A stretch of 64,000 nucleotides of DNA from Gammaproteobacteria bacterium. GTDB taxonomy: Bacteria > Pseudomonadota > Gammaproteobacteria > Ga0077536. Shown here piece by piece: positions 1 through 64,000 of this stretch; position 1 is the stretch's first letter, and each line of letters starts with the position of its first letter. The notes under the pieces were generated by a model. It had not been told where the DNA came from, searched no databases, and saw only the letters and a program-made list of their open reading frames with translations. A program made the position numbers and the translations under genes. The DNA is taken from assembly GCA_009692265.1 (NCBI GenBank), contig SHZM01000005.1, positions 1-64,000 of the forward strand, in the 5' to 3' direction.

Positions 1-41
1 GCCTGCAACTGGGCCGGCGTCACTAATTGTTTGTCGTTCAT
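1..41 (-). CDS. Possible 5' end of a gene leaving the left edge
   Basis: Reading leftward from an ATG at 41, thirteen open codons (MNDKQLVTPAQLQ) run to the window edge without a stop. The Shine-Dalgarno signal is weak. Too little is visible to name the product; it may be chance. It would be divergent from the Uma2 gene to its right. Confidence 0.25.
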   Translation of the reverse strand, partial: MNDKQLVTPAQLQ

Positions 42-84
42 ATCGATCACCATGCCTCGCATCATGACCGAACCCAGCTACCCC

Positions 85-141
85 TTCAGACTCATACTCC
101 GTTGGATTCACGCCCTTTGTTCAGACTCATACCCCATTGGA
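85..141. repeat. Imperfect 22-bp direct repeat
   Basis: Two 22-bp copies beginning TTCAGACTCATAC lie at 85-106 and 120-141 with two mismatches between them. They sit in the leader of the Uma2 gene, upstream of its preferred start. Function unknown; this could be a remnant of a small intergenic repeat. Confidence 0.5.
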
Positions 142-216
142 CAAGGCTTGGGCTCGCCGGTTACCCGCGACTCGTGCGACACTGGGCGAACCCAAGCGAA
201 GCCCAGGTGTCCGTGT

Positions 217-789
217 ATGTCCGCCTCCCGCCCGCGCATCCCCTTCACCTATGCAGACTATAAAAGTCTTCCGGAATCGATGGATCGTCGCTACGAACTG
301 CTGGCAGGAGATTTATTCATGGTTCCAGCCCCAACCACGGTGCATCAAATCGTCTCACAGAACATCGAGTTCATTCTTCTGACTTATGTCCGAAGAACGC
401 TTCGCGGTCGGGTCTTGGATTCACCCGTGGATGTGGTGCTCGGAACCGGTGCGGCACGCGAAGTCGTGCAGCCGGATATCCTGTTCGTGGCGGCGGAGCG
501 CGCCTCCATCATCACCCGACCGGAAGTGGTGGGTTGCCCGGATTTGGTGATCGAAGTGTTGTCGCCGGGCACCGAGGAACGCGACTGCAATTACAAGAAA
601 ACCCTCTACGCGCGATACGGCGCACGCGAATACTGGATTGTCGATCCGGATGCGAAGATCCTCGATCGCTATGTGCTCGGGGACAATGGATTCGATCCAC
701 CCGAGCGGTTCAATGAGACCGCCAGCTTCTCCTCGCCGCTCTTCCCCGACTTACTGCTGGGTTGCCGCGAGATCTTTTTTCTTGGATAA
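217..789 (+). CDS. Uma2 family endonuclease (DUF820)
   Basis: A 190-residue protein of the Uma2/DUF820 family, a PD-(D/E)XK nuclease-like fold common in bacteria but of unclear physiological role. Visible signatures are the N-terminal YELLAGDLFMVPAP block (about residues 26-39), QPDILFV carrying the first acidic residue, PDLVIEVLSPGT carrying the E of the core, and KKTLYARYGAREYWIVDP with the lysine and the typical tyrosine-tryptophan strand. An ATG at 217 is preferred because the domain begins directly after it; the reading frame stays open upstream to 31, but that extension has no family similarity. Its 3' end overlaps the possible readthrough tail of the convergent VPLPA-CTERM gene. The family assignment is firm; the substrate is unknown. 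Confidence 0.85.
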   Translation: MSASRPRIPFTYADYKSLPESMDRRYELLAGDLFMVPAPTTVHQIVSQNIEFILLTYVRRTLRGRVLDSPVDVVLGTGAAREVVQPDILFVAAERASIITRPEVVGCPDLVIEVLSPGTEERDCNYKKTLYARYGAREYWIVDPDAKILDRYVLGDNGFDPPERFNETASFSSPLFPDLLLGCREIFFLG

Positions 790-1679
790 CGCAGCACCCT
801 AAACCTAGACGGTGACCGTAGCGACCTCTCGAGGCTAGCCCGATGATCGCAGTACCAAATAACCAAAGCGCAGCCGGTAGAGGAACCGGCGTGGTAAATG
901 CCGCGCTGAGCGCGGGATCGCCCGCGAAATCGGCGGTTAAGGTGCTCAACGATTCAGCCAACGCGCCAGTCCCGCCAGCACCCGCCAGCACCCGCCAGCA
1001 AACCCATGATGAGATAGAAGGCGTCACCGTTCGCGACTTGAATAGCGATCGTGCCGGATTCATTTGCGCTGGCGTTTTGGATTGTGAATTCGCGGAAATT
1101 ATCCGCGGGGCTGGCGAGTGCAAGGCCCGCCAAAAGGGTGTAGGCATTGATGGGAGTCGCAACGTCCGGAAAGGTCGGCAGTTGCGCGGCGTTGAAAAAC
1201 CCAGCGAACACCACGAGCCCCGTCAGCGGATCGGCATCCGGATTTGAGATACTGCCAGTCAGGTGCCAATTCAGCGTGATGAGGCTGAGATCTTGCCCGG
1301 TATATTCATATGCCTGTATTGCGAGCGCTTGACCGCCAAGCCGAGTATTCGCAGGCGATGTGGCGCCTGCTTTAAGAATAGGAATACCTAAACCGGTGGA
1401 TACGGTCGCTGTACCGCTGGCGCTGCCGGGAGTTGGCCAGCTTCCGCTCGACACATTCGCCGAGGTCTGACCCGCCGCACCGTCCGTTGGCCCAACCGCT
1501 AGCATGTTCAGCAGCGCTGCAATTTCGCCAGGCGAGTCAGCGCCACAAAAATCGCTGATGCAGGTGTATTGAGAAATAGTAGCGAGCGTGCCCCAATTCG
1601 TCAGACTCGTCGCCGACATTGCGTTTGATCCGAAAAGCAGTGACAGCGCCACGAGCGTGTAGGTGGCCGGGGTATGCAT
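710..1679 (-). pseudogene. VPLPA-CTERM surface/exported protein, frame broken at a 10-bp tandem repeat
   Basis: The gene starts at an ATG at 1679 behind AGAGGA and encodes a signal peptide (LVALSLLFGSNAMSA) and a Ser/Thr/Gly-rich secreted domain. The frame ends early at 954. In the next frame the sequence continues as GGTGALAESLSTLTADFAG and then VPLPAALWLFGTAIIGLASR, a VPLPA-type C-terminal sorting signal (motif, hydrophobic helix, basic end). The switch falls inside three 10-bp repeats; removing one copy joins the two frames exactly. Proteins with such signals are normally processed by an exosortase-like system for delivery to the surface; no exosortase is in this window. The joined frame then runs on to 710 inside the Uma2 gene, longer than usual for such signals. 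Inference: a phase-variable or recently inactivated surface protein. Confidence 0.75.
971..1000. repeat. 10-bp tandem repeat, three copies
   Basis: Three perfect copies of CCCGCCAGCA (TGCTGGCGGG on the coding strand), with a degenerate fourth at 961-970. The unit length is not a multiple of three, so copy number sets the reading frame of the VPLPA-CTERM gene. Two copies would restore the full-length protein; three give premature termination at 954. Confidence 0.9.
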
Positions 1680-1809
1680 GGATTGTCCTCTGACTAAAAC
1701 TTACGTTACATCTAAGTATAGACGGTGGCGAGGCCGCTTCTTGGCGATGTTATCTTCGAATCGCGGAGCCGAGTAAAAATACCAGCCGATGAATGCTAGG
1801 ATCCAAGGC

Positions 1810-2037
1810 ATGAACAACGCTGAAGCAGCCGAAAAACGCCGGGCAAACCGACGCGATTGGAAGGTGGTACGCAAGTCGCTCGAAGCGCCGGACGCCGCAG
1901 TTCCGATCCTCTCTCCCGAGCAGAGAATCGGCATGATGTGGCAATTAACACTCGATGCATGGGCGATGACCGGGCACCCTCTGCCGGAGTACGCTCGCGC
2001 CGAAGCCCCGATACGACGTTTTTCCCGCGCCGACTAA
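1810..2037 (+). CDS. Small protein paired with a nucleotidyltransferase
   Basis: A 75-residue protein, basic at the N-terminus (EKRRANRRDWKVVRK) and ending in a Trp/Met-rich segment (RIGMMWQLTLDAWAM) followed by a proline-rich tail. An ATG at 1810 is chosen; an in-frame ATG at 1789 is possible. The stop lies 10 bp before the nucleotidyltransferase start, so the two are probably one transcript. Similar small basic proteins often precede DUF6036-like nucleotidyltransferases, an arrangement resembling toxin-antitoxin pairs. I do not recognise a named family. The toxin-antitoxin role is inference from arrangement only. Confidence 0.6.
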   Translation: MNNAEAAEKRRANRRDWKVVRKSLEAPDAAVPILSPEQRIGMMWQLTLDAWAMTGHPLPEYARAEAPIRRFSRAD

Positions 2038-2047
2038 GTCTTCCTCA

Positions 2048-2509
2048 TTGAACGAAGATTTCCTTGATATCCTGCGTGCCCTGCGGGCAAATGGCACTCA
2101 ATTCTTAGTGGTCGGTGCGCACGCGCTAGCGGGACATGGAGTTGTACGCGCGACCGGCGATTTGGATATCTGGGTGAACGGGTCTCCACAGAATATTCCG
2201 AGAATTTGGAGCGCACTAGCGCTGTTCGGCGCGCCGGTTGCCGCGCTCGGCATCGTCCCCGAAGATTTTGGAGTGACAGGCACTGTCATACAGATCGGTT
2301 TACCGCCTCGTCGAATCGACTTAATGACAAGCATCACCGGCGTTGATTTCGAAGATGCCTGGCGCTCTCGATTCGAAATCACAATCGCAGACTTGCTCGT
2401 CCCACTATTAAGCCGTAGCGCTTTAATCAAAAACAAACTCACGCTCGGACGCGCGCAGGACCTGGTCGATGTCGAGACGCTTGCGCGCCTCGCGAGTAGA
2501 GAGAAGTAA
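2048..2509 (+). CDS. Nucleotidyltransferase-fold protein (DUF6036/AbiEii-like)
   Basis: A 153-residue minimal nucleotidyltransferase-like protein. The FLVVGAHALAGHG block followed by RATGDLDIWV (about residues 19-43) matches the G-[GS]-x-A motif and paired D-x-D metal-binding aspartates of the family, and the later RRIDLMTS carries the third acidic residue. Relatives include nucleotidyl-transferring toxins of the AbiEii and MNT classes and many orphan stand-alone proteins. The start is a TTG at 2048, 10 bp after the preceding small gene. The pair could be a toxin-antitoxin or defence module, but no experimentally known partner motif is visible. Confidence 0.75.
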   Translation: MNEDFLDILRALRANGTQFLVVGAHALAGHGVVRATGDLDIWVNGSPQNIPRIWSALALFGAPVAALGIVPEDFGVTGTVIQIGLPPRRIDLMTSITGVDFEDAWRSRFEITIADLLVPLLSRSALIKNKLTLGRAQDLVDVETLARLASREK

Positions 2510-2549
2510 GCAGAGGTTTAAGCGGTTATCGGCGGTTTCTAGGTTGAAC

Positions 2550-3197
2550 CTAAATTGAAGTGTCGAAGTTGGGTTTCGCTCGCTCGCCTTGACCGCGCGC
2601 ATAGGTTTTGGCGGTTTGTCGTAATCCCCCGAGCACAAAGGCGGTAACCAGCTCCGCCATCTCGCGGTAACTGATTCGACCGTCGTGCTGAAACCAGGTA
2701 AACAGCCAATTGATCATGCCGAAGAGCAGCATGGTGAGCGGCTTGGTCAGTTGCCGGGTCGCGAGTTGTGGGTGGGTGGTGGCGATCGCGGCGGCGAAGG
2801 CGTCGACTACTTGGCGCTCCTTGGCGCGGATCCGTTTACGGTCTTTCGGGCTTAAATACTTGATGTCCTGGACCAGTACTTGATGTTGATAGCGCGCATC
2901 GGCGTATTCTTCAACTATCCCTCGAATCAAGCGCGGCAGCTGCTCGCGCGTTCTCTTTTCCGCCGCGACTTTTGCTACCAAGGCGAGCAGTCGATCGATA
3001 TGGCCTTCGCCGATCGCCACTAGCAGCTGATATTTTTCGGTGTAGTAGTGATACAGCAGCGCTTTCGACATGCCGGCGGCGGTCGCGAGTTCATGCATCG
3101 AGGTCCCGCTGTAACCGCGTGCGGCGAACAGCTCAGCGGCGCGTTGCAGGATTGTCTCCCGCTGTTGATCGAAACTAGCGGCGCGTCCGCGTGGCAT
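2550..3197 (-). CDS. TetR family regulator, probably of the phenylacetate operon
   Basis: A 215-residue TetR-type repressor. Residues 10-60 form the DNA-binding domain with the helix-turn-helix SMHELATAAGMSKALLYHYY; the rest is the ligand-binding and dimerisation region. It is the last gene of the paa operon, 17 bp after paaE on the same strand. TetR-type regulators (PaaR) that respond to phenylacetyl-CoA replace the GntR-type PaaX in many beta- and some gammaproteobacteria, so this is the likely local repressor, autoregulated through the operon promoter at 8124-8147. The specific PaaR assignment is inference from position. Confidence 0.8.
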   Translation of the reverse strand: MPRGRAASFDQQRETILQRAAELFAARGYSGTSMHELATAAGMSKALLYHYYTEKYQLLVAIGEGHIDRLLALVAKVAAEKRTREQLPRLIRGIVEEYADARYQHQVLVQDIKYLSPKDRKRIRAKERQVVDAFAAAIATTHPQLATRQLTKPLTMLLFGMINWLFTWFQHDGRISYREMAELVTAFVLGGLRQTAKTYARGQGERAKPNFDTSI

Positions 3198-3214
3198 CGG
3201 CTTTCGTGCTTAGA

Positions 3215-4297
3215 TCATCGCTCATCAAACGAGAGCACCACTCGCTCGGTTATCGGTCGCGCCTGGCAGGTCAACACAATCCCGGCGGCGAGATCGCTTT
3301 TAAGCAGGCCAAAGTTACGCGCCATGTGCACTTCGCCCTCCAGTACGCGCGCCCGACAAGTCGCGCACACGCCGGATTTGCACGAGAACGGCAGGTCCAG
3401 CCCCGCGGCACGTGCGGCGTCGAGGATCGACAAGGTGTCATCGGTGAGCCGTAGCTCGCGGTGCGCGCCATCGACAATCAACGTCACCGTCGCATCGCTC
3501 TTAAGCACAATTTCCGGGCGCACCACCGGCGCAAGATCGTCAACCCCGAAGCGTTCAATATGAATTTTCTCTGCTGTCACGTCGGCGTCCACCAGTACCG
3601 CTTCGACCGTCTCTAACATCTGATTAGGGCCGCACAGAAACACTTCGTCGATGGTGGGCGGCGGGATCAATCGTTCAAGAAACCGTTGCACGCGCGCGGC
3701 GTCGATCCGGCCGTGGTACAAATCGATCTCGGCTGCCTCGCGCGAAAACACGCAGTGCAGTGCGAAGCGATCGAGATAGCGGTTTTTCAGATCTTCGAGA
3801 TCCTCGCGGAACATCGTGGAGCTTGCGCGACGGTTGCCATAGACCAGGGTCACTTGACTCGTCGGAGCGGTTAGCAACACTGTTTTCGCGATCGATAGAC
3901 AGGGTGTGATTCCGCTGCCCACCGCGAACAGTACATAGTGCTTGGCGGACCGCGTGATCGTCGGACAGAAATTCCCCTCTGGTGGTAGACACTCCAGCGC
4001 CATGCCGGCGGTCAGCGAGCGGTTGGCCCAGGTTGAAAAAGCACCGCCGGGGATCTCGCGCACCCCGATCCGCATTTCGTGGTCGCTCGGGGCCGAGCAC
4101 AGGCTGTAGCTGCGTCGAAGATCGTCGCTCCCTGGTTGGCGAACGGTCAGGTACTGGCCCGGTGTGTACCTAAAAGTGGTGGCCAAGGCCGGTGGAACGG
4201 TGAAGGCGATCGACACCGCGTCTTCTCCTTCCGCGCGAACCTCGTTGGCCATCAAGGCATGAAAGCTGGGTCGCGAAGTACTCACGAGCGCTACCAA
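3215..4297 (-). CDS. paaE: Phenylacetyl-CoA epoxidase reductase subunit PaaE
   Basis: A 360-residue flavin/iron-sulfur reductase that passes electrons from NADPH to the diiron centre of the PaaABCE monooxygenase, which makes ring-1,2-epoxyphenylacetyl-CoA. An N-terminal ferredoxin-reductase domain carries the FAD motif RRSYSLCSAP (about 62-71) and the nucleotide-binding motif GSGITPCLSIAK (about 127-138). The C-terminal plant-type 2Fe-2S domain has CKSGVCATC and a fourth cysteine in VLTCQAR. A TTG at 4297 overlaps the paaC stop; a GTG at 4285 is an alternative. PaaD, normally encoded between paaC and paaE, is absent. Confidence 0.93.
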   Translation of the reverse strand: MVALVSTSRPSFHALMANEVRAEGEDAVSIAFTVPPALATTFRYTPGQYLTVRQPGSDDLRRSYSLCSAPSDHEMRIGVREIPGGAFSTWANRSLTAGMALECLPPEGNFCPTITRSAKHYVLFAVGSGITPCLSIAKTVLLTAPTSQVTLVYGNRRASSTMFREDLEDLKNRYLDRFALHCVFSREAAEIDLYHGRIDAARVQRFLERLIPPPTIDEVFLCGPNQMLETVEAVLVDADVTAEKIHIERFGVDDLAPVVRPEIVLKSDATVTLIVDGAHRELRLTDDTLSILDAARAAGLDLPFSCKSGVCATCRARVLEGEVHMARNFGLLKSDLAAGIVLTCQARPITERVVLSFDER

Positions 4298-5079
4298 CGC
4301 GCGTCCGGATGCGCGCGCGCAAGGGATTGCATCTCGGCGAGTAGCTTGCCAAAGGTCTCCAGGTGCAAGCCTTGCTTGCCGGTCGACAGAAACGGACTTT
4401 CACCGGGGAGTGCGAGTGTCGCCGCGGTCAGTACCGTGGCGACTGCCTGCTGCCATTGCGAACGTAAGGACTCCGGGTCGGGACCGATTTCGTGCGCGCT
4501 TGCCGCGTGCTCAACCCTATCGGCGACGAACAGTTCATTCGTATACGGCCACAGATGGTGCAGCGCGCGCTGCATGCGGCCGTGCGAATCGTCTGTGCCA
4601 TCCCCGAGTCGTGTGACCCAAGTGCCCAAGTGTTCAACGTGGTAACGGCTCTCGTGCAGACTTTTACCCGCGATCCTAGCCAGCACAAGGTCCTTCGAAG
4701 TGGCCAGCGCAATCCATAACTCACGTTGATAAGCCGTGTAGAAAAACGCACGCAGCACGCTATGCGCAAAATCGCCGTTGGGTAATTCAGCCAGGGTCGG
4801 ATTCAGAAACTGTTGTTCATCGCGCCAATACGCGAATCGATCCTCATCACGACCGGCACCTTCGAGCTCGCCCGCATGGGTGTACAGCAGCCTGGCCTGG
4901 CCTAGCAGATCCAATGCGATATTGGCGAACGCGATGTCTTCTTCCAACACCGGACCATGACCGCACCACTCGCTTAGGCCTTGCGCGAGAATTAGCGAAC
5001 CATCGGCGATCCGCAGGACGTAGCTGAGGTGCTCGGGGCATCGGGCTGTCGGATGGTTTGTTGCCGTTTCTAGGTTCAA
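4291..5079 (-). CDS. paaC: Phenylacetyl-CoA epoxidase structural subunit PaaC
   Basis: A 262-residue ferritin-like subunit that pairs with PaaA as the non-catalytic scaffold of the phenylacetyl-CoA 1,2-epoxidase. Typical stretches are LILAQGLSEWCGHGPVLEED near residues 30-49 and FANIALDLLGQARLLY, followed by KSLHESRYHVEH in the second helical pair. Length fits the family (about 250 residues). It starts 4 bp inside the end of paaB and overlaps the start of paaE, indicating translational coupling through the operon. The assignment is secure. Confidence 0.95.
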   Translation of the reverse strand: MNLETATNHPTARCPEHLSYVLRIADGSLILAQGLSEWCGHGPVLEEDIAFANIALDLLGQARLLYTHAGELEGAGRDEDRFAYWRDEQQFLNPTLAELPNGDFAHSVLRAFFYTAYQRELWIALATSKDLVLARIAGKSLHESRYHVEHLGTWVTRLGDGTDDSHGRMQRALHHLWPYTNELFVADRVEHAASAHEIGPDPESLRSQWQQAVATVLTAATLALPGESPFLSTGKQGLHLETFGKLLAEMQSLARAHPDARW

Positions 5080-5363
5080 AGATGATCTACCTCATCCGGC
5101 AGTTCGTAGAAACTCGGGTGGCGATAGATTTTGTCCTGCATCGGCTCGAAATACTGGGCCTTCTCGCTCGGGTCGTTGGCAGTAATCTGATCCGCGCGCA
5201 CCACCCAGATCGACACACCTTCCTGGCGACGCGTGTACACATCCCGCGCCATTTGCAATGCTAGGGTTGGATCAGGCGCATGCACGCTACCGCAGTGCTT
5301 GTGATCGAGGCCGGCTTTGGCGCGGATAAAAACTTCCCACAATGGCCATTCGTTCGCGCTCAT
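5076..5363 (-). CDS. paaB: Phenylacetyl-CoA epoxidase subunit PaaB
   Basis: A 95-residue subunit of the phenylacetyl-CoA 1,2-epoxidase complex, thought to bridge and stabilise the PaaAC core. It shows the family start [20 protein letters not shown] and the [12 protein letters not shown] segment. It overlaps paaA by 4 bp and paaC by 4 bp. Full length and intact. Confidence 0.95.
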
Positions 5364-6352
5364 GCGGCGGTCCTCGCGGCGTGCTTGCGACTATGGGCGA
5401 GCGCCGCCTCACGGACCCAAGCACCTTCTTCATGCGCGGCGATACGGGCGCTGAGCCGCTCGGCGTTGCACGGACCGTGGCCGTTAACGACATTCCAAAA
5501 TTCCGTCCAATCAATCGGACCAAAATAGTAATGGCCGCGCGCCTCGTTCCATTTCAGCAGCGGATCGGGAAAGGTCACGCCCAGAACTTCAGCCTGCTCG
5601 CAGGTGGCATCGACGAATTTCTGCCGAAGTTCATCGTTCGAGATCCGTTTGATACCCCATTTCGCTGAAGTTTCGGAGTTCGGTGAGTCTTGATCGTGTG
5701 GCCCAAACATCATCAGTACGGGCCACCACCAGCGGTTCACCGCCGCTTGTACCATCGCGCGTTGCGAACCAGTGCCTTCCATCATCGCGCGGAGTAGATC
5801 AAATCCCTGGCGCTGATGAAAAGATTCTTCCTTGCAAATGCGGATCATCGCGCGTGCATAGGGGCCGTACGAACAGCGGCACAGCGGCACCTGATTCATG
5901 ATCGCGGCGCCATCGACCAGCCAGCCGATCACGCCAATATCCGCCCAGGTGGGGGTGGGGTAATTGAAGATTGACGAATATTTCGCGCGACCGCTGTGGA
6001 GCGCCTCGATCAGCTCATCGCGCGATACGCCCAAGGTTTCAGCCGCCGCGTATAGGTACAACCCGTGTCCACCTTCGTCCTGCACCTTGGCGAGCAGGAT
6101 GGTTTTTCGCTTGAGACTCGGTGCGCGCGAAATCCAATTCCCCTCCGGCAGCATCCCGACGATTTCGGAATGGGCGTGTTGACTGATCTGGCGGATCAAG
6201 GTTTTACGATAGTTCTCGGGCATCCAGTCCTTGGCTTCGACGAACTCGCCACGCGCACAACGCGCATCGAAAGCGGCGCTGGCCTCGACCTCCGAGAGCG
6301 GTGGTGTGTTGCTCTCGTCTTGGTTCGGAACATCCATAGCTTGCGTATACAT
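5360..6352 (-). CDS. paaA: Phenylacetyl-CoA epoxidase catalytic subunit PaaA
   Basis: A 330-residue diiron oxygenase subunit that inserts oxygen into the aromatic ring of phenylacetyl-CoA. Ferritin-like helices carry candidate iron ligands in [33 protein letters not shown] and [28 protein letters not shown] and [15 protein letters not shown] are family hallmarks. The acidic N-terminal 30 residues vary among homologues. It begins 3 bp after the paaK stop. Intact, normal length. Confidence 0.96.
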
Positions 6353-6355
6353 GGT

Positions 6356-7669
6356 TTACTCCTTCAGGCGTCGATCGATGATGCGTTTGGCTTTCCCCAT
6401 CACCACCCGTTCGATAGCGTTGGGATCCAGCACTTCAACCAGGGCCGAAATCCCGACCAGCGCTTTTACTTGATGCGTAATGGTCGCACCCAGCGCTGTG
6501 CGGCGCGCGGGGTCCACGGGGTGACGCAATTCGACGTGAATAGTCACGTGATCAAGGTGAGAATCCTTATCTACGTAAATTAAATACTGTGCGGCCAAAC
6601 CTTCGGTGGCGCAGACGATCTCTTCAATCTGAGTCGGAAAAACATTCACGCCACGAATGATCAACATGTCATCCGAGCGACCGGTAATCTTGCCGAGTCG
6701 GCGCATCGAACGCGCGGTGGGTGGCAGCAGGCGGGTGAGATCGCGCGTGCGGTAACGCACCACCGGCAGCGCTTCCTTGGTCAAGGTGGTGATCACGAGT
6801 TCACCAGGCTCACCTTCTGGCAGGACCTGGCCGGAGACCGGATCGACGATTTCGGGATAGAAGTGATCCTCCCAGATCACCGGGCCGTCCTTGCTTTCAA
6901 TACATTCATTCGCGACTCCCGGACCCATCACTTCGGAGAGGCCGAAGATATCGATTGCGTCCAAGGCGGTGCGCGCCTCGATTTCGGTGCGGATCGCTTC
7001 GGTCCAGGGTTCCGCGCCAAATATACCGACTTTGAGCGAGGTTTGTTTCGGATCAATCCCGCCGGTTTCCATGGCATCGATCAGGGTCAGCATGTAGGTT
7101 GGGGTGACCATGATGAGATCGGGTTTGAAATCAGTGATGAGCTGGAGCTGTTTCTCGGTTTGGCCACCCGACATCGGAACCACCGTGCAGCCGAGGCGCT
7201 CGGCGCCGTAGTGTGCACCCAAGCCGCCGGTGAACAGCCCGTAACCATACGCGACGTGCACGATATCCCCGGGTCGCCCCCCAGATGCGTGGATCGAGCG
7301 CGCGACGAGAGTGGCCCAGGTGTCGATATCGGCCTTGGTGTAACCAACCACGGTCGGCTTGCCAGTCGTTCCGCTTGAAGCATGCAGGCGGGCGACCTGC
7401 TCGCGCGGGACGGCAAACAAGCCGAAGGGGTAATTCGCCCGCAAATCAGCTTTGGCGGTAAACGGGAAGCGCGCGAGATCAGCGAGCTCGCGACAATCCT
7501 CCGGCTGCACTCCGGCCGCATCGAACGCCGCCCGATAATGTGGCACCTGGGCATAAACTCGCCGCAGAACCGAGCGCAGACGCGACAGCTGCAGCGCACG
7601 GATCTCGTCCACGCTCGCAACTTCGATCGGGTGCAGCGGGCCACTAAAACGCGCGCGAGGACCGGGCAC
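6356..7669 (-). CDS. paaK: Phenylacetate-CoA ligase
   Basis: A 437-residue ATP-dependent AMP-forming ligase that activates phenylacetate to phenylacetyl-CoA, the entry step of the pathway. The ATP-binding loop is HASSGTTGKPTVVGYTKAD (about residues 95-113). IFGLSEVMGPGVANEC lies in the core and GRSDDMLIIRGVNVFPTQIE begins the mobile C-terminal domain; the conserved lysine lies near the end in MGKAKRIIDRR. It sits between paaI and paaA with 3-bp gaps, within one transcription unit. Confidence 0.96.
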   Translation of the reverse strand: MPGPRARFSGPLHPIEVASVDEIRALQLSRLRSVLRRVYAQVPHYRAAFDAAGVQPEDCRELADLARFPFTAKADLRANYPFGLFAVPREQVARLHASSGTTGKPTVVGYTKADIDTWATLVARSIHASGGRPGDIVHVAYGYGLFTGGLGAHYGAERLGCTVVPMSGGQTEKQLQLITDFKPDLIMVTPTYMLTLIDAMETGGIDPKQTSLKVGIFGAEPWTEAIRTEIEARTALDAIDIFGLSEVMGPGVANECIESKDGPVIWEDHFYPEIVDPVSGQVLPEGEPGELVITTLTKEALPVVRYRTRDLTRLLPPTARSMRRLGKITGRSDDMLIIRGVNVFPTQIEEIVCATEGLAAQYLIYVDKDSHLDHVTIHVELRHPVDPARRTALGATITHQVKALVGISALVEVLDPNAIERVVMGKAKRIIDRRLKE

Positions 7670-7672
7670 GCG

Positions 7673-8113
7673 TTACTCCGAGAGAAATTTGCCGGGGGTA
7701 CGGTGGACCCGGCCGCGCAACAGAGTTAGGGTTTCGCCGCGTTGATTCGTCACAGTGACGTCATACAGGCCGGTCCGTTTAGTCCTTGCGCGCTCGCAGG
7801 CTTTGGCCGTCAGGCAGTCACCCAGGTAACTGGACGCCAGAAAATCCGCGCTGAGGTTGATCGCGACAGCCGCTTCGTTATAGCTGTTCGATGCGAAGGC
7901 CATCGCGGTATCGGCAAACGTCATCAATAACCCGCCGTGACAGATCCCGAATCCGTTGAGCATGTCGCGACGCACGGTCATGGTTAAGGTGGCCTGTCCG
8001 GGCGCGATCTCGCTCACCACCATGCCGAGGGCTTGGCTTGCAAAATCCTCACGCCACAGCGCCTCGCGGGCGCGTTCGGCGAGGATCTGGGGGTTTACAG
8101 TGGGTTGATCCAT
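7673..8113 (-). CDS. paaI: Hydroxyphenylacetyl-CoA thioesterase PaaI
   Basis: A hot-dog fold thioesterase (146 residues from the ATG at 8113) that clears dead-end hydroxyphenylacetyl-CoA and frees trapped CoA. The active-site segment GFGICHGGLLMTFADTAMAF matches the family, with the Asp at the start of the central helix. An upstream in-frame ATG at 8125 lies inside the operator palindrome and adds only MFQD, so 8113 is preferred. It is the first gene of the paa operon, so the operator almost touches its start codon. Confidence 0.9.
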   Translation of the reverse strand: MDQPTVNPQILAERAREALWREDFASQALGMVVSEIAPGQATLTMTVRRDMLNGFGICHGGLLMTFADTAMAFASNSYNEAAVAINLSADFLASSYLGDCLTAKACERARTKRTGLYDVTVTNQRGETLTLLRGRVHRTPGKFLSE

Positions 8114-8123
8114 ATCTTGAAAC

Positions 8124-8147
8124 ATAACTGACCGAACGGTCGATTAT
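8124..8147. promoter_or_regulatory. Palindromic operator of the paa operon
   Basis: A 24-bp interrupted palindrome of the form ATAAnnGACCGnnCGGTCnnTTAT with every outer and inner base paired. It sits immediately before paaI, and a possible -35 box TTGACA lies just upstream on the minus strand. The GACCGnnCGGTC core is a typical TetR-family site. Inference: the binding site of the TetR regulator at 2550-3197, which would block initiation of the whole operon. Confidence 0.75.
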
Positions 8148-8245
8148 GTGTCAATGAGTCAAAGGTTGGCAAGCGCGCGATTTCGCCCTTCCGCACCGAC
8201 AAGGGAAACGGGAATGTGCGCGCCGCGTCGGTGCTATTGCCGGGA

Positions 8246-8671
8246 TCAGCCGTTGATGTAGGTTTCCAACTGAGCGATCTCAAACTGCTGGTCAGCGATG
8301 ATCGCCTTGACGAGATCGCCGATCGAGATCATTCCCAGCAAGGTGTCACCATCCATGATCGGTAGGTGCCGGATGTGCTTGTCGGTCATCAAGGCCATGC
8401 TCTCCTGCACGGTTTGATTTGGCCGACCGGTGACCACTCGAGTGGTCATGATCTCGCGGACTTGCGTGGTCTTCGAGGAGCGGTCTTGCAGAATCACTTT
8501 GCGCGCGTAGTCGCGTTCCGAGAGCACGCCAACAATTTTTCCCTGCTCCAGTACCAGCACGGCGCCGATGCTTTTGTCAGCCATCAGTGCAACGGCCGAA
8601 TACACCGAATCCTGCGGTGCCACCGAAATTACCGCGTGACCCTTCTGGTTTAGTAACTGTTTAATCAACAT
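8246..8671 (-). CDS. Two-CBS-domain protein
   Basis: A 141-residue protein consisting of two tandem CBS domains (about 8-65 and 75-130), which usually bind adenine nucleotides and act as energy or metabolite sensors. GAVLVLEQGKIVGVLSERDY and HLPIMDGDTLLGMISIGDL are the conserved cores of the two repeats. An ATG at 8671 follows AAGGA at good spacing and matches family starts better than the upstream ATG at 8704. No partner enzyme is adjacent, so the regulated target is unknown. Confidence 0.9.
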   Translation of the reverse strand: MLIKQLLNQKGHAVISVAPQDSVYSAVALMADKSIGAVLVLEQGKIVGVLSERDYARKVILQDRSSKTTQVREIMTTRVVTGRPNQTVQESMALMTDKHIRHLPIMDGDTLLGMISIGDLVKAIIADQQFEIAQLETYING

Positions 8672-8728
8672 CGAATGGTCCTTGCAGCGTGCCTGTAGTG
8701 TCAAAGGTAGTCGGCGTCAGGGGATGAA

Positions 8729-9778
8729 TCAACGTGGCAACCGAAGCGGCATTTCCTGTAACGCGGCCTGTTGTTCACGCAGTGCCAGGATGTGGTCCTG
8801 CCAATAACGTTGCGTATTGAACCAGGGGAAGTGCAGTGGGAACGCGGGATCGTGCCAGCGTCGTGCGAGCCATGCGGCGTAATGCATGATGCGCAAGGTA
8901 CGCAGTGCTTCAATGAGGTTGAGCTCGACCGTATCGAATTCGTGGAAGTCTTCGTAGCCTTCGATCAGATAACCGAATTGCTGCGACATTTCTTCGCGAT
9001 CGCCGGCGACCAACATCCACAGATCCTGCACCGCCGGACCACTCATGCAGTCATCGAGATCAACGAAATGCGGTCCGCTCGGTGCCCACAGGATATTGCC
9101 CGGATGACAATCACCGTGCAGGCGCAGTTGGTGAGTCTCGCCGCTCTGGTCGAAGGCGGATTGCACTTGATCGAGCAATTCGGACACCACGCTTTGGTAA
9201 ACCGGGTGCAGCTCGGCTGGCAGATACTCGCTAGCCAAGATGAACGCACTCGACTCACGACCGAAGCGATCGATCGTTAGCGCCGGACGAGCGCAAAAGC
9301 GCGTAGTGCTGCCGAGAGCGTGGATGCGGCCAATGAAGCGTCCCAGCCAGCGCAAGACCTCCGGATCGTCTAACTCCGGCGCGCGGCCGGGACGATTAGG
9401 GTATAGCGCGAAACGACAATCGTCGTCGTGATGCAGGGTGTGGCCCGCGTTGACTAGCGGTGCGACTACAGGGATCTCGGCCTCGCTTAGCGCGGCGGCG
9501 AAGACATGCTCCTCTTCGATGGCTGGGTCTGACCAGCGCCCAGCGCGATAAAATTTCGCGATGACGGCAGGTTCGTCTTCAATGCCAACTCGATAGACCC
9601 GGTTCTCGTAGCTGTTGAGTGCCAATAAGCGACCATCGGTGCGATAGCCCAAGCGTTCGATAACCTCCAGTACCCGGTCGGGCGAGAGGGTCGCGAACGG
9701 GGTAAATTCGAGCGGTACCGCGGCGGCTGGAGCCGGCGGCGGAGGCGCGCGGTTACCACTAATGGATCGTTTAGCCAT
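8729..9778 (-). CDS. srkA: SrkA/YihE-like stress response kinase
   Basis: A 349-residue aminoglycoside-phosphotransferase-fold Ser/Thr kinase. In E. coli SrkA counteracts stress-induced death pathways. Kinase signatures are AVIAKFYRAGRWSDPAIEEE (nucleotide-binding lysine and following helix), the catalytic loop LRLHGDCHPGNILW and the metal-binding FVDLDDCMSGP. The first 25 residues are a Pro/Ala-rich extension. Its start codon overlaps the stop of the DUF998 gene at 9778, so the two are likely co-transcribed. Confidence 0.88.
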   Translation of the reverse strand: MAKRSISGNRAPPPPAPAAAVPLEFTPFATLSPDRVLEVIERLGYRTDGRLLALNSYENRVYRVGIEDEPAVIAKFYRAGRWSDPAIEEEHVFAAALSEAEIPVVAPLVNAGHTLHHDDDCRFALYPNRPGRAPELDDPEVLRWLGRFIGRIHALGSTTRFCARPALTIDRFGRESSAFILASEYLPAELHPVYQSVVSELLDQVQSAFDQSGETHQLRLHGDCHPGNILWAPSGPHFVDLDDCMSGPAVQDLWMLVAGDREEMSQQFGYLIEGYEDFHEFDTVELNLIEALRTLRIMHYAAWLARRWHDPAFPLHFPWFNTQRYWQDHILALREQQAALQEMPLRLPR

Positions 9779-10476
9779 CAGCGTTTGGGACGACGTCGCC
9801 GGCGCGACGCTTTAATCCTGGGGAGAGCTGAACGAGTCTCGAGTTCCTCGGGCAATTCTCCAATCCGCCAGGTCAATACCGCGAGGACCAGCACCCACAG
9901 CGATAAGATCCCGCTGGCTAAGCGCTGGAACAAGCCTTGCCAAGCGGGATGAAATTCCATTAACAGCAGAGCGACCGCACACCACATCGCGGTGCCGATC
10001 CCGAGTGCCAGGAGCTGGCGCAATTTTTGGTAGCGATTGCCGACGAACCCCCAGGCCACCGCCGCCGCCATCATCAGGCCGAAACCGAGGGCGGCGTAAC
10101 GGTAATGCCACTCCTGACTCGCCGAGATCGCGTCCGCGGCACACCCCGGTTCGCAGGGGTAGACCCCAGAACCGATGCGCGCCAGCCCACCGAGGGCGAG
10201 GAGTGGGGCCGCAAACCACGCGCGGCGATCGCGTCTAAACTGCCAGGCAAGCGTTGCCGCGAACGCGAGGTACAAGCCACCAGTGACGATGAAGCCACCG
10301 ATGGCCATCAATTCTTGGGTCGGGCTGCGTCGCGCGGCGAGTTCGGAAATGAAGTCGGTGAGGTGGCTATAGCCCGGAAAAAGGCTCGCGCAGTAGAGGA
10401 TCATGGCTACCCACCACACCGGCGCGAAGGCTCCACAGAGCAGGCCGACACCTAGGCTGGCTTGGCGAAAATTCAT
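9778..10476 (-). CDS. DUF998 integral membrane protein
   Basis: A 232-residue membrane protein with about six hydrophobic segments, beginning LGVGLLCGAFAPVWWVAMIL and SHLTDFISELAARRSPTQEL, the hallmark loop of DUF998 proteins. GSGVYPCEPGCA resembles the conserved cysteine-containing periplasmic loop. Function is unknown across the family. The tail is strongly basic (RIKASRRRRRPKR). It is the promoter-proximal gene of a two-gene unit with srkA. Confidence 0.85.
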   Translation of the reverse strand: MNFRQASLGVGLLCGAFAPVWWVAMILYCASLFPGYSHLTDFISELAARRSPTQELMAIGGFIVTGGLYLAFAATLAWQFRRDRRAWFAAPLLALGGLARIGSGVYPCEPGCAADAISASQEWHYRYAALGFGLMMAAAVAWGFVGNRYQKLRQLLALGIGTAMWCAVALLLMEFHPAWQGLFQRLASGILSLWVLVLAVLTWRIGELPEELETRSALPRIKASRRRRRPKR

Positions 10477-10583
10477 AGGGGCAGTATACGGGCTTCTACG
10501 CGGGCTCCTCGCGCTTACTCGATTCAGGAGGTGTTCCGGAAGGTTTCGCGATCCTGCCTTTACTTAATCGTGAAAGGTGCGGC

Positions 10584-10985
10584 ATGAAGACATTGTGGCT
10601 TGCGCTGGGGTCCCTGTTGTTAGGTGCCTGCGCCACCAATAAGCCGGTGCTGTATTCCAACGCTGGCGCGGCAGGGGGTGGCGAGGTCGCAATCGCCGAG
10701 TGTCATCAATTGGCTGTAGCAGCTGGTGCGCACCCTACCGGCTCCCAGACAGCGGAAAGTGCACGCGACACGGGCAAAGGTGCCGCAATGGGCGCCGCTA
10801 CCGGTGCAGTTGGTGGTGCGTTGGTCGGCTCGGCGGCGCGCGGTGCCGGGATTGGTTTGGTGACAGGTGCCACGGCCGGCTTGTTAAACTCTATTTTTAA
10901 TACACCGGCACCCAATCCCGCGTACCGCGCCTGCGTTGAACGCTGTTTGCGGGAGCGAGGGTTTGATCCAGTGGGATGGCAGTGA
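10584..10985 (+). CDS. Glycine-zipper lipoprotein
   Basis: A 133-residue predicted outer-membrane lipoprotein. The signal peptide ends in LLGAC, a clear lipobox. Residues about 65-105 are a glycine-zipper segment (GKGAAMGAATGAVGGALVG and following), common in envelope proteins. The C-terminal NPAYRACVERCLRERGF contains two cysteines that could form a disulfide. GAAAGGTGCGGC precedes the ATG. Exact role unknown. Confidence 0.85.
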   Translation: MKTLWLALGSLLLGACATNKPVLYSNAGAAGGGEVAIAECHQLAVAAGAHPTGSQTAESARDTGKGAAMGAATGAVGGALVGSAARGAGIGLVTGATAGLLNSIFNTPAPNPAYRACVERCLRERGFDPVGWQ

Positions 10986-11007
10986 GTTAAATCCCCTAAA
11001 TCCCCCC

Positions 11008-11043
11008 GCCGCAGTGCGGCGACCCCCTTCTTTTTAAAGGGGG
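11008..11043. terminator. Double hairpin between convergent genes
   Basis: Two stem-loops: GCCGC-AGT-GCGGC at 11008-11020 and CCCCCTT-CTTTTTA-AAGGGGG at 11023-11043. They lie between the convergent lipoprotein and SDR genes. The sequence resembles widespread C-rich intergenic repeats. It probably terminates transcription from both sides. Confidence 0.6.
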
Positions 11044-11054
11044 CCGCGTGCGAG

Positions 11055-11816
11055 TCAGAGGTTGCCTTTGTGTTGTACGCCGTCGACTGGCAGCATCACC
11101 CCTGAAATCCAGCTCGCTTTCTGCGAGGCTAGAAACACCACCGCGTTGGCGATTTCTTCCGGTCGACCCATGCGGCCAAACGGGATCGTCGCGACCACGC
11201 CGTCGTAAAACGCCTTGTTACCCTTGTGCACGCCATCCCAGAAGCCGTCGGGAAAATCGATCGAGCCTGGCGCAACGCAGTTCACGCGAATGCCTTTCGG
11301 CGCGAGTTCCATCGCCATGCTCTTGGAATGACTGATCAAGGCGGCCTTCACCGCGGCATACGCCGCGACCCCGGGCAGGCTCGCTTCCAAGCCGGAAATC
11401 GAGCTGATGTGGATCACCGCGCCGCCGCCTTGTTGTTCCATCCACGGCGTAACTTTCCAGGTTGCGCGAACGGCGGCCATCATGTCGACAGCGAGGCTTG
11501 CCGACCAGCCCTGTTCATCGTCGGTGACCCCAAAGCCGGAAGGGTTGTTAACAAGCACATCTACACGACCGAGCGCGCTTTTCGCTGCATCAAGGAAACC
11601 TGCTAAGGCCTCGGCCTTGCCAACATCACAACTCGCCGCAAACGCGGTTACACCCAACCCGGCGATCTCGGCGCGCGCTTGCTCTAACGCTTCGGCGCCG
11701 CGGGCGCAAATCGCGACATTGGCACCTTCGCGCGCAAACTCCAGCGCGATGGCTCGACCGATCCCCTTACTCGCACCGGTCACGATGACCCCTTTACCTT
11801 TTAACCCTAGATCCAT
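11055..11816 (-). CDS. SDR family NAD(P)-dependent oxidoreductase
   Basis: A 253-residue classical short-chain dehydrogenase/reductase. The Rossmann motif TGASKGIG lies at about residues 13-20, the NNPSG motif near 90, the catalytic serine in HISSISG, and Tyr/Lys in AAYAAVKAA. VNCVAPGSI and the C-terminal SWISGVMLPVDG are typical. NNPSG instead of NNAG is found in several fatty-acid or sterol type SDRs. The substrate cannot be told from sequence. A strong AGGGGGAG precedes the ATG. It is separate from the NfeD/QmcA pair upstream. Confidence 0.9.
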   Translation of the reverse strand: MDLGLKGKGVIVTGASKGIGRAIALEFAREGANVAICARGAEALEQARAEIAGLGVTAFAASCDVGKAEALAGFLDAAKSALGRVDVLVNNPSGFGVTDDEQGWSASLAVDMMAAVRATWKVTPWMEQQGGGAVIHISSISGLEASLPGVAAYAAVKAALISHSKSMAMELAPKGIRVNCVAPGSIDFPDGFWDGVHKGNKAFYDGVVATIPFGRMGRPEEIANAVVFLASQKASWISGVMLPVDGVQHKGNL

Positions 11817-11861
11817 TGCTCCCCCTTGTGAGTAAAAATCTAAACTCCAAACTCGCGCGGC

Positions 11862-12308
11862 TTAAGCGGCGCGGTTCACGCGTAGTACGGTTCCCTCGAC
11901 GCCGTTTACGATGACGGCAGTTCCCGCCGGCATATCCTCGCCTTCGACTCGCCACATCGTATCGTCCACATGCAGGCGACCGACGCCATTGACGATCGGT
12001 TCGTCTAGGGTAAACCGGCGAGCGACGATCTGTAGCCCGCGTTGATTCAAGTTCGGATGGCTGGTGATCTCTGGATTCGCTGCACGATGTCGCCGCCATA
12101 AAATAATCGAGGCCATCGACACGATCGCGAAAAATAAGAGTTGTACCTGCCAATCGAGAGTCGGGATCAGCCACGTCAGCGCACCGGTTATCACCGCGCC
12201 GATCCCGAACCACAATAAGAAACTACCAGGGAATACGGTCTCGGCGATCATCAAGCCGATCCCCAGTAACAACCAGTGCCAAAAGACTAGAGGCCCCATA
12301 GCGCTCAT
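11862..12308 (-). CDS. NfeD-like membrane protein
   Basis: A 148-residue short NfeD: N-terminal membrane helices (residues about 6-85, LLLGIGLMIAETVFPGSFLLWFG split around a loop) followed by an OB-fold domain with NGVGRLHVDDTMWRVEGED and PAGTAVIVNGVEGTVLRV. NfeD proteins are partners of SPFH/stomatin proteins in membrane microdomains. It overlaps the upstream qmcA-like gene by 4 bp, the usual arrangement. Confidence 0.93.
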   Translation of the reverse strand: MSAMGPLVFWHWLLLGIGLMIAETVFPGSFLLWFGIGAVITGALTWLIPTLDWQVQLLFFAIVSMASIILWRRHRAANPEITSHPNLNQRGLQIVARRFTLDEPIVNGVGRLHVDDTMWRVEGEDMPAGTAVIVNGVEGTVLRVNRAA

Positions 12309-13234
12309 GTTTTCTCGACTCGATCACGCAATGCATCGCGGGCCAGTTCACCGATCCCGGCCAACGATCCGAGCACCCCAGAGGTTTCGATCGGCATGAA
12401 GATAATTTTCTGATTCGGCGCGACGCCGATGCTGCGCAAGGCCTCGACGTATTTAAGCGCGACAAAGTAATTCACCGCTTGCACGCTGCCGCTACCGATC
12501 GCCTCGGACACGACCTTGGTGGCTTTTGCCTCGGCATCGGCCAAGCGTTCACGTGCTTCGGCGTCCTTGAACGCAGCCTCTCTGCGACCTTCGGCTTCCA
12601 GCACGGCGGCTTGCTTCTCGCCTTCGGCTTTTAAGATCGAGGCCTGGCGCGCGCCTTCGGCTTCAAGGATCGACGCACGCTTCTCTCGCTCCGCTTTCAT
12701 TTGGCGCGCCATCGCCTCGACGAGATCCTGTGGCGGAGTGATGTCCTTGATCTCGATGCGGGTGACCTTAAGACCCCAGGGGTGGGTTGCCTCGTCGATG
12801 ACCGTCAGCAGTTTCGAATTAATGACGTCGCGCTTCGATAACGATTCATCAAGATCCATCGATCCCAATACAGTTCGAATATTGGTCATCGTCAGATTCA
12901 GTACGGCGTTTTCAAGATCGGTTATTTCGTAGGCCGCGCGTGCCGCGTCGAGCACTTGGTAGAACACCACACCGTCTACTCTGACCACTGCGTTATCGCG
13001 CGTGATGATTTCCTGAAAGGGAACTTCGAGCACCTGCTCCATCATGTTGATCTCGCGACCAACACTGTCGACATAGGGTACGATCAATCCGAGACCAGGG
13101 CGCAGGGTTTTGCGGTAGCGCCCGAAGCGCTCAACAGTCCACTCGTACCCTTGGGGCACGATTCGGGCAGCTTTATAGAGAGTGACAATTACTAGCACAA
13201 CGAAGCCAACGACGAATGAGCCACCGATATCCAT
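12305..13234 (-). CDS. qmcA: SPFH/stomatin-like membrane protein QmcA
   Basis: A 309-residue band-7 protein anchored by one N-terminal helix (FVVGFVVLVIVTLYKAARIV). The SPFH domain spans about residues 25-190 with VPQGYEWTVERFGRYRKTL and the usual EVPFQEIITRDNAVVRVDG. A long alanine/glutamate coiled coil (REKRASILEAEGARQASILK onward) follows. It oligomerises on the membrane and may assist FtsH-type quality control in relatives. An ATG at 13234 follows AGGAGG. Paired with NfeD by a 4-bp overlap. Confidence 0.93.
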   Translation of the reverse strand: MDIGGSFVVGFVVLVIVTLYKAARIVPQGYEWTVERFGRYRKTLRPGLGLIVPYVDSVGREINMMEQVLEVPFQEIITRDNAVVRVDGVVFYQVLDAARAAYEITDLENAVLNLTMTNIRTVLGSMDLDESLSKRDVINSKLLTVIDEATHPWGLKVTRIEIKDITPPQDLVEAMARQMKAEREKRASILEAEGARQASILKAEGEKQAAVLEAEGRREAAFKDAEARERLADAEAKATKVVSEAIGSGSVQAVNYFVALKYVEALRSIGVAPNQKIIFMPIETSGVLGSLAGIGELARDALRDRVEKT

Positions 13235-13334
13235 GCTTCCCTCCTGTTTAGTTCCCACGCGATGGGCGCAGTCTAGTTTAACGGGCCGGGGGAGACATCC
13301 TTCAGGCGCTTCGGGATTCCCCTAGTCGAATGGT

Positions 13335-13535
13335 TCAGGCGTGCATCGCGTAGAGCGATTGTTGTGCCTGAACCGCTTCTACATGTGCGCGGTACCAGCT
13401 ATTGCATCGCTCCCAGAATGCCCCGGTCTCGGATTCGGCTTGATCCTGTGACTCGATCGGATGGTTTTCCATGTGCCGATGCTCGCAACCGCAAACATCG
13501 CAGGATTGGACCCAGACAAGTTCTACTTCAGACAT
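13335..13535 (-). CDS. Small Cys/His-containing hypothetical protein
   Basis: A 66-residue acidic protein from an ATG at 13535 with GGGAG upstream. The N-terminal SCDVCGCEHRHMENH cluster could hold a metal, possibly as a zinc knuckle. The rest is helical with aromatic residues (FWERCNSWYRAHVEAVQA). No named family recognised. It stands alone between the qmcA promoter region and the VIT1 gene. An inverted repeat (GTTAGTG/CACTAAC, 13580-13598) lies upstream. Confidence 0.5.
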   Translation of the reverse strand: MSEVELVWVQSCDVCGCEHRHMENHPIESQDQAESETGAFWERCNSWYRAHVEAVQAQQSLYAMHA

Positions 13536-13672
13536 TGCATTCAACTCCCAGAGGTTCAACGAATGAATTCGGCTCTGGAGTTAGTGTCCAGCACTAACGG
13601 TTAGATGAGAAGTCGGGAAATGTAAGCAATCGCGAAAACGCCGTTAAACAACGAAACGCCGCCGGAATTGCA

Positions 13673-14713
13673 TCACATTCCGATGGCGATTCGATCGAAC
13701 CAGAGGCCGAGCAGGTAGGACACGAACCCGGCCCCGCCGCCGATCACGACCATCCGTGCGCCGCTCTGCCAGGCACTCCGGCCGGTAAATAAACTCAACG
13801 CCGCGCCGACGAGAAATAAACCGACCAGTGCGACCGCGCTCGACGCGGCGATGGCATGCGAACTTGCTCCCCACAGTAAGGGCACCAAAGGCAGCGCGGC
13901 ACCGATAGCAAACGCAGTGAAAGAAGCAATCGCCGCTCTCCACGGCGAGCCTAATTCTTCCGGGTTCAAGCCAAGTTCTTCGCGCGCCATGGTTGCCAGC
14001 GCGTGCTCGGGATTTTGAAAGAGCTCACGCGCGAAACTGCGAGCGGCGTCGAGGTCGAGGCCACGGGCGTTATAGATCAACGCCAGCTCTTCCATTTCTT
14101 CCTCGGGATAGTTTTCGAGTTCCGCACGCTCCAACGCGATCTGAGATTCGAAGACTTCACGCTGTGAGCGCATCGACAGATACTCGCCAGACGCCATCGA
14201 TAAGGCACCTGCGAGCAAGCCGGCGGTGCCCGCCAACATGACCGCCGGGGGAGCACTTCCGGCGCCTGCGACAGCCATGATTAAACAGGTGTTGGAGACC
14301 AAGCCGTCATTGATGCCGAATACTGCCGCCCGCAAGTTGCCGCCGCCGGCGACCACGCGGTGACGCGCGCCAACTTCCGACAGCTGAGACGGCATCGCGT
14401 GACCCGGCGACAGCGACCCCGAGTGCAGCACTGATAAACCACGCACTTTCATCGTTGCCAACACTGGCTTTATCGCACGTGGTCCCAGTCGACGGATTAA
14501 CCAAGCGACAAGTCGGGCCCGGGTTCCGGGTACAAAGGGTGGTGGCTCAGCAATTCCCGCAACCCAAAGCTTGGCTTGATCATCGGCTGCGGTGGCCAGC
14601 GCGCGGAACATGTCAGCGATTTTTGGATCTGGCTCGCCCGCCGCGATAATGCGATAAAGCCACGCCGATTGGCGCTCTTCATGCCAGTTGTCGTGACTGT
14701 TCGCCGCTTGCAT
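13673..14713 (-). CDS. VIT1/CCC1 family iron/manganese transporter with N-terminal helical domain
   Basis: A 346-residue protein. Residues 1-110 form a helical, rubrerythrin-like region (NWHEERQSAWLYRIIAA, ATAADDQAKLW), a common fusion in bacterial VIT1 proteins, thought to bind metal. From about 125 the VIT1 domain begins with AAVFGINDGLVSNTCLIMAV, then ASGEYLSMRSQREVFESQI and the cytosolic helix ERAELENYPEEEMEELALIY. Three C-terminal helices follow. Predicted role: export or sequestration of Fe(II)/Mn(II) across the inner membrane. Stand-alone gene. Confidence 0.9.
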   Translation of the reverse strand: MQAANSHDNWHEERQSAWLYRIIAAGEPDPKIADMFRALATAADDQAKLWVAGIAEPPPFVPGTRARLVAWLIRRLGPRAIKPVLATMKVRGLSVLHSGSLSPGHAMPSQLSEVGARHRVVAGGGNLRAAVFGINDGLVSNTCLIMAVAGAGSAPPAVMLAGTAGLLAGALSMASGEYLSMRSQREVFESQIALERAELENYPEEEMEELALIYNARGLDLDAARSFARELFQNPEHALATMAREELGLNPEELGSPWRAAIASFTAFAIGAALPLVPLLWGASSHAIAASSAVALVGLFLVGAALSLFTGRSAWQSGARMVVIGGGAGFVSYLLGLWFDRIAIGM

Positions 14714-14790
14714 GGCGAGAGGGTAGCACAGGCATTATTGGTGGGAGCGCCCTATGCAGAGTTAACACGAAGTTGTCGGCACCTGCCAGG

Positions 14791-15030
14791 CTAGAGCGAC
14801 ACGGTGCGCAATAAGTCAGACGTGCGCTCCAGGGGATTCGCATAAATCCGGCGTAACCCGGTGCAGTCCTGGGGGTCGAACACTTCTAACTCTTCGAGCT
14901 TGGCGCGATAGAACGCCTGATCGTCACGTAACCGCTGTTTACGATCCTCAAGCCGGTCCGAATAAATCTGGACCAGGTTTGTTAACGAAGACGCCTGTTC
15001 TGAATTCGGGAGGCAGGCTTTGTTGTACAT
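14791..15030 (-). CDS. Small hypothetical helical protein
   Basis: A 79-residue protein starting at an ATG at 15030 behind AGAGGTG. The central segment (IYSDRLEDRKQRLRDDQAFY) is charged and likely coiled-coil, and the end is LERTSDLLRTVSL. The frame stays open upstream to 15198, but that part looks non-coding. It lies just downstream of rep on the same strand. No family recognised. Confidence 0.55.
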   Translation of the reverse strand: MYNKACLPNSEQASSLTNLVQIYSDRLEDRKQRLRDDQAFYRAKLEELEVFDPQDCTGLRRIYANPLERTSDLLRTVSL

Positions 15031-15215
15031 AGTGGGCACCTCTGACTTTATTTCTGAGCACAGTTCGTGCCATCCCGTGATAAGGCGCGATAAGGGCGTT
15101 GATCTGCGGCTATCAGTCGGCAGGTAGTCCCCACGGATGGCTGACACATTTATCACCAACACACCAGCATGCCTTTTTCTGTCACTTCCCGACGACATTG
15201 CTCGTACGGAGCTCT

Positions 15216-17213
15216 TTAAGATCCGAGCATTCCTTTCAAGCTCGCGAGCGTTGCACGGCCTGAAGCGCGATCGGTCGTGGTATTGCTTGCGCCGTCCAGC
15301 ACGAGGTCCTCGCGGGGCAGCTCTTCCAAAAACCGGCTAGGCTGGCAATCTTCAGTCTTGCCAAAGCGGCGACGCGTTCGCGCATAAGAAATCGTCAAAC
15401 TTTGTTGCGCGCGGGTGATTCCCACATACGCCAGGCGGCGTTCTTCTTCGACGGTATCGGCGTCGATACTCGCGCGGTGGGGCAGGATGTTTTCTTCGAA
15501 GCCAACGAGATAGACATGCGGGAACTCAAGACCTTTCGCCGCGTGCAAGGTCATCAAGGCCAGGCAATCGCGATCGTCTTCCTCCTCCTTGCGATCCAGC
15601 ATGTCGAACAAGGTCAGAGCGGCGATAACTCCGCTGAGATCACGCCCACCGTCCTGCGTCTCCAGCCGCGCAATCCAATCGATAAGATCGCCGACATTGG
15701 CCTTGCGTCGGGCCGCGTCTTCAGGTGCCTCGCTGGTTTCCTCCAACCAATCGTCGTAGCACAGATCGGCGACGACCTGGCGCGCGAGCGCTGCCGGCGA
15801 GCTCCCGTCGCTGGTAGGTTGCAAGCTGTGTATCCAATGGCCAAATTCCCGCGCCAGTTTCACCACCCGCGGTGTGGCGCGAGCGGCAAAGGCTTCGCTG
15901 TTCAAAGTGGCGCATAACGAGCGTTTGATGGATGCGGCGACTTGCACCAGCACTTCGACGCTGGCGGAGCCGAGTCCACGCCGCGGACTGTTGATCACGC
16001 GTAACAACGCGTTGTCGTCATCAGGATTGGCAATCAATCTCAGGTAGCACAGAAGATCTTTAATTTCCGCCGCATCGAAAAATGAACGACTCCCTGATAG
16101 CAAATAGGGAATCGCGCGCTCCCGCAAGGCACCTTCGAACACCCGGGCTTGGTGGTTGCCGCGAAAGAGGATCGCGAAATCCTTGAACGCAGTGCCGTGC
16201 ACAACCCGATGGTGGTTGATCATATTGACGATATTTTCCGCTTCCGCGAATTCGTCCGCAGCGCCGATCACCTTTATTCGTTCGCCGAAGCCGCGTTCGC
16301 TCCAGAGCTTTTTATCGAAGACATGCGGATTACTCGCGATCAGTTGGTTCGCCGCCTTGAGGATAATTCCCATTGAGCGGTAGTTCTGTTCGAGTTTGAT
16401 GATTTTTAACGCTGGGAAGTCGCCGGTGAGCTTGGCTAGATTTTCCGGGCGCGCGCCGCGCCACGCGTAGATCGACTGATCATCATCGCCAACCGCGGTC
16501 AGGCGCCCGCGCGCTCCGACCAGCAGCTTGACGAGTTCATACTGTGCGAGGTTTGTATCTTGGTACTCATCGACCAGCAAAAATCTGATTTTAGTCTGCC
16601 ATGTCGCCAGTAAGTCCGGGTCCGCTTTGAATAGGCGCGCTGGCAGAAAAATCAAATCATCGAAATCAACCGCGTTAAAGGCCAACAGCATCCGGGCATA
16701 TTCCGGATAGCAGGCGAGCGCGGCGCGGGCGAGAGGGTCCCCGCCGTCCGCGCTGGCGGCTGACGGGTCGAGCAAGGCGCTTTTCCAGCTGGAGATCCGT
16801 TGCTGCAACGCGCCCAGATCAAAAGTATTTGAAGCTAGTTCGCGGCGGGCGACGTCCGCGAGCGCGGACTCGCTGTCACGCGAATCGAAAATGGTGAATC
16901 TCGGGCGTAGACCGCACCGTGCAAATTCCTCGCGCAGGATCCTCAGTCCCAAGGTGTGAAAGGTCGACACCCACGGGCGTAAGTTGCCGTCGCGCCTGAG
17001 GAGAGCCGAGACCCGCGATTGCATCTCCTTCGCGGCCTTATTCGTAAAAGTAATCGCGGCTATGGATTCCGGCGCGGCTTGCCGGCTGCTCACGAGGTGG
17101 GCGATTTTGTGCGCGATCACGCGCGTTTTGCCGCTCCCCGCGCCCGCGAGAACGAGCAACGGACCTTCGGTGTAGCGCACGGCTTCGCGCTGCGGGGGAT
17201 TTAGATCGCGCAC
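15216..17213 (-). CDS. rep: ATP-dependent DNA helicase Rep (UvrD family)
   Basis: A 665-residue superfamily 1A 3'-5' helicase that helps replication forks past bound proteins. Motifs in order: Q-motif LNPPQREAVRYTEGPLLVLA, Walker A AGAGSGKT (about 23-30), ITFTNKAAKEM, LLVDEYQDTN (Walker B), GDDDQSIYAWRGA (III), LEQNYRS (IV), MTLHAAKGLEFPHVYLVGFE (V) and RRLAYVGITRAQ (VI). Length matches E. coli Rep (673). It lacks the long C-terminus of UvrD. Intact. Confidence 0.95.
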   Translation of the reverse strand: MRDLNPPQREAVRYTEGPLLVLAGAGSGKTRVIAHKIAHLVSSRQAAPESIAAITFTNKAAKEMQSRVSALLRRDGNLRPWVSTFHTLGLRILREEFARCGLRPRFTIFDSRDSESALADVARRELASNTFDLGALQQRISSWKSALLDPSAASADGGDPLARAALACYPEYARMLLAFNAVDFDDLIFLPARLFKADPDLLATWQTKIRFLLVDEYQDTNLAQYELVKLLVGARGRLTAVGDDDQSIYAWRGARPENLAKLTGDFPALKIIKLEQNYRSMGIILKAANQLIASNPHVFDKKLWSERGFGERIKVIGAADEFAEAENIVNMINHHRVVHGTAFKDFAILFRGNHQARVFEGALRERAIPYLLSGSRSFFDAAEIKDLLCYLRLIANPDDDNALLRVINSPRRGLGSASVEVLVQVAASIKRSLCATLNSEAFAARATPRVVKLAREFGHWIHSLQPTSDGSSPAALARQVVADLCYDDWLEETSEAPEDAARRKANVGDLIDWIARLETQDGGRDLSGVIAALTLFDMLDRKEEEDDRDCLALMTLHAAKGLEFPHVYLVGFEENILPHRASIDADTVEEERRLAYVGITRAQQSLTISYARTRRRFGKTEDCQPSRFLEELPREDLVLDGASNTTTDRASGRATLASLKGMLGS

Positions 17214-17305
17214 AGAAAGTTAAACCTGGAAAGTGCAGTAGAGCGAGCGCGGGATTCTACGGAAGAAGGGAGGTCGTCGCGAGGAGATTGCTCAGTTGCG
17301 GGAAC

Positions 17306-17809
17306 CTACGAGTTTCGTTCCGGCAAAGAAATAAGATCGGTTGCGCCGGGATCTATTCCGAGCTGCATCAACAAGGCGGTGATCTGACCACGATGGTGAG
17401 TCTGATGATTGAACATATGCACCACTGCAAACCAGTAGGGATACTGGCGCGGGATGGGCTTGGCGATCCCGGTGTAATGCAGTTCGCCGGTAAGATCGGC
17501 TTCGGACACACCGTCGATCCAGCGCGCAATCGCAGCATCGGTGGTTTTGCGCTCGTAGCTAAGTTCATCGAAATCAACGTAGAGTTCTTCGGCCAAACTT
17601 CGGATCACGAAGGTCTCGCCGGTAAAACGGCTGAGCCACATACGGTCCGCGAGCAGTAAATGATTCAAGGTGCCGTGAATTGATTTGAAAAAAGCTCCGA
17701 GATCGCGCTTGCGTTGTGCATCGGTCAACTCGGCACAACACGTGAATAAACGTTCATTCATCCAGCGGCTATACGCAGCGAGAGTGTGCAGATACTCGCG
17801 GGAAATCAT
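17306..17809 (-). CDS. DinB family metal-dependent protein
   Basis: A 167-residue four-helix DinB/YfiT-like protein. Candidate metal-binding histidines lie in SIHGTLNHLLLADRMW (about 43-58) and VVHMFNHQTHHRGQ (about 129-142), the family's usual triad. DinB relatives include thiol-dependent S-transferases and hydrolases; the substrate here is unknown. The start MISREYLHTLAAYSRWMNER is the typical family beginning. A strong hairpin lies just upstream. Confidence 0.88.
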   Translation of the reverse strand: MISREYLHTLAAYSRWMNERLFTCCAELTDAQRKRDLGAFFKSIHGTLNHLLLADRMWLSRFTGETFVIRSLAEELYVDFDELSYERKTTDAAIARWIDGVSEADLTGELHYTGIAKPIPRQYPYWFAVVHMFNHQTHHRGQITALLMQLGIDPGATDLISLPERNS

Positions 17810-17850
17810 CGCTTGGCTAACGTCATGTACTTTATTGGGCTCTGCATTAG

Positions 17851-17881
17851 CCGAACCCTCGCCTGGTTGGCGAGGGTTCGG
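17851..17881 (-). terminator. 13-bp GC-rich hairpin downstream of the Gly/His-rich gene
   Basis: A perfect 13-bp stem CCGAACCCTCGCC / GGCGAGGGTTCGG with a 5-nt loop, ending 10 bp past the stop of the 17891-18420 gene. No run of T follows, so it may act as a weak terminator or RNA stabiliser. Confidence 0.65.
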
Positions 17882-17890
17882 TGTGCCTGG

Positions 17891-18420
17891 CTAGTGGCTT
17901 TGATAGTAGACCGAGACTCCCGAACGCGGTACGTAATAGTTAGGGATCCCGTTCCAGTTGCCACGATATTGATCGCCGTAGCGATCCTGAAAACCCGAGT
18001 GTCCATGATGCGAGTTCCAGCGATCATGATTCCCGTGACCAGAATCCCACTGATTCTGCCCCTGTTGCGAGTGACCATTGTGGTGATCACTAGAACCATC
18101 GCGATAGCCGTGCCGATAACCGTGGCCGTAAGCCCACTGATCATCGCCACGAGAGATATGGCTGCGTGAGTACGGCTGAACGAAAAACGGGCGGGTCGGC
18201 ATTACCGGCTCTGGCCGTGGCGCGTAATACCCGCGATCGCTCTGGTAGCCATAGTGCTTCTGCTGTCCCCAGTTGCCCTGGTACCCCGGGTAGCTGTGGC
18301 CCCCGCGATTGTACTGGCGAATACCGGTTTCAAAACGATGCTCGGCCTCTCGGCCACACCCGCGACAGCGATCGCTACGAGCAGCGCTGACACTTGCAGA
18401 TTCCGCTTTAGTTTGTTCAT
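17891..18420 (-). pseudogene. Exported Gly/His/Gln-rich protein, single frameshift after the signal peptide
   Basis: An ATG at 18420 opens a signal peptide (LKRNLQVSALLVAIAVAG). Shortly after, near 18350, the informative frame shifts: the original frame runs into low-value sequence and stops, while another frame reads REAEHRFETGIRQYNRGGHS, then PGYQGNWGQQKHYGYQSDRG and continues through repeated GYRHGYRDG/HGNHDRWNSHHG blocks to NWNGIPNYYVPRSGVSVYYQ. One lost base explains this. The composition (Tyr, Gly, His, Gln, Asn) suggests an extracytoplasmic low-complexity protein, perhaps metal-binding. The function is unknown. A sequencing error cannot be excluded. Confidence 0.65.
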
Positions 18421-18447
18421 AACACCGAAACTCCTAAGCCCTTAAGT

Positions 18448-18475
18448 GTGTCCGGGGACGTACACCCGCGGACAC
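18448..18475. promoter_or_regulatory. 28-bp interrupted palindrome between divergent genes
   Basis: The sequence has dyad symmetry of the form GTGTCCGnGGnnGTACnnCCnCGGACAC, with 11 of 14 base pairs matched. It lies 28 bp upstream of the Gly/His-rich gene and about 120 bp upstream of the retropepsin gene. It is a candidate operator for one or both; the regulator is unknown. Confidence 0.5.
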
Positions 18476-18593
18476 GATTCGCACACTAAGCGCACACCAC
18501 TTAATCCTGCCTGAATTTTCGCGTGAGGCGGCGTAGATCGCAGTGCCGCAGGTTTCTCTGCCGCGCTGACCTGGGTCGGTTAGAATTCGCACG

Positions 18594-19094
18594 ATGCCCG
18601 ATCCCGTTCCGAATAATTCCGCGATGCCACCTGCCCGCAATCGCTGGCTGTGGGGGCTAACCACACTCATCGCGGCAAGCGTCTTTTTTGTTATAGGTCA
18701 ACACTATGCGCTACGCAAGGTCGTGCCGAGCGTGGTCCCCGTCGTTATCCAGGAAGCCCAGCTGGAATTTGCCGCGCGCCTTGATACGGGGGCCGAAGTG
18801 TCTTCGATCAACGCGACCGACGTTGCGGTTATCGGCGGCGAGGGGCGACCAACGCGACGCGATATCGGCCGGCAAGTCGCGTTCACCGTGCTGAATGAGC
18901 GGGGCGAACGCGCCCGGCTGCAGACGAAAATAATCGGGATCCACGCGATTAAGACGGCCGACTGCCGCGAATTTCGCTATCACGTTTCGCTAACCGTCCA
19001 GCGCGACGGTCGCGCGCAGTCGGCCGAGAAGCTGCTACTGGGCCGCAACTGGTTGGAGGCTGGCTATCTTGTCGACGTTACTCGCCGAAGGTGA
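18594..19094 (+). CDS. Membrane-anchored retropepsin-like aspartic protease (RimB/Zn_protease family)
   Basis: A 166-residue protein with a single N-terminal membrane helix (LTTLIAASVFFVIGQHYAL, about 22-40) followed by a single-domain aspartic protease fold. ARLDTGAEVSSI carries the catalytic D64-T65-G66. LLLGRNWLEAGYLVDV is the conserved C-terminal hydrophobic motif of the family formerly called ATP-dependent zinc proteases. Soluble relatives are linked to RimK-type ATP-grasp ligases; no rimK is nearby and this one is membrane-bound. Its 3' end overlaps the TraB gene by 26 bp. Confidence 0.85.
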   Translation: MPDPVPNNSAMPPARNRWLWGLTTLIAASVFFVIGQHYALRKVVPSVVPVVIQEAQLEFAARLDTGAEVSSINATDVAVIGGEGRPTRRDIGRQVAFTVLNERGERARLQTKIIGIHAIKTADCREFRYHVSLTVQRDGRAQSAEKLLLGRNWLEAGYLVDVTRRR

Positions 19095-20289
19095 GATCCC
19101 CGCGGTCGCGGCACCGCCGTTCCGGGAAGTCGTGATTGGGAACAGTTCGATCCGCCTGCTCGGCACAGCGCATGTGTCGCGGGCGAGCCGTGATGCGGTG
19201 GCGCATGAAATCGCGGTAGGGGATTACGACTGCATCGCGGTCGAATTATGCGCGAATCGACTGCAGGCAATGCGCGATCCGAACGCCTTCGCGCGACTCG
19301 ATCTAGTGCAAGTGATCCGCCAGGGGAAAGCGTCGATGGTCGTCGCGATGCTCGCGCTCGGCGCCTTTCAGCAACGGCTTGCCACTAAATTCGGGATTGA
19401 ACCGGGGGCCGAGATGCGTGCCGCGTTCGATGGCGCGCAGCGCCGTAATCTCGCTCTTGAGACCATCGATCGCGATATCGGCATTACCTTACGACGGATT
19501 TATCGCGGAGTGTCGTGGTGGCGGCGCGCGATCTTGTTCAGCGGACTTATGCTGAGCGCGTTAAGTACAGATTCGATCGGCGAGGAAGAGATCGAACGGT
19601 TGAAGGACAGCGATCTATTAGAGGCAACCTTCGCCGAGTTCGCGCGCCACGCGGATGAAATCTATGTCCCGCTAGTGACTGAGCGCGATCGCTTCATGGC
19701 TGCGCGCCTACTTCAATTGGTTGACCTGGGACATCGCCGCATTCTCGCCGTTGTCGGCGCGGGACATCTCAGTGGTCTAAGCCAGGAGCTGCAGAATTAC
19801 ACCGCCACCGCAACTTCGGTATTGCAAGAACTCAATGCGGTTCCATCCTCTTCGCGCTGGGGCCGTGCGTTGCCCTGGTTACTCGCGATTTTTATCGTTG
19901 GCGGGATCGCGCTTGGTTTTGCGCGCAACCCAGAAATTGGTTGGGCGATGGTGCGCGATTGGATCGTGCTTACCGGTGGGCTGTCCGCGCTAGGTGCCTT
20001 CCTCGCTGGCGCGCATCCTTTGACCATCATCACCGCGTTCCTGGGCGCGCCGCTGACTACTCTACATCCCGCCATCGGAATCGGCATGTTCACGGCGCTA
20101 ACGGAAGGTTACCTACGCCGGCCGACCGTCGGTGATTTCAAGAATCTGCGGTATGAAACAACCCACTGGCGCGGGTGGTGGCGAAACCGCGTCGCCCGCA
20201 CCTTGCTGGTCTTTGTACTGAGTGGCCTCGGTGCCTCGCTTGGCACCTACATTGGCGGCTATCGGATCGGCAGTGCGTTATTGGGGTAG
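19069..20289 (+). CDS. TraB/PrgY family membrane protein
   Basis: A 406-residue protein. The N-terminal TraB domain begins with RLLGTAHVSRAS (motif at about 32-37), includes YDCIAVELCANRLQAM with the conserved acidic residue, and has VVGAGHLSGL near 228. The C-terminal third holds membrane segments (LLAIFIVGGIALGFA, GLSALGAFLAGAHPL, LLVFVLSGLGASLGTY). TraB/TIKI-like proteins are proposed metalloproteases; the bacterial founder PrgY blocks a peptide pheromone. The start is a TTG at 19069 inside the retropepsin gene, so the two are translationally linked. Confidence 0.85.
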   Translation: MSTLLAEGEIPAVAAPPFREVVIGNSSIRLLGTAHVSRASRDAVAHEIAVGDYDCIAVELCANRLQAMRDPNAFARLDLVQVIRQGKASMVVAMLALGAFQQRLATKFGIEPGAEMRAAFDGAQRRNLALETIDRDIGITLRRIYRGVSWWRRAILFSGLMLSALSTDSIGEEEIERLKDSDLLEATFAEFARHADEIYVPLVTERDRFMAARLLQLVDLGHRRILAVVGAGHLSGLSQELQNYTATATSVLQELNAVPSSSRWGRALPWLLAIFIVGGIALGFARNPEIGWAMVRDWIVLTGGLSALGAFLAGAHPLTIITAFLGAPLTTLHPAIGIGMFTALTEGYLRRPTVGDFKNLRYETTHWRGWWRNRVARTLLVFVLSGLGASLGTYIGGYRIGSALLG

Positions 20290-20298
20290 GCGGGCCGC

Positions 20299-20330
20299 TT
20301 CAGGGGGTCAACGTCTGATGACCCCCTGAA
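20299..20330. terminator. Bidirectional hairpin between traB-like and dodecin genes
   Basis: A perfect 12-bp stem TTCAGGGGGTCA / TGACCCCCTGAA with an 8-nt loop lies between two convergent genes, 10 bp from each stop. It probably terminates both transcripts. Confidence 0.8.
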
Positions 20331-20339
20331 ATTCTTACG

Positions 20340-20543
20340 CTACGCCTCGTATTTAAACGACAGCGACACCCGCGCCCGGTACGCCACGACTTTCCCGTTC
20401 TCGATTTTCAAATCAAGTTTTTCGATTTCCGCCACACGCAAGTCACGCAATGATTTCGCGGCGCCTTCCCACGACAGCGTGCTGGTACCAATTACATCGG
20501 TGACACGATGGATTGCCGCTGCCGCGGCTTTAGGCTTCGCCAT
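20340..20543 (-). CDS. Dodecin flavin-binding protein
   Basis: A 67-residue dodecin, which forms a dodecameric shell that stores or buffers flavins. IHRVTDVIGTSTLSWEGAAK is the family start, and KLDLKIENGKVVAYRARVSL the C-terminal strand. The tryptophan that stacks on the flavin (LSWEGA) is present. An ATG at 20543 is preferred over the in-frame one at 20576 because it matches family length. Preceded by GGGGG. Confidence 0.93.
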   Translation of the reverse strand: MAKPKAAAAAIHRVTDVIGTSTLSWEGAAKSLRDLRVAEIEKLDLKIENGKVVAYRARVSLSFKYEA

Positions 20544-20656
20544 GATGACCCCCTTAGTGGTTTGCGAGGTCGACACTTGTGTGCGACTCTCGAGCGAAGT
20601 CTAGTCGCATTTTCGCGAATCTGCCGCAGCTCACGGCACGGGGTACGATATTGCGC

Positions 20657-20737
20657 GCGGTGTTATTTCTCGCCCACGACGATGCGGGATACATCACTGG
20701 GCAGGTGATTTCAGTCAACGGCGGGTGGGATATGTGA
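20657..20737 (+). pseudogene. 3' remnant of an SDR (acetoacetyl-CoA reductase-like) gene
   Basis: Twenty-six codons ending at a TGA at 20735-20737 read AVLFLAHDDAGYITGQVISV followed by NGGWDM, the unmistakable C-terminus of a short-chain dehydrogenase, close to PhaB/FabG types. No start or upstream part of the gene remains: the sequence before it is dodecin on the other strand. As it lies 135 bp before phaC, it may be what is left of a phaB-like gene. The SDR assignment is firm; the phaB identity is inference. Confidence 0.8.
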
Positions 20738-20872
20738 GGTCATGTCGCGTTTGTGCTATTGATCGAACTGCGGTTAGGCACAAGTGGCAACCGGTGCGCC
20801 CCGGGGTACGCGTAACCACGATTCCACGCGTCGGCGAAATAAGAAAATCCAACGAACTCTCGAAGGTGACCA

Positions 20873-22561
20873 ATGACTACTCCCTCGGATTCCGCTCCCG
20901 ATATGAGCACCGATCGCGCTACCGAGCGCCCAGGTGCCGGCGAATTTCTTGGTGATCTCAATATCGCCAATGTGCTGGCGGCGCTGGGGCAGGGCGCGCA
21001 GCTCGGACCCGCGATGACCGAGGCGGTAAATTTTTATCAGGAACTCTTTAAAATCGCACTCGGGACATCTGACGTCGCGCCCGATAACAAGGACTGGCGG
21101 TTCAAGGACGACGCGTGGTCGCAAAACCCCTTCTACAAGCGGGTCGGGCAGGCCTATCTTGCGTGGTCGAAGGCGCTGAACAATTTCGCTGAGCACAATC
21201 AAGACTGGCGGGCCCGCGAACGCGCCAAGCTCGGGGCGGATGTATTGACCAGCATGTGGTCACCCACCAACATTTTTTTAGGCAATCCAGCCGCGCTCAA
21301 GCGCGCGGTGGAAACCGGCGGGGGAAGCGTCGTCGAGGGCCTGCGCAACTATTTCGAGGATTTAGCCGAAAATCGCGGCATGCCGTCGCAGGTCGACCGC
21401 AGCGCGTTCACGCTCGGCGAAAATCTTGCGGCGACCCCGGGCGCGGTGGTGTTTAGATCGGAAACGTTGGAGCTGATCCAATACCAACCACAAACGCCGC
21501 AAGTCAGCCGCCGCCCAGTACTGGTGATTCCACCGCAGATTGGCAAGTACTACTTTCTCGACCTAAGCCCCGACCGCAGTCTGCTGGAGTATTCGGTCAG
21601 CCAGGGGATCCAGACGTTCGTGATCAGTTGGCGCAATCCGACTTCAGAGCATGCCAACTGGGATCTTGATCACTACGTAAACGCGATCCTAGAAGCCACC
21701 GATGCGGTACGCGTTATCACGGGCAGCCAAGATCTGAATGCCATGGGCTTTTGCGCGGGTGGAATTACGATGACGGCCGTTCTCGGTTATCTCAACGCGG
21801 TGGGCGATCCACGCATCCAATCGATGACCTACGCGGTAACCCTGCTCGATTTCGAGTCCGAGGCCATGATCGGTGCCTTGCGCACTCCGCACGTTTTACA
21901 AATGGCGCAGCAACACTCAACTTCACAAGGGATCATCAAAGGCGAGGATCTCGGTCTGTTATTTACCTGGATGCGGCCGAACGATCTGGTGTGGAATTAT
22001 TGGGTCAACAACTATCTGATGGGCAAAAAGCCTGCGAGTTTCGACATTCTGGTTTGGAACGTTGATTCGACGAATCTGCCAGCCGCGTTGCACGCGGATT
22101 TTCTGGAACTCTTTCAAAACAACGCACTGTGTAAGCCCGGTGCACGCGAAGTTTTGGGCGAAGCCGTCGATATTTCAAAGATCACGACCGACACCTTCGT
22201 CATCGGGGGTCTGACGGATCACCTCACGCCGTGGCAGGGGTGCTATCGAACTACCCAATTGTTGGGCGGAGAACCAACCTTCGTACTCAGCAGTTCCGGG
22301 CATATCGCAAGCCTCGTGAATCCACCTGGCAACCCGAAATCGAACTATCACACCGGTCCGGAACCGGGACCCAATCCCGACGCGTGGTTGCGCGAATCGA
22401 CTAAACATGTGGGATCGTGTGGGAATGCTGGAGTGAATGGATTAAAGCGCGGAGCGGGGAGTCGTGCCCCGCACCCGCAAAGCTCGGCGACTCACAACAT
22501 CCGGCGCTGGTGGCCGCACCCGGTACTTATGTGCACGGCTGATGAGCTAAGCACCACGTAA
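20873..22561 (+). CDS. phaC: Class I poly(R)-hydroxyalkanoate synthase, frameshifted C-terminus
   Basis: Polymerises (R)-3-hydroxyacyl-CoA into PHA storage polymer. The N-terminal PhaC domain has WRFKDDAWSQNPFYKRVGQA. The alpha/beta-hydrolase domain holds the catalytic cysteine C294 in MGFCAGGITM, aspartate D449 in GGLTDHLTPW and histidine H477 in SSSGHIASLVNPP. After about residue 513 the frame is wrong: a shift of one base near 22416-22420 would read WECWSEWIKARSGE, then APAKLGDSQHPALVAAPGTY, ending at 22542, which is the normal class I tail. The present tail is unrelated sequence. A single lost G (TCGTGTGG for TCGTGGTGG) explains it. AAGGTGACC precedes the ATG. Activity is doubtful. Confidence 0.9.
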   Translation: MTTPSDSAPDMSTDRATERPGAGEFLGDLNIANVLAALGQGAQLGPAMTEAVNFYQELFKIALGTSDVAPDNKDWRFKDDAWSQNPFYKRVGQAYLAWSKALNNFAEHNQDWRARERAKLGADVLTSMWSPTNIFLGNPAALKRAVETGGGSVVEGLRNYFEDLAENRGMPSQVDRSAFTLGENLAATPGAVVFRSETLELIQYQPQTPQVSRRPVLVIPPQIGKYYFLDLSPDRSLLEYSVSQGIQTFVISWRNPTSEHANWDLDHYVNAILEATDAVRVITGSQDLNAMGFCAGGITMTAVLGYLNAVGDPRIQSMTYAVTLLDFESEAMIGALRTPHVLQMAQQHSTSQGIIKGEDLGLLFTWMRPNDLVWNYWVNNYLMGKKPASFDILVWNVDSTNLPAALHADFLELFQNNALCKPGAREVLGEAVDISKITTDTFVIGGLTDHLTPWQGCYRTTQLLGGEPTFVLSSSGHIASLVNPPGNPKSNYHTGPEPGPNPDAWLRESTKHVGSCGNAGVNGLKRGAGSRAPHPQSSATHNIRRWWPHPVLMCTADELSTT

Positions 22562-22691
22562 ATGGCCGACCTCTGGGCCATTGGTAGCAATTGTAAAACG
22601 TCGCGCGAATTGCAAGCGGATTTGCAATTCGAGGAAGCAGGAGCCGCGCGCGGCTGTTATTCTCATGCGACATACCGACGGAGACCCATAG

Positions 22692-23931
22692 ATGTCGATT
22701 CAGTACCAGCTCACTGACGTGATGCAAAAAGCGGTGTTTTATCCCTGGAGCGCCGTGTTCGATTACAGTCGTCGCGTCGTAACCCACCCTAACTACCCCC
22801 TGCGGGATACGGGGATTGGGCGTTGGCAGGCCGCGACATTCGAGTCGAGTGCGCGTCTACTAGGCCACTACCCGAAACAGTCTTATCGCATCAACGAATG
22901 CGAAAGCGAAGGCCGGGTAATCCCCGTGGCGGAGCAAACCGTCGTAAAAAAGCCGTTTTGCAACCTGCTCCACTTTGTTAGCACAGGCGCGAAGACGCGA
23001 CCGAAGGTTTTAATCGTCGCCGCCTTGTCTGGCCATCACGCGACTTTATCACGCGACTTTATCGCGCGAAACGTATAGCGCGTTTCTACCGGACCACGAT
23101 GTCTATGTCACCGATTGGCAAGACGCGCGCTACGTGCCCCTGAGCGAAGGTCGCTTTGGCTTCGAAGACTATGTGCATTACATCATCGAATTTTTAGAGT
23201 TCCTGGGACCGGCGACCCATGTGGTTGCGATTTGCCAGGCGGCGGCACCGGTATTGACGGCGGTCGCCGTGATGGCCGGTCGACAGCACGAGCAACGTCC
23301 AAAATCCTTGACGTTGATGGCAGGCCCGATCGATGTGCGGGCAAATCCCAACATTTTAACTCGCGTCTCCGAACTCTCGAATGCGCGCCTGCATCGCCTG
23401 TTGACCGTGAAGGAAGTACCCGCTGGTTATCCGGGCGCGGGTCGGCGTGTATACCCTGGCATTATGCAGTTGGCCGCCTTCATGGGCATGAATCTTCGCA
23501 CTCACTGGCAAAAGCATCGGCAGTTCTTTGTGGATGTCTTCAATGGCGACGAGGCGGCGGCGAACAAACATCGTGAGTTTTATAATGAATATTTCGCGAT
23601 CCTGGATACGACCGAAGAATTTTTCATCGAGACCTCGGAGCGGGTGTTCTTCGATCCACAATTATCCAAAGGTACGATGCAATACGAAGGTGCCGCCGTC
23701 GAATGCGCTGCGATCCGAGACATTCCGTTGTTCACGATCGAAGGCGCGGACGATGACATGTGTAAGGTTGGAATGACCGAGGCGGTGCACGCGCTCTGCC
23801 CAGAGCTGCCGTCCGAATTGCATCAACACTATGTACAGCCTGGCGTTGGACACTACGGCGTGTTTAGCGGCACGCGTTATCGCGAAGAAGTCGCACCGCG
23901 AATTAAGTCGTTTATCGCGGCACAAAGTTAA
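22692..23931 (+). pseudogene. phaZ: Intracellular PHA depolymerase, broken by a 13-bp duplication
   Basis: Mobilises stored PHA. The 5' part (from the ATG at 22692) begins YQLTDVMQKAVFYPW, typical of Ralstonia-type intracellular depolymerases, and runs to LSGHHATLS before a frameshift. The 3' part (from about 23080) continues LSEGRFGFEDYVHYIIEFLE and holds the catalytic cysteine in VVAICQAAAPVLTA and the histidine in GVGHYGVFSG. Deleting one of two 13-bp tandem units at 23037-23062 rejoins the frame to read ATLSRETYSAFLPDHDVYVT. No other lesion is seen, so the break looks recent. Confidence 0.9.
23037..23062. repeat. 13-bp tandem duplication inside phaZ
   Basis: CACGCGACTTTAT occurs twice in direct succession. 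One copy restores the phaZ frame with a family-consistent sequence across the junction. A slippage or template-switch duplication is the simplest explanation. Confidence 0.92.
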
Positions 23932-24010
23932 CCAGGCAACGGACTCCTTGTCGCGCTGGCCTCGCGCAAAGTCGCAATAGAGCGAACCACTCACTTCGGA
24001 CAATGCTGAG

Positions 24011-24640
24011 ATGCCGCATTTACTCTATATCGAGTCGCCGCCGCGCAAACAGCGTTCGGCATCGATTGAAGTCGCACAGGAGTTTCTGAGCGCGTATCAG
24101 GCGGCGAACCCGCGCGATACGCTCGATGTGCTCGATGTTTGGAACATCCCACTTCCAGAATTCGACGGCGATACGTTGGACGCGAAATATTCGGGGATCA
24201 CGGGCTCGCCGCTGACTACGGCGTAAGAACGTGCCTGGGACACCATTCGCGCGTTGGCGGCACGACTTCAACGTGCGGATAAGTTGCTCATCAGCGTGCC
24301 GATGTGGAACTACACGATCCCGTACAAGTTGAAACACTTGATCGATTGCGTCACGCAAAAAGATCTGCTGTTTACGTTTGACGAGAAGGGTCTCAATGGA
24401 CTTCTAAGCAAACATAAAGCGGCGGTGATTTACGCCCGAGGCGTCGAATACAATGCGGCCGGGCTCGCGTCCGAGCTGTGGGATTTGCAACGACAATATC
24501 TCGAAGTTTGGTTGCGCGCGATCGGGATCACCGAAGTATCCACAATCCTTGGCGAAAAAACCTTATTTGGTCCGGAGGTGGATAGCGCTTCCCGCGAAGC
24601 GGCAAAGTCCGCGGCGAGGATCTTGGCGGCTTCGTTCTGA
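24011..24640 (+). pseudogene. azoR: FMN-dependent NADH azoreductase with an in-frame stop
   Basis: A flavodoxin-fold quinone/azo reductase. The start reads MPHLLYIESPPRKQRSAS, the FMN phosphate-binding region, and the second half has LLISVPMWNYTIPYKLKHLI and DLLFTFDEKGLNGLL. Both halves are in the same frame, separated only by a TAA at 24224-24226 (context GSPLTTA, stop, ERAWDTIRALAARLQ). A C-to-T or G-to-T change in a CAA or GAA codon would produce it. Without readthrough, the product ends at 71 residues, so the gene is probably dead. Confidence 0.88.
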
Positions 24641-24698
24641 AAGCGTTGGTGTTGATCTTCTTCGCCGCAGTGGGGCGCGAGTTTTTACCCTGATCTCG

Positions 24699-25111
24699 CT
24701 ACTGCTTCGCCAAGCTTGTCATCAAAGTGACGACCGGCGCGATCGAAGCGCCGTCGAAGTAATCGATCCAATACACGACCTTAATGTCCTTGACTCTGAA
24801 TAGTCCGGCGACCGGCACCGCGAATTTTGAATTACCGATTTCAAAATTATCAACACGCTCTATCGCGACGCCATCGCCGCCGGGCATGCTGTTTTTGATC
24901 TCAGTCCGCAAATTGAATGAAATGATAAGCGGGTCTTTAGCAAAAAAGGGCGCGAGAAACGTGCGCATTTTCTCGCGTCCAATGATCGCCGGATTCACGC
25001 CAGTCAACGACGGAACATTTGCGTAATGACAATCATCGGCGATAAAGGACCTGATTTTTTCAACATCGCCCGAATGCCACGCCACGACACGATAAAGTCA
25101 TTGACTACTTC
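24699..25111 (-). pseudogene. Limonene-1,2-epoxide hydrolase-like (SnoaL/NTF2 fold) protein, 5' end broken
   Basis: The conserved part reads SGDVEKIRSFIADDCHYANV, REKMRTFLAPFFAKDPL, VDNFEIGNSKFAVPVAGLFR and YWIDYFDG, matching limonene-epoxide-hydrolase-like NTF2 proteins. The expected N-terminus EVVNDFIVSWHSGDVEK appears only if one of two tandem CGTGG units (25077-25086) is removed; as it stands the frame is interrupted there, leaving a GTG at 25085 as the only start. No good initiation codon remains upstream of the VVNDF segment. Either a shortened protein is made or the gene is dead. Confidence 0.7.
25077..25086. repeat. 5-bp tandem duplication in the epoxide-hydrolase-like gene
   Basis: CCACG is present twice in succession (CGTGG on the coding strand). 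Removing one copy joins VVNDFIVSW to HSGDVEK in frame. Confidence 0.75.
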
Positions 25112-25201
25112 CGCGGGTTAAACACCGTTTAAACGATCGCGGGTCCCATCCCATGTTATTCACCTCGAACGTGCCGCGATCCTAAGCAGCCTTGTTTGCG
25201 G

Positions 25202-25405
25202 CTAGCGCGTGAACGTCGGAGCTTTCATCGTTTTGCCGCCGATCGCCCAGTCTCCGCCTTCAAACTTGTTGATGCGGACCCACGTCACTGCGCGCATACC
25301 TTCGCCTTCTACGTCGATCATCGCTTCAGTCACCTTTGCGATGAGTGCTTGTTTCTGTTTTGGCGTGAAAACGTCTTTGATCACATCGATGGTTACTAGG
25401 GGCAT
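25202..25405 (-). CDS. 4-oxalocrotonate tautomerase family protein
   Basis: A 67-residue tautomerase-superfamily protein. After removal of Met, the catalytic Pro1 is exposed ([19 protein letters not shown]). Length and the C-terminal WAIGGKTM segment fit small 4-OT-like isomerases. The gene is intact although its neighbours on both sides are broken. It is preceded by AGGAGAAGTG at a suitable distance. The substrate is unknown. Confidence 0.9.
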
Positions 25406-25556
25406 TTCACTTCTCCTGGATAGTTAGGTACGCCGGCGGCGATATGCCATCGACGAGCCTAGGGTTACACTCGGCGGCACCCGGTGCTTGGAGTTACTAT
25501 GGAGAAATCGTGGAGATTTCTGAGAGATCGCAGCAGGATATTCTAAGTTTCTTTCC

Positions 25557-25943
25557 ATGATTTGCCGGTTCGCTGACTTCGAATTAGATCTCGACAAGGC
25601 CGAGCTTCGGGCGAGGTATTTGCGCTCGAGCCGCAGGTATTCGCTCTACTTGTGTTGTTAATTGAGAATCGGGATCGGCTCGTGTCCCGCGACGAAATCA
25701 TCGAGAAAGTGTGGGACGGTCGGGTGGTCTCGGATAGCGCGATGGCAAGTCGGATCAAATCTGCGCGCCAAGGTTTGGGCGATGATGGCGTAACCCAGCG
25801 CTTCATCAAAACCATTCACCGCAAAGGCTTTCCGGTTTGTTGGCGAAGTTCAGATCGGGCGCGCCTCGCCAAGCGCGGAGCAACCGCCTGTACAAGCCAC
25901 CGACGACCACTCTACAGGCATGAATTGGTGTCGAACCCACTAA
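25557..25943 (+). pseudogene. Truncated winged-helix (CadC/OmpR-type) regulator
   Basis: Three frames must be joined. It starts MICRFADFELDLDKAELR, switches near 25610 to EVFALEPQVFALLVLLIENR, then DRLVSRDEIIEKVWDGR and SRIKSARQGLGDDGV of a trans_reg_C winged helix. A second shift near 25830 (an extra C in GGCTTTCCGG) is needed to reach FRFVGEVQIGRASPSAEQ, ending at a TAA at 25941. Everything beyond the DNA-binding domain, normally a sensor or TPR/cyclase part, is missing. This is the most decayed gene in the window apart from the SDR remnant. Confidence 0.75.
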
Positions 25944-26105
25944 TTAGTGTTTGTCCTAAGATTTCACTAAGCTCGGCAGGAAAATCCGGATCTGAGAGAG
26001 AATTCTCTCTCCGGCGTAAAGACCAGCGACTGTCTGTGCTCCTAGAGATATCACCGGCCAACCAATAAGCAAAAAAACCAAGCTCCGGCACTATTTCCGC
26101 TCGAA

Positions 26106-27437
26106 TCACGCTGTTGCGGCAGTGCGCGGCGCGGCGCGGATCCGATACAGGCGATAAGCCCACGCCGTGCATAGTGCTATCTGAATTAGTAATAGCACGC
26201 TGGCGGACACGGGGTCGGTCCAGAACGCTGGCCGCAACAGCTGGCTCACAGTCTCCAGTCCCAGCATCTCGAATAGCGCTGGTGCCAACCAATATAATAA
26301 CCCCAGGGTTAGCGCAGTGGTCATTTCGGCGCGGTCCGGGCGTGCAAAATTGCTCGCGGCGAGCAGAATTAGAAGATCTCGGATCACGAATAGCAGCAGC
26401 GGGACACCGACGAAGCCGAGATTCTCAACAGGCTTCTGTGGGGCGATGACACCGCCTGACAAAGCCATACTGATTGCGACCCACATCACACTCAGCGCGA
26501 GTGAGCAAAGCCAGAGCGGTACTGCTTCGCCGAACCTCCGCCACTCGCCATCGCGGCCATAACGCACGAGTCTGCGCAGCGCGAGCGGATCGCGAAAAAG
26601 GGTAAACGCACACAAATAAGCGGCGAGTACGGTGCATAGCAAACCGCTTACCGCCGTGGTTCGCAGATTGGTGAGGGTCCCGATCCCGGCACTAAAAAAG
26701 CCGGTAATGACCGCGCTGACATAGAGCAAAAAGATCAGCCAGAGCCACGGCATCGCGCGCACCTGTAGCTCGTTGCACATCATGCGATAGGCGCCCACAA
26801 CGACCCAGGCCGTGGTCGCCACCACTAGGCAGGTGGTGAACGACAACGCGGGATAATCCCGTCCGTACCAACGCACAAGTTCATCGTCGCCCAGGCGGAA
26901 GGCGAAGTATGCGAAGACAAGACCGCCGATCACCGCAATAAGCCGCGCGCCAACCGGTCCTTTATTGCGTTTAGGGTGACCAGCGCTGGCGAGAGCGCCG
27001 ATCAAGCTCAAGCCTTGTACAAAGACAGCGCCGGTGACTGCCTGGATCCCGAGTAGCGCCCGGATCGAGAATTCGAATTGTTTCGCGCTGAGCATGAACA
27101 CCGCTAGGCAGACGCCGCCGCTCAACCAGGTAAGGCTGGTCGCACCCAACCACTTGCCCCAGACCATCCGCCAGGACCCGAGTGCTGAGAGGCGTTGGGT
27201 ATCCCAGGTGCGATCGCGCAATTCGACGAGCATCGCATCGCCCGCGCGCTGACCGCCCCAGGCCAAGCTCAGCGCGACGAAGGTCGCGGCAGCGACCGCG
27301 GGCAGCGCTACGCCAGTGCCAGTCTCCGCATCTATGAAAGCCATCAACATAAATAACGCCGCAAGGCTGCCCCCCATCAACGTGACCCGTGCCACACTGA
27401 GCTCCAACCAGCATTGCCGTTGAAATTCAGGATTCAC
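26106..27437 (-). CDS. ABC transporter permease (ABC-2 type)
   Basis: A 443-residue integral membrane protein with roughly ten hydrophobic helices. The first resembles ABC-2 permeases: CWLELSVARVTLMGGSLAAL then the loop LRDRTWDTQRLSALGSWRMV, which in this class contacts the ATPase. Its start overlaps the 3' end of the ATPase gene by 11 bp, so they form one transporter. Cargo is unknown. No periplasmic-binding protein is present, which fits an exporter or a membrane-remodelling role. Confidence 0.8.
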   Translation of the reverse strand: MNPEFQRQCWLELSVARVTLMGGSLAALFMLMAFIDAETGTGVALPAVAAATFVALSLAWGGQRAGDAMLVELRDRTWDTQRLSALGSWRMVWGKWLGATSLTWLSGGVCLAVFMLSAKQFEFSIRALLGIQAVTGAVFVQGLSLIGALASAGHPKRNKGPVGARLIAVIGGLVFAYFAFRLGDDELVRWYGRDYPALSFTTCLVVATTAWVVVGAYRMMCNELQVRAMPWLWLIFLLYVSAVITGFFSAGIGTLTNLRTTAVSGLLCTVLAAYLCAFTLFRDPLALRRLVRYGRDGEWRRFGEAVPLWLCSLALSVMWVAISMALSGGVIAPQKPVENLGFVGVPLLLFVIRDLLILLAASNFARPDRAEMTTALTLGLLYWLAPALFEMLGLETVSQLLRPAFWTDPVSASVLLLIQIALCTAWAYRLYRIRAAPRTAATA

Positions 27438-28377
27438 TTAATCGCTCCGCAGGCGTGCGCACGCTGTTGAGGTAGGACTGTTGCAGATCAGAGCCGACCG
27501 GCCCAAAGCTATTGACGAGAAATCCGGCGGTAATGAGATCCCGCAGCAAATCGACCTGTGCGATGCGGGGACCGGCGCACAGGAAACGCGCGCCGCGCGT
27601 GGTAGTTTCCACGTCGCTGATCTCGCTGCGAGTGCGTAACCACTGCGCGACCGCAGTCGGATCCGAGAGCACTTCCAGTGTTAGCTCGGCGTGTGTCGCA
27701 GCGGTGCTTGAAAGCGCGCGATGCTCCAGCAAACGGCCCTCCTTCAGCACCAGCATATGGGTCGCGTAATCTTCGAGTTCCGCCAGAATATGCGACGACA
27801 CGAGTAGGCTCATCCCGCGGGCCTGCAGGGTCCGAAACAATCGCGCGAGATCATGCCGCGCCTCCGGGTCCAGGCCCGAGGCTGGCTCATCTAAAATCAA
27901 CAGGGCAGGTTCATGGATGATCGCCTGCCCGATCGCGACCCGCTGGCGGAGCCCGCGAGAAAGTTCGCCGACTGGTTGTTGCAGTCGATCGCTCAACTGC
28001 AGCTGCGCGGCAGTCTCCCGGATCCGCTCCGACAGGTTTCGGGTCACGCCATTTGCAGCAGCGTGGTAGTGCAGACATTGCTCGACCTTCAGCGAATCGT
28101 AGAGGCCGACGAAGTCTGGCAGGAAGCCGATGCGTTCGTGACTTCGACGTGGCTCGTCAACGACATTGATATCGTCGATGTGGATAGTCCCGGTCAGCGG
28201 ACTCTCCAGACCACACAGGCAACGCATCAACGTGGTTTTTCCGGCACCATTCGGACCTACCAGGGCAGTTACGGTGCCGGCCTCGACTTCAAAGGTCACG
28301 CAATCGAGTGCACGTCGCCCAGGGTATTCGAAACTGACTTCGTGAACTGCAATGGCGGGCTTTGTTTTCACTTTCAC
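27427..28377 (-). CDS. ABC transporter ATP-binding protein
   Basis: A 316-residue ATPase from the GTG at 28377. Walker A is GPNGAGKTTL (about 40-49), the Q-loop area GFLPDFVGLYDSLKVEQ, the signature GELSRGLRQRVAIGQA, Walker B LLILDEPASGLD and the H-loop SSHILAELEDYATH. The C-terminal region after residue 215 is typical of ABC-2 exporter ATPases. The reading frame continues upstream to 28821 without family similarity, so the shorter start is used; it lacks a clear Shine-Dalgarno. Partner of the permease at 26106-27437. Confidence 0.9.
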   Translation of the reverse strand: MKVKTKPAIAVHEVSFEYPGRRALDCVTFEVEAGTVTALVGPNGAGKTTLMRCLCGLESPLTGTIHIDDINVVDEPRRSHERIGFLPDFVGLYDSLKVEQCLHYHAAANGVTRNLSERIRETAAQLQLSDRLQQPVGELSRGLRQRVAIGQAIIHEPALLILDEPASGLDPEARHDLARLFRTLQARGMSLLVSSHILAELEDYATHMLVLKEGRLLEHRALSSTAATHAELTLEVLSDPTAVAQWLRTRSEISDVETTTRGARFLCAGPRIAQVDLLRDLITAGFLVNSFGPVGSDLQQSYLNSVRTPAERLSES

Positions 28378-28473
28378 GACTGTAGCAAACGTAACTGCAA
28401 TGTGCGCGGGCACGAGACCGCTTCGAGGCAGTGTTGCTTTGTGTCGCTGGCACGAGCGACTACACTCGCGCGT

Positions 28474-29220
28474 ATGCGCCGCGACCACTCCAAAATTCCC
28501 GAAGAGCGTCGGATCGGGCTGGCGCGTGCGCTGTCCAAAGCCGGTTTGTGTTCGAGATCGGCGGCGAGCTCGTTGATTGTGGATGGCCGCGTTCAACTCA
28601 ACGGCGTCACGATCCGCGATCCCGAAGCGCCGACCACCGTGCACAGCCACATTACTGTCGATGACGAGCCAATTCGCTCGCGAGTTCCGGTTTACATCAT
28701 GCTCAACAAACCACACGGGGTGGTGACCACTGCCGCCGACGAACGTGGTCGCGAGACGGTGTACTCCTGCTTTAAAGACAGCGGCCTGCCTTGGATCGCG
28801 CCGGTCGGGAGGCTCGATCAAGCCAGCGAGGGATTGCTCTTATTCTCCAACGATCCTGAATGGTCGTCAGCCATAGTCGATCCCGTACGCCACGTGCCCA
28901 AAACCTATCACGCGCAAATAGAGGGACTTCCTACGCCTGAGACTTTATTGAAGCTGTGCCAAGGAGTACTCATGCGCGACGGTGCGATGCTGCGGGTCGA
29001 TTCGGCGACGCTATTACGGCATGGCGCCCGCAACGCCTGGCTCGAAGTCGTGCTCGCCGAGGGCAAGAACCGTCATCTGCGCCGATTACTGGAAGCGGTG
29101 GATCATCCCGTGGTCAGGCTTATTCGGATCGCGATTGGTTCGCTGCAACTCGGCGAACTCGCAAAAGGGCACTGGCGGCATTTGCGCGCCGAGGAACACG
29201 CGCACTTGGCACAGGGGTAA
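28474..29220 (+). CDS. RsuA/RluB family pseudouridine synthase
   Basis: A 248-residue rRNA pseudouridine synthase. An N-terminal S4 RNA-binding domain (RRIGLARALSKAGLCSRSAA to about residue 65) precedes the catalytic domain, with the catalytic aspartate in PVGRLDQASEGLLLFSND and the substrate loop in VLAEGKNRHLRRLLEAVDHP. VPKTYHAQIEGLP is a further family motif. It modifies a uridine in 16S or 23S rRNA; which one cannot be set from sequence. An ATG at 28474 is chosen; the frame is open far upstream but antisense to the ABC ATPase. Confidence 0.9.
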   Translation: MRRDHSKIPEERRIGLARALSKAGLCSRSAASSLIVDGRVQLNGVTIRDPEAPTTVHSHITVDDEPIRSRVPVYIMLNKPHGVVTTAADERGRETVYSCFKDSGLPWIAPVGRLDQASEGLLLFSNDPEWSSAIVDPVRHVPKTYHAQIEGLPTPETLLKLCQGVLMRDGAMLRVDSATLLRHGARNAWLEVVLAEGKNRHLRRLLEAVDHPVVRLIRIAIGSLQLGELAKGHWRHLRAEEHAHLAQG

Positions 29221-29268
29221 GGAGTAAGGTCAGAACACGGCGATCTGGGTGCTCGGCTTCCGTTAAAT

Positions 29269-30507
29269 TTACCGGCGAGCGCGATACGTCCGATGCAAGG
29301 CGTAGGCGCTGAGCGCGCCGACGCTGAAGAGAAGTGCGGACAAGATAAAAACACTGGCGTAGTCGCCTGCGCGAGGTGCAGCATCTAGTAGCCGCCCCGC
29401 AATCGGTGCAAAAAAGATATCCGGGGTGTAACCAATCACCGAGATGACGCCCACTGCCGTTCCCGTGTGTGCGCGCGGAACGCCAGATTCTTCCAGCAGG
29501 GCAAAGTAAATCCCACGCAAACCGTAAACGCACACTATTGTGACGAACAAGTTCGCGTAGAAAATCATCGCCGTGCCACTGCTCCCTAGCGCTAACGCGA
29601 GATACGCCAGCGCGCCCATGACAAACATTCCGCCGACCATCCGACCGGCACCCAAGCGATCGGCTAGTAAACCCGCGCTCACCGCCGCGATCGGCCGCAG
29701 ATAAGCTGCCTGGGTCATCAAGGTAGCCGCCTCAAGATCATTTAAGCCCAACGCGGCTTGGGCATAGAGCGTGTAGTAGTCGAGCCCCTTGTAGCCACAG
29801 TAGGCCGCGATCACGATTGCCGCCTGACACCAAATCCGCGGTGCGAGGAGCACCGTGCGCAAACCCGTGAATGAAATGGAACGCTGGCTGGACGGGGAAC
29901 TAGCGGTGGGAATCACCCACCAGCACAGCACGCCGGCGAGGGCCGTGATTCCGGTGTAGAAATAGATCACGAGCGCGAAACTCGCTTTATTCATCTGTGA
30001 ATCCCCCGCCACAAAGTTAGCACTAAGCAGGGTCACCGCGACGCTGGCAAGCGTGGCTGCGACCAAGCCGCGGCCGCCGTCCAGTACGCCGAAGGCGCGA
30101 CCTTGCAGCGCTAATCCGCCCCACTCGCGGGTGGCGCGGATTAGCGCTGCCCAGAACAACAAAATGGTGGTGAGGCCCCAGTATCCATAGAGCACCGCCA
30201 AAGACTGCGCGCTCGGAAAACTCGCGAGCCAAATTCCGCCCGCGGCAGTGGCCAGCAGCGACCCTGTTAATAAAATCCGTGGTGAGTACAGATCGGCAAG
30301 CGCGCCACCGGGAAAATACGCGAGCATGGCGGTGATGCCATACACCGCATACACATCGCCCAAGCGAGCATTTGAAAGCGCGAATGCTTCGAGCATGGTC
30401 GGTCGAAAGAAGCGCGCGAGATGAAATGGCAGGCTGAAGATCGCCTCGCCCGCGAAGATCAGGCAGAACATTACCCAGAACGAAGAGGCGCGAGGTGCGG
30501 AATTCAC
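29269..30507 (-). CDS. Major facilitator superfamily transporter
   Basis: A 412-residue protein with twelve predicted helices. The first half includes SNARLGDVYAVYGITAMLAY and the A-motif-like loop GGALADLYSPRILL; the second has GLLADRLGAGRMVGGMFVMG. Homologues are hexose-phosphate/nitrate-like MFS members, but substrate cannot be assigned. It overlaps nothing and is convergent with the pseudouridine synthase gene, 48 bp apart. Confidence 0.85.
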   Translation of the reverse strand: MNSAPRASSFWVMFCLIFAGEAIFSLPFHLARFFRPTMLEAFALSNARLGDVYAVYGITAMLAYFPGGALADLYSPRILLTGSLLATAAGGIWLASFPSAQSLAVLYGYWGLTTILLFWAALIRATREWGGLALQGRAFGVLDGGRGLVAATLASVAVTLLSANFVAGDSQMNKASFALVIYFYTGITALAGVLCWWVIPTASSPSSQRSISFTGLRTVLLAPRIWCQAAIVIAAYCGYKGLDYYTLYAQAALGLNDLEAATLMTQAAYLRPIAAVSAGLLADRLGAGRMVGGMFVMGALAYLALALGSSGTAMIFYANLFVTIVCVYGLRGIYFALLEESGVPRAHTGTAVGVISVIGYTPDIFFAPIAGRLLDAAPRAGDYASVFILSALLFSVGALSAYALHRTYRARR

Positions 30508-30608
30508 GAGAGCCGATTCTAGGATTAACCTCGCGACATGGGAAATTCAGCTTTTTTCACTTGGCAAAGCTCCGGAAGACGAACTGCACTGGCCTTAGGG
30601 TTAGTCGG

Positions 30609-32216
30609 CTAACTTTCGCGGTAAAACAATAAAATCAGCCCAACCGCGACGAAGCACCAGGGCCAAATGCGACCGGCGCGTACGCTGATCGGCCCCTCAC
30701 AGCGTAGCTCCATCCAACGCGCGCAGCCGGCCATAATCGCGAAGAGGCCGAGTGGAATATGGCTTAGCTCAATCAATAACGCTTCTTGGATGTTTTCAAG
30801 ATTATGCGCATGAGTAAGCAGCATAAAGCCGCCCACGATATTCGTAATCGGAAACACATAGGCGGCGCGGTTTGCGGCCAGCTTGCCTATCCGAACCTGC
30901 CATTCGAAGAACCCGAATACGCAGGCGAGGATCGCCATCAAACGATGCTGTATCACGGAAGGATCGCGCATGGCTTCGAAAAAGCCCACGCTACCAAGCG
31001 GCCATGCTTCTGGATCCGAGCGTGCAGTGACAAAGATCCCGAGCGCAACAAACGTAATGGGCCAATGCCGTGCCCACGACCCACGTCGCTGGCCCGCCAA
31101 GAGCGCAAGATTTCCGATCGACAGGACAAAAATCCCCGACCAATTATGATTGAACTCAGACCATCCGATATCGGCTGCGGTGCGTACCGGTACGATACCG
31201 GCGCTAGGCACGAACGCGCGTGGGGCGTTTTCGTGCGCGGCCTGCGCCAGCCGATTTACCCGTTCCTGCTCGGTCGCGTACCAAAGCTCCGAGTGAGCGG
31301 GGCTGCTGAGACGCGGCGCGTGTGGGGTTATTCGGTCAGTAATACGCTCGAAGGCGACCCGATCATTGGGCAAGTCGACCACCGGCGGCAGCGAAGTCAA
31401 AGAACCGGCCACGAGATAAATCGCAAGCCCGAGTACCATCTCGACTTCCACAAAGCGCCGAATGCGGATCGCCGCGCCAGCATCGGTGGCCATGCGGCGC
31501 ACAGCCCAGAAGTTGCCCGCCCCAAAACACAGCAGTGCGGCAAACAGCAATGCTTTCGTCGAAGCCATGAGTCCGTTGGCTGTGCCATACAGTGCAGCCG
31601 GTGCGGCGAGGTACCACAGATACTTCGCCGCCGCCGAAATCGCGATGGCACTCACCGCGATCACGCAAACCGTCGAGAAGCGGTGGGCGATAGCTACACG
31701 AGTGGCGGGTGCCATGGAGCCGCCCAGAGCCAACAGGAAATAAGGCAGAGCGCCGATCCAGGCGGCACCTCCAGCCTGGTGCATCGCCGAGAAAGCGAGC
31801 AGTGCCGCACGCCCTTCGAGCCTCCCGGTAGCGTGGGTGGTCGCGATGATGCTCCCAAGCAGCAGCATCGCCAGCGTAAGCTCAAGCGACCGCAGCACGG
31901 TGCTGCGGCGCGCAGTCACTGCCAACACAATACCGGCGCCACAACTCGTAAATCCGGCGAGGACAAAGGGTGCGCTTAGCGCGCTACTCCACGCCAGTCC
32001 GATGGTTGGGGTCAATATTGAGACATCAAGGGATTTGCTAATAAACGTCACCGTGGCAAGCGCGAGCGCGGCCGCGCATTGCAACAGCGCCAAGCGCGCG
32101 CGGAGATCCGATCCGATGAAGCTCTCCGCCGCGAGGGGTGCCATTACCCAATGACGAAAAATGACGCCACCAATGACAGCGGCGCTTAATGCCAGCGCGC
32201 AACCGCGCAATAACAC
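30609..32216 (-). CDS. copD: CopD family copper resistance membrane protein
   Basis: A 535-residue inner-membrane protein with many helices. The N-terminal half matches CopD (SFIGSDLRARLALLQCAAAL, RLEGRAALLAFSAMHQAGGA, AAWIGALPYFLLAL), proposed to carry copper across the membrane with CopC. The C-terminal half adds further helices with histidines (QHRLMAILACVFGFFEWQ, THAHNLENIQE). It starts with a GTG at 32216 directly after the CopC remnant. Since copC is broken, any CopCD pair is probably not functional as such. Confidence 0.85.
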   Translation of the reverse strand: MLLRGCALALSAAVIGGVIFRHWVMAPLAAESFIGSDLRARLALLQCAAALALATVTFISKSLDVSILTPTIGLAWSSALSAPFVLAGFTSCGAGIVLAVTARRSTVLRSLELTLAMLLLGSIIATTHATGRLEGRAALLAFSAMHQAGGAAWIGALPYFLLALGGSMAPATRVAIAHRFSTVCVIAVSAIAISAAAKYLWYLAAPAALYGTANGLMASTKALLFAALLCFGAGNFWAVRRMATDAGAAIRIRRFVEVEMVLGLAIYLVAGSLTSLPPVVDLPNDRVAFERITDRITPHAPRLSSPAHSELWYATEQERVNRLAQAAHENAPRAFVPSAGIVPVRTAADIGWSEFNHNWSGIFVLSIGNLALLAGQRRGSWARHWPITFVALGIFVTARSDPEAWPLGSVGFFEAMRDPSVIQHRLMAILACVFGFFEWQVRIGKLAANRAAYVFPITNIVGGFMLLTHAHNLENIQEALLIELSHIPLGLFAIMAGCARWMELRCEGPISVRAGRIWPWCFVAVGLILLFYRES

Positions 32217-32540
32217 ACTCAGAAACGACTTGAAACTTCAAGTTGCCGCGGGTGATATGTCCATCGGCGCTTAGAACATACCACTCCAGCCGGTATTTGC
32301 CTGGGACAACACCCTCCGCCTGAGTTTGAAGTCGGTCCTCAGGGGCTATGGTAGACAACACCAAAACTCGCGCATCGATCAGTGCCAAGCGCGAACGACC
32401 TTGTCGATGCGGCTGTTAAATTTCAGATCAATTGGAAAAGTCGACACTGCCACCACGGCATTCGCAGCAGGTTCGGCGCTAACGACTACGGCATGCGCGA
32501 ACGTTCTGCTTGCGGCGCAGGCGAGGAATATCCCCAACAC
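32217..32540 (-). pseudogene. copC: CopC-like periplasmic copper protein, frameshifted
   Basis: A GTG at 32540 opens a signal peptide ending ASRTFAHA, so mature CopC would start with a His ligand at its N-terminus, as is usual. Then VVVSAEPAANAVVAVSTFPI and DLKFNSRID follow before a stop. One base lost near 32410 (GACAAGGTCG) would give RIDKGRSRLALIDARVLVLS and then VPGKYRLEWYVLSADGHITR, GNLKFQV, the conserved CopC end with the second copper histidine (SADGHI). The gene is directly upstream of copD in the usual order. Confidence 0.8.
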
Positions 32541-32574
32541 CTAGGGTAACCTACGGAGCATCGGCAAGCGCATG

Positions 32575-35220
32575 TCATTCCTTCTCCAACCTACTCGTTA
32601 TGTAGTGTTCTCGCGCCGCCATGATCGCCGGTAGCACCACGAGCGCGGCGATGATGGCGTAGGACAGCGAAACGCTGATTAGGATACCCATCCCAGCCAT
32701 CCCGGGATGTTTCGAAAAACCCAAAGCCCCGAACGACGCAATCGCGGTTAAGCCGCTGAACAGCACCGCTCGGGGGGTGCTGCTCGCCAATAAATCCCGC
32801 ACATTCCCGGTCGCATGATTACGCACAACCAGATACGCACCATAGGCGTTATTGAGACCGATCAATAACGGTAATGCAATGATATTGGCGAAATTAAACG
32901 GAACATCGAATACCACCGAGGTCGCAACCGTAAGTAACATCGCAAGTAGTAGGGGTGCGGCGACCAGCAGCGCATCAACGACACCGTGTAATACGAAAAT
33001 ATGCAGCAGGATCGTCAATACCAGTGCGCCGGCCGACGCCATCACGCAGGCCTTAATAACAACTCGGCTGCCAACATACAGTTCGATCGGCGCATCGGTT
33101 GCTCCGGGTGCGATCGACTGAACACTTACCGCGAAGTTTTTCATCGCGGCGTTGTCGTTCAAGTTTTCACGCGGGATGACTTGTACCCGGGCCTGGCCAT
33201 CGCGGGCAATGTATTGATCGCGAAGCTCATCGGGAAGGGAGTCCAGGCTGATCGCTTGCGCATTTAATGAAGACGACAAACGCACTAGCACCGCGGGCAA
33301 ATCGCCAATCAACTGAGTGCGTAGCAACGGCACCAGTGAGGTCGGCCACGCGCGATGCGACATCAGGGCCGTGAGCGCATGTTCCAGGCGCTTGAGACTG
33401 ATCGTCCATTCCGGCGACACCTCGGGCGCGGCGGTGTGCCGGGATAGTGCGGCGATAAAGAGATCCATTGCCGCGATTTCCTCTTCGCTGGTGGGAGGCG
33501 TCAGAGTGCTAGGTTCCAAGGCCCCTGAGAGTGTTAATTGCAGCGCGGAGATGATTTCTAATTTTTCTCCTTGATCCTCCGGCACAAATTTCGACAAGGT
33601 GATCACCTTGTCTACCGTGGGTAATTCACCCAGAGTGCGTGCGAGCTGATCCGCGTCGACGAGTGAAGGGGCGAGCAGATGAATGCTGTACGGAGTGTTT
33701 GTCGGATCAAGCGCTAGATCCCGAAACGCGGCGACCCCATCTGTCGAGGCATCTTTTAAATTCAACGGATTCAAATCGAAGCGCGCGCGCGGCAGTAAGA
33801 GCAGGCTAACGATCACGCCAAGCGCACTGAGGCCCAGAATTACTTTGAAATGGCGGCCTGCCCACGATGTGGACGCCTGGTTTTGATTCGCGCGGTCGGA
33901 ATTTCGTCGCGTCGGGACGGGCAGACGGCTCAACAACGCCGGCAACAAGCTCAGATTTAGAAACCACGCGATCACCATGCTACCGCCGGAGATCACCCCA
34001 AGCTGCGCAAGGCCCTGGTAACTCGTTGGAACAAAGGCCAGGAAACTAATCGCAGCGCCAACCGCCGCCAGCGCAAGTGCCCCCCCGGCGTCACGACCTG
34101 CGGCGATCAATGCTTCGGATCGCGCTAGGCCGCGATCGCTTCCTTCGAGGTAGCGCATCGAAAACTGGATCCCGAAATCCACTCCCATACCAATAAACAA
34201 CACCGCGAAACAGACCGAGATGATATTCAACGCGCCGACGAAGAAGGTCGCGAACGCCGCGGTCCAAATCAAGCCGCATGCCAAGGAAATCAAGACAGCG
34301 CTCAGCAGACTCCCGCTGCGTAGACCAACGATGATCACAAGAGTGACGCAGACGAAGGACAGCAAGGTTGTGAATTTTGCATCTTCTGCGACGGTGACTA
34401 GCTCCTCGCCATTCATCACCGCATCACCAGTTATGCGGATTCGCACTGAAGGATTCGCCTGCGCGACCTCGCGCACGACCAGTCGCACCGACTCTACCGC
34501 TTTGAGCGCCGGTTGCACCTTCATGGTATCTACTACCGGATCGATCATCACGAATGCTCGGTGCGGGCCTGGGTTCGCCGCGTCGTTAGCGAAAAGTTGA
34601 TCGCGCCAGGAAATCGGTACCGCCGTGCCGGCCAACAGGCGTTCACTTGCCGCACTTACCTGATCGAACATCCGAATCAGCAGCGCCTGTTGGTCGGCGC
34701 CGGATGCCGCTTCCAATCCGTGACCAAACGTGGCGAGCAGGCCCCGCAAACTAGGATCCTTCGCCAGGGTGCCGAGCAATGGCTCGGCCGTGTTTAAACG
34801 ATCATCCAACGCCCATAATTCGTCGATCGACAGATAAAGCAGTCCGTTCGTCTCGAAAAACTCGCCGCCTCCGGGCCGAATCACCACGCGTGCTGTGGCG
34901 GGCATTGCACGAAGTTTGAGGGCTATTTGATCGGCGGCGTCTTCGGCAATTCCGGCGCTGGCGGCTTCGGTGAATACCACAATATCGCTGCTGAGTTGGG
35001 GGAACGCCGCCCGGTATGCTAGGTGCGCTTGGCGATGCGGAAGTCTCGCATCGATCATGTTGGACGTATCAGTATCGATCCCTAGGTGCCGCGTGGTATA
35101 TACCAGCGCACACACCGTCGTCAGCGCCATAATGAGTAATGTCAGCCAAGCGTGTCGAACGCACCGAGCAACGATCGCGACTGTAAGTCGGCTTGGCAAA
35201 AGTCGAAGGTAGCTATGCAT
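32575..35220 (-). CDS. hpnN: Hopanoid-associated RND transporter HpnN
   Basis: An 881-residue MMPL/RND permease that, in characterised bacteria, moves hopanoids from the inner to the outer membrane. It begins with a helix and then RHLGIDTDTSNMIDARLP, a strong HpnN signature. There are two blocks of transmembrane helices separated by large periplasmic loops; FIGMGVDFGIQFSMRYLEG and NNAYGAYLVVRNHATG mark the two membrane domains. No squalene-hopene cyclase or other hpn gene is in this window. Intact. Confidence 0.85.
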   Translation of the reverse strand: MHSYLRLLPSRLTVAIVARCVRHAWLTLLIMALTTVCALVYTTRHLGIDTDTSNMIDARLPHRQAHLAYRAAFPQLSSDIVVFTEAASAGIAEDAADQIALKLRAMPATARVVIRPGGGEFFETNGLLYLSIDELWALDDRLNTAEPLLGTLAKDPSLRGLLATFGHGLEAASGADQQALLIRMFDQVSAASERLLAGTAVPISWRDQLFANDAANPGPHRAFVMIDPVVDTMKVQPALKAVESVRLVVREVAQANPSVRIRITGDAVMNGEELVTVAEDAKFTTLLSFVCVTLVIIVGLRSGSLLSAVLISLACGLIWTAAFATFFVGALNIISVCFAVLFIGMGVDFGIQFSMRYLEGSDRGLARSEALIAAGRDAGGALALAAVGAAISFLAFVPTSYQGLAQLGVISGGSMVIAWFLNLSLLPALLSRLPVPTRRNSDRANQNQASTSWAGRHFKVILGLSALGVIVSLLLLPRARFDLNPLNLKDASTDGVAAFRDLALDPTNTPYSIHLLAPSLVDADQLARTLGELPTVDKVITLSKFVPEDQGEKLEIISALQLTLSGALEPSTLTPPTSEEEIAAMDLFIAALSRHTAAPEVSPEWTISLKRLEHALTALMSHRAWPTSLVPLLRTQLIGDLPAVLVRLSSSLNAQAISLDSLPDELRDQYIARDGQARVQVIPRENLNDNAAMKNFAVSVQSIAPGATDAPIELYVGSRVVIKACVMASAGALVLTILLHIFVLHGVVDALLVAAPLLLAMLLTVATSVVFDVPFNFANIIALPLLIGLNNAYGAYLVVRNHATGNVRDLLASSTPRAVLFSGLTAIASFGALGFSKHPGMAGMGILISVSLSYAIIAALVVLPAIMAAREHYITSRLEKE

Positions 35221-35383
35221 GAATTATTCAATTTCGAGAGATGAAGATGGTGCGACAGGGTGTTTGTAATTGGCGAGCGCAAGCCCCAAGCATGACTCAT
35301 AGGATACGCAAATCGACTGGTGTTTTCAGCCACTGGCCGGCTCGGCGCCGTTTGCGCGACGCCCTAAGCGGAAGGGAAGTCCA

Positions 35384-36262
35384 TTGAGGCGAAGGCAAAC
35401 GGCGACGTCACTCCGCGACGAGCCGCTCTTCGGTGTGTGCCTGCTCGCGACCGATCGATCACTCGCACCGACAACGCTCGCGCGGGCGGTAGAAGCCCGC
35501 GATCTGGATATGCTGTTTCTGCCTGAAAATAGCCACATTCCTCTCCAACGCGCCAGGGATTGGCCGTATGCGGAAGCTCTATTAGATCCACTGTCGCGCT
35601 TACACGACCCCTTCGTCGCTCTCGCGCAAGCCGCGGCCGTCACCGAGCACTTGCTCCTTGGCTTCGGGGTCTGTCTGGTCACCCATCGCGATCCCATCAA
35701 CACCGCAAAGGCCGTGGCCTCGCTGGATCAGCTGTCTAGCGGTAGGGTTATTTTCGGTATAGCGGGCGGCGCCCTGGACGAAGCCATGCGCAACCACGGC
35801 ACTGCGTTCAAGCAGCGGTGGCAAATTGTGCGTGACCGGACGCTTGCGATGAAGGCGATTTGGCGCGACGAAATTGCCGAGTATCACGGCGAGTTCGTTG
35901 ATTTTGAGCCGATGTGGTCATTCCCGAAACCGCTACAAGCAGGTGGTCCACCAATTTGGATCGGCTCGAATTCGAAATGGGTGCCGGGACGGGTCGCTGA
36001 GTACGCAGATGGCTGGATGGTTTACAACGGACGTTACGCAGGAGATGCAGTACACGATTTGCGCGTTGCGTGCGATAAGCGCGGACGTAGTTTTGCTGAT
36101 GTTACCTTGGCCTTGATGGATGCACCTTGGGACGCAGGCGAAGCGGTTGGGTTCTTGGAGCAAGGGTACTCGAAGCTTATATTTTTAGTGCCTCCCGACA
36201 GTGGCAATATCGAGGCGGAGCTCGATCGCATCGCCGAAGTTGTGGCGAAGCTAAGGCGTTAA
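35384..36262 (+). CDS. LLM class flavin-dependent oxidoreductase (F420/FMN)
   Basis: A 292-residue luciferase-like monooxygenase of the TIGR03619 type. LDMLFLPENSHIPLQRA, LLLGFGVCLVTHRDPINTAK, ASLDQLSSGRVIFGIAGG and FPKPLQAGGPPIWIGSNSKW are typical. The family was named for F420 but many proteobacterial members probably use FMN. No substrate indication; no cofactor biosynthesis genes are nearby. Start codon uncertain: the first in-frame ATG is used. Confidence 0.85.
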   Translation: MRRRQTATSLRDEPLFGVCLLATDRSLAPTTLARAVEARDLDMLFLPENSHIPLQRARDWPYAEALLDPLSRLHDPFVALAQAAAVTEHLLLGFGVCLVTHRDPINTAKAVASLDQLSSGRVIFGIAGGALDEAMRNHGTAFKQRWQIVRDRTLAMKAIWRDEIAEYHGEFVDFEPMWSFPKPLQAGGPPIWIGSNSKWVPGRVAEYADGWMVYNGRYAGDAVHDLRVACDKRGRSFADVTLALMDAPWDAGEAVGFLEQGYSKLIFLVPPDSGNIEAELDRIAEVVAKLRR

Positions 36263-36314
36263 CTAGCTTAGTGAATAAAGCTGTTCGGGAAATTGTCGTG
36301 AGGAAAATTCGCGC

Positions 36315-36557
36315 GTGAATTACCGCTTCGCGAGTTGGTGGAAGTACGTGTGTGATCGCGGAGTTGTGCGACGAGCCGTCAAAGTTGCTTTCGTCGTCGG
36401 CACCGTATTGGCCGTGATCAATTACGGAGACAGGTTTTTGAGCGACTCGTTATCAAGTCGGGACCTACTGAAAATCGCGATTACGTACCTTGTCCCGTAT
36501 TGTGTAGCGACTTATTCTGCGGCGAGTGTGCTCGCCTCGGCGCGAACCAATCAATAA
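36315..36557 (+). CDS. nrtS: NrtS-like small nitrate/nitrite transporter
   Basis: An 80-residue membrane protein with two helices (KVAFVVGTVLAVINYGDRFL and LLKIAITYLVPYCVATYSAA), matching the small NrtS family, described as nitrate transporters. A GTG at 36315 follows AGGAAAA. It precedes a nitroreductase gene by 18 bp, so the two may be co-transcribed. Confidence 0.75.
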   Translation: MNYRFASWWKYVCDRGVVRRAVKVAFVVGTVLAVINYGDRFLSDSLSSRDLLKIAITYLVPYCVATYSAASVLASARTNQ

Positions 36558-36575
36558 TGGTCGGAAGGTAACAGC

Positions 36576-37163
36576 GTGGAATCCTCAACGAGTCCGATTC
36601 ATCCTCTATTAGCAAGTCGTTGGAGCCCCCGAGCTTTTGCTGATCGCGATCTCGATCTCGAGACCTTGGGAACGTTGCTCCAAGCCACGCGTTGGTCACC
36701 TTCCTGTTATAACGATCAACCTTGGAGCTTTGTGCTTGCGCGTCGCGACGACGATGCGTATCAGAACCTGCTCGACTGCCTGGTTCCGCAGAATCGGGCC
36801 TGGGCCGCGACCGCACCAGTGTTGGGGTTGGCCGTTGCGCGGCTTCAGTTTGCCCATAACGGCGCACCTAACAGACACGCCTGGTATGACTTAGGACTAG
36901 CCGTCGCGCAATTCATTGTGCAGGCGACAGCACTGGGCCTGTGCGTTCATCAAATGGCCGGATTCGACACTGACGCCGCGCGCCAGCACTGTAAAGTCCC
37001 GAACGGATTCGATCCGGCAGTTGTTTTTGCCCTCGGCTACCAAGGTGATCCAAGCCGCCTACCGGCAGGCGTCACCGAAAAAAATCCCGCGGAACGCGCA
37101 CGCCGTAACGTGTCGGAATTTGTCTTTGCTGGGCGCTGGGGTGTACCGTTCGTGGGACTCTAG
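36576..37163 (+). CDS. Nitroreductase family protein
   Basis: A 195-residue FMN-dependent nitroreductase-like enzyme. SRWSPRAFADRDLDLETLGT with the FMN-binding SRWSPR motif, TRWSPSCYNDQPWSFVLARR, DLGLAVAQFIVQATALGLCV and FALGYQGDPSRLPAG are classic. It may reduce nitro compounds, quinones or act in dehalogenation; substrate unassigned. It follows nrtS by 18 bp. Confidence 0.9.
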   Translation: MESSTSPIHPLLASRWSPRAFADRDLDLETLGTLLQATRWSPSCYNDQPWSFVLARRDDDAYQNLLDCLVPQNRAWAATAPVLGLAVARLQFAHNGAPNRHAWYDLGLAVAQFIVQATALGLCVHQMAGFDTDAARQHCKVPNGFDPAVVFALGYQGDPSRLPAGVTEKNPAERARRNVSEFVFAGRWGVPFVGL

Positions 37164-37265
37164 AGGACCGTTCACCGAAATTTGCCAGTGCTATTCTTGG
37201 CAAACCACCGGCTTTGGCGTAGATCATTAAACTGCAAGTCGCTACTCAATACAGGAGGCTGCGCA

Positions 37266-37604
37266 GTGCCCGTTTATGATTACTGCTGTGATGCCAACGG
37301 CCAGACCGTGGAAGTGCGGCATGGTGTTGATATCGAACTCACGACCTGGGGCGAAGTGTGCTACGCCGCACAAATTGCTTTGGGCGAAACCGATTTCCTG
37401 ACCCCAGTACGAAAGTTAATCTCGGCCCCTGCGATCGCAATTCCGATCAGCAACTCGAAGCTCAAGGGGATGGGCTTCACGAAACTGGTGAAGCGCGACA
37501 GTGGAGTCTACGAGAATGTCACCCGAACTGGCGGCGAGGCGCGCTACATGCAGGCGGGAGATGCGCGGAGTCTGCCGCACCTGAATAAGAAAATCTCTGA
37601 CTAG
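37266..37604 (+). CDS. FmdB-type small protein with degenerate zinc ribbon
   Basis: A 112-residue relative of the FmdB/putative-regulatory zinc-ribbon family. It begins MPVYDYCCDANGQTVEVRHG and has the extension LTTWGEVCYAAQIALG, then LISAPAIAIPISNSKLKGMG, FTKLVKRDSGVYENVTRTG and RYMQAGDARSLPHLNKK. The usual first knuckle Y-x-C-x-x-C-G is changed: the second cysteine is replaced by asparagine (CDANG), so metal binding is doubtful. A GTG at 37266 follows AGGAGG. Confidence 0.8.
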   Translation: MPVYDYCCDANGQTVEVRHGVDIELTTWGEVCYAAQIALGETDFLTPVRKLISAPAIAIPISNSKLKGMGFTKLVKRDSGVYENVTRTGGEARYMQAGDARSLPHLNKKISD

Positions 37605-37650
37605 CCGCGTAGCTCGCCGCTTTCTTCAGCGGGGGACACTACGGCGGTAA

Positions 37651-38304
37651 TCAATTTATACATCTAATCCGCTGAATTTTTTCGTTCTGCGTGAGACGGT
37701 AGAACGCACGCAGTTCGCGCAGAAAGCTCGGGTGCCCGTGATGTCCCGGAAACCGTCGGCGCAGTGCCGAACAATACTTTGCCGCGAAGTAATTCGCTTC
37801 CTGATAGCGAGACTGCGCCTCTTCCCCTAGTGTCATATCGTAGCCTACGGTGTCGAATAACGTCTGATGCAAACCACTCGGGATGCTACCTGCGTTCTGT
37901 TCACTGAATAACTTCGCGCACGCCACGTATTTATCGACTTCCGCCTGTATTTCGAGTTCCAACAAGCTGACGGTATTCTCGCGTTCGACGTTCCAGATCA
38001 CGTAGTGAAGATGGCTCACGCCTTCCAGCGCAATTAAATATTCGGCGAGGTTGCCGGTATGCAGAGATATCGTTGGATTATCGGCTTGCAGCCGCGCCAA
38101 GACTTCCGAATCAATGTAGAGCGATAAACGCGGATCTTCCAGGGTCGGCTGGATGAGTAATCGTTCGAGATTATTCGCGGAGTCGGTCGCTGGTGTCAGC
38201 GCTTCGGCCAGCCGCGCATCGGTGATGACGAAATCATAAATGTCATAAGGCAGCGGCGCCTCATAAAGCGCTGCCAGATCGTGTTGAATCTGAGCTAACA
38301 ACAT
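37651..38304 (-). CDS. Unknown protein, partner of the gene at 38309
   Basis: A 217-residue acidic cytoplasmic protein. Notable parts are LYEAPLPYDIYDFVITDARL near the N-terminus, EYLIALEGVSHLHYVIWNVE in the middle, LLELEIQAEVDKYVACAKLF, and a basic C-terminal stretch YCSALRRRFPGHHGHPSFLR. No signal peptide or membrane segment. It starts 4 bp after the stop of the upstream gene, so they are co-transcribed and probably act together. I do not recognise either family. Confidence 0.8.
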   Translation of the reverse strand: MLLAQIQHDLAALYEAPLPYDIYDFVITDARLAEALTPATDSANNLERLLIQPTLEDPRLSLYIDSEVLARLQADNPTISLHTGNLAEYLIALEGVSHLHYVIWNVERENTVSLLELEIQAEVDKYVACAKLFSEQNAGSIPSGLHQTLFDTVGYDMTLGEEAQSRYQEANYFAAKYCSALRRRFPGHHGHPSFLRELRAFYRLTQNEKIQRIRCIN

Positions 38305-38308
38305 CGCC

Positions 38309-38932
38309 TTAGTGCCGAGCGAAACTTGCGCTCGCGCGGCAAGGTTGCAACCCGTATTGGTGCATTTTGTTTAAGGTGCGCGCGCTTCCAGTGCGTAACC
38401 AAATTTCGTAATCACGAAGCACATCGCGTTTGCTGCCAAGATGCGATTTTTCGGAAACCTCGGCAAGCACGTCGACGAACGTTGGGAATTTACTTCCAAG
38501 CTCCGCATACGGAGAACTCGGTAGCTTAGGAATAAAATTTCCCGACCAGGCTTCATCGAGGTCCCGATAGGCGGTGCTACCCATTGCGATGTAGTAGTCG
38601 ACATCAACTAGCTTTCGCGCCAGATTGCCTGCAAACATCCCTGAGATGAACAACGCGATATCGCCCAAGCGTTTCAACGCGAGCTTGCGTTGGGAGTCGC
38701 CTTCCGCGTGGACAACGTCCGCGTACTGCAGCGCCAGCGGTTTAATATCCAACCCTTCCTGAGTGCGGGCAAACAGCTGCTCGGGATCCGCAAATTGCGT
38801 GAGCATGTCGGCGAGATAGTTCAAGGTTTGGGGATCCGCGGCGACCTGCTGATGAGCGACGGACGCCGCCAGCTGCGCGTGAAAGTAATCGTGAACGTTG
38901 ACGTTCGTGAGAACTGAGAAGGTGTTCGACAT
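38309..38932 (-). CDS. Unknown protein, first gene of a two-gene operon
   Basis: A 207-residue helical protein from an ATG at 38932 behind GAGG. Features are VNVHDYFHAQLAASVAHQQV, YLADMLTQFADPEQLF, LKRLGDIALFISGMFAGNLA, DVDYYIAMGSTAYRDL and YEIWLRTGSARTLNKMHQYG. Residues 90-110 are hydrophobic (DIALFISGMFAG) but conserved-looking polar flanks argue against a membrane helix. No recognised domain. The tight pairing with the 37651 gene suggests a shared complex or pathway. Confidence 0.8.
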   Translation of the reverse strand: MSNTFSVLTNVNVHDYFHAQLAASVAHQQVAADPQTLNYLADMLTQFADPEQLFARTQEGLDIKPLALQYADVVHAEGDSQRKLALKRLGDIALFISGMFAGNLARKLVDVDYYIAMGSTAYRDLDEAWSGNFIPKLPSSPYAELGSKFPTFVDVLAEVSEKSHLGSKRDVLRDYEIWLRTGSARTLNKMHQYGLQPCRASASFARH

Positions 38933-39264
38933 CGCGATACCTCGTCGTTGTACTCGTACAGCCGTGCTATCGGCACGAGCCCGCCGTTGCTTCAACTCAC
39001 ACGCAGCAGGCACTGGAAACGAGACCGGAGTCCGTGCTGTCCTAGTTAGTCTCTCGCAAGAAGCTTGCCATTCGAGATCGGTCCGATTGCAATCAGCCGA
39101 CTCGGCGCGCGGCTGCTAAAAGCGACGATGAAGTGCAAACCACATCACGCTTTACGGTAAAAGCACAGGCACCTTATCAAAAACTGCTAACGAGCAGGCA
39201 ACCTAAAGTTCATTGAGGACGGGCCACCGAGGCGCGGTTGGTCGTTCCAACACGACAAAACCTG
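38933..39264. other. Intergenic region, no gene seen
   Basis: About 330 bp between the divergent-facing promoter of the two-gene operon and the groEL terminator. Short frames here have no coding character. It should hold the promoter for the 38309 gene; no clear operator or RNA structure seen. Confidence 0.5.
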
Positions 39265-39298
39265 ACCCAAAAAGAAAGCCCCGCGGAAGCGGGGCTTT
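39265..39298 (-). terminator. Rho-independent terminator of groESL
   Basis: A perfect 10-bp stem AAAGCCCCGC/GCGGGGCTTT with a 4-nt loop (39275-39298), followed on the transcribed strand by CTTTTTGGG. It lies 27 bp past the groEL stop. Confidence 0.92.
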
Positions 39299-39324
39299 CG
39301 AGGAGCAGATGTTAAGCGAGATGC

Positions 39325-40974
<1,650 letters not shown>

Positions 40975-40998
40975 TTAGTTTGATTCCGGGTGCGCGAG

Positions 40999-41286
40999 TT
41001 AGGCCAGAACGGCCATGATGTCGTCTTCACGCATCACGACGTATTCAACGCCTTCGACCTTCACCTCGGTGCCGGAATACTTGCCGAACAATATTTTCTC
41101 ACCGACTTTGACGTCGAGGCCACGAACTTGGCCGTTTTCGAGAATTTTGCCGTTTCCAACAGCGAGAACTTCACCTCTAATGGGTTTTTCTGCTGCTGAA
41201 TCTGGAATAACGATGCCGCCGGCAGAGGTTTTTTCCTCTTCTAGGCGCTTGACCAATACGCGGTCATGTAGTGGGCGAATTTTCAT
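40999..41286 (-). CDS. groS: Co-chaperonin GroES
   Basis: A 95-residue cap of the GroEL chamber. It starts [18 protein letters not shown], contains the mobile loop [12 protein letters not shown]-like segment ([14 protein letters not shown]) and ends [12 protein letters not shown]. An ATG at 41286 with GGAG upstream; the longer open frame upstream runs through the CIRCE element and is not coding. Confidence 0.98.
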
Positions 41287-41339
41287 GACAATGTTTCTCC
41301 TTAGTAACTCATTGAATAAGATGCCAATAAGAATTTTTA

Positions 41340-41366
41340 TTAGCACTCGATGACGAGTAGTGCTAA
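41340..41366. promoter_or_regulatory. CIRCE element (HrcA operator)
   Basis: TTAGCACTC - 9 bp - TAGTGCTAA, one base away from the consensus TTAGCACTC-N9-GAGTGCTAA. It lies 54-80 bp upstream of groES and 69 bp upstream of the divergent gene at 41435, so HrcA repression of groESL on heat shock is expected. hrcA is not in this window. Confidence 0.93.
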
Positions 41367-41434
41367 TGATAAACAGGCTCCAGGCTGATATCAACACTAA
41401 ATTTTGCTGGACGGCCGAGCCAAGGGAGGTATTT

Positions 41435-41998
41435 TTGAACAATGCTGTGGATAGCGAGCCGCGCGATGCTTTCGTGTGGACGGTCAGAGCAGGTAGCTTT
41501 CTAAGCTTATTGCTTGTCTCGTTTGGGGCATTTGGCGCGTCTCCAAGGCCTAATGCCTGCGAAATCGAAGCCCAGGACGTCTCAATCAATGTGGTCGCCG
41601 CGCCTGCCGCCGACGCTTGGGGGCCGACGATCGAAATTAGCCTTAGCCACGCTGGACAGACCTTAACCCGTTTAATCGCGGAGGAGTCGCGCCCGATAGA
41701 AACCTGTTGGTGGACAGATTTAGGCCGCGATGGGGTTGAAGACTTGGTAATTGCGTTCGGAAGCAGCGGCGACCTCGCCAGCGGCGCGCAGGTCTACGCC
41801 TGGGTCGATGGCCACCTGCAAGCCCACACATTGCCGCCTATCACCAACGTTCCCGGGGTGACGTGGCGCTACGTGGTGACCGAGCAGGCCGTATGGGCGT
41901 ATCCGCTGGCCGACTCCGGGACGGGCGTTGCCAGTCGTCGCCACCACGGCGAGACCTGGGTTACGGACTCGAAGACTGTTGTAGCACCTAATCCATGA
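41435..41998 (+). CDS. Exported hypothetical protein
   Basis: A 187-residue protein with an uncleaved-looking or signal hydrophobic segment near the N-terminus ([18 protein letters not shown]). The mature part has one FG-GAP-like strand ([20 protein letters not shown]) and two cysteines (NACEIE, ETCWW) that could pair. A TTG at 41435 is chosen because a strong AGGGAGGT lies 5 bp before it; the frame is open upstream through the CIRCE region. It is divergent from groES. No named family. Confidence 0.65.
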
Positions 41999-42142
41999 AG
42001 CGGACTTCCTTGTTGTCCATACCTAAGGGCCCGAGCACCGGACTACGGCTCGCGGGAGGGTGACTGCACCAAGCAATTCAGGCTATATAGATCAAATATG
42101 CGCGCGCAAAGCCCGCGAGCTTTATAACGTTGGATATCAACT

Positions 42143-42832
42143 ATGACTCTCGATGCCATAAGCACGACTGAATACCTGCAACAGCTACTCACGCAATGCC
42201 ATCGGCGACGTTACGGACCAAAGGCGGCCATCATCCGCACCGGTGATCGCGCCGATGAACTTTTCTACATTGTCTCCGGATCGGTATCTGTGTTGCTGGA
42301 GGACGACCAAGGCCATGAACTCGTGCTCGCGTATCTGAACGCGGGCGAATTCTTCGGCGAGATCGGATTGTTCGTCGAAGACGGTAACCGCTCGGCGCTG
42401 GTGCGCGCGCGCAACGAATGCGAAATAGCCCACATTGGCTACGCAAAACTTAAGACCTTAACGTCCTTGTATCCACGCTTAGTTACCTGTATGACCGCGC
42501 AATTAGCGCGCCGTCTACGCAACACCAATCGAAAACTTGGCGATTTAGCGTTCATGGATGTCTATGGGCGTATCGCACGAACGTTACTAGACTTAAGCGA
42601 ACAACCGGATTCGCTAACCCATCCCGACGGTATGCAAGTGCGGGTTACCCGACAGGAGCTTGCGCGACTTGTCGGCTGCTCGCGCGAAATGGTCGGCAAG
42701 GTTCTAAAAGAAATGGAAGAGCAGAAACAAATCAGGCTCAGCGGAAAAAACATTGTCCTCCTCGGAGTCCGAATTCGCGGAGCACGCCGCGGATCGGGTG
42801 ATCAAGCGCTCCAGCGTCCCTGGATTACTTAG
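42143..42832 (+). CDS. crp: CRP/Vfr-type cAMP-dependent transcription regulator
   Basis: A 229-residue CRP-family global regulator closest to Vfr/CRP of gammaproteobacteria. The cyclic-nucleotide-binding domain has IIRTGDRADELFYIVSGSV, AYLNAGEFFGEIGLF and RSALVRARNECEIAHI; the dimer helix follows, and the winged helix has RQELARLVGCSREMVGKVLK. The C-terminal about 19 residues (RIRGARRGSGDQALQRPWIT) extend past the normal end. It could act on many loci; no obvious site is seen at its own promoter. Confidence 0.93.
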   Translation: MTLDAISTTEYLQQLLTQCHRRRYGPKAAIIRTGDRADELFYIVSGSVSVLLEDDQGHELVLAYLNAGEFFGEIGLFVEDGNRSALVRARNECEIAHIGYAKLKTLTSLYPRLVTCMTAQLARRLRNTNRKLGDLAFMDVYGRIARTLLDLSEQPDSLTHPDGMQVRVTRQELARLVGCSREMVGKVLKEMEEQKQIRLSGKNIVLLGVRIRGARRGSGDQALQRPWIT

Positions 42833-42942
42833 TTTAACGGTGCATGAACAATTAACCTGAGTTTTTTCATTAGCACAATAGCCGAGCCGCGCTCAACTCA
42901 ATATACTTCGGGCAACCCTTTCACGCTGCCAGGAACCTAGTT

Positions 42943-44019
42943 CTGAAACGCCAACGTTCGCGACGAGATCAATTTCGATCGCGTTTCGCTCCCACGATTT
43001 TTTTGGTAAGTCTTGTTATCGCGCTATTCAACAGCGCGTGCGCGGCTGTCGGCCTTGAGGATGCCGAGGCGGCGCTACGTCGCGGGGACTACACGAGCGC
43101 CATCCCAATCTACCGGGCTCTTTCCGACGCTGGTGATGTCCAGGCGACCGTCAGGCTTGCCGGGCTCTATCAGAAGGGAGAGGGTATCCCCAGAGATATC
43201 GCGCGCGCCGTAGCGCTATATAAACAAGCGGCATCACAAAAAAACACCGATGCTTTGTACAACCTCGGTAATCTGTATCTACTAGGTGAGGGGGTGCCAC
43301 AAGATGATGACTGGGCGTTCACCTATTATCGACAGGCTGCGGAACAAGGGCATCCCTTAGCGCAAAAGAACGTTCGAGAATTTTATCGCGCTGCCGGAGT
43401 GATCCCTGCATCGCCCACCACACCGCCGCCTGTAAGCGCGCCGGTGCCTGCCAGCCCACAGTCAACAGATTCGGTGCCACGCGATCCTGAATACGAACAT
43501 GAGATCCCAGTCGAGTACTCGGCGGACGAATTAAAAGCAATCGATATCGCCCGTGCTCACGGCATCGTGGTCGACATTTATGCCAGTAGTCCCGAGCCAA
43601 GGTCGAATCCGAGCACCGAACCCGTTGAAGACATCCCCGCCATGGAATTAACACTGGCGACCGTGCGCTCCACCCTCGCCAGTGGCAATACCGGTCAAGC
43701 ACTCGGTGAGCTTGAGATCCTCGCCAGTAACGGTAACGCCGAAGCGCAGTTTGTGCTGTCAGAATTGCTTGCAACGCTAAACGGAAACCCCGACGAACAA
43801 GGCCAGGCGTTGTTGTGGCTAAAACGGTCAGCGCAGGCAGGATTCGCAGATGCTCAATTTAAACTTGGCAATCATTATTTAAGTGGCGACCGCGTTCCTT
43901 CCGACGAAGCAGAAGCGGTGACGTGGTATCGTGCCGCGGCTCGTCAAGGACATGCGGCGGCGCGCGCTAAGCTTGACTCCCTCTATCGCCAGGCAGGGCT
44001 CAAGGTGCCGCCCTTATAA
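42943..44019 (+). CDS. Exported Sel1-repeat protein
   Basis: A periplasmic protein built of Sel1/TPR-like repeats: an N-terminal set (LRRGDYTSAIPIYRALSDAG, VRLAGLYQKGEGIP, YNLGNLYLLGEGVP), a proline-rich linker (about residues 160-185), and a C-terminal set (AQFKLGNHYLSGDRVPSDEA). The first standard start codon is a TTG at 43003, but the frame extends upstream to a CTG at 42943 that follows AGGA by 8 bp and adds a proper signal peptide (KRQRSRRDQFRSRF then APTIFLVSLVIALF, cleavage after NSACA). Sel1 proteins act as scaffolds or regulators. Confidence 0.8.
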   Translation: MKRQRSRRDQFRSRFAPTIFLVSLVIALFNSACAAVGLEDAEAALRRGDYTSAIPIYRALSDAGDVQATVRLAGLYQKGEGIPRDIARAVALYKQAASQKNTDALYNLGNLYLLGEGVPQDDDWAFTYYRQAAEQGHPLAQKNVREFYRAAGVIPASPTTPPPVSAPVPASPQSTDSVPRDPEYEHEIPVEYSADELKAIDIARAHGIVVDIYASSPEPRSNPSTEPVEDIPAMELTLATVRSTLASGNTGQALGELEILASNGNAEAQFVLSELLATLNGNPDEQGQALLWLKRSAQAGFADAQFKLGNHYLSGDRVPSDEAEAVTWYRAAARQGHAAARAKLDSLYRQAGLKVPPL

Positions 44020-44069
44020 GTGATAAGCGCCGCTCGCGAGCCGCGACTGAGTCACTACAAACCACGATT

Positions 44070-44690
44070 ATGAGCAACAGCAATTTTTTCATTTTCCCAC
44101 GTTTGACCGAGCTCACCGAACGCTTGGCCGGTGTCGAGGCTGTGCGCCAACGAGCCACAGAGTGTGCTACCGGTCATGTGTTGGAACTGAGTGCACGAAG
44201 CCATAACAACCTTTTCTACTATCCTCGAACTATCACGTCCTTGACGGCCTTGGTCTCCGGTCGGGCGCTGGGTGCCGCGCCCCGTCAACACGCGCGCCAG
44301 GTATTGTTTCCGGTGGATATCCGCGAGGGAAGTTGCGATCAGATCCCGTTGAAGGATCATCGCTTTGATTGTGTCGTAAGCACCTTTGCGTTGGGTACGG
44401 CGCCAAACGTAGATCTTGCGTTACAAGAAATAAAACGAGTGCTTAAACCTGCTGGTCGCCTGCTGTTCGCGGAATTTGGTCTCAGCCGCGACCGTAAGGT
44501 CGCAACCTGGCAACGCCGCTTCGGTTGGCTTAATCGGGCTTTCCACGGCGTTGCGTTACCGATGGCTATATTTGAGGATGCGCTGGCGTCGAATGGGTTT
44601 TCATTGCGCAGTAGCGCCTGTAAGTACCTTCAGTACGTGCCTCGTGCACTCGGCTGCTATTACGAGGGGGTTGCGTCGAACGAGGAGTAA
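44070..44690 (+). CDS. Class I SAM-dependent methyltransferase
   Basis: A 206-residue methyltransferase of the Methyltransf_11 type. DHRFDCVVSTFALGTAPNVD and EIKRVLKPAGRLLFAEFGLS are the post-II and post-III motifs. The N-terminal motif I is poor (ATGHVLELSARSHNNLFYY), so the SAM site is divergent. Convergent with the FimV-like gene downstream. Substrate unknown. Confidence 0.8.
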   Translation: MSNSNFFIFPRLTELTERLAGVEAVRQRATECATGHVLELSARSHNNLFYYPRTITSLTALVSGRALGAAPRQHARQVLFPVDIREGSCDQIPLKDHRFDCVVSTFALGTAPNVDLALQEIKRVLKPAGRLLFAEFGLSRDRKVATWQRRFGWLNRAFHGVALPMAIFEDALASNGFSLRSSACKYLQYVPRALGCYYEGVASNEE

Positions 44691-44776
44691 TTCCAAAGTC
44701 GCGGGAGCGGATGCGTCTGTACCGAATTTCATGGCACCGGCGCTTAGATACACCGTTGAGATTTTTGCAGCAATCG

Positions 44777-46395
44777 CTAGGCGCTGCGGATGACAGCTCG
44801 AGGACCACTGAACATGGCTAATTCCGGGGCAACAATCTTGCCCATCCGTTGCAGGCGTTGCCATTCTTCGCTAGAAAGATCGGCGCGATGGTTAAGCTGT
44901 AAGTCGAGCGCCAGTGCGCTGAACTCCTCGACCCTTTCGGTGATGTAATACACTTCGGCAAGACGCATTTTCGCCGACACGTTTCGCGGTGTTTGTGCGA
45001 TAACTTCCGTCAGTAGATGCTCAGCTTCAACATAACGGCCGTGCGCGATGCTGGAATCTATCTCGGTGTCCGCCTCAACCGAAGCGACCGTCGCAGGTCG
45101 ACTAGTTATAACGCTGGGGGTCCGATCGCGCGAATCAACCACAGTGATCCCAGAAGCGGGTTTCGCCTGCCGTTGTTGTTCGAGCTTGATGCGTAATTCT
45201 GACTCCAAGCGCATACGGACAGCCACTTTTTCGGCGACTACGGCTTTACGTTCGGCGTCGATGACGGCACCGGTCGGCGGGACGTGCTGTCGGCGTCGAA
45301 TATAACCTGCAAGTACTAGCAAGAAACCGCTAACGAACAGTACCGCGGCTCCAATCGAAAGTACGCCGTCGCCTGTTTTAGACGTCGCGGTAGTTTGTGG
45401 AAGGCTGACCTTGGCTTTCGTCGGTGTAGCTTCCGCGATCTTCGGCACGAACGTGGCCTGTAGCGTGACCACCGGTTTCGATCGAACTTCAACGGCAGTT
45501 GGTGTTGTACTGGCCTGAGAATACTTTGCACGGATTGCGGCAAACTTCTCATCAAGCTCAACCAAGCGAGCAGCTAGAACGGGATCTCGTCCTTTCGCGC
45601 GAACTGTTACTTGTGGCTCGTCGTTGGAAGCGAGGGCTTCTTCGAAAGGATCTTTCAATTGCACCGGAGACTGCGGTCGTTCCGCAGAGGATTTTTTCGA
45701 AACTGCTTTCTTCTGCGCCACATTAAATGCCGACTCTTCCGAGGTCCGCGCGAGATCGTCGCTCCCTGGAAGCGTCAGGATGACGCCACTCTTCAGTCGA
45801 TTCATATCCCCGTCAACGAAGGCGGCTGGATTCGCAGAAAGAATCTTCTGCATCAGACTCTGCAAATTTCCGTTGCCTTCTAGCTGCTTAGCGATCGACC
45901 ATAGACTATCGCCTGCGCGTACTGGTCCGTAAGTCCCGCCGTTGCTGACTACTAACGCGCTCGACATCGCGGCGTTTTTCTTGAGTACCTGCGTAGTGGT
46001 GGTTTGGCGAACCCTCGAGGAGGCACGCGGTGCTGGCTGCGGCGCGAACGCGAAGTGTTTTAAGAGTGCGCGGCCGTCATGTTCGGCGCGGAAATGATTT
46101 TCCCGCTGCGCAGATGGATGTAGGTATAGCCACCGGAGCTATATTCGACAGACGCGCGGATGCCTTGAATCGAGGCGCGCTGCCGACCTGCGGGATCCGA
46201 GTAAATATCGTGGGTCAGCGATACCGTCCACGGCGCCCCGCGTTCTTTCGGGGCAACGTAGAGATCTATGTAGGCCTCGAACGGCTGGCCTACTTCTGTG
46301 CGGGAGTGAAGTTCTCCCAGACCGAAGGCTTGTGCACCACTTGGTAGTGCGATAAGCAGTAAAAGGCCTACGAGCGCTGGGGAAATTATTCTCAT
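44777..46395 (-). pseudogene. fimV: FimV-like pilus/polar hub protein, one-base frameshift
   Basis: An ATG at 46395 gives a signal peptide (PALVGLLLLIALPSGAQA) and the FimV N-terminal start FGLGELHSRTEVGQPFEA. The frame ends at 46060, but adding one base near 46085 joins it, as SGKIISAPEHDGRALLKHFA, to the 44777-45967 frame. That part has a LysM domain (YGPVRAGDSLWSIAKQLEG), a linker, one membrane helix (GVLSIGAAVLFVSGFLLVLA), a basic coiled coil and the C-terminal FimV/TPR motif (GRYVEAEHLLTEVIAQTP). FimV connects peptidoglycan, type IV pili and cAMP signalling. If the break is real, the C-terminal part might still be made from an internal start (ATG at 45967). Confidence 0.75.
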
Positions 46396-46490
46396 GACGG
46401 GCTAACCTGCCGCGGCTCTTGCGCAGCTTAAATTGAAAAATTCCAGTAATTTTGAGTGCTTGCACTGCTGAGCAAAGCACCAAATGAGGC

Positions 46491-47171
46491 ATGCGTCTAC
46501 AGTGCCAAGAGGGGTATCGGCCAAAAATGGGTAAAACTACACAAAAATCGAAAGTAAATCGGAGGGACCCTGAGTGTCGGCTCAAGGCGGAAGAACGCTT
46601 TGGTTCACGGTTTTTCGCTCGCTACTATCATCATCGATTAACCCGCGTCGTGACTTCCAAGGACTATTTGTTACGGGCGCAGCTCATCGCCGCACAGGCC
46701 GTGCTTTTGCGGCTACCGGTCAGGAGAATTTTAGATGTGGGAGCCGGCGCCGGGGGCTTTGCGCGTGCCTTTCGTGAAGTTCTGCCACGAGCCAAATTTA
46801 CAGGTATCGATGTCAGCAGATATGCCTGCACGCGCCACGGTTGGACTTACGCCTCGATCACTGAATACGCGGGTGGACGACCCTTCGATCTCGTGCTTTG
46901 TCACGACGTATTTCAATATCTCACGCGCGACGAAGCGTTAACGGGCTTCGGCAATCTCGCCGCACTGACCCACGGCATCCTTTTTTTCACCGCGCTTACT
47001 CTTGAGGATTGGAACGAGGCGTGTGATCAGTCCCGAACGGATGGCGAAGTTAATCTTCGCGCCGTGGCCTGGTATCGGCGGCAGCTGCTCAGTGCGTTTC
47101 AGCAAATCGGCCCAGGAATTTATCTGAGTCGCGGAACGCGACCGCTGTTCGCGCTCGACACACCGCAATAA
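46491..47171 (+). CDS. SAM-dependent methyltransferase
   Basis: A protein of up to 226 residues with a clear motif I RRILDVGAGAGGFARAFREV (about 78-97), the acidic loop KFTGIDVSRYACTRHGW and FDLVLCHDVFQYLTRDEAL after it. The N-terminus is basic (MGKTTQKSKVNRRDPECRLK if an ATG at 46527 is used, which is likely). It is divergent from the fimV-like gene. Substrate unknown. Confidence 0.85.
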   Translation: MRLQCQEGYRPKMGKTTQKSKVNRRDPECRLKAEERFGSRFFARYYHHRLTRVVTSKDYLLRAQLIAAQAVLLRLPVRRILDVGAGAGGFARAFREVLPRAKFTGIDVSRYACTRHGWTYASITEYAGGRPFDLVLCHDVFQYLTRDEALTGFGNLAALTHGILFFTALTLEDWNEACDQSRTDGEVNLRAVAWYRRQLLSAFQQIGPGIYLSRGTRPLFALDTPQ

Positions 47172-47174
47172 CAG

Positions 47175-47735
47175 TTAGGGATTGGTTGGAATGAAGCTAA
47201 GTGCGACGCCGTTGTTGCACCAACGTTCGCCGCTGGGCGTGGGACCATCATCGAATAGATGACCCTGGTGACCGCCACATTTAACGCAATGGTATTTGGT
47301 CCGAGGAATGAGAATCTTGTAATCCGTCTTCGTTGCGCAGTGGCCAGGGATGCTCGTAAAAAAGCTGGGCCAACCAGTCCCGCTGTCGTATTTCATCTCG
47401 CTCGAGAACAGGGGCAGTCGACACGCGCGGCACACAAAGATCCCAGCGCGCTTTTCAAGATTCAGGTGGCTGGACAACGGCGCCTCGGTGTCTTCCTCGA
47501 ACAGCACCTGATAGCTTTCAAGCGGAAGTTCCTTGCGCCAGATCTCTTTAGACTTGGCAAGTGCCTTTGGATCAGTAGCAACTTTCGCGTTTTCGGCGAG
47601 CAAGGAGCGCCAACGTTTTTGCAGAGCGGCAATCTCCGGAGGAAGCGTCTTCGTCGCTTCGACCAAGGAGGGAAATACTGCCACCTGTAAAAGTACCAGC
47701 GCACCGAGTTTCACGATGAAATCTCGACGATGCAT
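47175..47735 (-). CDS. msrB: Tat-exported methionine-R-sulfoxide reductase
   Basis: A 186-residue MsrB that repairs oxidised methionine in exported proteins. It begins with a twin-arginine signal (HRRDFIVKLGALVLLQVAVF). Two CxxC pairs (FVCRACRLPL and YHCVKCGGHQGHLF) bind zinc and GTGWPSFF is the substrate motif. The catalytic loop reads GERWCNNGVALSF, where most MsrB have RYCxNS: the cysteine is kept, the surroundings are altered. Convergent with the methyltransferase. Confidence 0.9.
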   Translation of the reverse strand: MHRRDFIVKLGALVLLQVAVFPSLVEATKTLPPEIAALQKRWRSLLAENAKVATDPKALAKSKEIWRKELPLESYQVLFEEDTEAPLSSHLNLEKRAGIFVCRACRLPLFSSEMKYDSGTGWPSFFTSIPGHCATKTDYKILIPRTKYHCVKCGGHQGHLFDDGPTPSGERWCNNGVALSFIPTNP

Positions 47736-47802
47736 ATCAATCTCCTGCCAATAAACCGTCGTTACTCGGATTCGCGATCATCATAAAAGTTCAATTCAAC
47801 TC

Positions 47803-49383
47803 CTAAGATAGGGTACGCTCTGCGAAATAGCGCGCTAAAAAATCCTCAAAGCTCAAATTGTCGCTCGCCTCAATTTCGCGCTGCGAGGCTAAGGACTCCT
47901 CGGCAATCGATTTGAATTGGTCAGCAAGTACGGCATCCAGCGGATTTTTTCGAAACCCGGCCGCGTACTCTCGAGAGCGCGCCAACGTGAATTCGTAGAA
48001 CGTTTGATGTGAACTACGCAATGCTTGCATCACTCTTGCCGAGGGCAGCAAGGAGGGGTCGGCTAGCGCTTGACGCTGGCGTGCAAGGGCGGCGCGATAC
48101 GGTTTGTCAGGCGCGTCGCGATCGAGGATTTCGCAGATCGGGTCCATAGCGCTAAAAATCTCGCCTGCCCACTCAGTGACCGCGATTCTGCGCTCGCCCT
48201 CGATCAACCTTAAACCCGGTTCCCGGCCGCGCAGTGCGATGGTCAGCTCGTTGTATTCAATCGCCCAAAGTTCCTCGGCCTTGATCGGCGCGCTCTCTGC
48301 CAGCAGGCACAACAGCAAAAAAACTTCAAGGAAATGCATGTCTTCGATCGCGACCCCTGTCGGGCTAAACGTGGAAATGTCGAGTGCGCGCATTTCAACG
48401 TACTCGACTCCGCGTTCGCGTAATGCGGTGCTCGGTTTCTCGCCGCTATTGATCGCGCGTTTTGGGCGAATGTAACTGTAGAACTCGTTTTCCAATTGCA
48501 GCACATTGCTGCTGAGTTGGATCCGTTGCTCTCCATCGTATAGTCCGATCACCTCGTACTCTGGATAAGGCGTGCTGATAGCCTTGGCGAGGCTTACGAC
48601 ATAGTTATCGAGATTGTCATAGGAGACCTGAAGCGCGGCTTGATTTTTATTTTTGTACCCAATGTCACTCATTCGTAAAGATGTCGCATGCGGCAAGTAA
48701 TGGGATTCGGCATCGAACGGCTTAAACCTCGCGGTTCGTCCAGACAGGAACGAAGTGCCTACGATTGGGCTGCAGCCAAACAGCAACGGTATCAGCCAGC
48801 CCAACCGGCGGAAATTTCGGATTAAGGCAAAGTAACTTCGGTCAGTGAAATCGCGCAGCCGTCCGGGATCCTTTTCGAGCCCTTGAAAGGCCGGCCAGAA
48901 TTCGGCAGGCAGCGAATAATTAAAGTGGACCCCGGCGATCGCCTGCATTCGACGGCCATAGCGATAATCCAGTCCAATGCGATACACATGCTTCATTCGG
49001 CCAATATTCGAGTACCCGAAGAACGCGATCGGTACGGACTGATCGTCCTTGATAGCGCATGGCATGCTGGCCGACCACAGTAGCTCGTCCGGGGACAGTT
49101 CTTGATAAATGAACTGGTGCGTCTGCTGTAGGAATTCTGCGACCTCGGCACTGCGTGAAAAAGCAGGCGTAATCAATTCGGAAAGGGCCTCGGAATAATC
49201 CGTAGTGATATACGGATGCGTTAGCGCTGAGCCCCACGCCAGTGGATGAGGGGTCGTGGCTAAACTGCCGTCGCGCGTGATGCGCAGGCTTTCTTTTTCC
49301 AACCCCCGTTTCCCACCGGCTAAAAGCCAGGCGCAGCCCACGGCTTGCATGCGGTTTAGTCGGTGCAGGGCAAGTTTGTACAC
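47803..49383 (-). CDS. gshA: Glutamate-cysteine ligase (E. coli type)
   Basis: A 526-residue ATP-dependent ligase making gamma-glutamylcysteine, the first step of glutathione synthesis. GGKRGLEKESLRITRDGSLA and the ITTDYSEALSELITP motif carry the substrate and metal ligands near the N-terminus; LGYKNKN-like SDIGYKNKNQAAL, YVEMRALDISTFSPTGV and PYPEYEVIGLYDGEQRIQLS follow. Length matches the type I family (518). A GTG at 49383 follows GGAG; the longer frame to 49434 looks non-coding. It is divergent from the biotin carboxylase operon. Confidence 0.95.
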   Translation of the reverse strand: MYKLALHRLNRMQAVGCAWLLAGGKRGLEKESLRITRDGSLATTPHPLAWGSALTHPYITTDYSEALSELITPAFSRSAEVAEFLQQTHQFIYQELSPDELLWSASMPCAIKDDQSVPIAFFGYSNIGRMKHVYRIGLDYRYGRRMQAIAGVHFNYSLPAEFWPAFQGLEKDPGRLRDFTDRSYFALIRNFRRLGWLIPLLFGCSPIVGTSFLSGRTARFKPFDAESHYLPHATSLRMSDIGYKNKNQAALQVSYDNLDNYVVSLAKAISTPYPEYEVIGLYDGEQRIQLSSNVLQLENEFYSYIRPKRAINSGEKPSTALRERGVEYVEMRALDISTFSPTGVAIEDMHFLEVFLLLCLLAESAPIKAEELWAIEYNELTIALRGREPGLRLIEGERRIAVTEWAGEIFSAMDPICEILDRDAPDKPYRAALARQRQALADPSLLPSARVMQALRSSHQTFYEFTLARSREYAAGFRKNPLDAVLADQFKSIAEESLASQREIEASDNLSFEDFLARYFAERTLS

Positions 49384-49571
49384 GAAAACTCCGGTTTGGT
49401 GAGGGCGCCAAGAAGGGCACAGAGCGTAGCACATCGTTGCACACCACCGTGCGCATCACCCACCGAGTCGCTTGCGGATTTACAACTAAAATCGATGTCG
49501 TCTAGGATGAACCCGGTCGGCCTCAGCGGACTCGCCCAATCTGTGTCCACGCAATCGTGTAGGAAGTTGCA

Positions 49572-50933
49572 ATGAATAAACTGCTAGTTGCCAACCGAGG
49601 CGAGATTGCATGTCGAGTCTTGCGCAGCGCCCGCAAACTTGGGGTCTCGACGGTCGCGGTGTATTCAGACGCGGACGAAGCAGCGCTGCACACGCGTAGC
49701 GCCGACGAAGCCGTTCGGATTGGACCTGCAAGAGCGGCGGAAAGTTATTTAAATGTTGACGCGCTACTCGCCGCAGCGCGCCGCACGGGTGCGGATTCGA
49801 TCCATCCCGGCTACGGCTTTCTAGCCGAAAATGCTGCGTTTGCCACTCAAGTAATTGCCGCAGGGCTCACCTTTGTTGGCCCAACGCCAGAGCAAATTGA
49901 AGCCATGGGCGATAAGGCGCGCGCCAGAGGACTCGCACTGGCGGCCGGCGTCCCGATCGTTCCGGGCAGCGCTCGCTTCACATCTGGCGAACTCGGTGGA
50001 CTAGAAGCGGCGGCCGCGAAGGTAGGATATCCGCTACTGGTTAAAGCGGCAGCCGGCGGTGGCGGAATTGGGATGCGTCTGGTCGAGGATCCAATCCAAC
50101 TCCTAAAAATCGCCGAAGCGACGCAAACGATGGCGACAAGATCATTTGGCGACGGCGCTATTTTTCTTGAGCGCTACATACCGAAAGCGCGGCACATCGA
50201 AATTCAAGTATTCGGGTTCGGTGATGGTCGCGCAATTCATTTATTCGAGCGCGATTGCTCAATCCAACGTCGATTTCAAAAAGTTATCGAAGAGTCTCCA
50301 GCCCCGGGACTTCCGGAATCGATCCGCCAACGGATGGCTGAAGCTGCGGTAACCTTAGCCGGGAGCCAACAGTATGCCGGCGCGGGGACCGTAGAATTCA
50401 TCGTGGATGCCGTGACCTTTGATTTTTTCTTCTTGGAAATGAACACGCGGATTCAAGTCGAGCACCCGGTCACGGAGATGATCACTGGGGAGGATCTGGT
50501 TGAATTGCAACTGCGCCTGGCGCGTGGTGAGAGGCTGGCCCACATGGAACAAGCAAAACTGACAAGCCACGGTCACGCTATTGAATGCCGAATTTACGCC
50601 GAGAACCCGCTGAAGATGTTTTTACCTTCGCCGGGGAAGCTCAACGTGTTGCGACTGCCTGCGGCTTCTTCTCGGGTGAGGATTGATACCGGTGTGCGCG
50701 AGGGCGACACCATTACCGCGTACTACGATCCGATGATCGCAAAAGTCGTGTGTTGGGGTGAATCACGCGCCGCCGCGTTGAGCGCGATGGTGGGCGCTCT
50801 CGCGTCGAGCCGCATCGAGGGGATATCGAGTAACATCGACTTCCTGGGTCGAGTTATCGGTCATGCGGCGTTTAGTCGCGGCGATGTGTTCACCGGCTTC
50901 ATCGAAGAGTACAAACAGGATCTCATCGCCTAA
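49572..50933 (+). CDS. Biotin carboxylase subunit of a urea-carboxylase-like enzyme
   Basis: A 453-residue ATP-grasp biotin carboxylase. Motifs: KLLVANRGEIACRVLRSARK at the start, HPGYGFLAENAAFA, the glycine-rich ATP loop VKAAAGGGGIGMRLV, ERDCSIQRRFQKVIEESPAP, FFLEMNTRIQVEHPVTEMIT and the C-terminal YDPMIAKVVCWGE. It carboxylates the biotin on the carrier encoded at 52825. As AHS1/AHS2 subunits follow, the whole operon resembles urea carboxylase cut into separate subunits, or the carboxylase genes that accompany 5-oxoprolinase. AGGAAG precedes the ATG. Confidence 0.92.
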   Translation: MNKLLVANRGEIACRVLRSARKLGVSTVAVYSDADEAALHTRSADEAVRIGPARAAESYLNVDALLAAARRTGADSIHPGYGFLAENAAFATQVIAAGLTFVGPTPEQIEAMGDKARARGLALAAGVPIVPGSARFTSGELGGLEAAAAKVGYPLLVKAAAGGGGIGMRLVEDPIQLLKIAEATQTMATRSFGDGAIFLERYIPKARHIEIQVFGFGDGRAIHLFERDCSIQRRFQKVIEESPAPGLPESIRQRMAEAAVTLAGSQQYAGAGTVEFIVDAVTFDFFFLEMNTRIQVEHPVTEMITGEDLVELQLRLARGERLAHMEQAKLTSHGHAIECRIYAENPLKMFLPSPGKLNVLRLPAASSRVRIDTGVREGDTITAYYDPMIAKVVCWGESRAAALSAMVGALASSRIEGISSNIDFLGRVIGHAAFSRGDVFTGFIEEYKQDLIA

Positions 50934-50959
50934 TTTAAGCGTTAAGGAGGGCCCGCTTG

Positions 50960-51832
50960 ATGTTCTATGAAGAGCCACGATTTTTGCCGGGAGGCGACCG
51001 GTTCATGGAAATTGAGTTTGGCGATGAGCTAAATCTCGAACTGAATTTTCGTGCGCAGGGTTTGGCGCAGATCATCACTGAGCAGAAAATAAAAGGGATC
51101 ATTGAAACCGCACCGTTTTTCGCGTCGATCTTGCTGCACTACGAGCCTGATCTCGTCAGCTACGAGTCGCTCAAAACCGAGATGCGGCAATTGATTCGAT
51201 CGATCGCCACCCTTGATGACGTCGAACTCAACAGCCGCCTGATCTACTTTCCAGCCGTCTATCTCGATCCGTGGAGTAGTGAGGCGATCGATCAATACAT
51301 TGAAAAAATCAATCCGAATAAAGAGCGCGATCCCGCGTTTATCGCGCGCTTAAATGACCTTTCAGATGTGGATCAGTTCGTGCGGGTGCACTCGGGCACC
51401 GAGTACTGGGTTGCCGCTCTCGGCTTTTGGCCGGGCACTCCGTTCATGATGCCACTTGATCCACGTTGTCGGTTGTTCGCGCCAAAATACAATCCGCCGC
51501 GCACCTTTACTTACAAGGGTACGATCGGGATGGGCGGCGGCGCGACGGCAATTTATCCGGTCGATGGTCCTGGCGGATATCAAATCTTTGCGCGTACGCC
51601 GGTCCCGATTTGGGACATGCAGCAACGCTTGCAGCCTTTCAATGAAGCGCCCTATTTGCTGCGGCCGACCGATCGCATGAAATTCGTCCATTGCAGCTTG
51701 AAGGAGTTCGCCGACATCGAACGCCGCTGTGAAGATGGCACCTACGAAATGAATGTCGTCGGCTACCAGAAGATCTCATTAAAAAGTTACCGCGCGTGGG
51801 TTAACACGCTAGATCCGAACGCCAGGTTTTGA
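50960..51832 (+). CDS. AHS1/KipI-family carboxyltransferase subunit
   Basis: A 290-residue carboxyltransferase-domain subunit (allophanate hydrolase subunit 1 family, PxpB/KipI). Start PRFLPGGDRFMEIEFGDELN; GFWPGTPFMMPLDPRCRLFA and TIGMGGGATAIYPVDGPGGY are the AHS1 signature with the urea-carboxylase style GTPFM loop. An ATG at 50960 lies 9 bp after AAGGAGG. It is longer (by about 60) than stand-alone PxpB, like the CT domain of urea carboxylase, so a urea-carboxylase-like role is favoured over 5-oxoprolinase. Substrate unknown. Confidence 0.88.
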   Translation: MFYEEPRFLPGGDRFMEIEFGDELNLELNFRAQGLAQIITEQKIKGIIETAPFFASILLHYEPDLVSYESLKTEMRQLIRSIATLDDVELNSRLIYFPAVYLDPWSSEAIDQYIEKINPNKERDPAFIARLNDLSDVDQFVRVHSGTEYWVAALGFWPGTPFMMPLDPRCRLFAPKYNPPRTFTYKGTIGMGGGATAIYPVDGPGGYQIFARTPVPIWDMQQRLQPFNEAPYLLRPTDRMKFVHCSLKEFADIERRCEDGTYEMNVVGYQKISLKSYRAWVNTLDPNARF

Positions 51833-51841
51833 GGAGGCAGT

Positions 51842-52810
51842 ATGTTAGAGGTCATAAAATCCGGCCTGGAAACCAGTATCCAAGAATGGCCTGGTCGCTA
51901 CGGCTATCTTAATGTGGGTTTCCCGTGGTCGGGCCCGATGGATTCCTGGTCGTTTAGGTTGGCGAATTGCTTAGTTGGGAATCCTCCGGGTGCGGCTGCA
52001 TTGGAATGCCAGTTCATCGGCCCGAGCTTGAAATTCCAACGCGCCGCGGTGTTTGCGCTAACGGGGGCCGAGATGCAAGCCAAGCTCGACGGAGTCCCGG
52101 TGGCGCTCGGAGAATCGACCTCGGCGACTGCTGGTCAGACCTTGGCGATGGGCTCGGCGAAAACCGGGGCACGGGGTTATCTCGCGATCGCCGGTGGAAT
52201 TATCAATGAAGCATTCTTCGGATCGCGGGCAACCTTTCATAAGGGTGGACTCGGCGGCATGGAGGGTCACGCGCTCAAGGTCGGGCAAACTGTTCCGGTC
52301 GGTAACGCGAGTGGCGTTGCGGGGCGCAAACTAAAGCTGTCAGCGTTACCACCCATCGTGACAAATAAGAAATGGCAAGTCGAAGTAGTTACCGGTCCGA
52401 ACGATGACTGGATCGACGACGAGGGGCATGCGCGGTTTCTCGGCAGCGATTGGAAACTGTCGTCGAAGAGCGATCGCGGCGGTTTTCGGCTCGACGGTCC
52501 GGACTGGACGTTTACCGCGCGCGCCACCAATAAGCCCCCGGAACACGGCTCGGATCCAGCAAATATCGTTGATCACGGCTATCCGGTCGGCGCGATTAAT
52601 TTAGCTGGCCAAACTCCAATCATTCTCGTCAATGACGGACCAAGCGGCGGCGGCTTCATCAATCCTTATACAGTGCCGCAATGCGCGTTTTGGAAACTCG
52701 CCCAATCCAAGCCCGGTGAGACTTACCGCTTTCAGGTTATTTCAGTCGCCGAAGCCCAGGCGCGCGCGCGCGCGATCGCCGCGCTGTGCACCGCTACCAG
52801 TATCGAATAA
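51842..52810 (+). CDS. AHS2/KipA-family carboxyltransferase subunit
   Basis: A 322-residue second half of the carboxyltransferase. ETSIQEWPGRYGYLNVGFPW then SGPMDSWSFRLANCLVGNPP are the family start; DPANIVDHGYPVGAINLAGQ and TPIILVNDGPSGGGFINPYT are typical of urea carboxylase. Starts 10 bp after AHS1 with GAGGAGG upstream. It forms the CT heterodimer with AHS1 and takes the carboxyl from carboxybiotin. Confidence 0.9.
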   Translation: MLEVIKSGLETSIQEWPGRYGYLNVGFPWSGPMDSWSFRLANCLVGNPPGAAALECQFIGPSLKFQRAAVFALTGAEMQAKLDGVPVALGESTSATAGQTLAMGSAKTGARGYLAIAGGIINEAFFGSRATFHKGGLGGMEGHALKVGQTVPVGNASGVAGRKLKLSALPPIVTNKKWQVEVVTGPNDDWIDDEGHARFLGSDWKLSSKSDRGGFRLDGPDWTFTARATNKPPEHGSDPANIVDHGYPVGAINLAGQTPIILVNDGPSGGGFINPYTVPQCAFWKLAQSKPGETYRFQVISVAEAQARARAIAALCTATSIE

Positions 52811-52824
52811 GCAAGGAATCCGTC

Positions 52825-53043
52825 ATGGCGCACGAAATCGAACTACAAACCGCAGGCAATATGTGGAAGGTATTGGTGAAACCGGGCGACAAAGTGGAAG
52901 CGGGTGACACGTTATTCATCATGGAAGTAATGAAAATGGAAGTCCCCCACGAGGCCCCTGCAGCGGGCACCGTCACAGCCGTGAATGTCAGCGACGGCGA
53001 AGAAGGCTTGGAGGCGGGGATGATCGCGGTTGTGATCGAATAG
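52825..53043 (+). CDS. Biotin carboxyl carrier protein
   Basis: A 72-residue biotinyl domain. The biotinylated lysine lies in FIMEVMKMEVPHEAPAAG (EVMKM in place of the more common EAMKM). Preceded by AAGGA and 14 bp after AHS2. It shuttles carboxybiotin between the biotin carboxylase and the AHS1/AHS2 pair. The stop is 2 bp from the convergent trpE stop, so there is no room for a terminator. Confidence 0.92.
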   Translation: MAHEIELQTAGNMWKVLVKPGDKVEAGDTLFIMEVMKMEVPHEAPAAGTVTAVNVSDGEEGLEAGMIAVVIE

Positions 53044-53044
53044 C

Positions 53045-54517
53045 TTACCCTAACCCTCGCTCGGCCATTGCCACAGCGCGAAACATTGCCCGGCCCTTGT
53101 TGATCGTCTCTTCCCATTCGAGCTCAGGCACCGAGTCGGCGACCACGCCGCAGCCCGCCTGGATATACAGTCGTCCCGCTTTAATGACGGCAGTGCGGAT
53201 TGCGATTGCCGTGTCCATGTTCCCATTCCACGATAAATAGCCCACAGCACCGCCGTAAATCCCACGCTTCACTGGTTCGATCTCATCGATGATTTCCATG
53301 GCGCGGATTTTCGGCGCGCCCGACAAAGTACCGACCGGCAGGGTCGCGCGCAGAACATCGATCGCATCATTGCCCGGCACCAAGGTGCCTTCGACATTCG
53401 ACGAAATATGCATGACATGCGAGTAGCGCTCGATCGCCAGCTTTTCCGTCACTCGCACAGTGCCTGGGAGCGCGACGCGGCCGACATCGTTACGACTGAG
53501 ATCGATCAACATCACGTGTTCAGCGATTTCTTTCGGATCGGCGAGTAGTTCTTGTTCGAGCGCGAGATCTTCTGCTGGCGTGGCACCGCGATGACGCGTG
53601 CCGGCGAGCGGACGAGTTGTGACTGTATTGCCCTCCAGGCGCACGAGGATTTCCGGCGAGGATCCAACAATCTGGAAGTCATCGAGTTCGATGAAAAATA
53701 GATACGGCGAGGGATTAAGGTGGCGCAGCGCGCGATACACATTCACCGGTGCGACGTGCAGCGGGATCGACATGCGCTGTGAGGGCACGACTTGAAATGC
53801 GTCCCCGTCAACGATGTACGTTTTGATTTTTTCCACGGCTTTGACGAAGTTCTCGCGTCCGAACTCGGACACGAAGTCGGTTTCGCTGACCGTTACCTCG
53901 CCCGACGGGTTGGCTGGGGGCTGGAGCGGTTGACGTAAGCGGGCGACCAGTGCGTCCAGTCGATTTTCGGCCCGCGCCAGTGCCGAGGGGTCACGTGGAT
54001 CAATTTCACACACGAGCTGCATTTCGCCCTTGAGATTATCGAAGACGACATACTCGTCCGCGACCATCAGCAACATATCCGGAGTGCCGAGGCGATCGGG
54101 GGGCGTCGAATGTGCCAGCTTGGTTTCGACGTACCGTACGGTGTCGTAGCCAAAGTACCCAACCAAGCCGCCACTAAAGCGGGCCGTGGCCAATGGCGGG
54201 GTCCGGGTGCGCGCGAGAAATTCGCGGACGAACTCAAACGGATCACGATCGCGTACTTGCTCCACCTCGCGACCTTCTTCGGTCATGGTGATGTGTTCAT
54301 GGTCACCTCGAATTACGGTGCGCGCGGGCAAACCGATAATCGAATATCTTCCCCACTTCTCGCCGCCTTCCACTGATTCTAAGAGGTAGCTGTAAGGACC
54401 CGCGGCGAGCTTGAGATACACGCTCAATGGAGTATCGAGATCGGCGAGCACTCGGCGCATCACCGGCACGCGGGTATAGCCCTCGCGGGCATAGGCGGCT
54501 AATTCCGTCGGTATCAT
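53045..54517 (-). CDS. trpE: Anthranilate synthase component I
   Basis: A 490-residue chorismate-using enzyme that makes anthranilate from ammonia or glutamine-derived amine, the first step of tryptophan synthesis. [20 protein letters not shown] holds the tryptophan feedback site (LLES); chorismate-binding motifs include [47 protein letters not shown] and [19 protein letters not shown]. No trpG, trpD or trpC is next to it: upstream is a lipoprotein gene and downstream the convergent carboxylase operon, so it is a solitary trpE here. Confidence 0.95.
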
Positions 54518-54617
54518 GATTCGGCCGCGCCTTTACGCGTAGGCGTTGAAGAGGGTTGCGCAGGGTAAAGGAGCGCGATCAGGATGGCAACCGCAGGCAA
54601 CGTGATGATGCCCAAGC

Positions 54618-55349
54618 TTAGTCACCGAACTCCAACAGTTGCTGGCGATAGAGCCCGTCGCGTAAAAACCGACTCGTGCTACGTTCAGTCCGCACGAGCT
54701 TGACTAACCCGACCGCGGGCGCATACCACTCCTTTTGGGTCACGACGACTTCAGCATAGGCGTTGCCACGATCGATCCGTACAGTGCGCTGGCCAGTCAA
54801 TGTCAGCCGAAGGCAGCCAGCAAAGCTGCCCGCCGGGATAGAGATCGTTTCGTTGAAGCCATCGACCCGTGCCGTCAATGGCAACCAGAGGTGCCGCCCC
54901 CGAAGCCTATCCTGTGCTGCGAACGTGCGACTTTCGACAAGCGCGAGTTCGCTATTCACCTCCCAGCGCTGCCCAATAAATGGAGCATTGGGCACGATCA
55001 AGCTCGGCGGCGATCCCTCGGTATCGGCATGGACTACCCCCTTGGAAGTTAAGCGAAGGTTGTAGCGAAGATCGGCCTGGCGTCGCTGGAGTATTTTTGC
55101 TCCGTCTCGTCGTAGGTTTTCTACCACGATGCGATGATTTGCCACTTCACCCAGAATCCTGGATTCACTCTCGTAAAACCACCAACTTCCTGCTGCGAGC
55201 GGGTAATAAAGTGAATCAGAGGGCCCGCATGAGGTGATTACCGCAAGAAGGAAAATCGCGAGGAACGCAGCGAAGGGTACCCGCGTTGCATGGTGCGACA
55301 CGGCACGCGGCGAATTAGTAAAAAAAGTTGTTGGTTGGTAACACCGCAA
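54618..55349 (-). CDS. Hypothetical lipoprotein
   Basis: A protein of up to 243 residues. A signal peptide ends in LLAVITSCGPSD, a lipobox, preceded by RVPFAAFLAIF. The mature part is beta-rich with LAAGSWWFYESES, PNAPFIGQRWEVNSELALVE, PLTARVDGFNETISIPAGSF and TQKEWYAPAVGLVKLVRTER, resembling exported proteins of unknown function that carry an AGxF...CLRL pattern. The true start is probably the GTG before SHHATRVPF. Upstream of and co-oriented with trpE by 100 bp. Confidence 0.75.
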   Translation of the reverse strand: MRCYQPTTFFTNSPRAVSHHATRVPFAAFLAIFLLAVITSCGPSDSLYYPLAAGSWWFYESESRILGEVANHRIVVENLRRDGAKILQRRQADLRYNLRLTSKGVVHADTEGSPPSLIVPNAPFIGQRWEVNSELALVESRTFAAQDRLRGRHLWLPLTARVDGFNETISIPAGSFAGCLRLTLTGQRTVRIDRGNAYAEVVVTQKEWYAPAVGLVKLVRTERSTSRFLRDGLYRQQLLEFGD

Positions 55350-55401
55350 GTCGCCATCCCCCTGAGCCGGCAGGATAGCGGATTAAACCGGCATAAGGCG
55401 A

Positions 55402-55611
55402 TTAACGCGAAAGGCTGCGATCGTTGGTATAGAAGAGCCCCTGCAGCTCTTGGTTGTCGCCAAGTTCAAGCCGCAGCAACACCCTCGCGCCAAGCTTGCG
55501 TGCCCGCCGAAAGACTTCGTCCGACATCGCGAAAGGAACAAAATCGCCATTCATGTCGTGGTAGCCGTTGTACCGAGCAACTTGGCGGTCTATAGAGTGC
55601 AGCGCGTTCAT
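55402..55611 (-). CDS. Small hypothetical protein
   Basis: A 69-residue protein from an ATG at 55611 behind GGAG. It reads ARYNGYHDMNGDFVPFAMSD, then FRRARKLGARVLLRLELGDN and QELQGLFYTNDRS. No domain recognised. Stand-alone, 53 bp before the lipoprotein gene. Confidence 0.55.
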   Translation of the reverse strand: MNALHSIDRQVARYNGYHDMNGDFVPFAMSDEVFRRARKLGARVLLRLELGDNQELQGLFYTNDRSLSR

Positions 55612-55980
55612 GATGTTCTCCGTGAGTGAAGCTTGCTTCGTCAACTTATTCCGAATTGAACAGGAGCAAATCGTATTCCAAACTCTCCCGCCGGCTTCGT
55701 TATGATTGCCGAGTTGCGACCTGTATCTACTTTTCGAGGGTATTGCGTGACTCAGCTCACGCTTGGATAGCGGCAAACGGGTTCGAAGCTGAACGCGTTA
55801 GTGCGCCTAAAGTGTTTAAACCTGAGAAACTGACGCCCAGCGGCGACAAAATGAGACATAGAGCGCGATGCACGGCGGTGGATCGCCGCAACATTTGGAC
55901 AGGTCGGAACCGCTGATATTCGTTCACACTGGGTTTGCTCGCCCCGAATAGGGCGAAGCGCGCGCCCCCGGCAATTATCT
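55612..55980. other. Intergenic region, no gene seen
   Basis: About 370 bp upstream of the small gene at 55402. Short open frames lack coding character. The promoter for the 55611 gene should lie here; nothing else recognised. Confidence 0.5.
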
Positions 55981-56211
55981 TAGAAACGGCAGTTCAACGG
56001 CGCGTGCAGTGTGTTCCGTTGGGTGCAGGGCAAGGTGCGAGGAGGAGGAATAGCCAGCACATCCTCCGAGTTGCAACGCCGCCATGCGCGCAAGGGGACG
56101 CGCTGCGCGAGTCGTAGCGAACCCACCCAAAAGGTGACGCCCATTTGAACGGCAAAATCACTCTTTTTCACGGACTTATGCATGCTCGACAGCGGTCAAC
56201 TGCCGTTTCTA
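55981..56211. repeat. 231-bp segment bounded by 14-bp inverted repeats
   Basis: TAGAAACGGCAGTT at 55981-55994 and its perfect inverse at 56198-56211 bound the segment; the similarity continues weakly outside. The short frame inside (minus strand, ends CTQRNTLHAPLNCRF) is not convincing as a gene. It is probably a small mobile or repeat element, different from the TTAA-ended family next to it. Confidence 0.5.
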
Positions 56212-56295
56212 GGAATATAGCTTTCTCAGGAAATTGCCGGGCCCGGACTCTGCGGTCGCCTCGCGCTGGCTTCTAACCCACGTGTTACCGCAACG

Positions 56296-56441
56296 TTAAG
56301 GGCACCTCTAAAAATTGTCTTTTTGCTCGACTGCGGTGTTGCGACACTTCGTGCGATGCTTATTAACTTACGGTGTTAACTGCGCTTCTCGAAAGTACCG
56401 CGCCTAGCAAAAAAAATCCCAATTTTCAGAGGCACCCTTAA
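56296..56441. repeat. MITE-like TTAA-ended repeat, copy 1
   Basis: A 146-bp element starting TTAAGGGCACCTCTAAAAAT and ending with the near-perfect inverse (CAATTTTCAGAGGCACCCTTAA pattern), about 20-bp terminal inverted repeats with TTAA ends. It is about 80% identical to copy 2 at 59401-59550. Its right end supplies the TAA stop of the VWA gene (56438-56440). No coding capacity. Confidence 0.85.
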
Positions 56442-57622
56442 TGGGATTTTTTTAGCGCCTTCATCGCTCGGTCGAGGCCATCAATGGTTAGCGGGAACAT
56501 GCGATCGGACACCAGCTGCTTAACCATGCCAATCGAGGGTATGTAACTCCAATAATCTTCCGGCTGCGGATTGAGCCATACAGCGTAGGGATACAGCGCA
56601 AGCATTCGCGCCATCCACGTCGCTCCGGATTCCTCGTTCCAATGCTCTATGCTGCCGCCAACGGCCATAATTTCATACGGGCTCATCGTCGCGTCACCGA
56701 CGAACACGACTTTATGGTCCTTGCTGTATGTATTCATTAAACGCTGCGTCGGAAACCTCACGTTGTTGCGCATCTGGTTGTCGCGCCAGACCGTTTCATA
56801 GACAAAATTATGGAAATAGAAATGTTCCAGATGTTTGAATTCAGTCCGTGTCGCGGAGAACAGTTCTTCACACACCTTGACGTGGGGATCCATCGACCCG
56901 CCGACATCGAGGAACAGCAACACCTTGGTGGTATTTCGTCGCTCGGGAACGAGTTTGATATCGAGTAGCCCGGCGCGGCGTGCGGTTGAACGAATCGTAT
57001 CGTCGAGATCTAGTTCCTCTTCTGCGCCTTCGCGCGCGAACCGGCGCAACTTGCGCAGTGCTATTTTGATGTTACGAGTACCAAGCTCGACTTGATCGTC
57101 GAGATTTTGATATTCGCGTCGATCCCAAACCTTGACCGCGCGGCCTTGACGTCCGCCAGCTTGCCCGATTCTGACTCCTTCCGGGTTATAGCCGTTGGCA
57201 CCGAAGGGCGAGGTGCCGCCAGTGCCTATCCACTTATTGCCACCGTGGTGTTCGCGCTTCTGTTCTTCCAGGCGCTGCTTCAAGGTCTCCATCAACTTGT
57301 CCCAGCCACCGAGGCTTTCGATCAGCTTCTTCTCTTCCTCGCTCAGATTAAGTTCTTGTTGCTTGCGTAACCAATCAAGCGGGATCTCGCCCAAAATCTC
57401 TTCAAAGATCGTTTGCTGACCACGGATGTAATCGCCGAAGACTTTATCGAAACGATCAAAGAAGCGCTCGTCCTTGACCAATGTGGCGCGCGCAAGAAAG
57501 TAAAAATCGTCAATGCTAAAGCCCGCGATGCCGGCTTCCAGCGCGCTCATCAACGTCAGATACTCGGTAATGGAGACCGGGACCTGTACCTTGCGCAGGC
57601 GATAGAAAAACTCAGTTAGCAC
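56438..57622 (-). CDS. VWA domain protein (CoxE-like), partner of MoxR
   Basis: A 394-residue protein from a GTG at 57622 (VLTEFFYRLRKVQVPVSITE). An N-terminal helical region is followed by a Gly-rich linker, RKLRRFAREGAEEELDLDDT, then the von Willebrand A domain. The metal site reads VLLFLDVGGSMDPHVKVCEE (DxGxS, as usual in this subfamily), with VVFVGDATMSPYEI later. MoxR/VWA pairs act as chaperone-like activators that load or mature enzymes. It overlaps moxR by 11 bp. Its stop codon is formed by the TTAA repeat end. Confidence 0.9.
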   Translation of the reverse strand: MLTEFFYRLRKVQVPVSITEYLTLMSALEAGIAGFSIDDFYFLARATLVKDERFFDRFDKVFGDYIRGQQTIFEEILGEIPLDWLRKQQELNLSEEEKKLIESLGGWDKLMETLKQRLEEQKREHHGGNKWIGTGGTSPFGANGYNPEGVRIGQAGGRQGRAVKVWDRREYQNLDDQVELGTRNIKIALRKLRRFAREGAEEELDLDDTIRSTARRAGLLDIKLVPERRNTTKVLLFLDVGGSMDPHVKVCEELFSATRTEFKHLEHFYFHNFVYETVWRDNQMRNNVRFPTQRLMNTYSKDHKVVFVGDATMSPYEIMAVGGSIEHWNEESGATWMARMLALYPYAVWLNPQPEDYWSYIPSIGMVKQLVSDRMFPLTIDGLDRAMKALKKSH

Positions 57623-58469
57623 CGCGTCCTCGCGACATGAACACCAGGCGCTCGAACAAGTGCATGTCCTGTTCGTTCTTGAGCAGCGCACCGTATAGTT
57701 TTGGGATTGCCTTGCGTGAATCTTTTTCGCGCAAAGCTTCAGGCGGAATATCTTCCGCGACCAAGAGCTTGATCCAGTCGAGTAGTTCCGAAGTCGACGG
57801 CTTTTTTTTGAGACCCGGTAATTCACGTAACTCGAAAAAGCACTGCATCGCTTCGGTTAATAACCGCTTTTTTATGTCGGGGTAGTGGACATGCACGATT
57901 TGGTTCATCGTTTCTTGATCCGGGAATCTGATGTAGTGGAAGAAGCAGCGTCTCAGAAATGCGTCGGGCAACTCTTTCTCATTGTTGCTGGTAATAATGA
58001 TGATCGGCCGGTGTACCGCTTTAATGGTTTCCTTGGTCTCGTAAACGTAGAACTCCATGCGATCGAGTTCTTGTAATAAATCATTTGGGAACTCTATGTC
58101 GGCTTTGTCTATCTCATCGATCAAGAGTACTGGCTGTACCGGCGCTTCAAACGCCTCCCACAGCTTGCCTTTGAGGATGTAGTTACGGATATCGTGGACC
58201 CGGTTGTCGGCTAGCTGCGAATCACGCAGGCGCGCGACGGCGTCGTATTCGTAAAGCCCGCGCGCGGCCTTAGTAGTCGATTTGATATGCCATTGGATCA
58301 GTTCGCGATCAAGTGCACGGGCGATTTCCTCGGCGAGCATAGTTTTGCCGGTCCCGGGCTCGCCCTTGACCAGCAACGGGCGGGCGAGCGTAATCGCAGC
58401 ATTCACGGCCATCATGAGATCGTCCGTGGCGACGTAAGTTTCGGTACCAGAGAAGCGAGCTATCGACAT
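57612..58469 (-). CDS. MoxR-family AAA+ ATPase
   Basis: A 285-residue AAA+ ATPase. Walker A GEPGTGKT (36-43), Walker B VLLIDEIDKAD, sensor IITSNNEKELPDAFLRRCFF with the arginine finger. An ATG at 58469 (MSIARFSGTETYVATDDLMM) is preferred over an in-frame one at 58505. MoxR ATPases work with VWA proteins, here encoded next to it by overlap, to remodel substrate proteins. The client is not indicated by neighbours. Confidence 0.93.
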   Translation of the reverse strand: MSIARFSGTETYVATDDLMMAVNAAITLARPLLVKGEPGTGKTMLAEEIARALDRELIQWHIKSTTKAARGLYEYDAVARLRDSQLADNRVHDIRNYILKGKLWEAFEAPVQPVLLIDEIDKADIEFPNDLLQELDRMEFYVYETKETIKAVHRPIIIITSNNEKELPDAFLRRCFFHYIRFPDQETMNQIVHVHYPDIKKRLLTEAMQCFFELRELPGLKKKPSTSELLDWIKLLVAEDIPPEALREKDSRKAIPKLYGALLKNEQDMHLFERLVFMSRGRGAN

Positions 58470-58603
58470 GAATAAGTTCCGATTAAGTTGAGTTACGGGC
58501 CGCATTGTAATGCAAGCTCGCGCCGATCAAAGCGCCGGCTGACAGCTTTGGCACGGTTACCGAAATTTTTACCGGAACGAGGTCTACACGAGGAAATCTG
58601 GCT

Positions 58604-59404
58604 ATGACCACCAATTCGCAGCTAGTGATCGCAGTACTCGCGTCGGCGCTTAGCCAGTTGGCACAAGCCGATCGCGCCGTCGGGATCAAGGCATTCGAAA
58701 GCGCTGATTACGGCCAAGCCCTAACCGAATTGCGCCCCGTCGCGATCGCGGGTAATGCGGAAGCCCAATACACCCTGGGGGTCATGTACGCCCAAGGTTG
58801 GGGAGTACTGGCCGATCCTGAACAGGCCTTTGCCTGGTATCAGCGCGCCGCTGTTCAGGACTACGCCAAGGCAGAACATAATCTCGCAGTCATGATCGAA
58901 GGCGGTGAAGTCGCGACCCCCGATCCTGCCGCCGCCCGCCGCTGGTTCGAACGTGCGGCTAACCATGGCAGTGCCAAGGCCGCGCTTGAACTAGGGTTGC
59001 GTTGTTATCGTGGATTTGATGACAGCGGGCCGGACTACGCTCGCGCGCTGGGGTGGTGGGAGCGCGCATTCTCGGCCGGTGAACCCGATGCTGGGTATAA
59101 CCTCGGAATTCTTCATCGCCGCGGCCTAGGGGTCGACAAGGACATCAATTCGGCCACGAGGTGGTGGGAGCGCGCGGCGCGAGCTGGATCTTTAGTGGCC
59201 CAAAACGCCTTGGGAGCAGCGTACCAATCCGCGGCAGGTGTGCCGCTCGAGCCGGTCAAAGCCTACGCGTGGTACCAAGTAGCTGCGCGTGGAGGCCTGC
59301 GGGTAGCGGCGCAAAATGCGACGCTTTTGGAAGCTCAACTAAGTCCCGAACAGCTCGCGCACGCGCGTGACCTTTCCACCGAATTGATGACTCAATCGCC
59401 TTAA
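58604..59404 (+). CDS. Exported Sel1-repeat protein
   Basis: A 266-residue periplasmic protein with a signal peptide (LVIAVLASALSQLAQA) and about five Sel1 repeats: GNAEAQYTLGVMYAQGWGV, AKAEHNLAVMIEGGEV, AALELGLRCYRGFDD, AGYNLGILHRRGLGVDKD and AQNALGAAYQSAAGVPLEPV, then a Gly-Leu capping segment. It is divergent from moxR and resembles the protein at 42943-44019. Its stop TAA is made by the end of repeat copy 2. Confidence 0.88.
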   Translation: MTTNSQLVIAVLASALSQLAQADRAVGIKAFESADYGQALTELRPVAIAGNAEAQYTLGVMYAQGWGVLADPEQAFAWYQRAAVQDYAKAEHNLAVMIEGGEVATPDPAAARRWFERAANHGSAKAALELGLRCYRGFDDSGPDYARALGWWERAFSAGEPDAGYNLGILHRRGLGVDKDINSATRWWERAARAGSLVAQNALGAAYQSAAGVPLEPVKAYAWYQVAARGGLRVAAQNATLLEAQLSPEQLAHARDLSTELMTQSP

Positions 59405-59550
59405 GGGCAACTCAAAAATTGTCTTTTTGCCCGATTGCGGCGCTGCGGCACTTCCTTCGATGCTCATTAACTTGCCGTGTTAACTGTGCTTTTCGGAAGT
59501 ACCGCGCCTTGCACTCAAAAAAAAACCTAATTTTTTAGGGGTGCCCTTAA
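59401..59550. repeat. MITE-like TTAA-ended repeat, copy 2
   Basis: A 150-bp element starting TTAAGGGCAACTCAAAAATT and ending TTTAGGGGTGCCCTTAA, with inverted ends like copy 1 and about 80% overall identity to it (shared core around CATTAACTT and GTGTTAACT). Same orientation as copy 1. The first four bases overlap the TAA stop of the Sel1 gene. Confidence 0.85.
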
Positions 59551-59572
59551 CCGGAAACGGCCGTTTCTCGGT

Positions 59573-59698
59573 TTAAAACTCGTCAGCGAGTTTGTCGGCG
59601 ATTTCGTCGAGAAGCGTCAAGGTAGTATTGTCCGCGGCCTGTCGGGCCGCCGTGGCGCGCTGTCGAATGCGTGCCGTGTGTTCGAGCATGCGACTCAT
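59573..59698 (-). CDS. 41-residue protein coupled to the coiled-coil gene
   Basis: An ATG at 59696-59698 overlaps the TAA of the upstream gene (TAATG). It reads MSRMLEHTARIRQRATAARQ, then ADNTTLTLLDEIADKLADEF, an alpha-helical amphipathic peptide. The overlap implies translation by reinitiation. Small but convincing because of coupling and composition; function unknown. Confidence 0.55.
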   Translation of the reverse strand: MSRMLEHTARIRQRATAARQAADNTTLTLLDEIADKLADEF

Positions 59699-60405
59699 TA
59701 ATCTTTGCGTTGCGCCGTTGAATTCTGCATTCGATCTTGTTCTTCAACCCATTCTTCAAGCTCTTTCTTAAGCAGCGAACTCAGTCCGCTTCCGGGCTGC
59801 TGCGCGCGTTGCAGCTGCTCCGCGTTTTCGCGCTGTCGCGATTCGGCGACTGAGGTCGCGGCTACCGCATCGACAAGTTTAGACGCGGCCGCCGAAGCGT
59901 GGGCCTCTAGCAGTTCAATCTCCGCGCGTAAGTTTTGTTCCGTCTGTTGGCTGGAAGATTGACGCAAACGTGCGGCCGAAAGTTCTTGCTCTGCGACTAC
60001 GCGGGCGGCTTCGGCGGCTTCCTTATCGCGCACCGCGTTAAGCATTTCGAGCCTGAGTCGCTCGGCATCCGCCGCAATGCGAGTTCGCTCCGCCGTCAGC
60101 TTCTGGGCCATTTCAAACGCTTGACGCGCTTGCGTGGCGCGATACTCCGCAATGATTGTCTGCGCTTCTTCAGCCGCCGCCGCCTTGGCTGCCTCGGCCG
60201 CTACTTGATCCTGGCGTGCCTGGGCGATTTCGGCTGCTGATTTGGCGAATTCAGCTTCAAAGCGTTGTCGCTCACGCGCCAATTCGCCCTTCAAAGTTTC
60301 GCGGAGTTGGGCTTCTTGCGCGGCGAGCTTGGTTGCTTGGGCAGCCTCGCGTGCGCGGGCTGTTTGCTCTAAGAGTTCAGCGGCGGCGAGCCGGTTGCGA
60401 CTCAT
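59698..60405 (-). CDS. Alanine/glutamate-rich coiled-coil protein
   Basis: A 235-residue protein almost entirely coiled coil (EAAQATKLAAQEAQLRETLK, ERQRFEAEFAKSAAEIAQAR), ending with LSSLLKKELEEWVEEQDRMQ. It lies 21 bp after the cNMP/rhodanese gene, whose C-terminal part is also a coiled coil of the same flavour. Probably they interact. No named family. Confidence 0.75.
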   Translation of the reverse strand: MSRNRLAAAELLEQTARAREAAQATKLAAQEAQLRETLKGELARERQRFEAEFAKSAAEIAQARQDQVAAEAAKAAAAEEAQTIIAEYRATQARQAFEMAQKLTAERTRIAADAERLRLEMLNAVRDKEAAEAARVVAEQELSAARLRQSSSQQTEQNLRAEIELLEAHASAAASKLVDAVAATSVAESRQRENAEQLQRAQQPGSGLSSLLKKELEEWVEEQDRMQNSTAQRKD

Positions 60406-60426
60406 CGTGGATTCGAGTTCTATTTT

Positions 60427-62014
60427 TTACCAGGTGTCATTCAGAGACCGACGTTCCTGCTGGGTCGCCACTTGGAGCTGTTCGAGCTGTTGTGCCTGTT
60501 GTCGAAAAACCTCTTCAAGCCGAGCTTCTTTTTCCTGTAACGCGCGTTCGATTCGTTCCTGCGCGAGCTGGGCGCGAGCAGCGTGCTCTTTGCGTTGCCG
60601 CGCCGCTTCGGCCGATGCCGCGGCATGCTGCTGTTCGAGTAAGTTTTTTAAACGTCCCGCTTCTTCCAGCTTCGCACGAACCGCAGCCTCTTCTTGCTGG
60701 ATGCGAGCTCGCTCATTTCCAACCTGCTGGGCGACATACTCCGCCGCTTCGCGTTTGGCCGCTTCTGCTTCCGCAACCAATTGCTGTGCATGCGCGATTT
60801 GAATGTGAGCCCGTTCAACTTCTGCGGCCAGCGACTGGGCATGGACTTCGGCATCAACCATCGCTTCCCTACGCTGCGCGCTAGTGGCTTGGGCGGGGAC
60901 TTCGGCCGGGGCAGGTGAAACAGCAGCTGTAGGCGCCGCTATCGGCGGAATTGGATGAGTGAGTAACTCATCGATCGCGCTGGTCGCAACAAAGCAGATG
61001 TCATAGCCTTCCTGGGTAAGGAGGAAGGCGGCTGCCGAGCTGCGCCCACCAGTATCGCAATACGCCACATAACTTATTTCGGGAGCCAGTTCTTTAAAGC
61101 GAGTTCGCAGGAAACTGAGTGGCAAATTAAAGCTTCGCGATAATCCGTTGGCCGCATGCTCTTCCGGGAAACGTACATCCAGCCAGCGCGCGCCGGCGTC
61201 TACCATTTCTCGCGCTTTAGCCAGACTGACGCTCCGTAGCAGTGGCTCCCTGATCAATTCGATGAAATGCTCTTGCGTTAGCCGTCCCAGCACGCCGTCG
61301 GACAACATGCGCACCGTTGCATTTCGTTTTGTATTAGAGACGAGCGCTTCTTCGCCAAAGGTGTCGCCAGGCCCCAGTTCGGCGAGCTTGATTTGCTTGC
61401 CCGCACGCGTTGCGCGGCAAACTTCACACCTGCCGGTTTGCACGATGTAGTAATAATCACCGACGTTGCCTTGTTGGATAACGACTTCGCCAGCGGTGAC
61501 GTTGATAGCTTCCAAGGTATCGATCAACCGTTGGATATTCGCCGGTGGGATGCGCGCAAAGAGTTCGGATTGCAGCATGCTGGTGAGCCAGTCTAGCGCG
61601 CCAGTGGATTCAAACTCTTCGACTTCGATTGAAGACGGCTTTTCTTCTACCTCTTCGTTCGCAAGGCTTAGAAACTTATCGAGTAGGCGGCGATCGATCC
61701 GTAAAACCTGAGCGCTGCCAAGCGCCTTGGCCGACATTTGGCGCGGCTGGAGTTGCGCTAATGGCTGAAACGACGCAGCGTCTCCACCCACCATCCTTTT
61801 TATGAGTTGGTCGCCGGACCACATCTCAAGTTCGCCAGACAGCAGATAATGCGAATAATTATCTCGATCGCCCTGCCGGAAGATGTGGTCCTTCTTTGTT
61901 AAAACTTAGAATTTCGGCCGTCGCCAACAGTTGTTCCTGTTGTTTCGGCTGCAAATTATTGATGGGCACCAACAGGCCCAGACGTTCATGGAAAGTATTT
62001 TGTTCCGAAGGCAT
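60427..62014 (-). pseudogene. Dual cNMP-binding, rhodanese, coiled-coil protein with a one-base frameshift
   Basis: Starts at an ATG at 62014 (MPSEQNTFHERLGLLVPIN) and runs to NKEGP before leaving frame near 61895. An extra G in AACAAAGAAGG breaks it; removing it gives KKDHIFRQGDRDNYSHYLLS, continuing into the 61824-60427 frame. Domains: first degenerate cNMP-binding region (to about 130), second cNMP-binding region (QGNVGDYYYIVQTGRCEV, GPGDTFGEEALVSNTKRNAT), rhodanese-like domain (GARWLDVRFPEEHAANG, YCDTGGRSSAAAFLLTQEGY with the active cysteine), then a proline linker and a long coiled coil. It is a paralogue of the gene at 62818. Whether the lesion is real is open. Confidence 0.8.
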
Positions 62015-62045
62015 AACACGTCCGTGACTTGCTTTATGCGTTGCC

Positions 62046-62285
62046 TCAAGCGTCTAAGTCGGGAATGAGGGCGCTTTTGAGTTTGGCAATTTGATCCTTG
62101 AGCTGCAGCTTGCGCTTTTTTAAACGCTTAATCAGTAATTCATCGACGCGTGGTGATTCGGTTAAACGAGCCACAATTTCGTCCAGGTCGCGATGTTCGA
62201 CTTGGAGTTCGAACAGACGGCGTTCAACTGATTTACGATCTGTGTTCGACAAGCCGAACTCCAAGCTGCAAGCGTACCGTTTCAT
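62046..62285 (-). CDS. YdcH family protein (DUF465)
   Basis: A 79-residue DUF465/YdcH protein: VERRLFELQVEHRDLDEIVA and LLIKRLKKRKLQLKDQIAKL match the family nearly throughout. A small helical hairpin protein of unknown function, widespread in proteobacteria. It precedes the cNMP/rhodanese gene by 31 bp on the same strand. Confidence 0.9.
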   Translation of the reverse strand: MKRYACSLEFGLSNTDRKSVERRLFELQVEHRDLDEIVARLTESPRVDELLIKRLKKRKLQLKDQIAKLKSALIPDLDA

Positions 62286-62689
62286 GCAAAATTCTACAGC
62301 TAATCGAATAAAAAAACGGAACTTTTTGTCGGTCCATCGACGAGGATGCAGGGCCGCCAGCGCTATGGCGTGGCGCCGGTAGGTGTAACCCTATGGTAGG
62401 CCGATGACGAGTCAACGTTCCCTCCGCCCTGCCGATTCCGGGACCGTTCACAATACGGGTTTGCCGGGAGCGGTCGCTACACCCAATAGAGCGCCGCCAG
62501 CGGTGTTACTGGAGCCGGTCGTGAGCGTATACTCGGCACAAATATACGAAGATAAATGCCCACATCACGAGATCTCGACACCGCGGCGGCGGCACTGGTG
62601 AGAGATTTGTCGGGGATGGCCGCGCTCGGGATAATGGCCGAGCGCCCGATTGGTGGATCTCGTGTGGGTCGCTGCGTTGGTGAACCGAA
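62286..62689. other. Intergenic region between divergent genes
   Basis: About 400 bp that should contain promoters for the ydcH/cNMP operon and the rightward paralogue. Short frames are present but none is convincing. No inverted repeat was recognised. Confidence 0.45.
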
Positions 62690-62821
62690 ATGCGTGATCG
62701 CTATCACAAAGGCCTACCTACTCTCCTGCAGCAGCCGCCACGGGTTGCTTTAATTCGAACTGACGACAACCAACTAGCTCATTTGCAACCGAGTCAAAGC
62801 TTGCGTTTTCTCCAATTATGA
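62690..62821 (+). CDS. Possible 43-residue upstream ORF coupled to the cNMP/rhodanese paralogue
   Basis: An ATG at 62690 behind GGTGA opens 43 codons (MRDRYHKGLPTLLQQPPRVA, then LIRTDDNQLAHLQPSQSLRF LQL in reduced form) whose TGA overlaps the next ATG as ATGA at 62818-62821. The overlap suggests translational coupling; the following gene has no good Shine-Dalgarno of its own. Could be a leader ORF or chance. Confidence 0.35.
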   Translation: MRDRYHKGLPTLLQQPPRVALIRTDDNQLAHLQPSQSLRFLQL

Positions 62822-64000
62822 CAGCGTCGCAGGCGATCGAAGAAAAATTCTCATCCGTTCTACGGATGCTTGTACCCATCAATGGGTTGTCGGTGCCACG
62901 GCGTCAACAGCTCTTCGCGCAGGCCGAAGTGCTCGGGATTCGACGCGGCAGCTATGTGTTTCATGAAGGCGACAAGGACAGCTACGCTTTCTTTCTGCTT
63001 GAGGGCAGCTTGGAATTGTTTGCAGGACAGCAGCTCGTGAAGCGCATAGCCGGAGGCAGTGTAGATGCGATTCATCCGCTCGCGCAGTTGCAACCGCGTC
63101 AGCTGTCGGCACGCGCATTGAGCGAGGCGCACGTCTTGCGGGTGAGCCGAGATTTACTCGATAAGCTCCTGGCGCTCGACGGAACTGGTGATTCCAATTA
63201 CCTCAAGATTGACGAAACCGACCCCGACGAGGAAAGCGATTGGATGACTCGGATGCTTCAGTCCGAACTATTCAGCCGTGTGCCAGCCGCGAACATTCAA
63301 CGGATATTCGTAAGCCTCGAATCCGTTGAGTACAAAGCCAGCGACGTCGTAGTGCGGCAAGGGGGCCCAGGGGATTTCTACTACGTGATTCAAACAGGTC
63401 GCTGCCAAGTCAGCCGTCAGATCCCCAACGGCAAAGTGCCCATCAAACTTGCTGAATTGGGACCTGGTGACACTTTCGGCGAAGAAGCCCTCGTGGCGGA
63501 AGCGACTCGCAATGCGACCGTGACCATGCTCACCGGCGGGACCCTGATGCGCCTGACGAAGGAGGACTTCGTCGAGTTAATCAAGAAACCTCTATTGAAC
63601 GAAATTAGCCACCGTGAAGCGCAGCACCTTGTCGCTAATCAAGGTGCAGTGTGGCTCGACGTCAGATTTCCGGAAGAACACCGCGCGGGGAGTATCGAAG
63701 CGAGCCTGAATCTTCCCCTCAATACCTTACGGATGCACGCCGAACGACTCGATCGCGATAAAATGTACATCGTCTGCTGCGACACCGGATCTCGCAGCTC
63801 AGTAGGCGCTTTCCTACTTTCGGAACGTGGTTTCGATGTCTTCTATCTAAGCGGCGGCATGGTACGGCACGGCTTACTGACGCCCGCGCTTGACGAGATA
63901 AACGATAGTTTTCCCGCAAAACCGCGACCACCCGTGCGGCAAGGCTCGACCGGCGTGAGTGTGACGCCAGTGAGCGCCGTGGTCCCTTCGTCGCAGAAGT
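62818..64000 (+). CDS. Dual cNMP-binding and rhodanese domain protein (runs off right edge)
   Basis: 394 codons are visible, open to the window end. It is a paralogue of the gene at 60427-62014 with the same order: first cNMP-binding region (GIRRGSYVFHEGDKDSYAFF), conserved middle HPLAQLQPRQLSARALSEAH, second cNMP-binding region (QGGPGDFYYVIQTGRCQVSR, ELGPGDTFGEEALVAEATRN), rhodanese domain (AVWLDVRFPEEHRAGSIEAS, VCCDTGSRSSVGAFLLSERG) with the active cysteine in VCCDTGSR. The Pro/Ser/Val-rich end suggests a linker beginning. It may sense a cyclic nucleotide and handle sulfur; the link is inference. Confidence 0.88.
   Translation, partial: MTASQAIEEKFSSVLRMLVPINGLSVPRRQQLFAQAEVLGIRRGSYVFHEGDKDSYAFFLLEGSLELFAGQQLVKRIAGGSVDAIHPLAQLQPRQLSARALSEAHVLRVSRDLLDKLLALDGTGDSNYLKIDETDPDEESDWMTRMLQSELFSRVPAANIQRIFVSLESVEYKASDVVVRQGGPGDFYYVIQTGRCQVSRQIPNGKVPIKLAELGPGDTFGEEALVAEATRNATVTMLTGGTLMRLTKEDFVELIKKPLLNEISHREAQHLVANQGAVWLDVRFPEEHRAGSIEASLNLPLNTLRMHAERLDRDKMYIVCCDTGSRSSVGAFLLSERGFDVFYLSGGMVRHGLLTPALDEINDSFPAKPRPPVRQGSTGVSVTPVSAVVPSSQK

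What the first reader, a model, noticed from the sequence alone, without database searches (positions are those of the whole stretch)
60427..64000. Divergent paralogues fusing two cNMP-binding domains to rhodanese, with small coupled partners
Seen: two genes facing away from each other share an order (cNMP-like, cNMP-like, rhodanese), with near-identical stretches such as the FARIPPANIQR/FSRVPAANIQR and ELGPGDTFGEEALV blocks. One adds a long coiled coil and is followed by a coiled-coil gene and a 41-residue coupled gene. The rhodanese cysteine is kept in both. Known: cNMP and rhodanese domains are common separately, and cNMP-rhodanese fusions occur, but I know of no described function for a doubled, divergent pair with these partners. 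Inference: a sensory module linking a nucleotide signal to persulfide chemistry.
Basis: partly seen in the sequence, partly recalled or inferred. Interest (0 to 1): 0.7.

Follow-up and report, generated by a model that had tools for sequence, protein, structure and literature searches.

The report
Paired cyclic-nucleotide/rhodanese coiled-coil sensor proteins
Two back-to-back bacterial genes encode long rod-shaped proteins whose heads combine a cyclic-nucleotide receptor with a sulfur-transfer (rhodanese) domain; the head recurs across many gammaproteobacterial families, often beside the enzymes that make cyclic nucleotides, and I found no paper describing it, although one of the two genes looks broken in this genome.

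Summary
Both genes encode the same head: a degenerate cNMP domain, an intact cNMP domain and a rhodanese. Both also have long helical tails; the + gene runs past the window to 1183 aa. The "small coupled partners" (235 and 41 aa) are not separate genes. They, the 465-aa ORF and an unnoticed piece at 62014-61859 are fragments of one ~810-aa gene, broken by a +1 insertion (~61,894), an in-frame TAA (60429-60427) and a further frame break (59700). In G005, G013 and G030 the same gene is one ORF of 790-802 aa. The real small neighbour is DUF465 (62285-62046).

The divergent pair is ancient: its members form separate supported clades and stay adjacent in ten genomes of this family. The head occurs in 67 of 140 sampled genomes of the class and co-occurs with class III cyclases (61/67 versus 31/73, p=5e-10). 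Compact ~350-aa versions lie near CHASE2-cyclase, CHASE2-kinase, PP2C and FHA genes. Other versions end in an FGE-sulfatase domain. Best reading: cyclic-nucleotide receptors controlling a sulfurtransferase-type rhodanese on a rod. Ligand and output are untested; I found no published description.

The parts
62818..64000 (+). + member of the pair: cNBD1 (degenerate), cNBD2, rhodanese, start of coiled-coil tail; continues beyond the window to contig position 66369 (1183 aa in all)
   Evidence: ORF; Pfam; structure
62887..63180 (+). cNBD1 of the + member (about residues 24-121); phosphate-cassette Arg kept, ribose-binding Glu missing
63241..63594 (+). cNBD2 of the + member (about residues 142-259) with invariant FGEE...R231-N-A cassette
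63613..63864 (+). Rhodanese domain of the + member (residues 266-349), active-site loop C321-D-T-G-S-R
59573..62014 (-). Minus member of the pair: one ancestral gene of about 810 aa, broken here into four pieces
   Evidence: continuous match to the intact 790-802 aa orthologues
61859..62014 (-). Piece 1 of the minus gene: its true N-terminus (start of cNBD1), 71% identical to G005 residues 1-41
61886..61900 (-). Frameshift: +1 base relative to the G005 orthologue, at about 61,894
60427..61824 (-). Piece 2 of the minus gene (465-aa ORF): rest of cNBD1, cNBD2 (61503-61249), rhodanese (61221-60988), start of tail
60427..60429 (-). In-frame TAA inside the tail; orthologues read through here (Gln in G005)
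59698..60405 (-). Piece 3 of the minus gene (235-aa ORF, same frame as piece 2): helical tail
59573..59698 (-). Piece 4 of the minus gene (41-aa ORF, other frame, TAATG overlap): conserved C-terminal cap
62046..62285 (-). DUF465 (PF04325) gene, co-directional with and just upstream of the minus member; keeps this place in relatives

Best explanation
The two genes are an ancient pair of paralogous cyclic-nucleotide receptor proteins. In each, a tandem cNMP-binding head binds cAMP or cGMP in its second domain and is coupled to a rhodanese domain of the sulfurtransferase type. The head sits on a long helical rod that ends in a conserved C-terminal cap. Cyclic nucleotide made by class III cyclases most likely changes the head's shape and so controls persulfide transfer, or persulfide-dependent docking, by the rhodanese. 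The rods hold heads together, probably as dimers and possibly as +/minus heterodimers, and the cap fixes them to a partner. Shown here: domains, fold, conserved cassette and loop, pairing and its age, cap conservation, linkage and co-occurrence with cyclases. Inferred: ligand, activity, dimer partner and direction of control. In this genome the minus member is broken (recent pseudogene or assembly fault), so probably only the + member is made whole.
For: PF00027 and PF00581 in both genes. Head fold predicted with pLDDT above 90 in most blocks; nearest solved structures are PKG/PKA tandem cNMP domains and, by sequence, the rhodanese of CoA-persulfide/disulfide reductases. Cassette F-G-E-E and Arg231 invariant in 36/36; rhodanese Cys 35/36 and Arg 34/36. 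+ and minus clades each supported, 97/95 and 100/99. Pair adjacent in ten family genomes. Tail helical over 416-1180; cap conserved at E down to 1e-33. Compact members clustered with CHASE2-cyclase, CHASE2-kinase, PP2C and FHA genes, and 17 bp from a CHASE2-cyclase in G144. Head co-occurs with class III cyclases, 61/67 versus 31/73. This genome has 11-12 cyclase matches.
Against: No binding or activity data. The pair itself is not beside a cyclase; that linkage belongs to the compact members. cNBD1 lacks the ribose Glu. The co-occurrence test does not control for genome size. Six head-bearing genomes lack a PF00211 match at the threshold used. Dimerisation was not modelled. The full-length model is of low confidence.
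Confidence: 0.5

Rival explanations
1. The rhodanese domain is not a working sulfurtransferase but a docking or redox-sensing domain, and the proteins are cNMP-controlled scaffolds that organise a structure (for example at the envelope) through their long rods.
For: Very long helical tails of varying length with a conserved cap. Many single long members lie in the class GN sortase locus. Some relatives carry an FGE-sulfatase domain at the end of the rod.
Against: The Cys, Gly and Arg of the rhodanese loop are kept in 33-35 of 36 members, which pure docking would not require; the compact form has no rod at all.
Confidence: 0.3
2. The nucleotide sensor is vestigial or reads something else (another nucleotide, or none), so the pair is not a cAMP/cGMP receptor.
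For: cNBD1 is degenerate; the residue after the cassette Arg is Asn, not the Ala or Thr familiar from PKA and PKG (with family knowledge); PKA-like proteins that do not bind cAMP are known and are among the structural matches.
Against: Invariant cassette Glu and Arg in cNBD2 over 36 members; linkage and co-occurrence with class III cyclases.
Confidence: 0.2
3. On the broken minus gene: the three breaks are assembly or consensus faults and the gene is intact in the living organism.
For: No relaxed constraint: lineage-specific changes are 34 versus 29 (head) and 48 versus 48 (tail) against G005. Drafts of relatives also show breaks in this family.
Against: Three breaks fall within about 2.4 kb, while the neighbouring conserved genes compared (VWA, MoxR, + member, YajQ, M16 peptidase) align in single frames. 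One break is a stop codon in frame, not an indel. The minus member is lost outright in G001 of the same genus.
Confidence: 0.4
4. On the fragments: the 235-aa and 41-aa ORFs are real, translationally coupled partner proteins that arose by splitting of the tail.
For: TAATG overlap at 59700-59696; one other member (L096) has a single stop in its tail, leaving a cap-bearing piece downstream.
Against: A third break lies inside cNBD1, which splitting of the tail does not explain; intact orthologues in G005, G013 and G030 are single ORFs.
Confidence: 0.1

Closest known systems
PKA regulatory subunit / PKG tandem cyclic-nucleotide-binding domains
   Same: Two successive cNMP domains with the canonical cassette in one of them; best structural and sequence matches
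   Different: No kinase or kinase-inhibiting part; cNBD1 degenerate; followed by a rhodanese and a rod
Rhodanese domain of CoA-persulfide / CoA-disulfide reductases; GlpE and PspE single-domain rhodaneses
   Same: Rhodanese fold and catalytic loop; sequence match E about 1e-14 to the reductase domain
   Different: No reductase; rhodanese sits behind a cyclic-nucleotide receptor; NCBIfam GlpE/PspE models score far below cut-off
Family 2B encapsulin (cNMP domain in the shell protein; often two paralogues per operon; PMC8346489)
   Same: Bacterial cNMP-containing proteins that come in paralogous pairs; weak cNMP-domain match
   Different: No HK97-fold shell domain here; NCBIfam encap_f2b scores 32 bits against a cut-off of 400
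cNMP-cNMP-rhodanese-coiled coil-FGE-sulfatase proteins of other gammaproteobacterial families (e.g. L149, L151, L159; found here)
   Same: Homologous head and long helical middle
   Different: End in an FGE-sulfatase domain, where the pair members end in a short helical cap

Membership tests
Ligand-competent cyclic-nucleotide-binding domain (PF00027) | Phosphate-binding cassette with Gly-Glu and Arg (cNBD2) | tested here: met
   F220-G221-E222-E223 and R231 invariant in 36/36
Ligand-competent cyclic-nucleotide-binding domain (PF00027) | The same cassette in cNBD1 | tested here: not met
   Arg94 35/36, but the place of the Glu holds R, K, V, F and others
Ligand-competent cyclic-nucleotide-binding domain (PF00027) | Measured cAMP or cGMP binding | not testable with these tools
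   needs purified protein
Rhodanese, sulfurtransferase type | Catalytic Cys in a six-residue C-x4-R loop | tested here: met
   CDTGxR; Cys 35/36, Arg 34/36; PF00581 above cut-off
Rhodanese, sulfurtransferase type | Sulfur transfer activity | not testable with these tools
   needs an assay
CRP/FNR transcription factor | C-terminal helix-turn-helix after the cNMP domain | tested here: not met
   No HTH family match; rhodanese and helical rod follow instead
Family 2B encapsulin | HK97-fold shell domain | tested here: not met
   Match limited to the cNMP domain and far below cut-off; no shell domain in Pfam
Conserved divergent gene pair | Both members adjacent and divergent in several genomes, with separate clades | tested here: met
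   ten genomes of the family; clades 100/99 and 97/95

The most novel reading that the evidence does not exclude
An undescribed second-messenger branch in Gammaproteobacteria: class III (CHASE2-type) cyclases signal through a widespread family of cNMP-rhodanese receptors, so that cyclic nucleotide gates protein persulfidation or sulfur delivery; the paired long members form heteromeric cytoplasmic rods of the order of 100 nm that carry such heads.
Probability: 0.2. Interest if true: 0.8.

Novelty: new variant of a known kind. Interest (0 to 1): 0.52.

Why it matters
Outside transcription factors of the CRP type, few bacterial effectors of cAMP/cGMP are known (general knowledge). Here is a receptor family present in about half of the sampled genomes of its class, linked in its compact form by gene order to cyclase, kinase, phosphatase and FHA genes, with an unexpected sulfur-chemistry domain as its constant companion. 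The compact ~350-aa member makes the question 'does a cyclic nucleotide control sulfur transfer?' directly testable with one purified protein.

Tried and rejected
Separate small partner genes: rejected, they are fragments of the minus gene. Old, relaxed pseudogene: not supported, since lineage-specific changes are balanced, so the breaks are recent or technical. Recent duplication of the pair: rejected by the tree (the quick tree agrees for the minus clade). Chance similarity of the two heads: excluded (E=2e-100). A known RNA element near the pair: no Rfam match in 56000-64000. An existing NCBIfam name for the head: none above cut-off. Literature searches for cNMP-rhodanese proteins gave no description; the library is open-licence papers only. 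Encapsulin 2B and CRP membership: not met. Full-length AlphaFold of the + protein: tail helical but low confidence, tells nothing on oligomer state.

Full report
Setting. The window is positions 1-64000 of an 82-kb contig in a 3.4-Mb, 118-contig draft genome. Named relatives of the pair are metagenome-assembled Gammaproteobacteria or Pseudomonadota; one carries a Klebsiella title but is also a metagenome bin.

What is there. On the + strand, 62818 begins an ORF that the window cuts; taken from the contig it is 1183 aa. On the minus strand, four pieces belong to one gene. A tblastn match of the 802-aa G005 orthologue (residues 38-761, 58% identity) runs from about 61902 to 59701 straight through a TAA at 60429-60427. 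Its first 41 residues match another frame ending near 61892 (71% identity), and its last residues match the 41-aa ORF in that other frame (E=2e-8). The first break is one extra base near 61,894 (31 nt where G005 has 30; sequences).

Broken how? The broken gene shows no excess of lineage-specific changes against its G005 orthologue (34 versus 29 in the head, 48 versus 48 in the tail). The neighbouring conserved genes compared align in single frames. I read this as a recent pseudogene or a local assembly fault and cannot decide between them. In the same genus, G005 keeps both members and G001 has lost the minus member while keeping DUF465.

Anatomy. The head is predicted with confidence as cNBD1, cNBD2, rhodanese (block pLDDT mostly above 90). 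It resembles PKG/PKA tandem cNMP domains, and its rhodanese matches that of CoA-persulfide/disulfide reductases. In cNBD2 the cassette F-G-E-E...R is invariant in 36 homologues; in cNBD1 the Arg is kept but not the Glu; the rhodanese loop C-D-T-G-x-R-S is kept in nearly all. The residue after the cassette Arg is Asn, neither the Ala familiar from PKA nor the Thr familiar from PKG, so the ligand cannot be read from the sequence (family knowledge). The tail of the + protein is predicted helical from 416 to 1180 and holds under 1% each of Gly and Pro. Its length varies from about 490 to 980 residues among orthologues, while the last ~95 residues are conserved in + members, minus members and single long members.

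Evolution. + and minus members form separate clades (97/95 and 100/99) with largely the same species in each, so the duplication predates the family's radiation. Ten genomes of the family, this one included, hold them side by side and divergent, with DUF465 just upstream of the minus member. A divergent pair also occurs in a further family (G139 = L062/L160), with DUF465 beside one member, and a same-strand pair flanks DUF465 in G152 (L162). The DUF465-linked members of L062 and L071 join the minus clade (97% SH-aLRT in a quick tree).

Wider family and context. The head is found in 67 of 140 genomes drawn evenly over the class, nearly all of different families. Of those 67, 61 have a class III cyclase domain, against 31 of the 73 without the head (Fisher p=5e-10; genome size not controlled). 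About twenty compact loci share a cluster: SLT/LysM protein, head, GAF-HD protein, CHASE2-kinase, PP2C, FHA, CHASE2-cyclase. In G144, a single-contig genome, the compact head and a CHASE2-cyclase converge 17 bp apart. Many single long members sit in the class GN (proteobacterial dedicated) sortase locus, often next to Fae. In other families the head continues through a long coiled coil into an FGE-sulfatase domain (E about 1e-59). This genome has 11-12 class III cyclase matches.

Mechanism. Shown: receptor-type cassette, catalytic-type rhodanese loop, helical rod, cap, pairing, and cyclase linkage of the compact form. Inferred: cyclic nucleotide binding in cNBD2 changes the head and so controls sulfur transfer or docking by the rhodanese; rods bring heads together, perhaps as +/minus heterodimers; the cap anchors them. 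I found no paper describing this combination. The closest published parallel I read is the cNMP-containing Family 2B encapsulin, which also often comes as two paralogues (PMC8346489).

Verdict. A real, conserved and apparently undescribed receptor family, here in a paired form. New variant of a known kind; interest 0.52.

Noticed in passing
L058 (G000:C88), L040 (G002:C2), L049 (G011), L050 (G014), window ~61,894: Five members of the family have a stop or frameshift inside cNBD1, each at a different place, while cNBD2 and rhodanese stay open in most. It may be draft error, or cNBD1 may be dispensable.
   Followed up: partly
L149, L150, L151, L152, L156, L158, L159: Proteins of 1322-1984 aa that join the cNMP-cNMP-rhodanese head through a long coiled coil to a C-terminal FGE-sulfatase domain (Pfam run on L149, L151 and L159; the others share the same C-terminal motif).
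   Followed up: partly
L069, L076, L079-L082, L086, L088-L090, L092, L094, L096, L108: Single long members lie in the proteobacterial dedicated (class GN) sortase locus, many with a formaldehyde-activating-enzyme (Fae) homologue immediately downstream. Why Fae is there is unexplained.
   Followed up: no
L099, L104 and about 18 similar loci: A conserved signalling cluster of CHASE2-kinase, PP2C, FHA, CHASE2-cyclase and GAF-HD genes with the compact head gene.
   Followed up: partly
window 62046-62285: DUF465 gene that stays next to the minus-type member across families; a small helical protein and a better candidate partner than the 41-aa ORF.
   Followed up: partly
G000 (own genome): 11-12 class III adenylate/guanylate cyclase matches in 3.4 Mb, a rich cyclic-nucleotide signalling set.
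   Followed up: no
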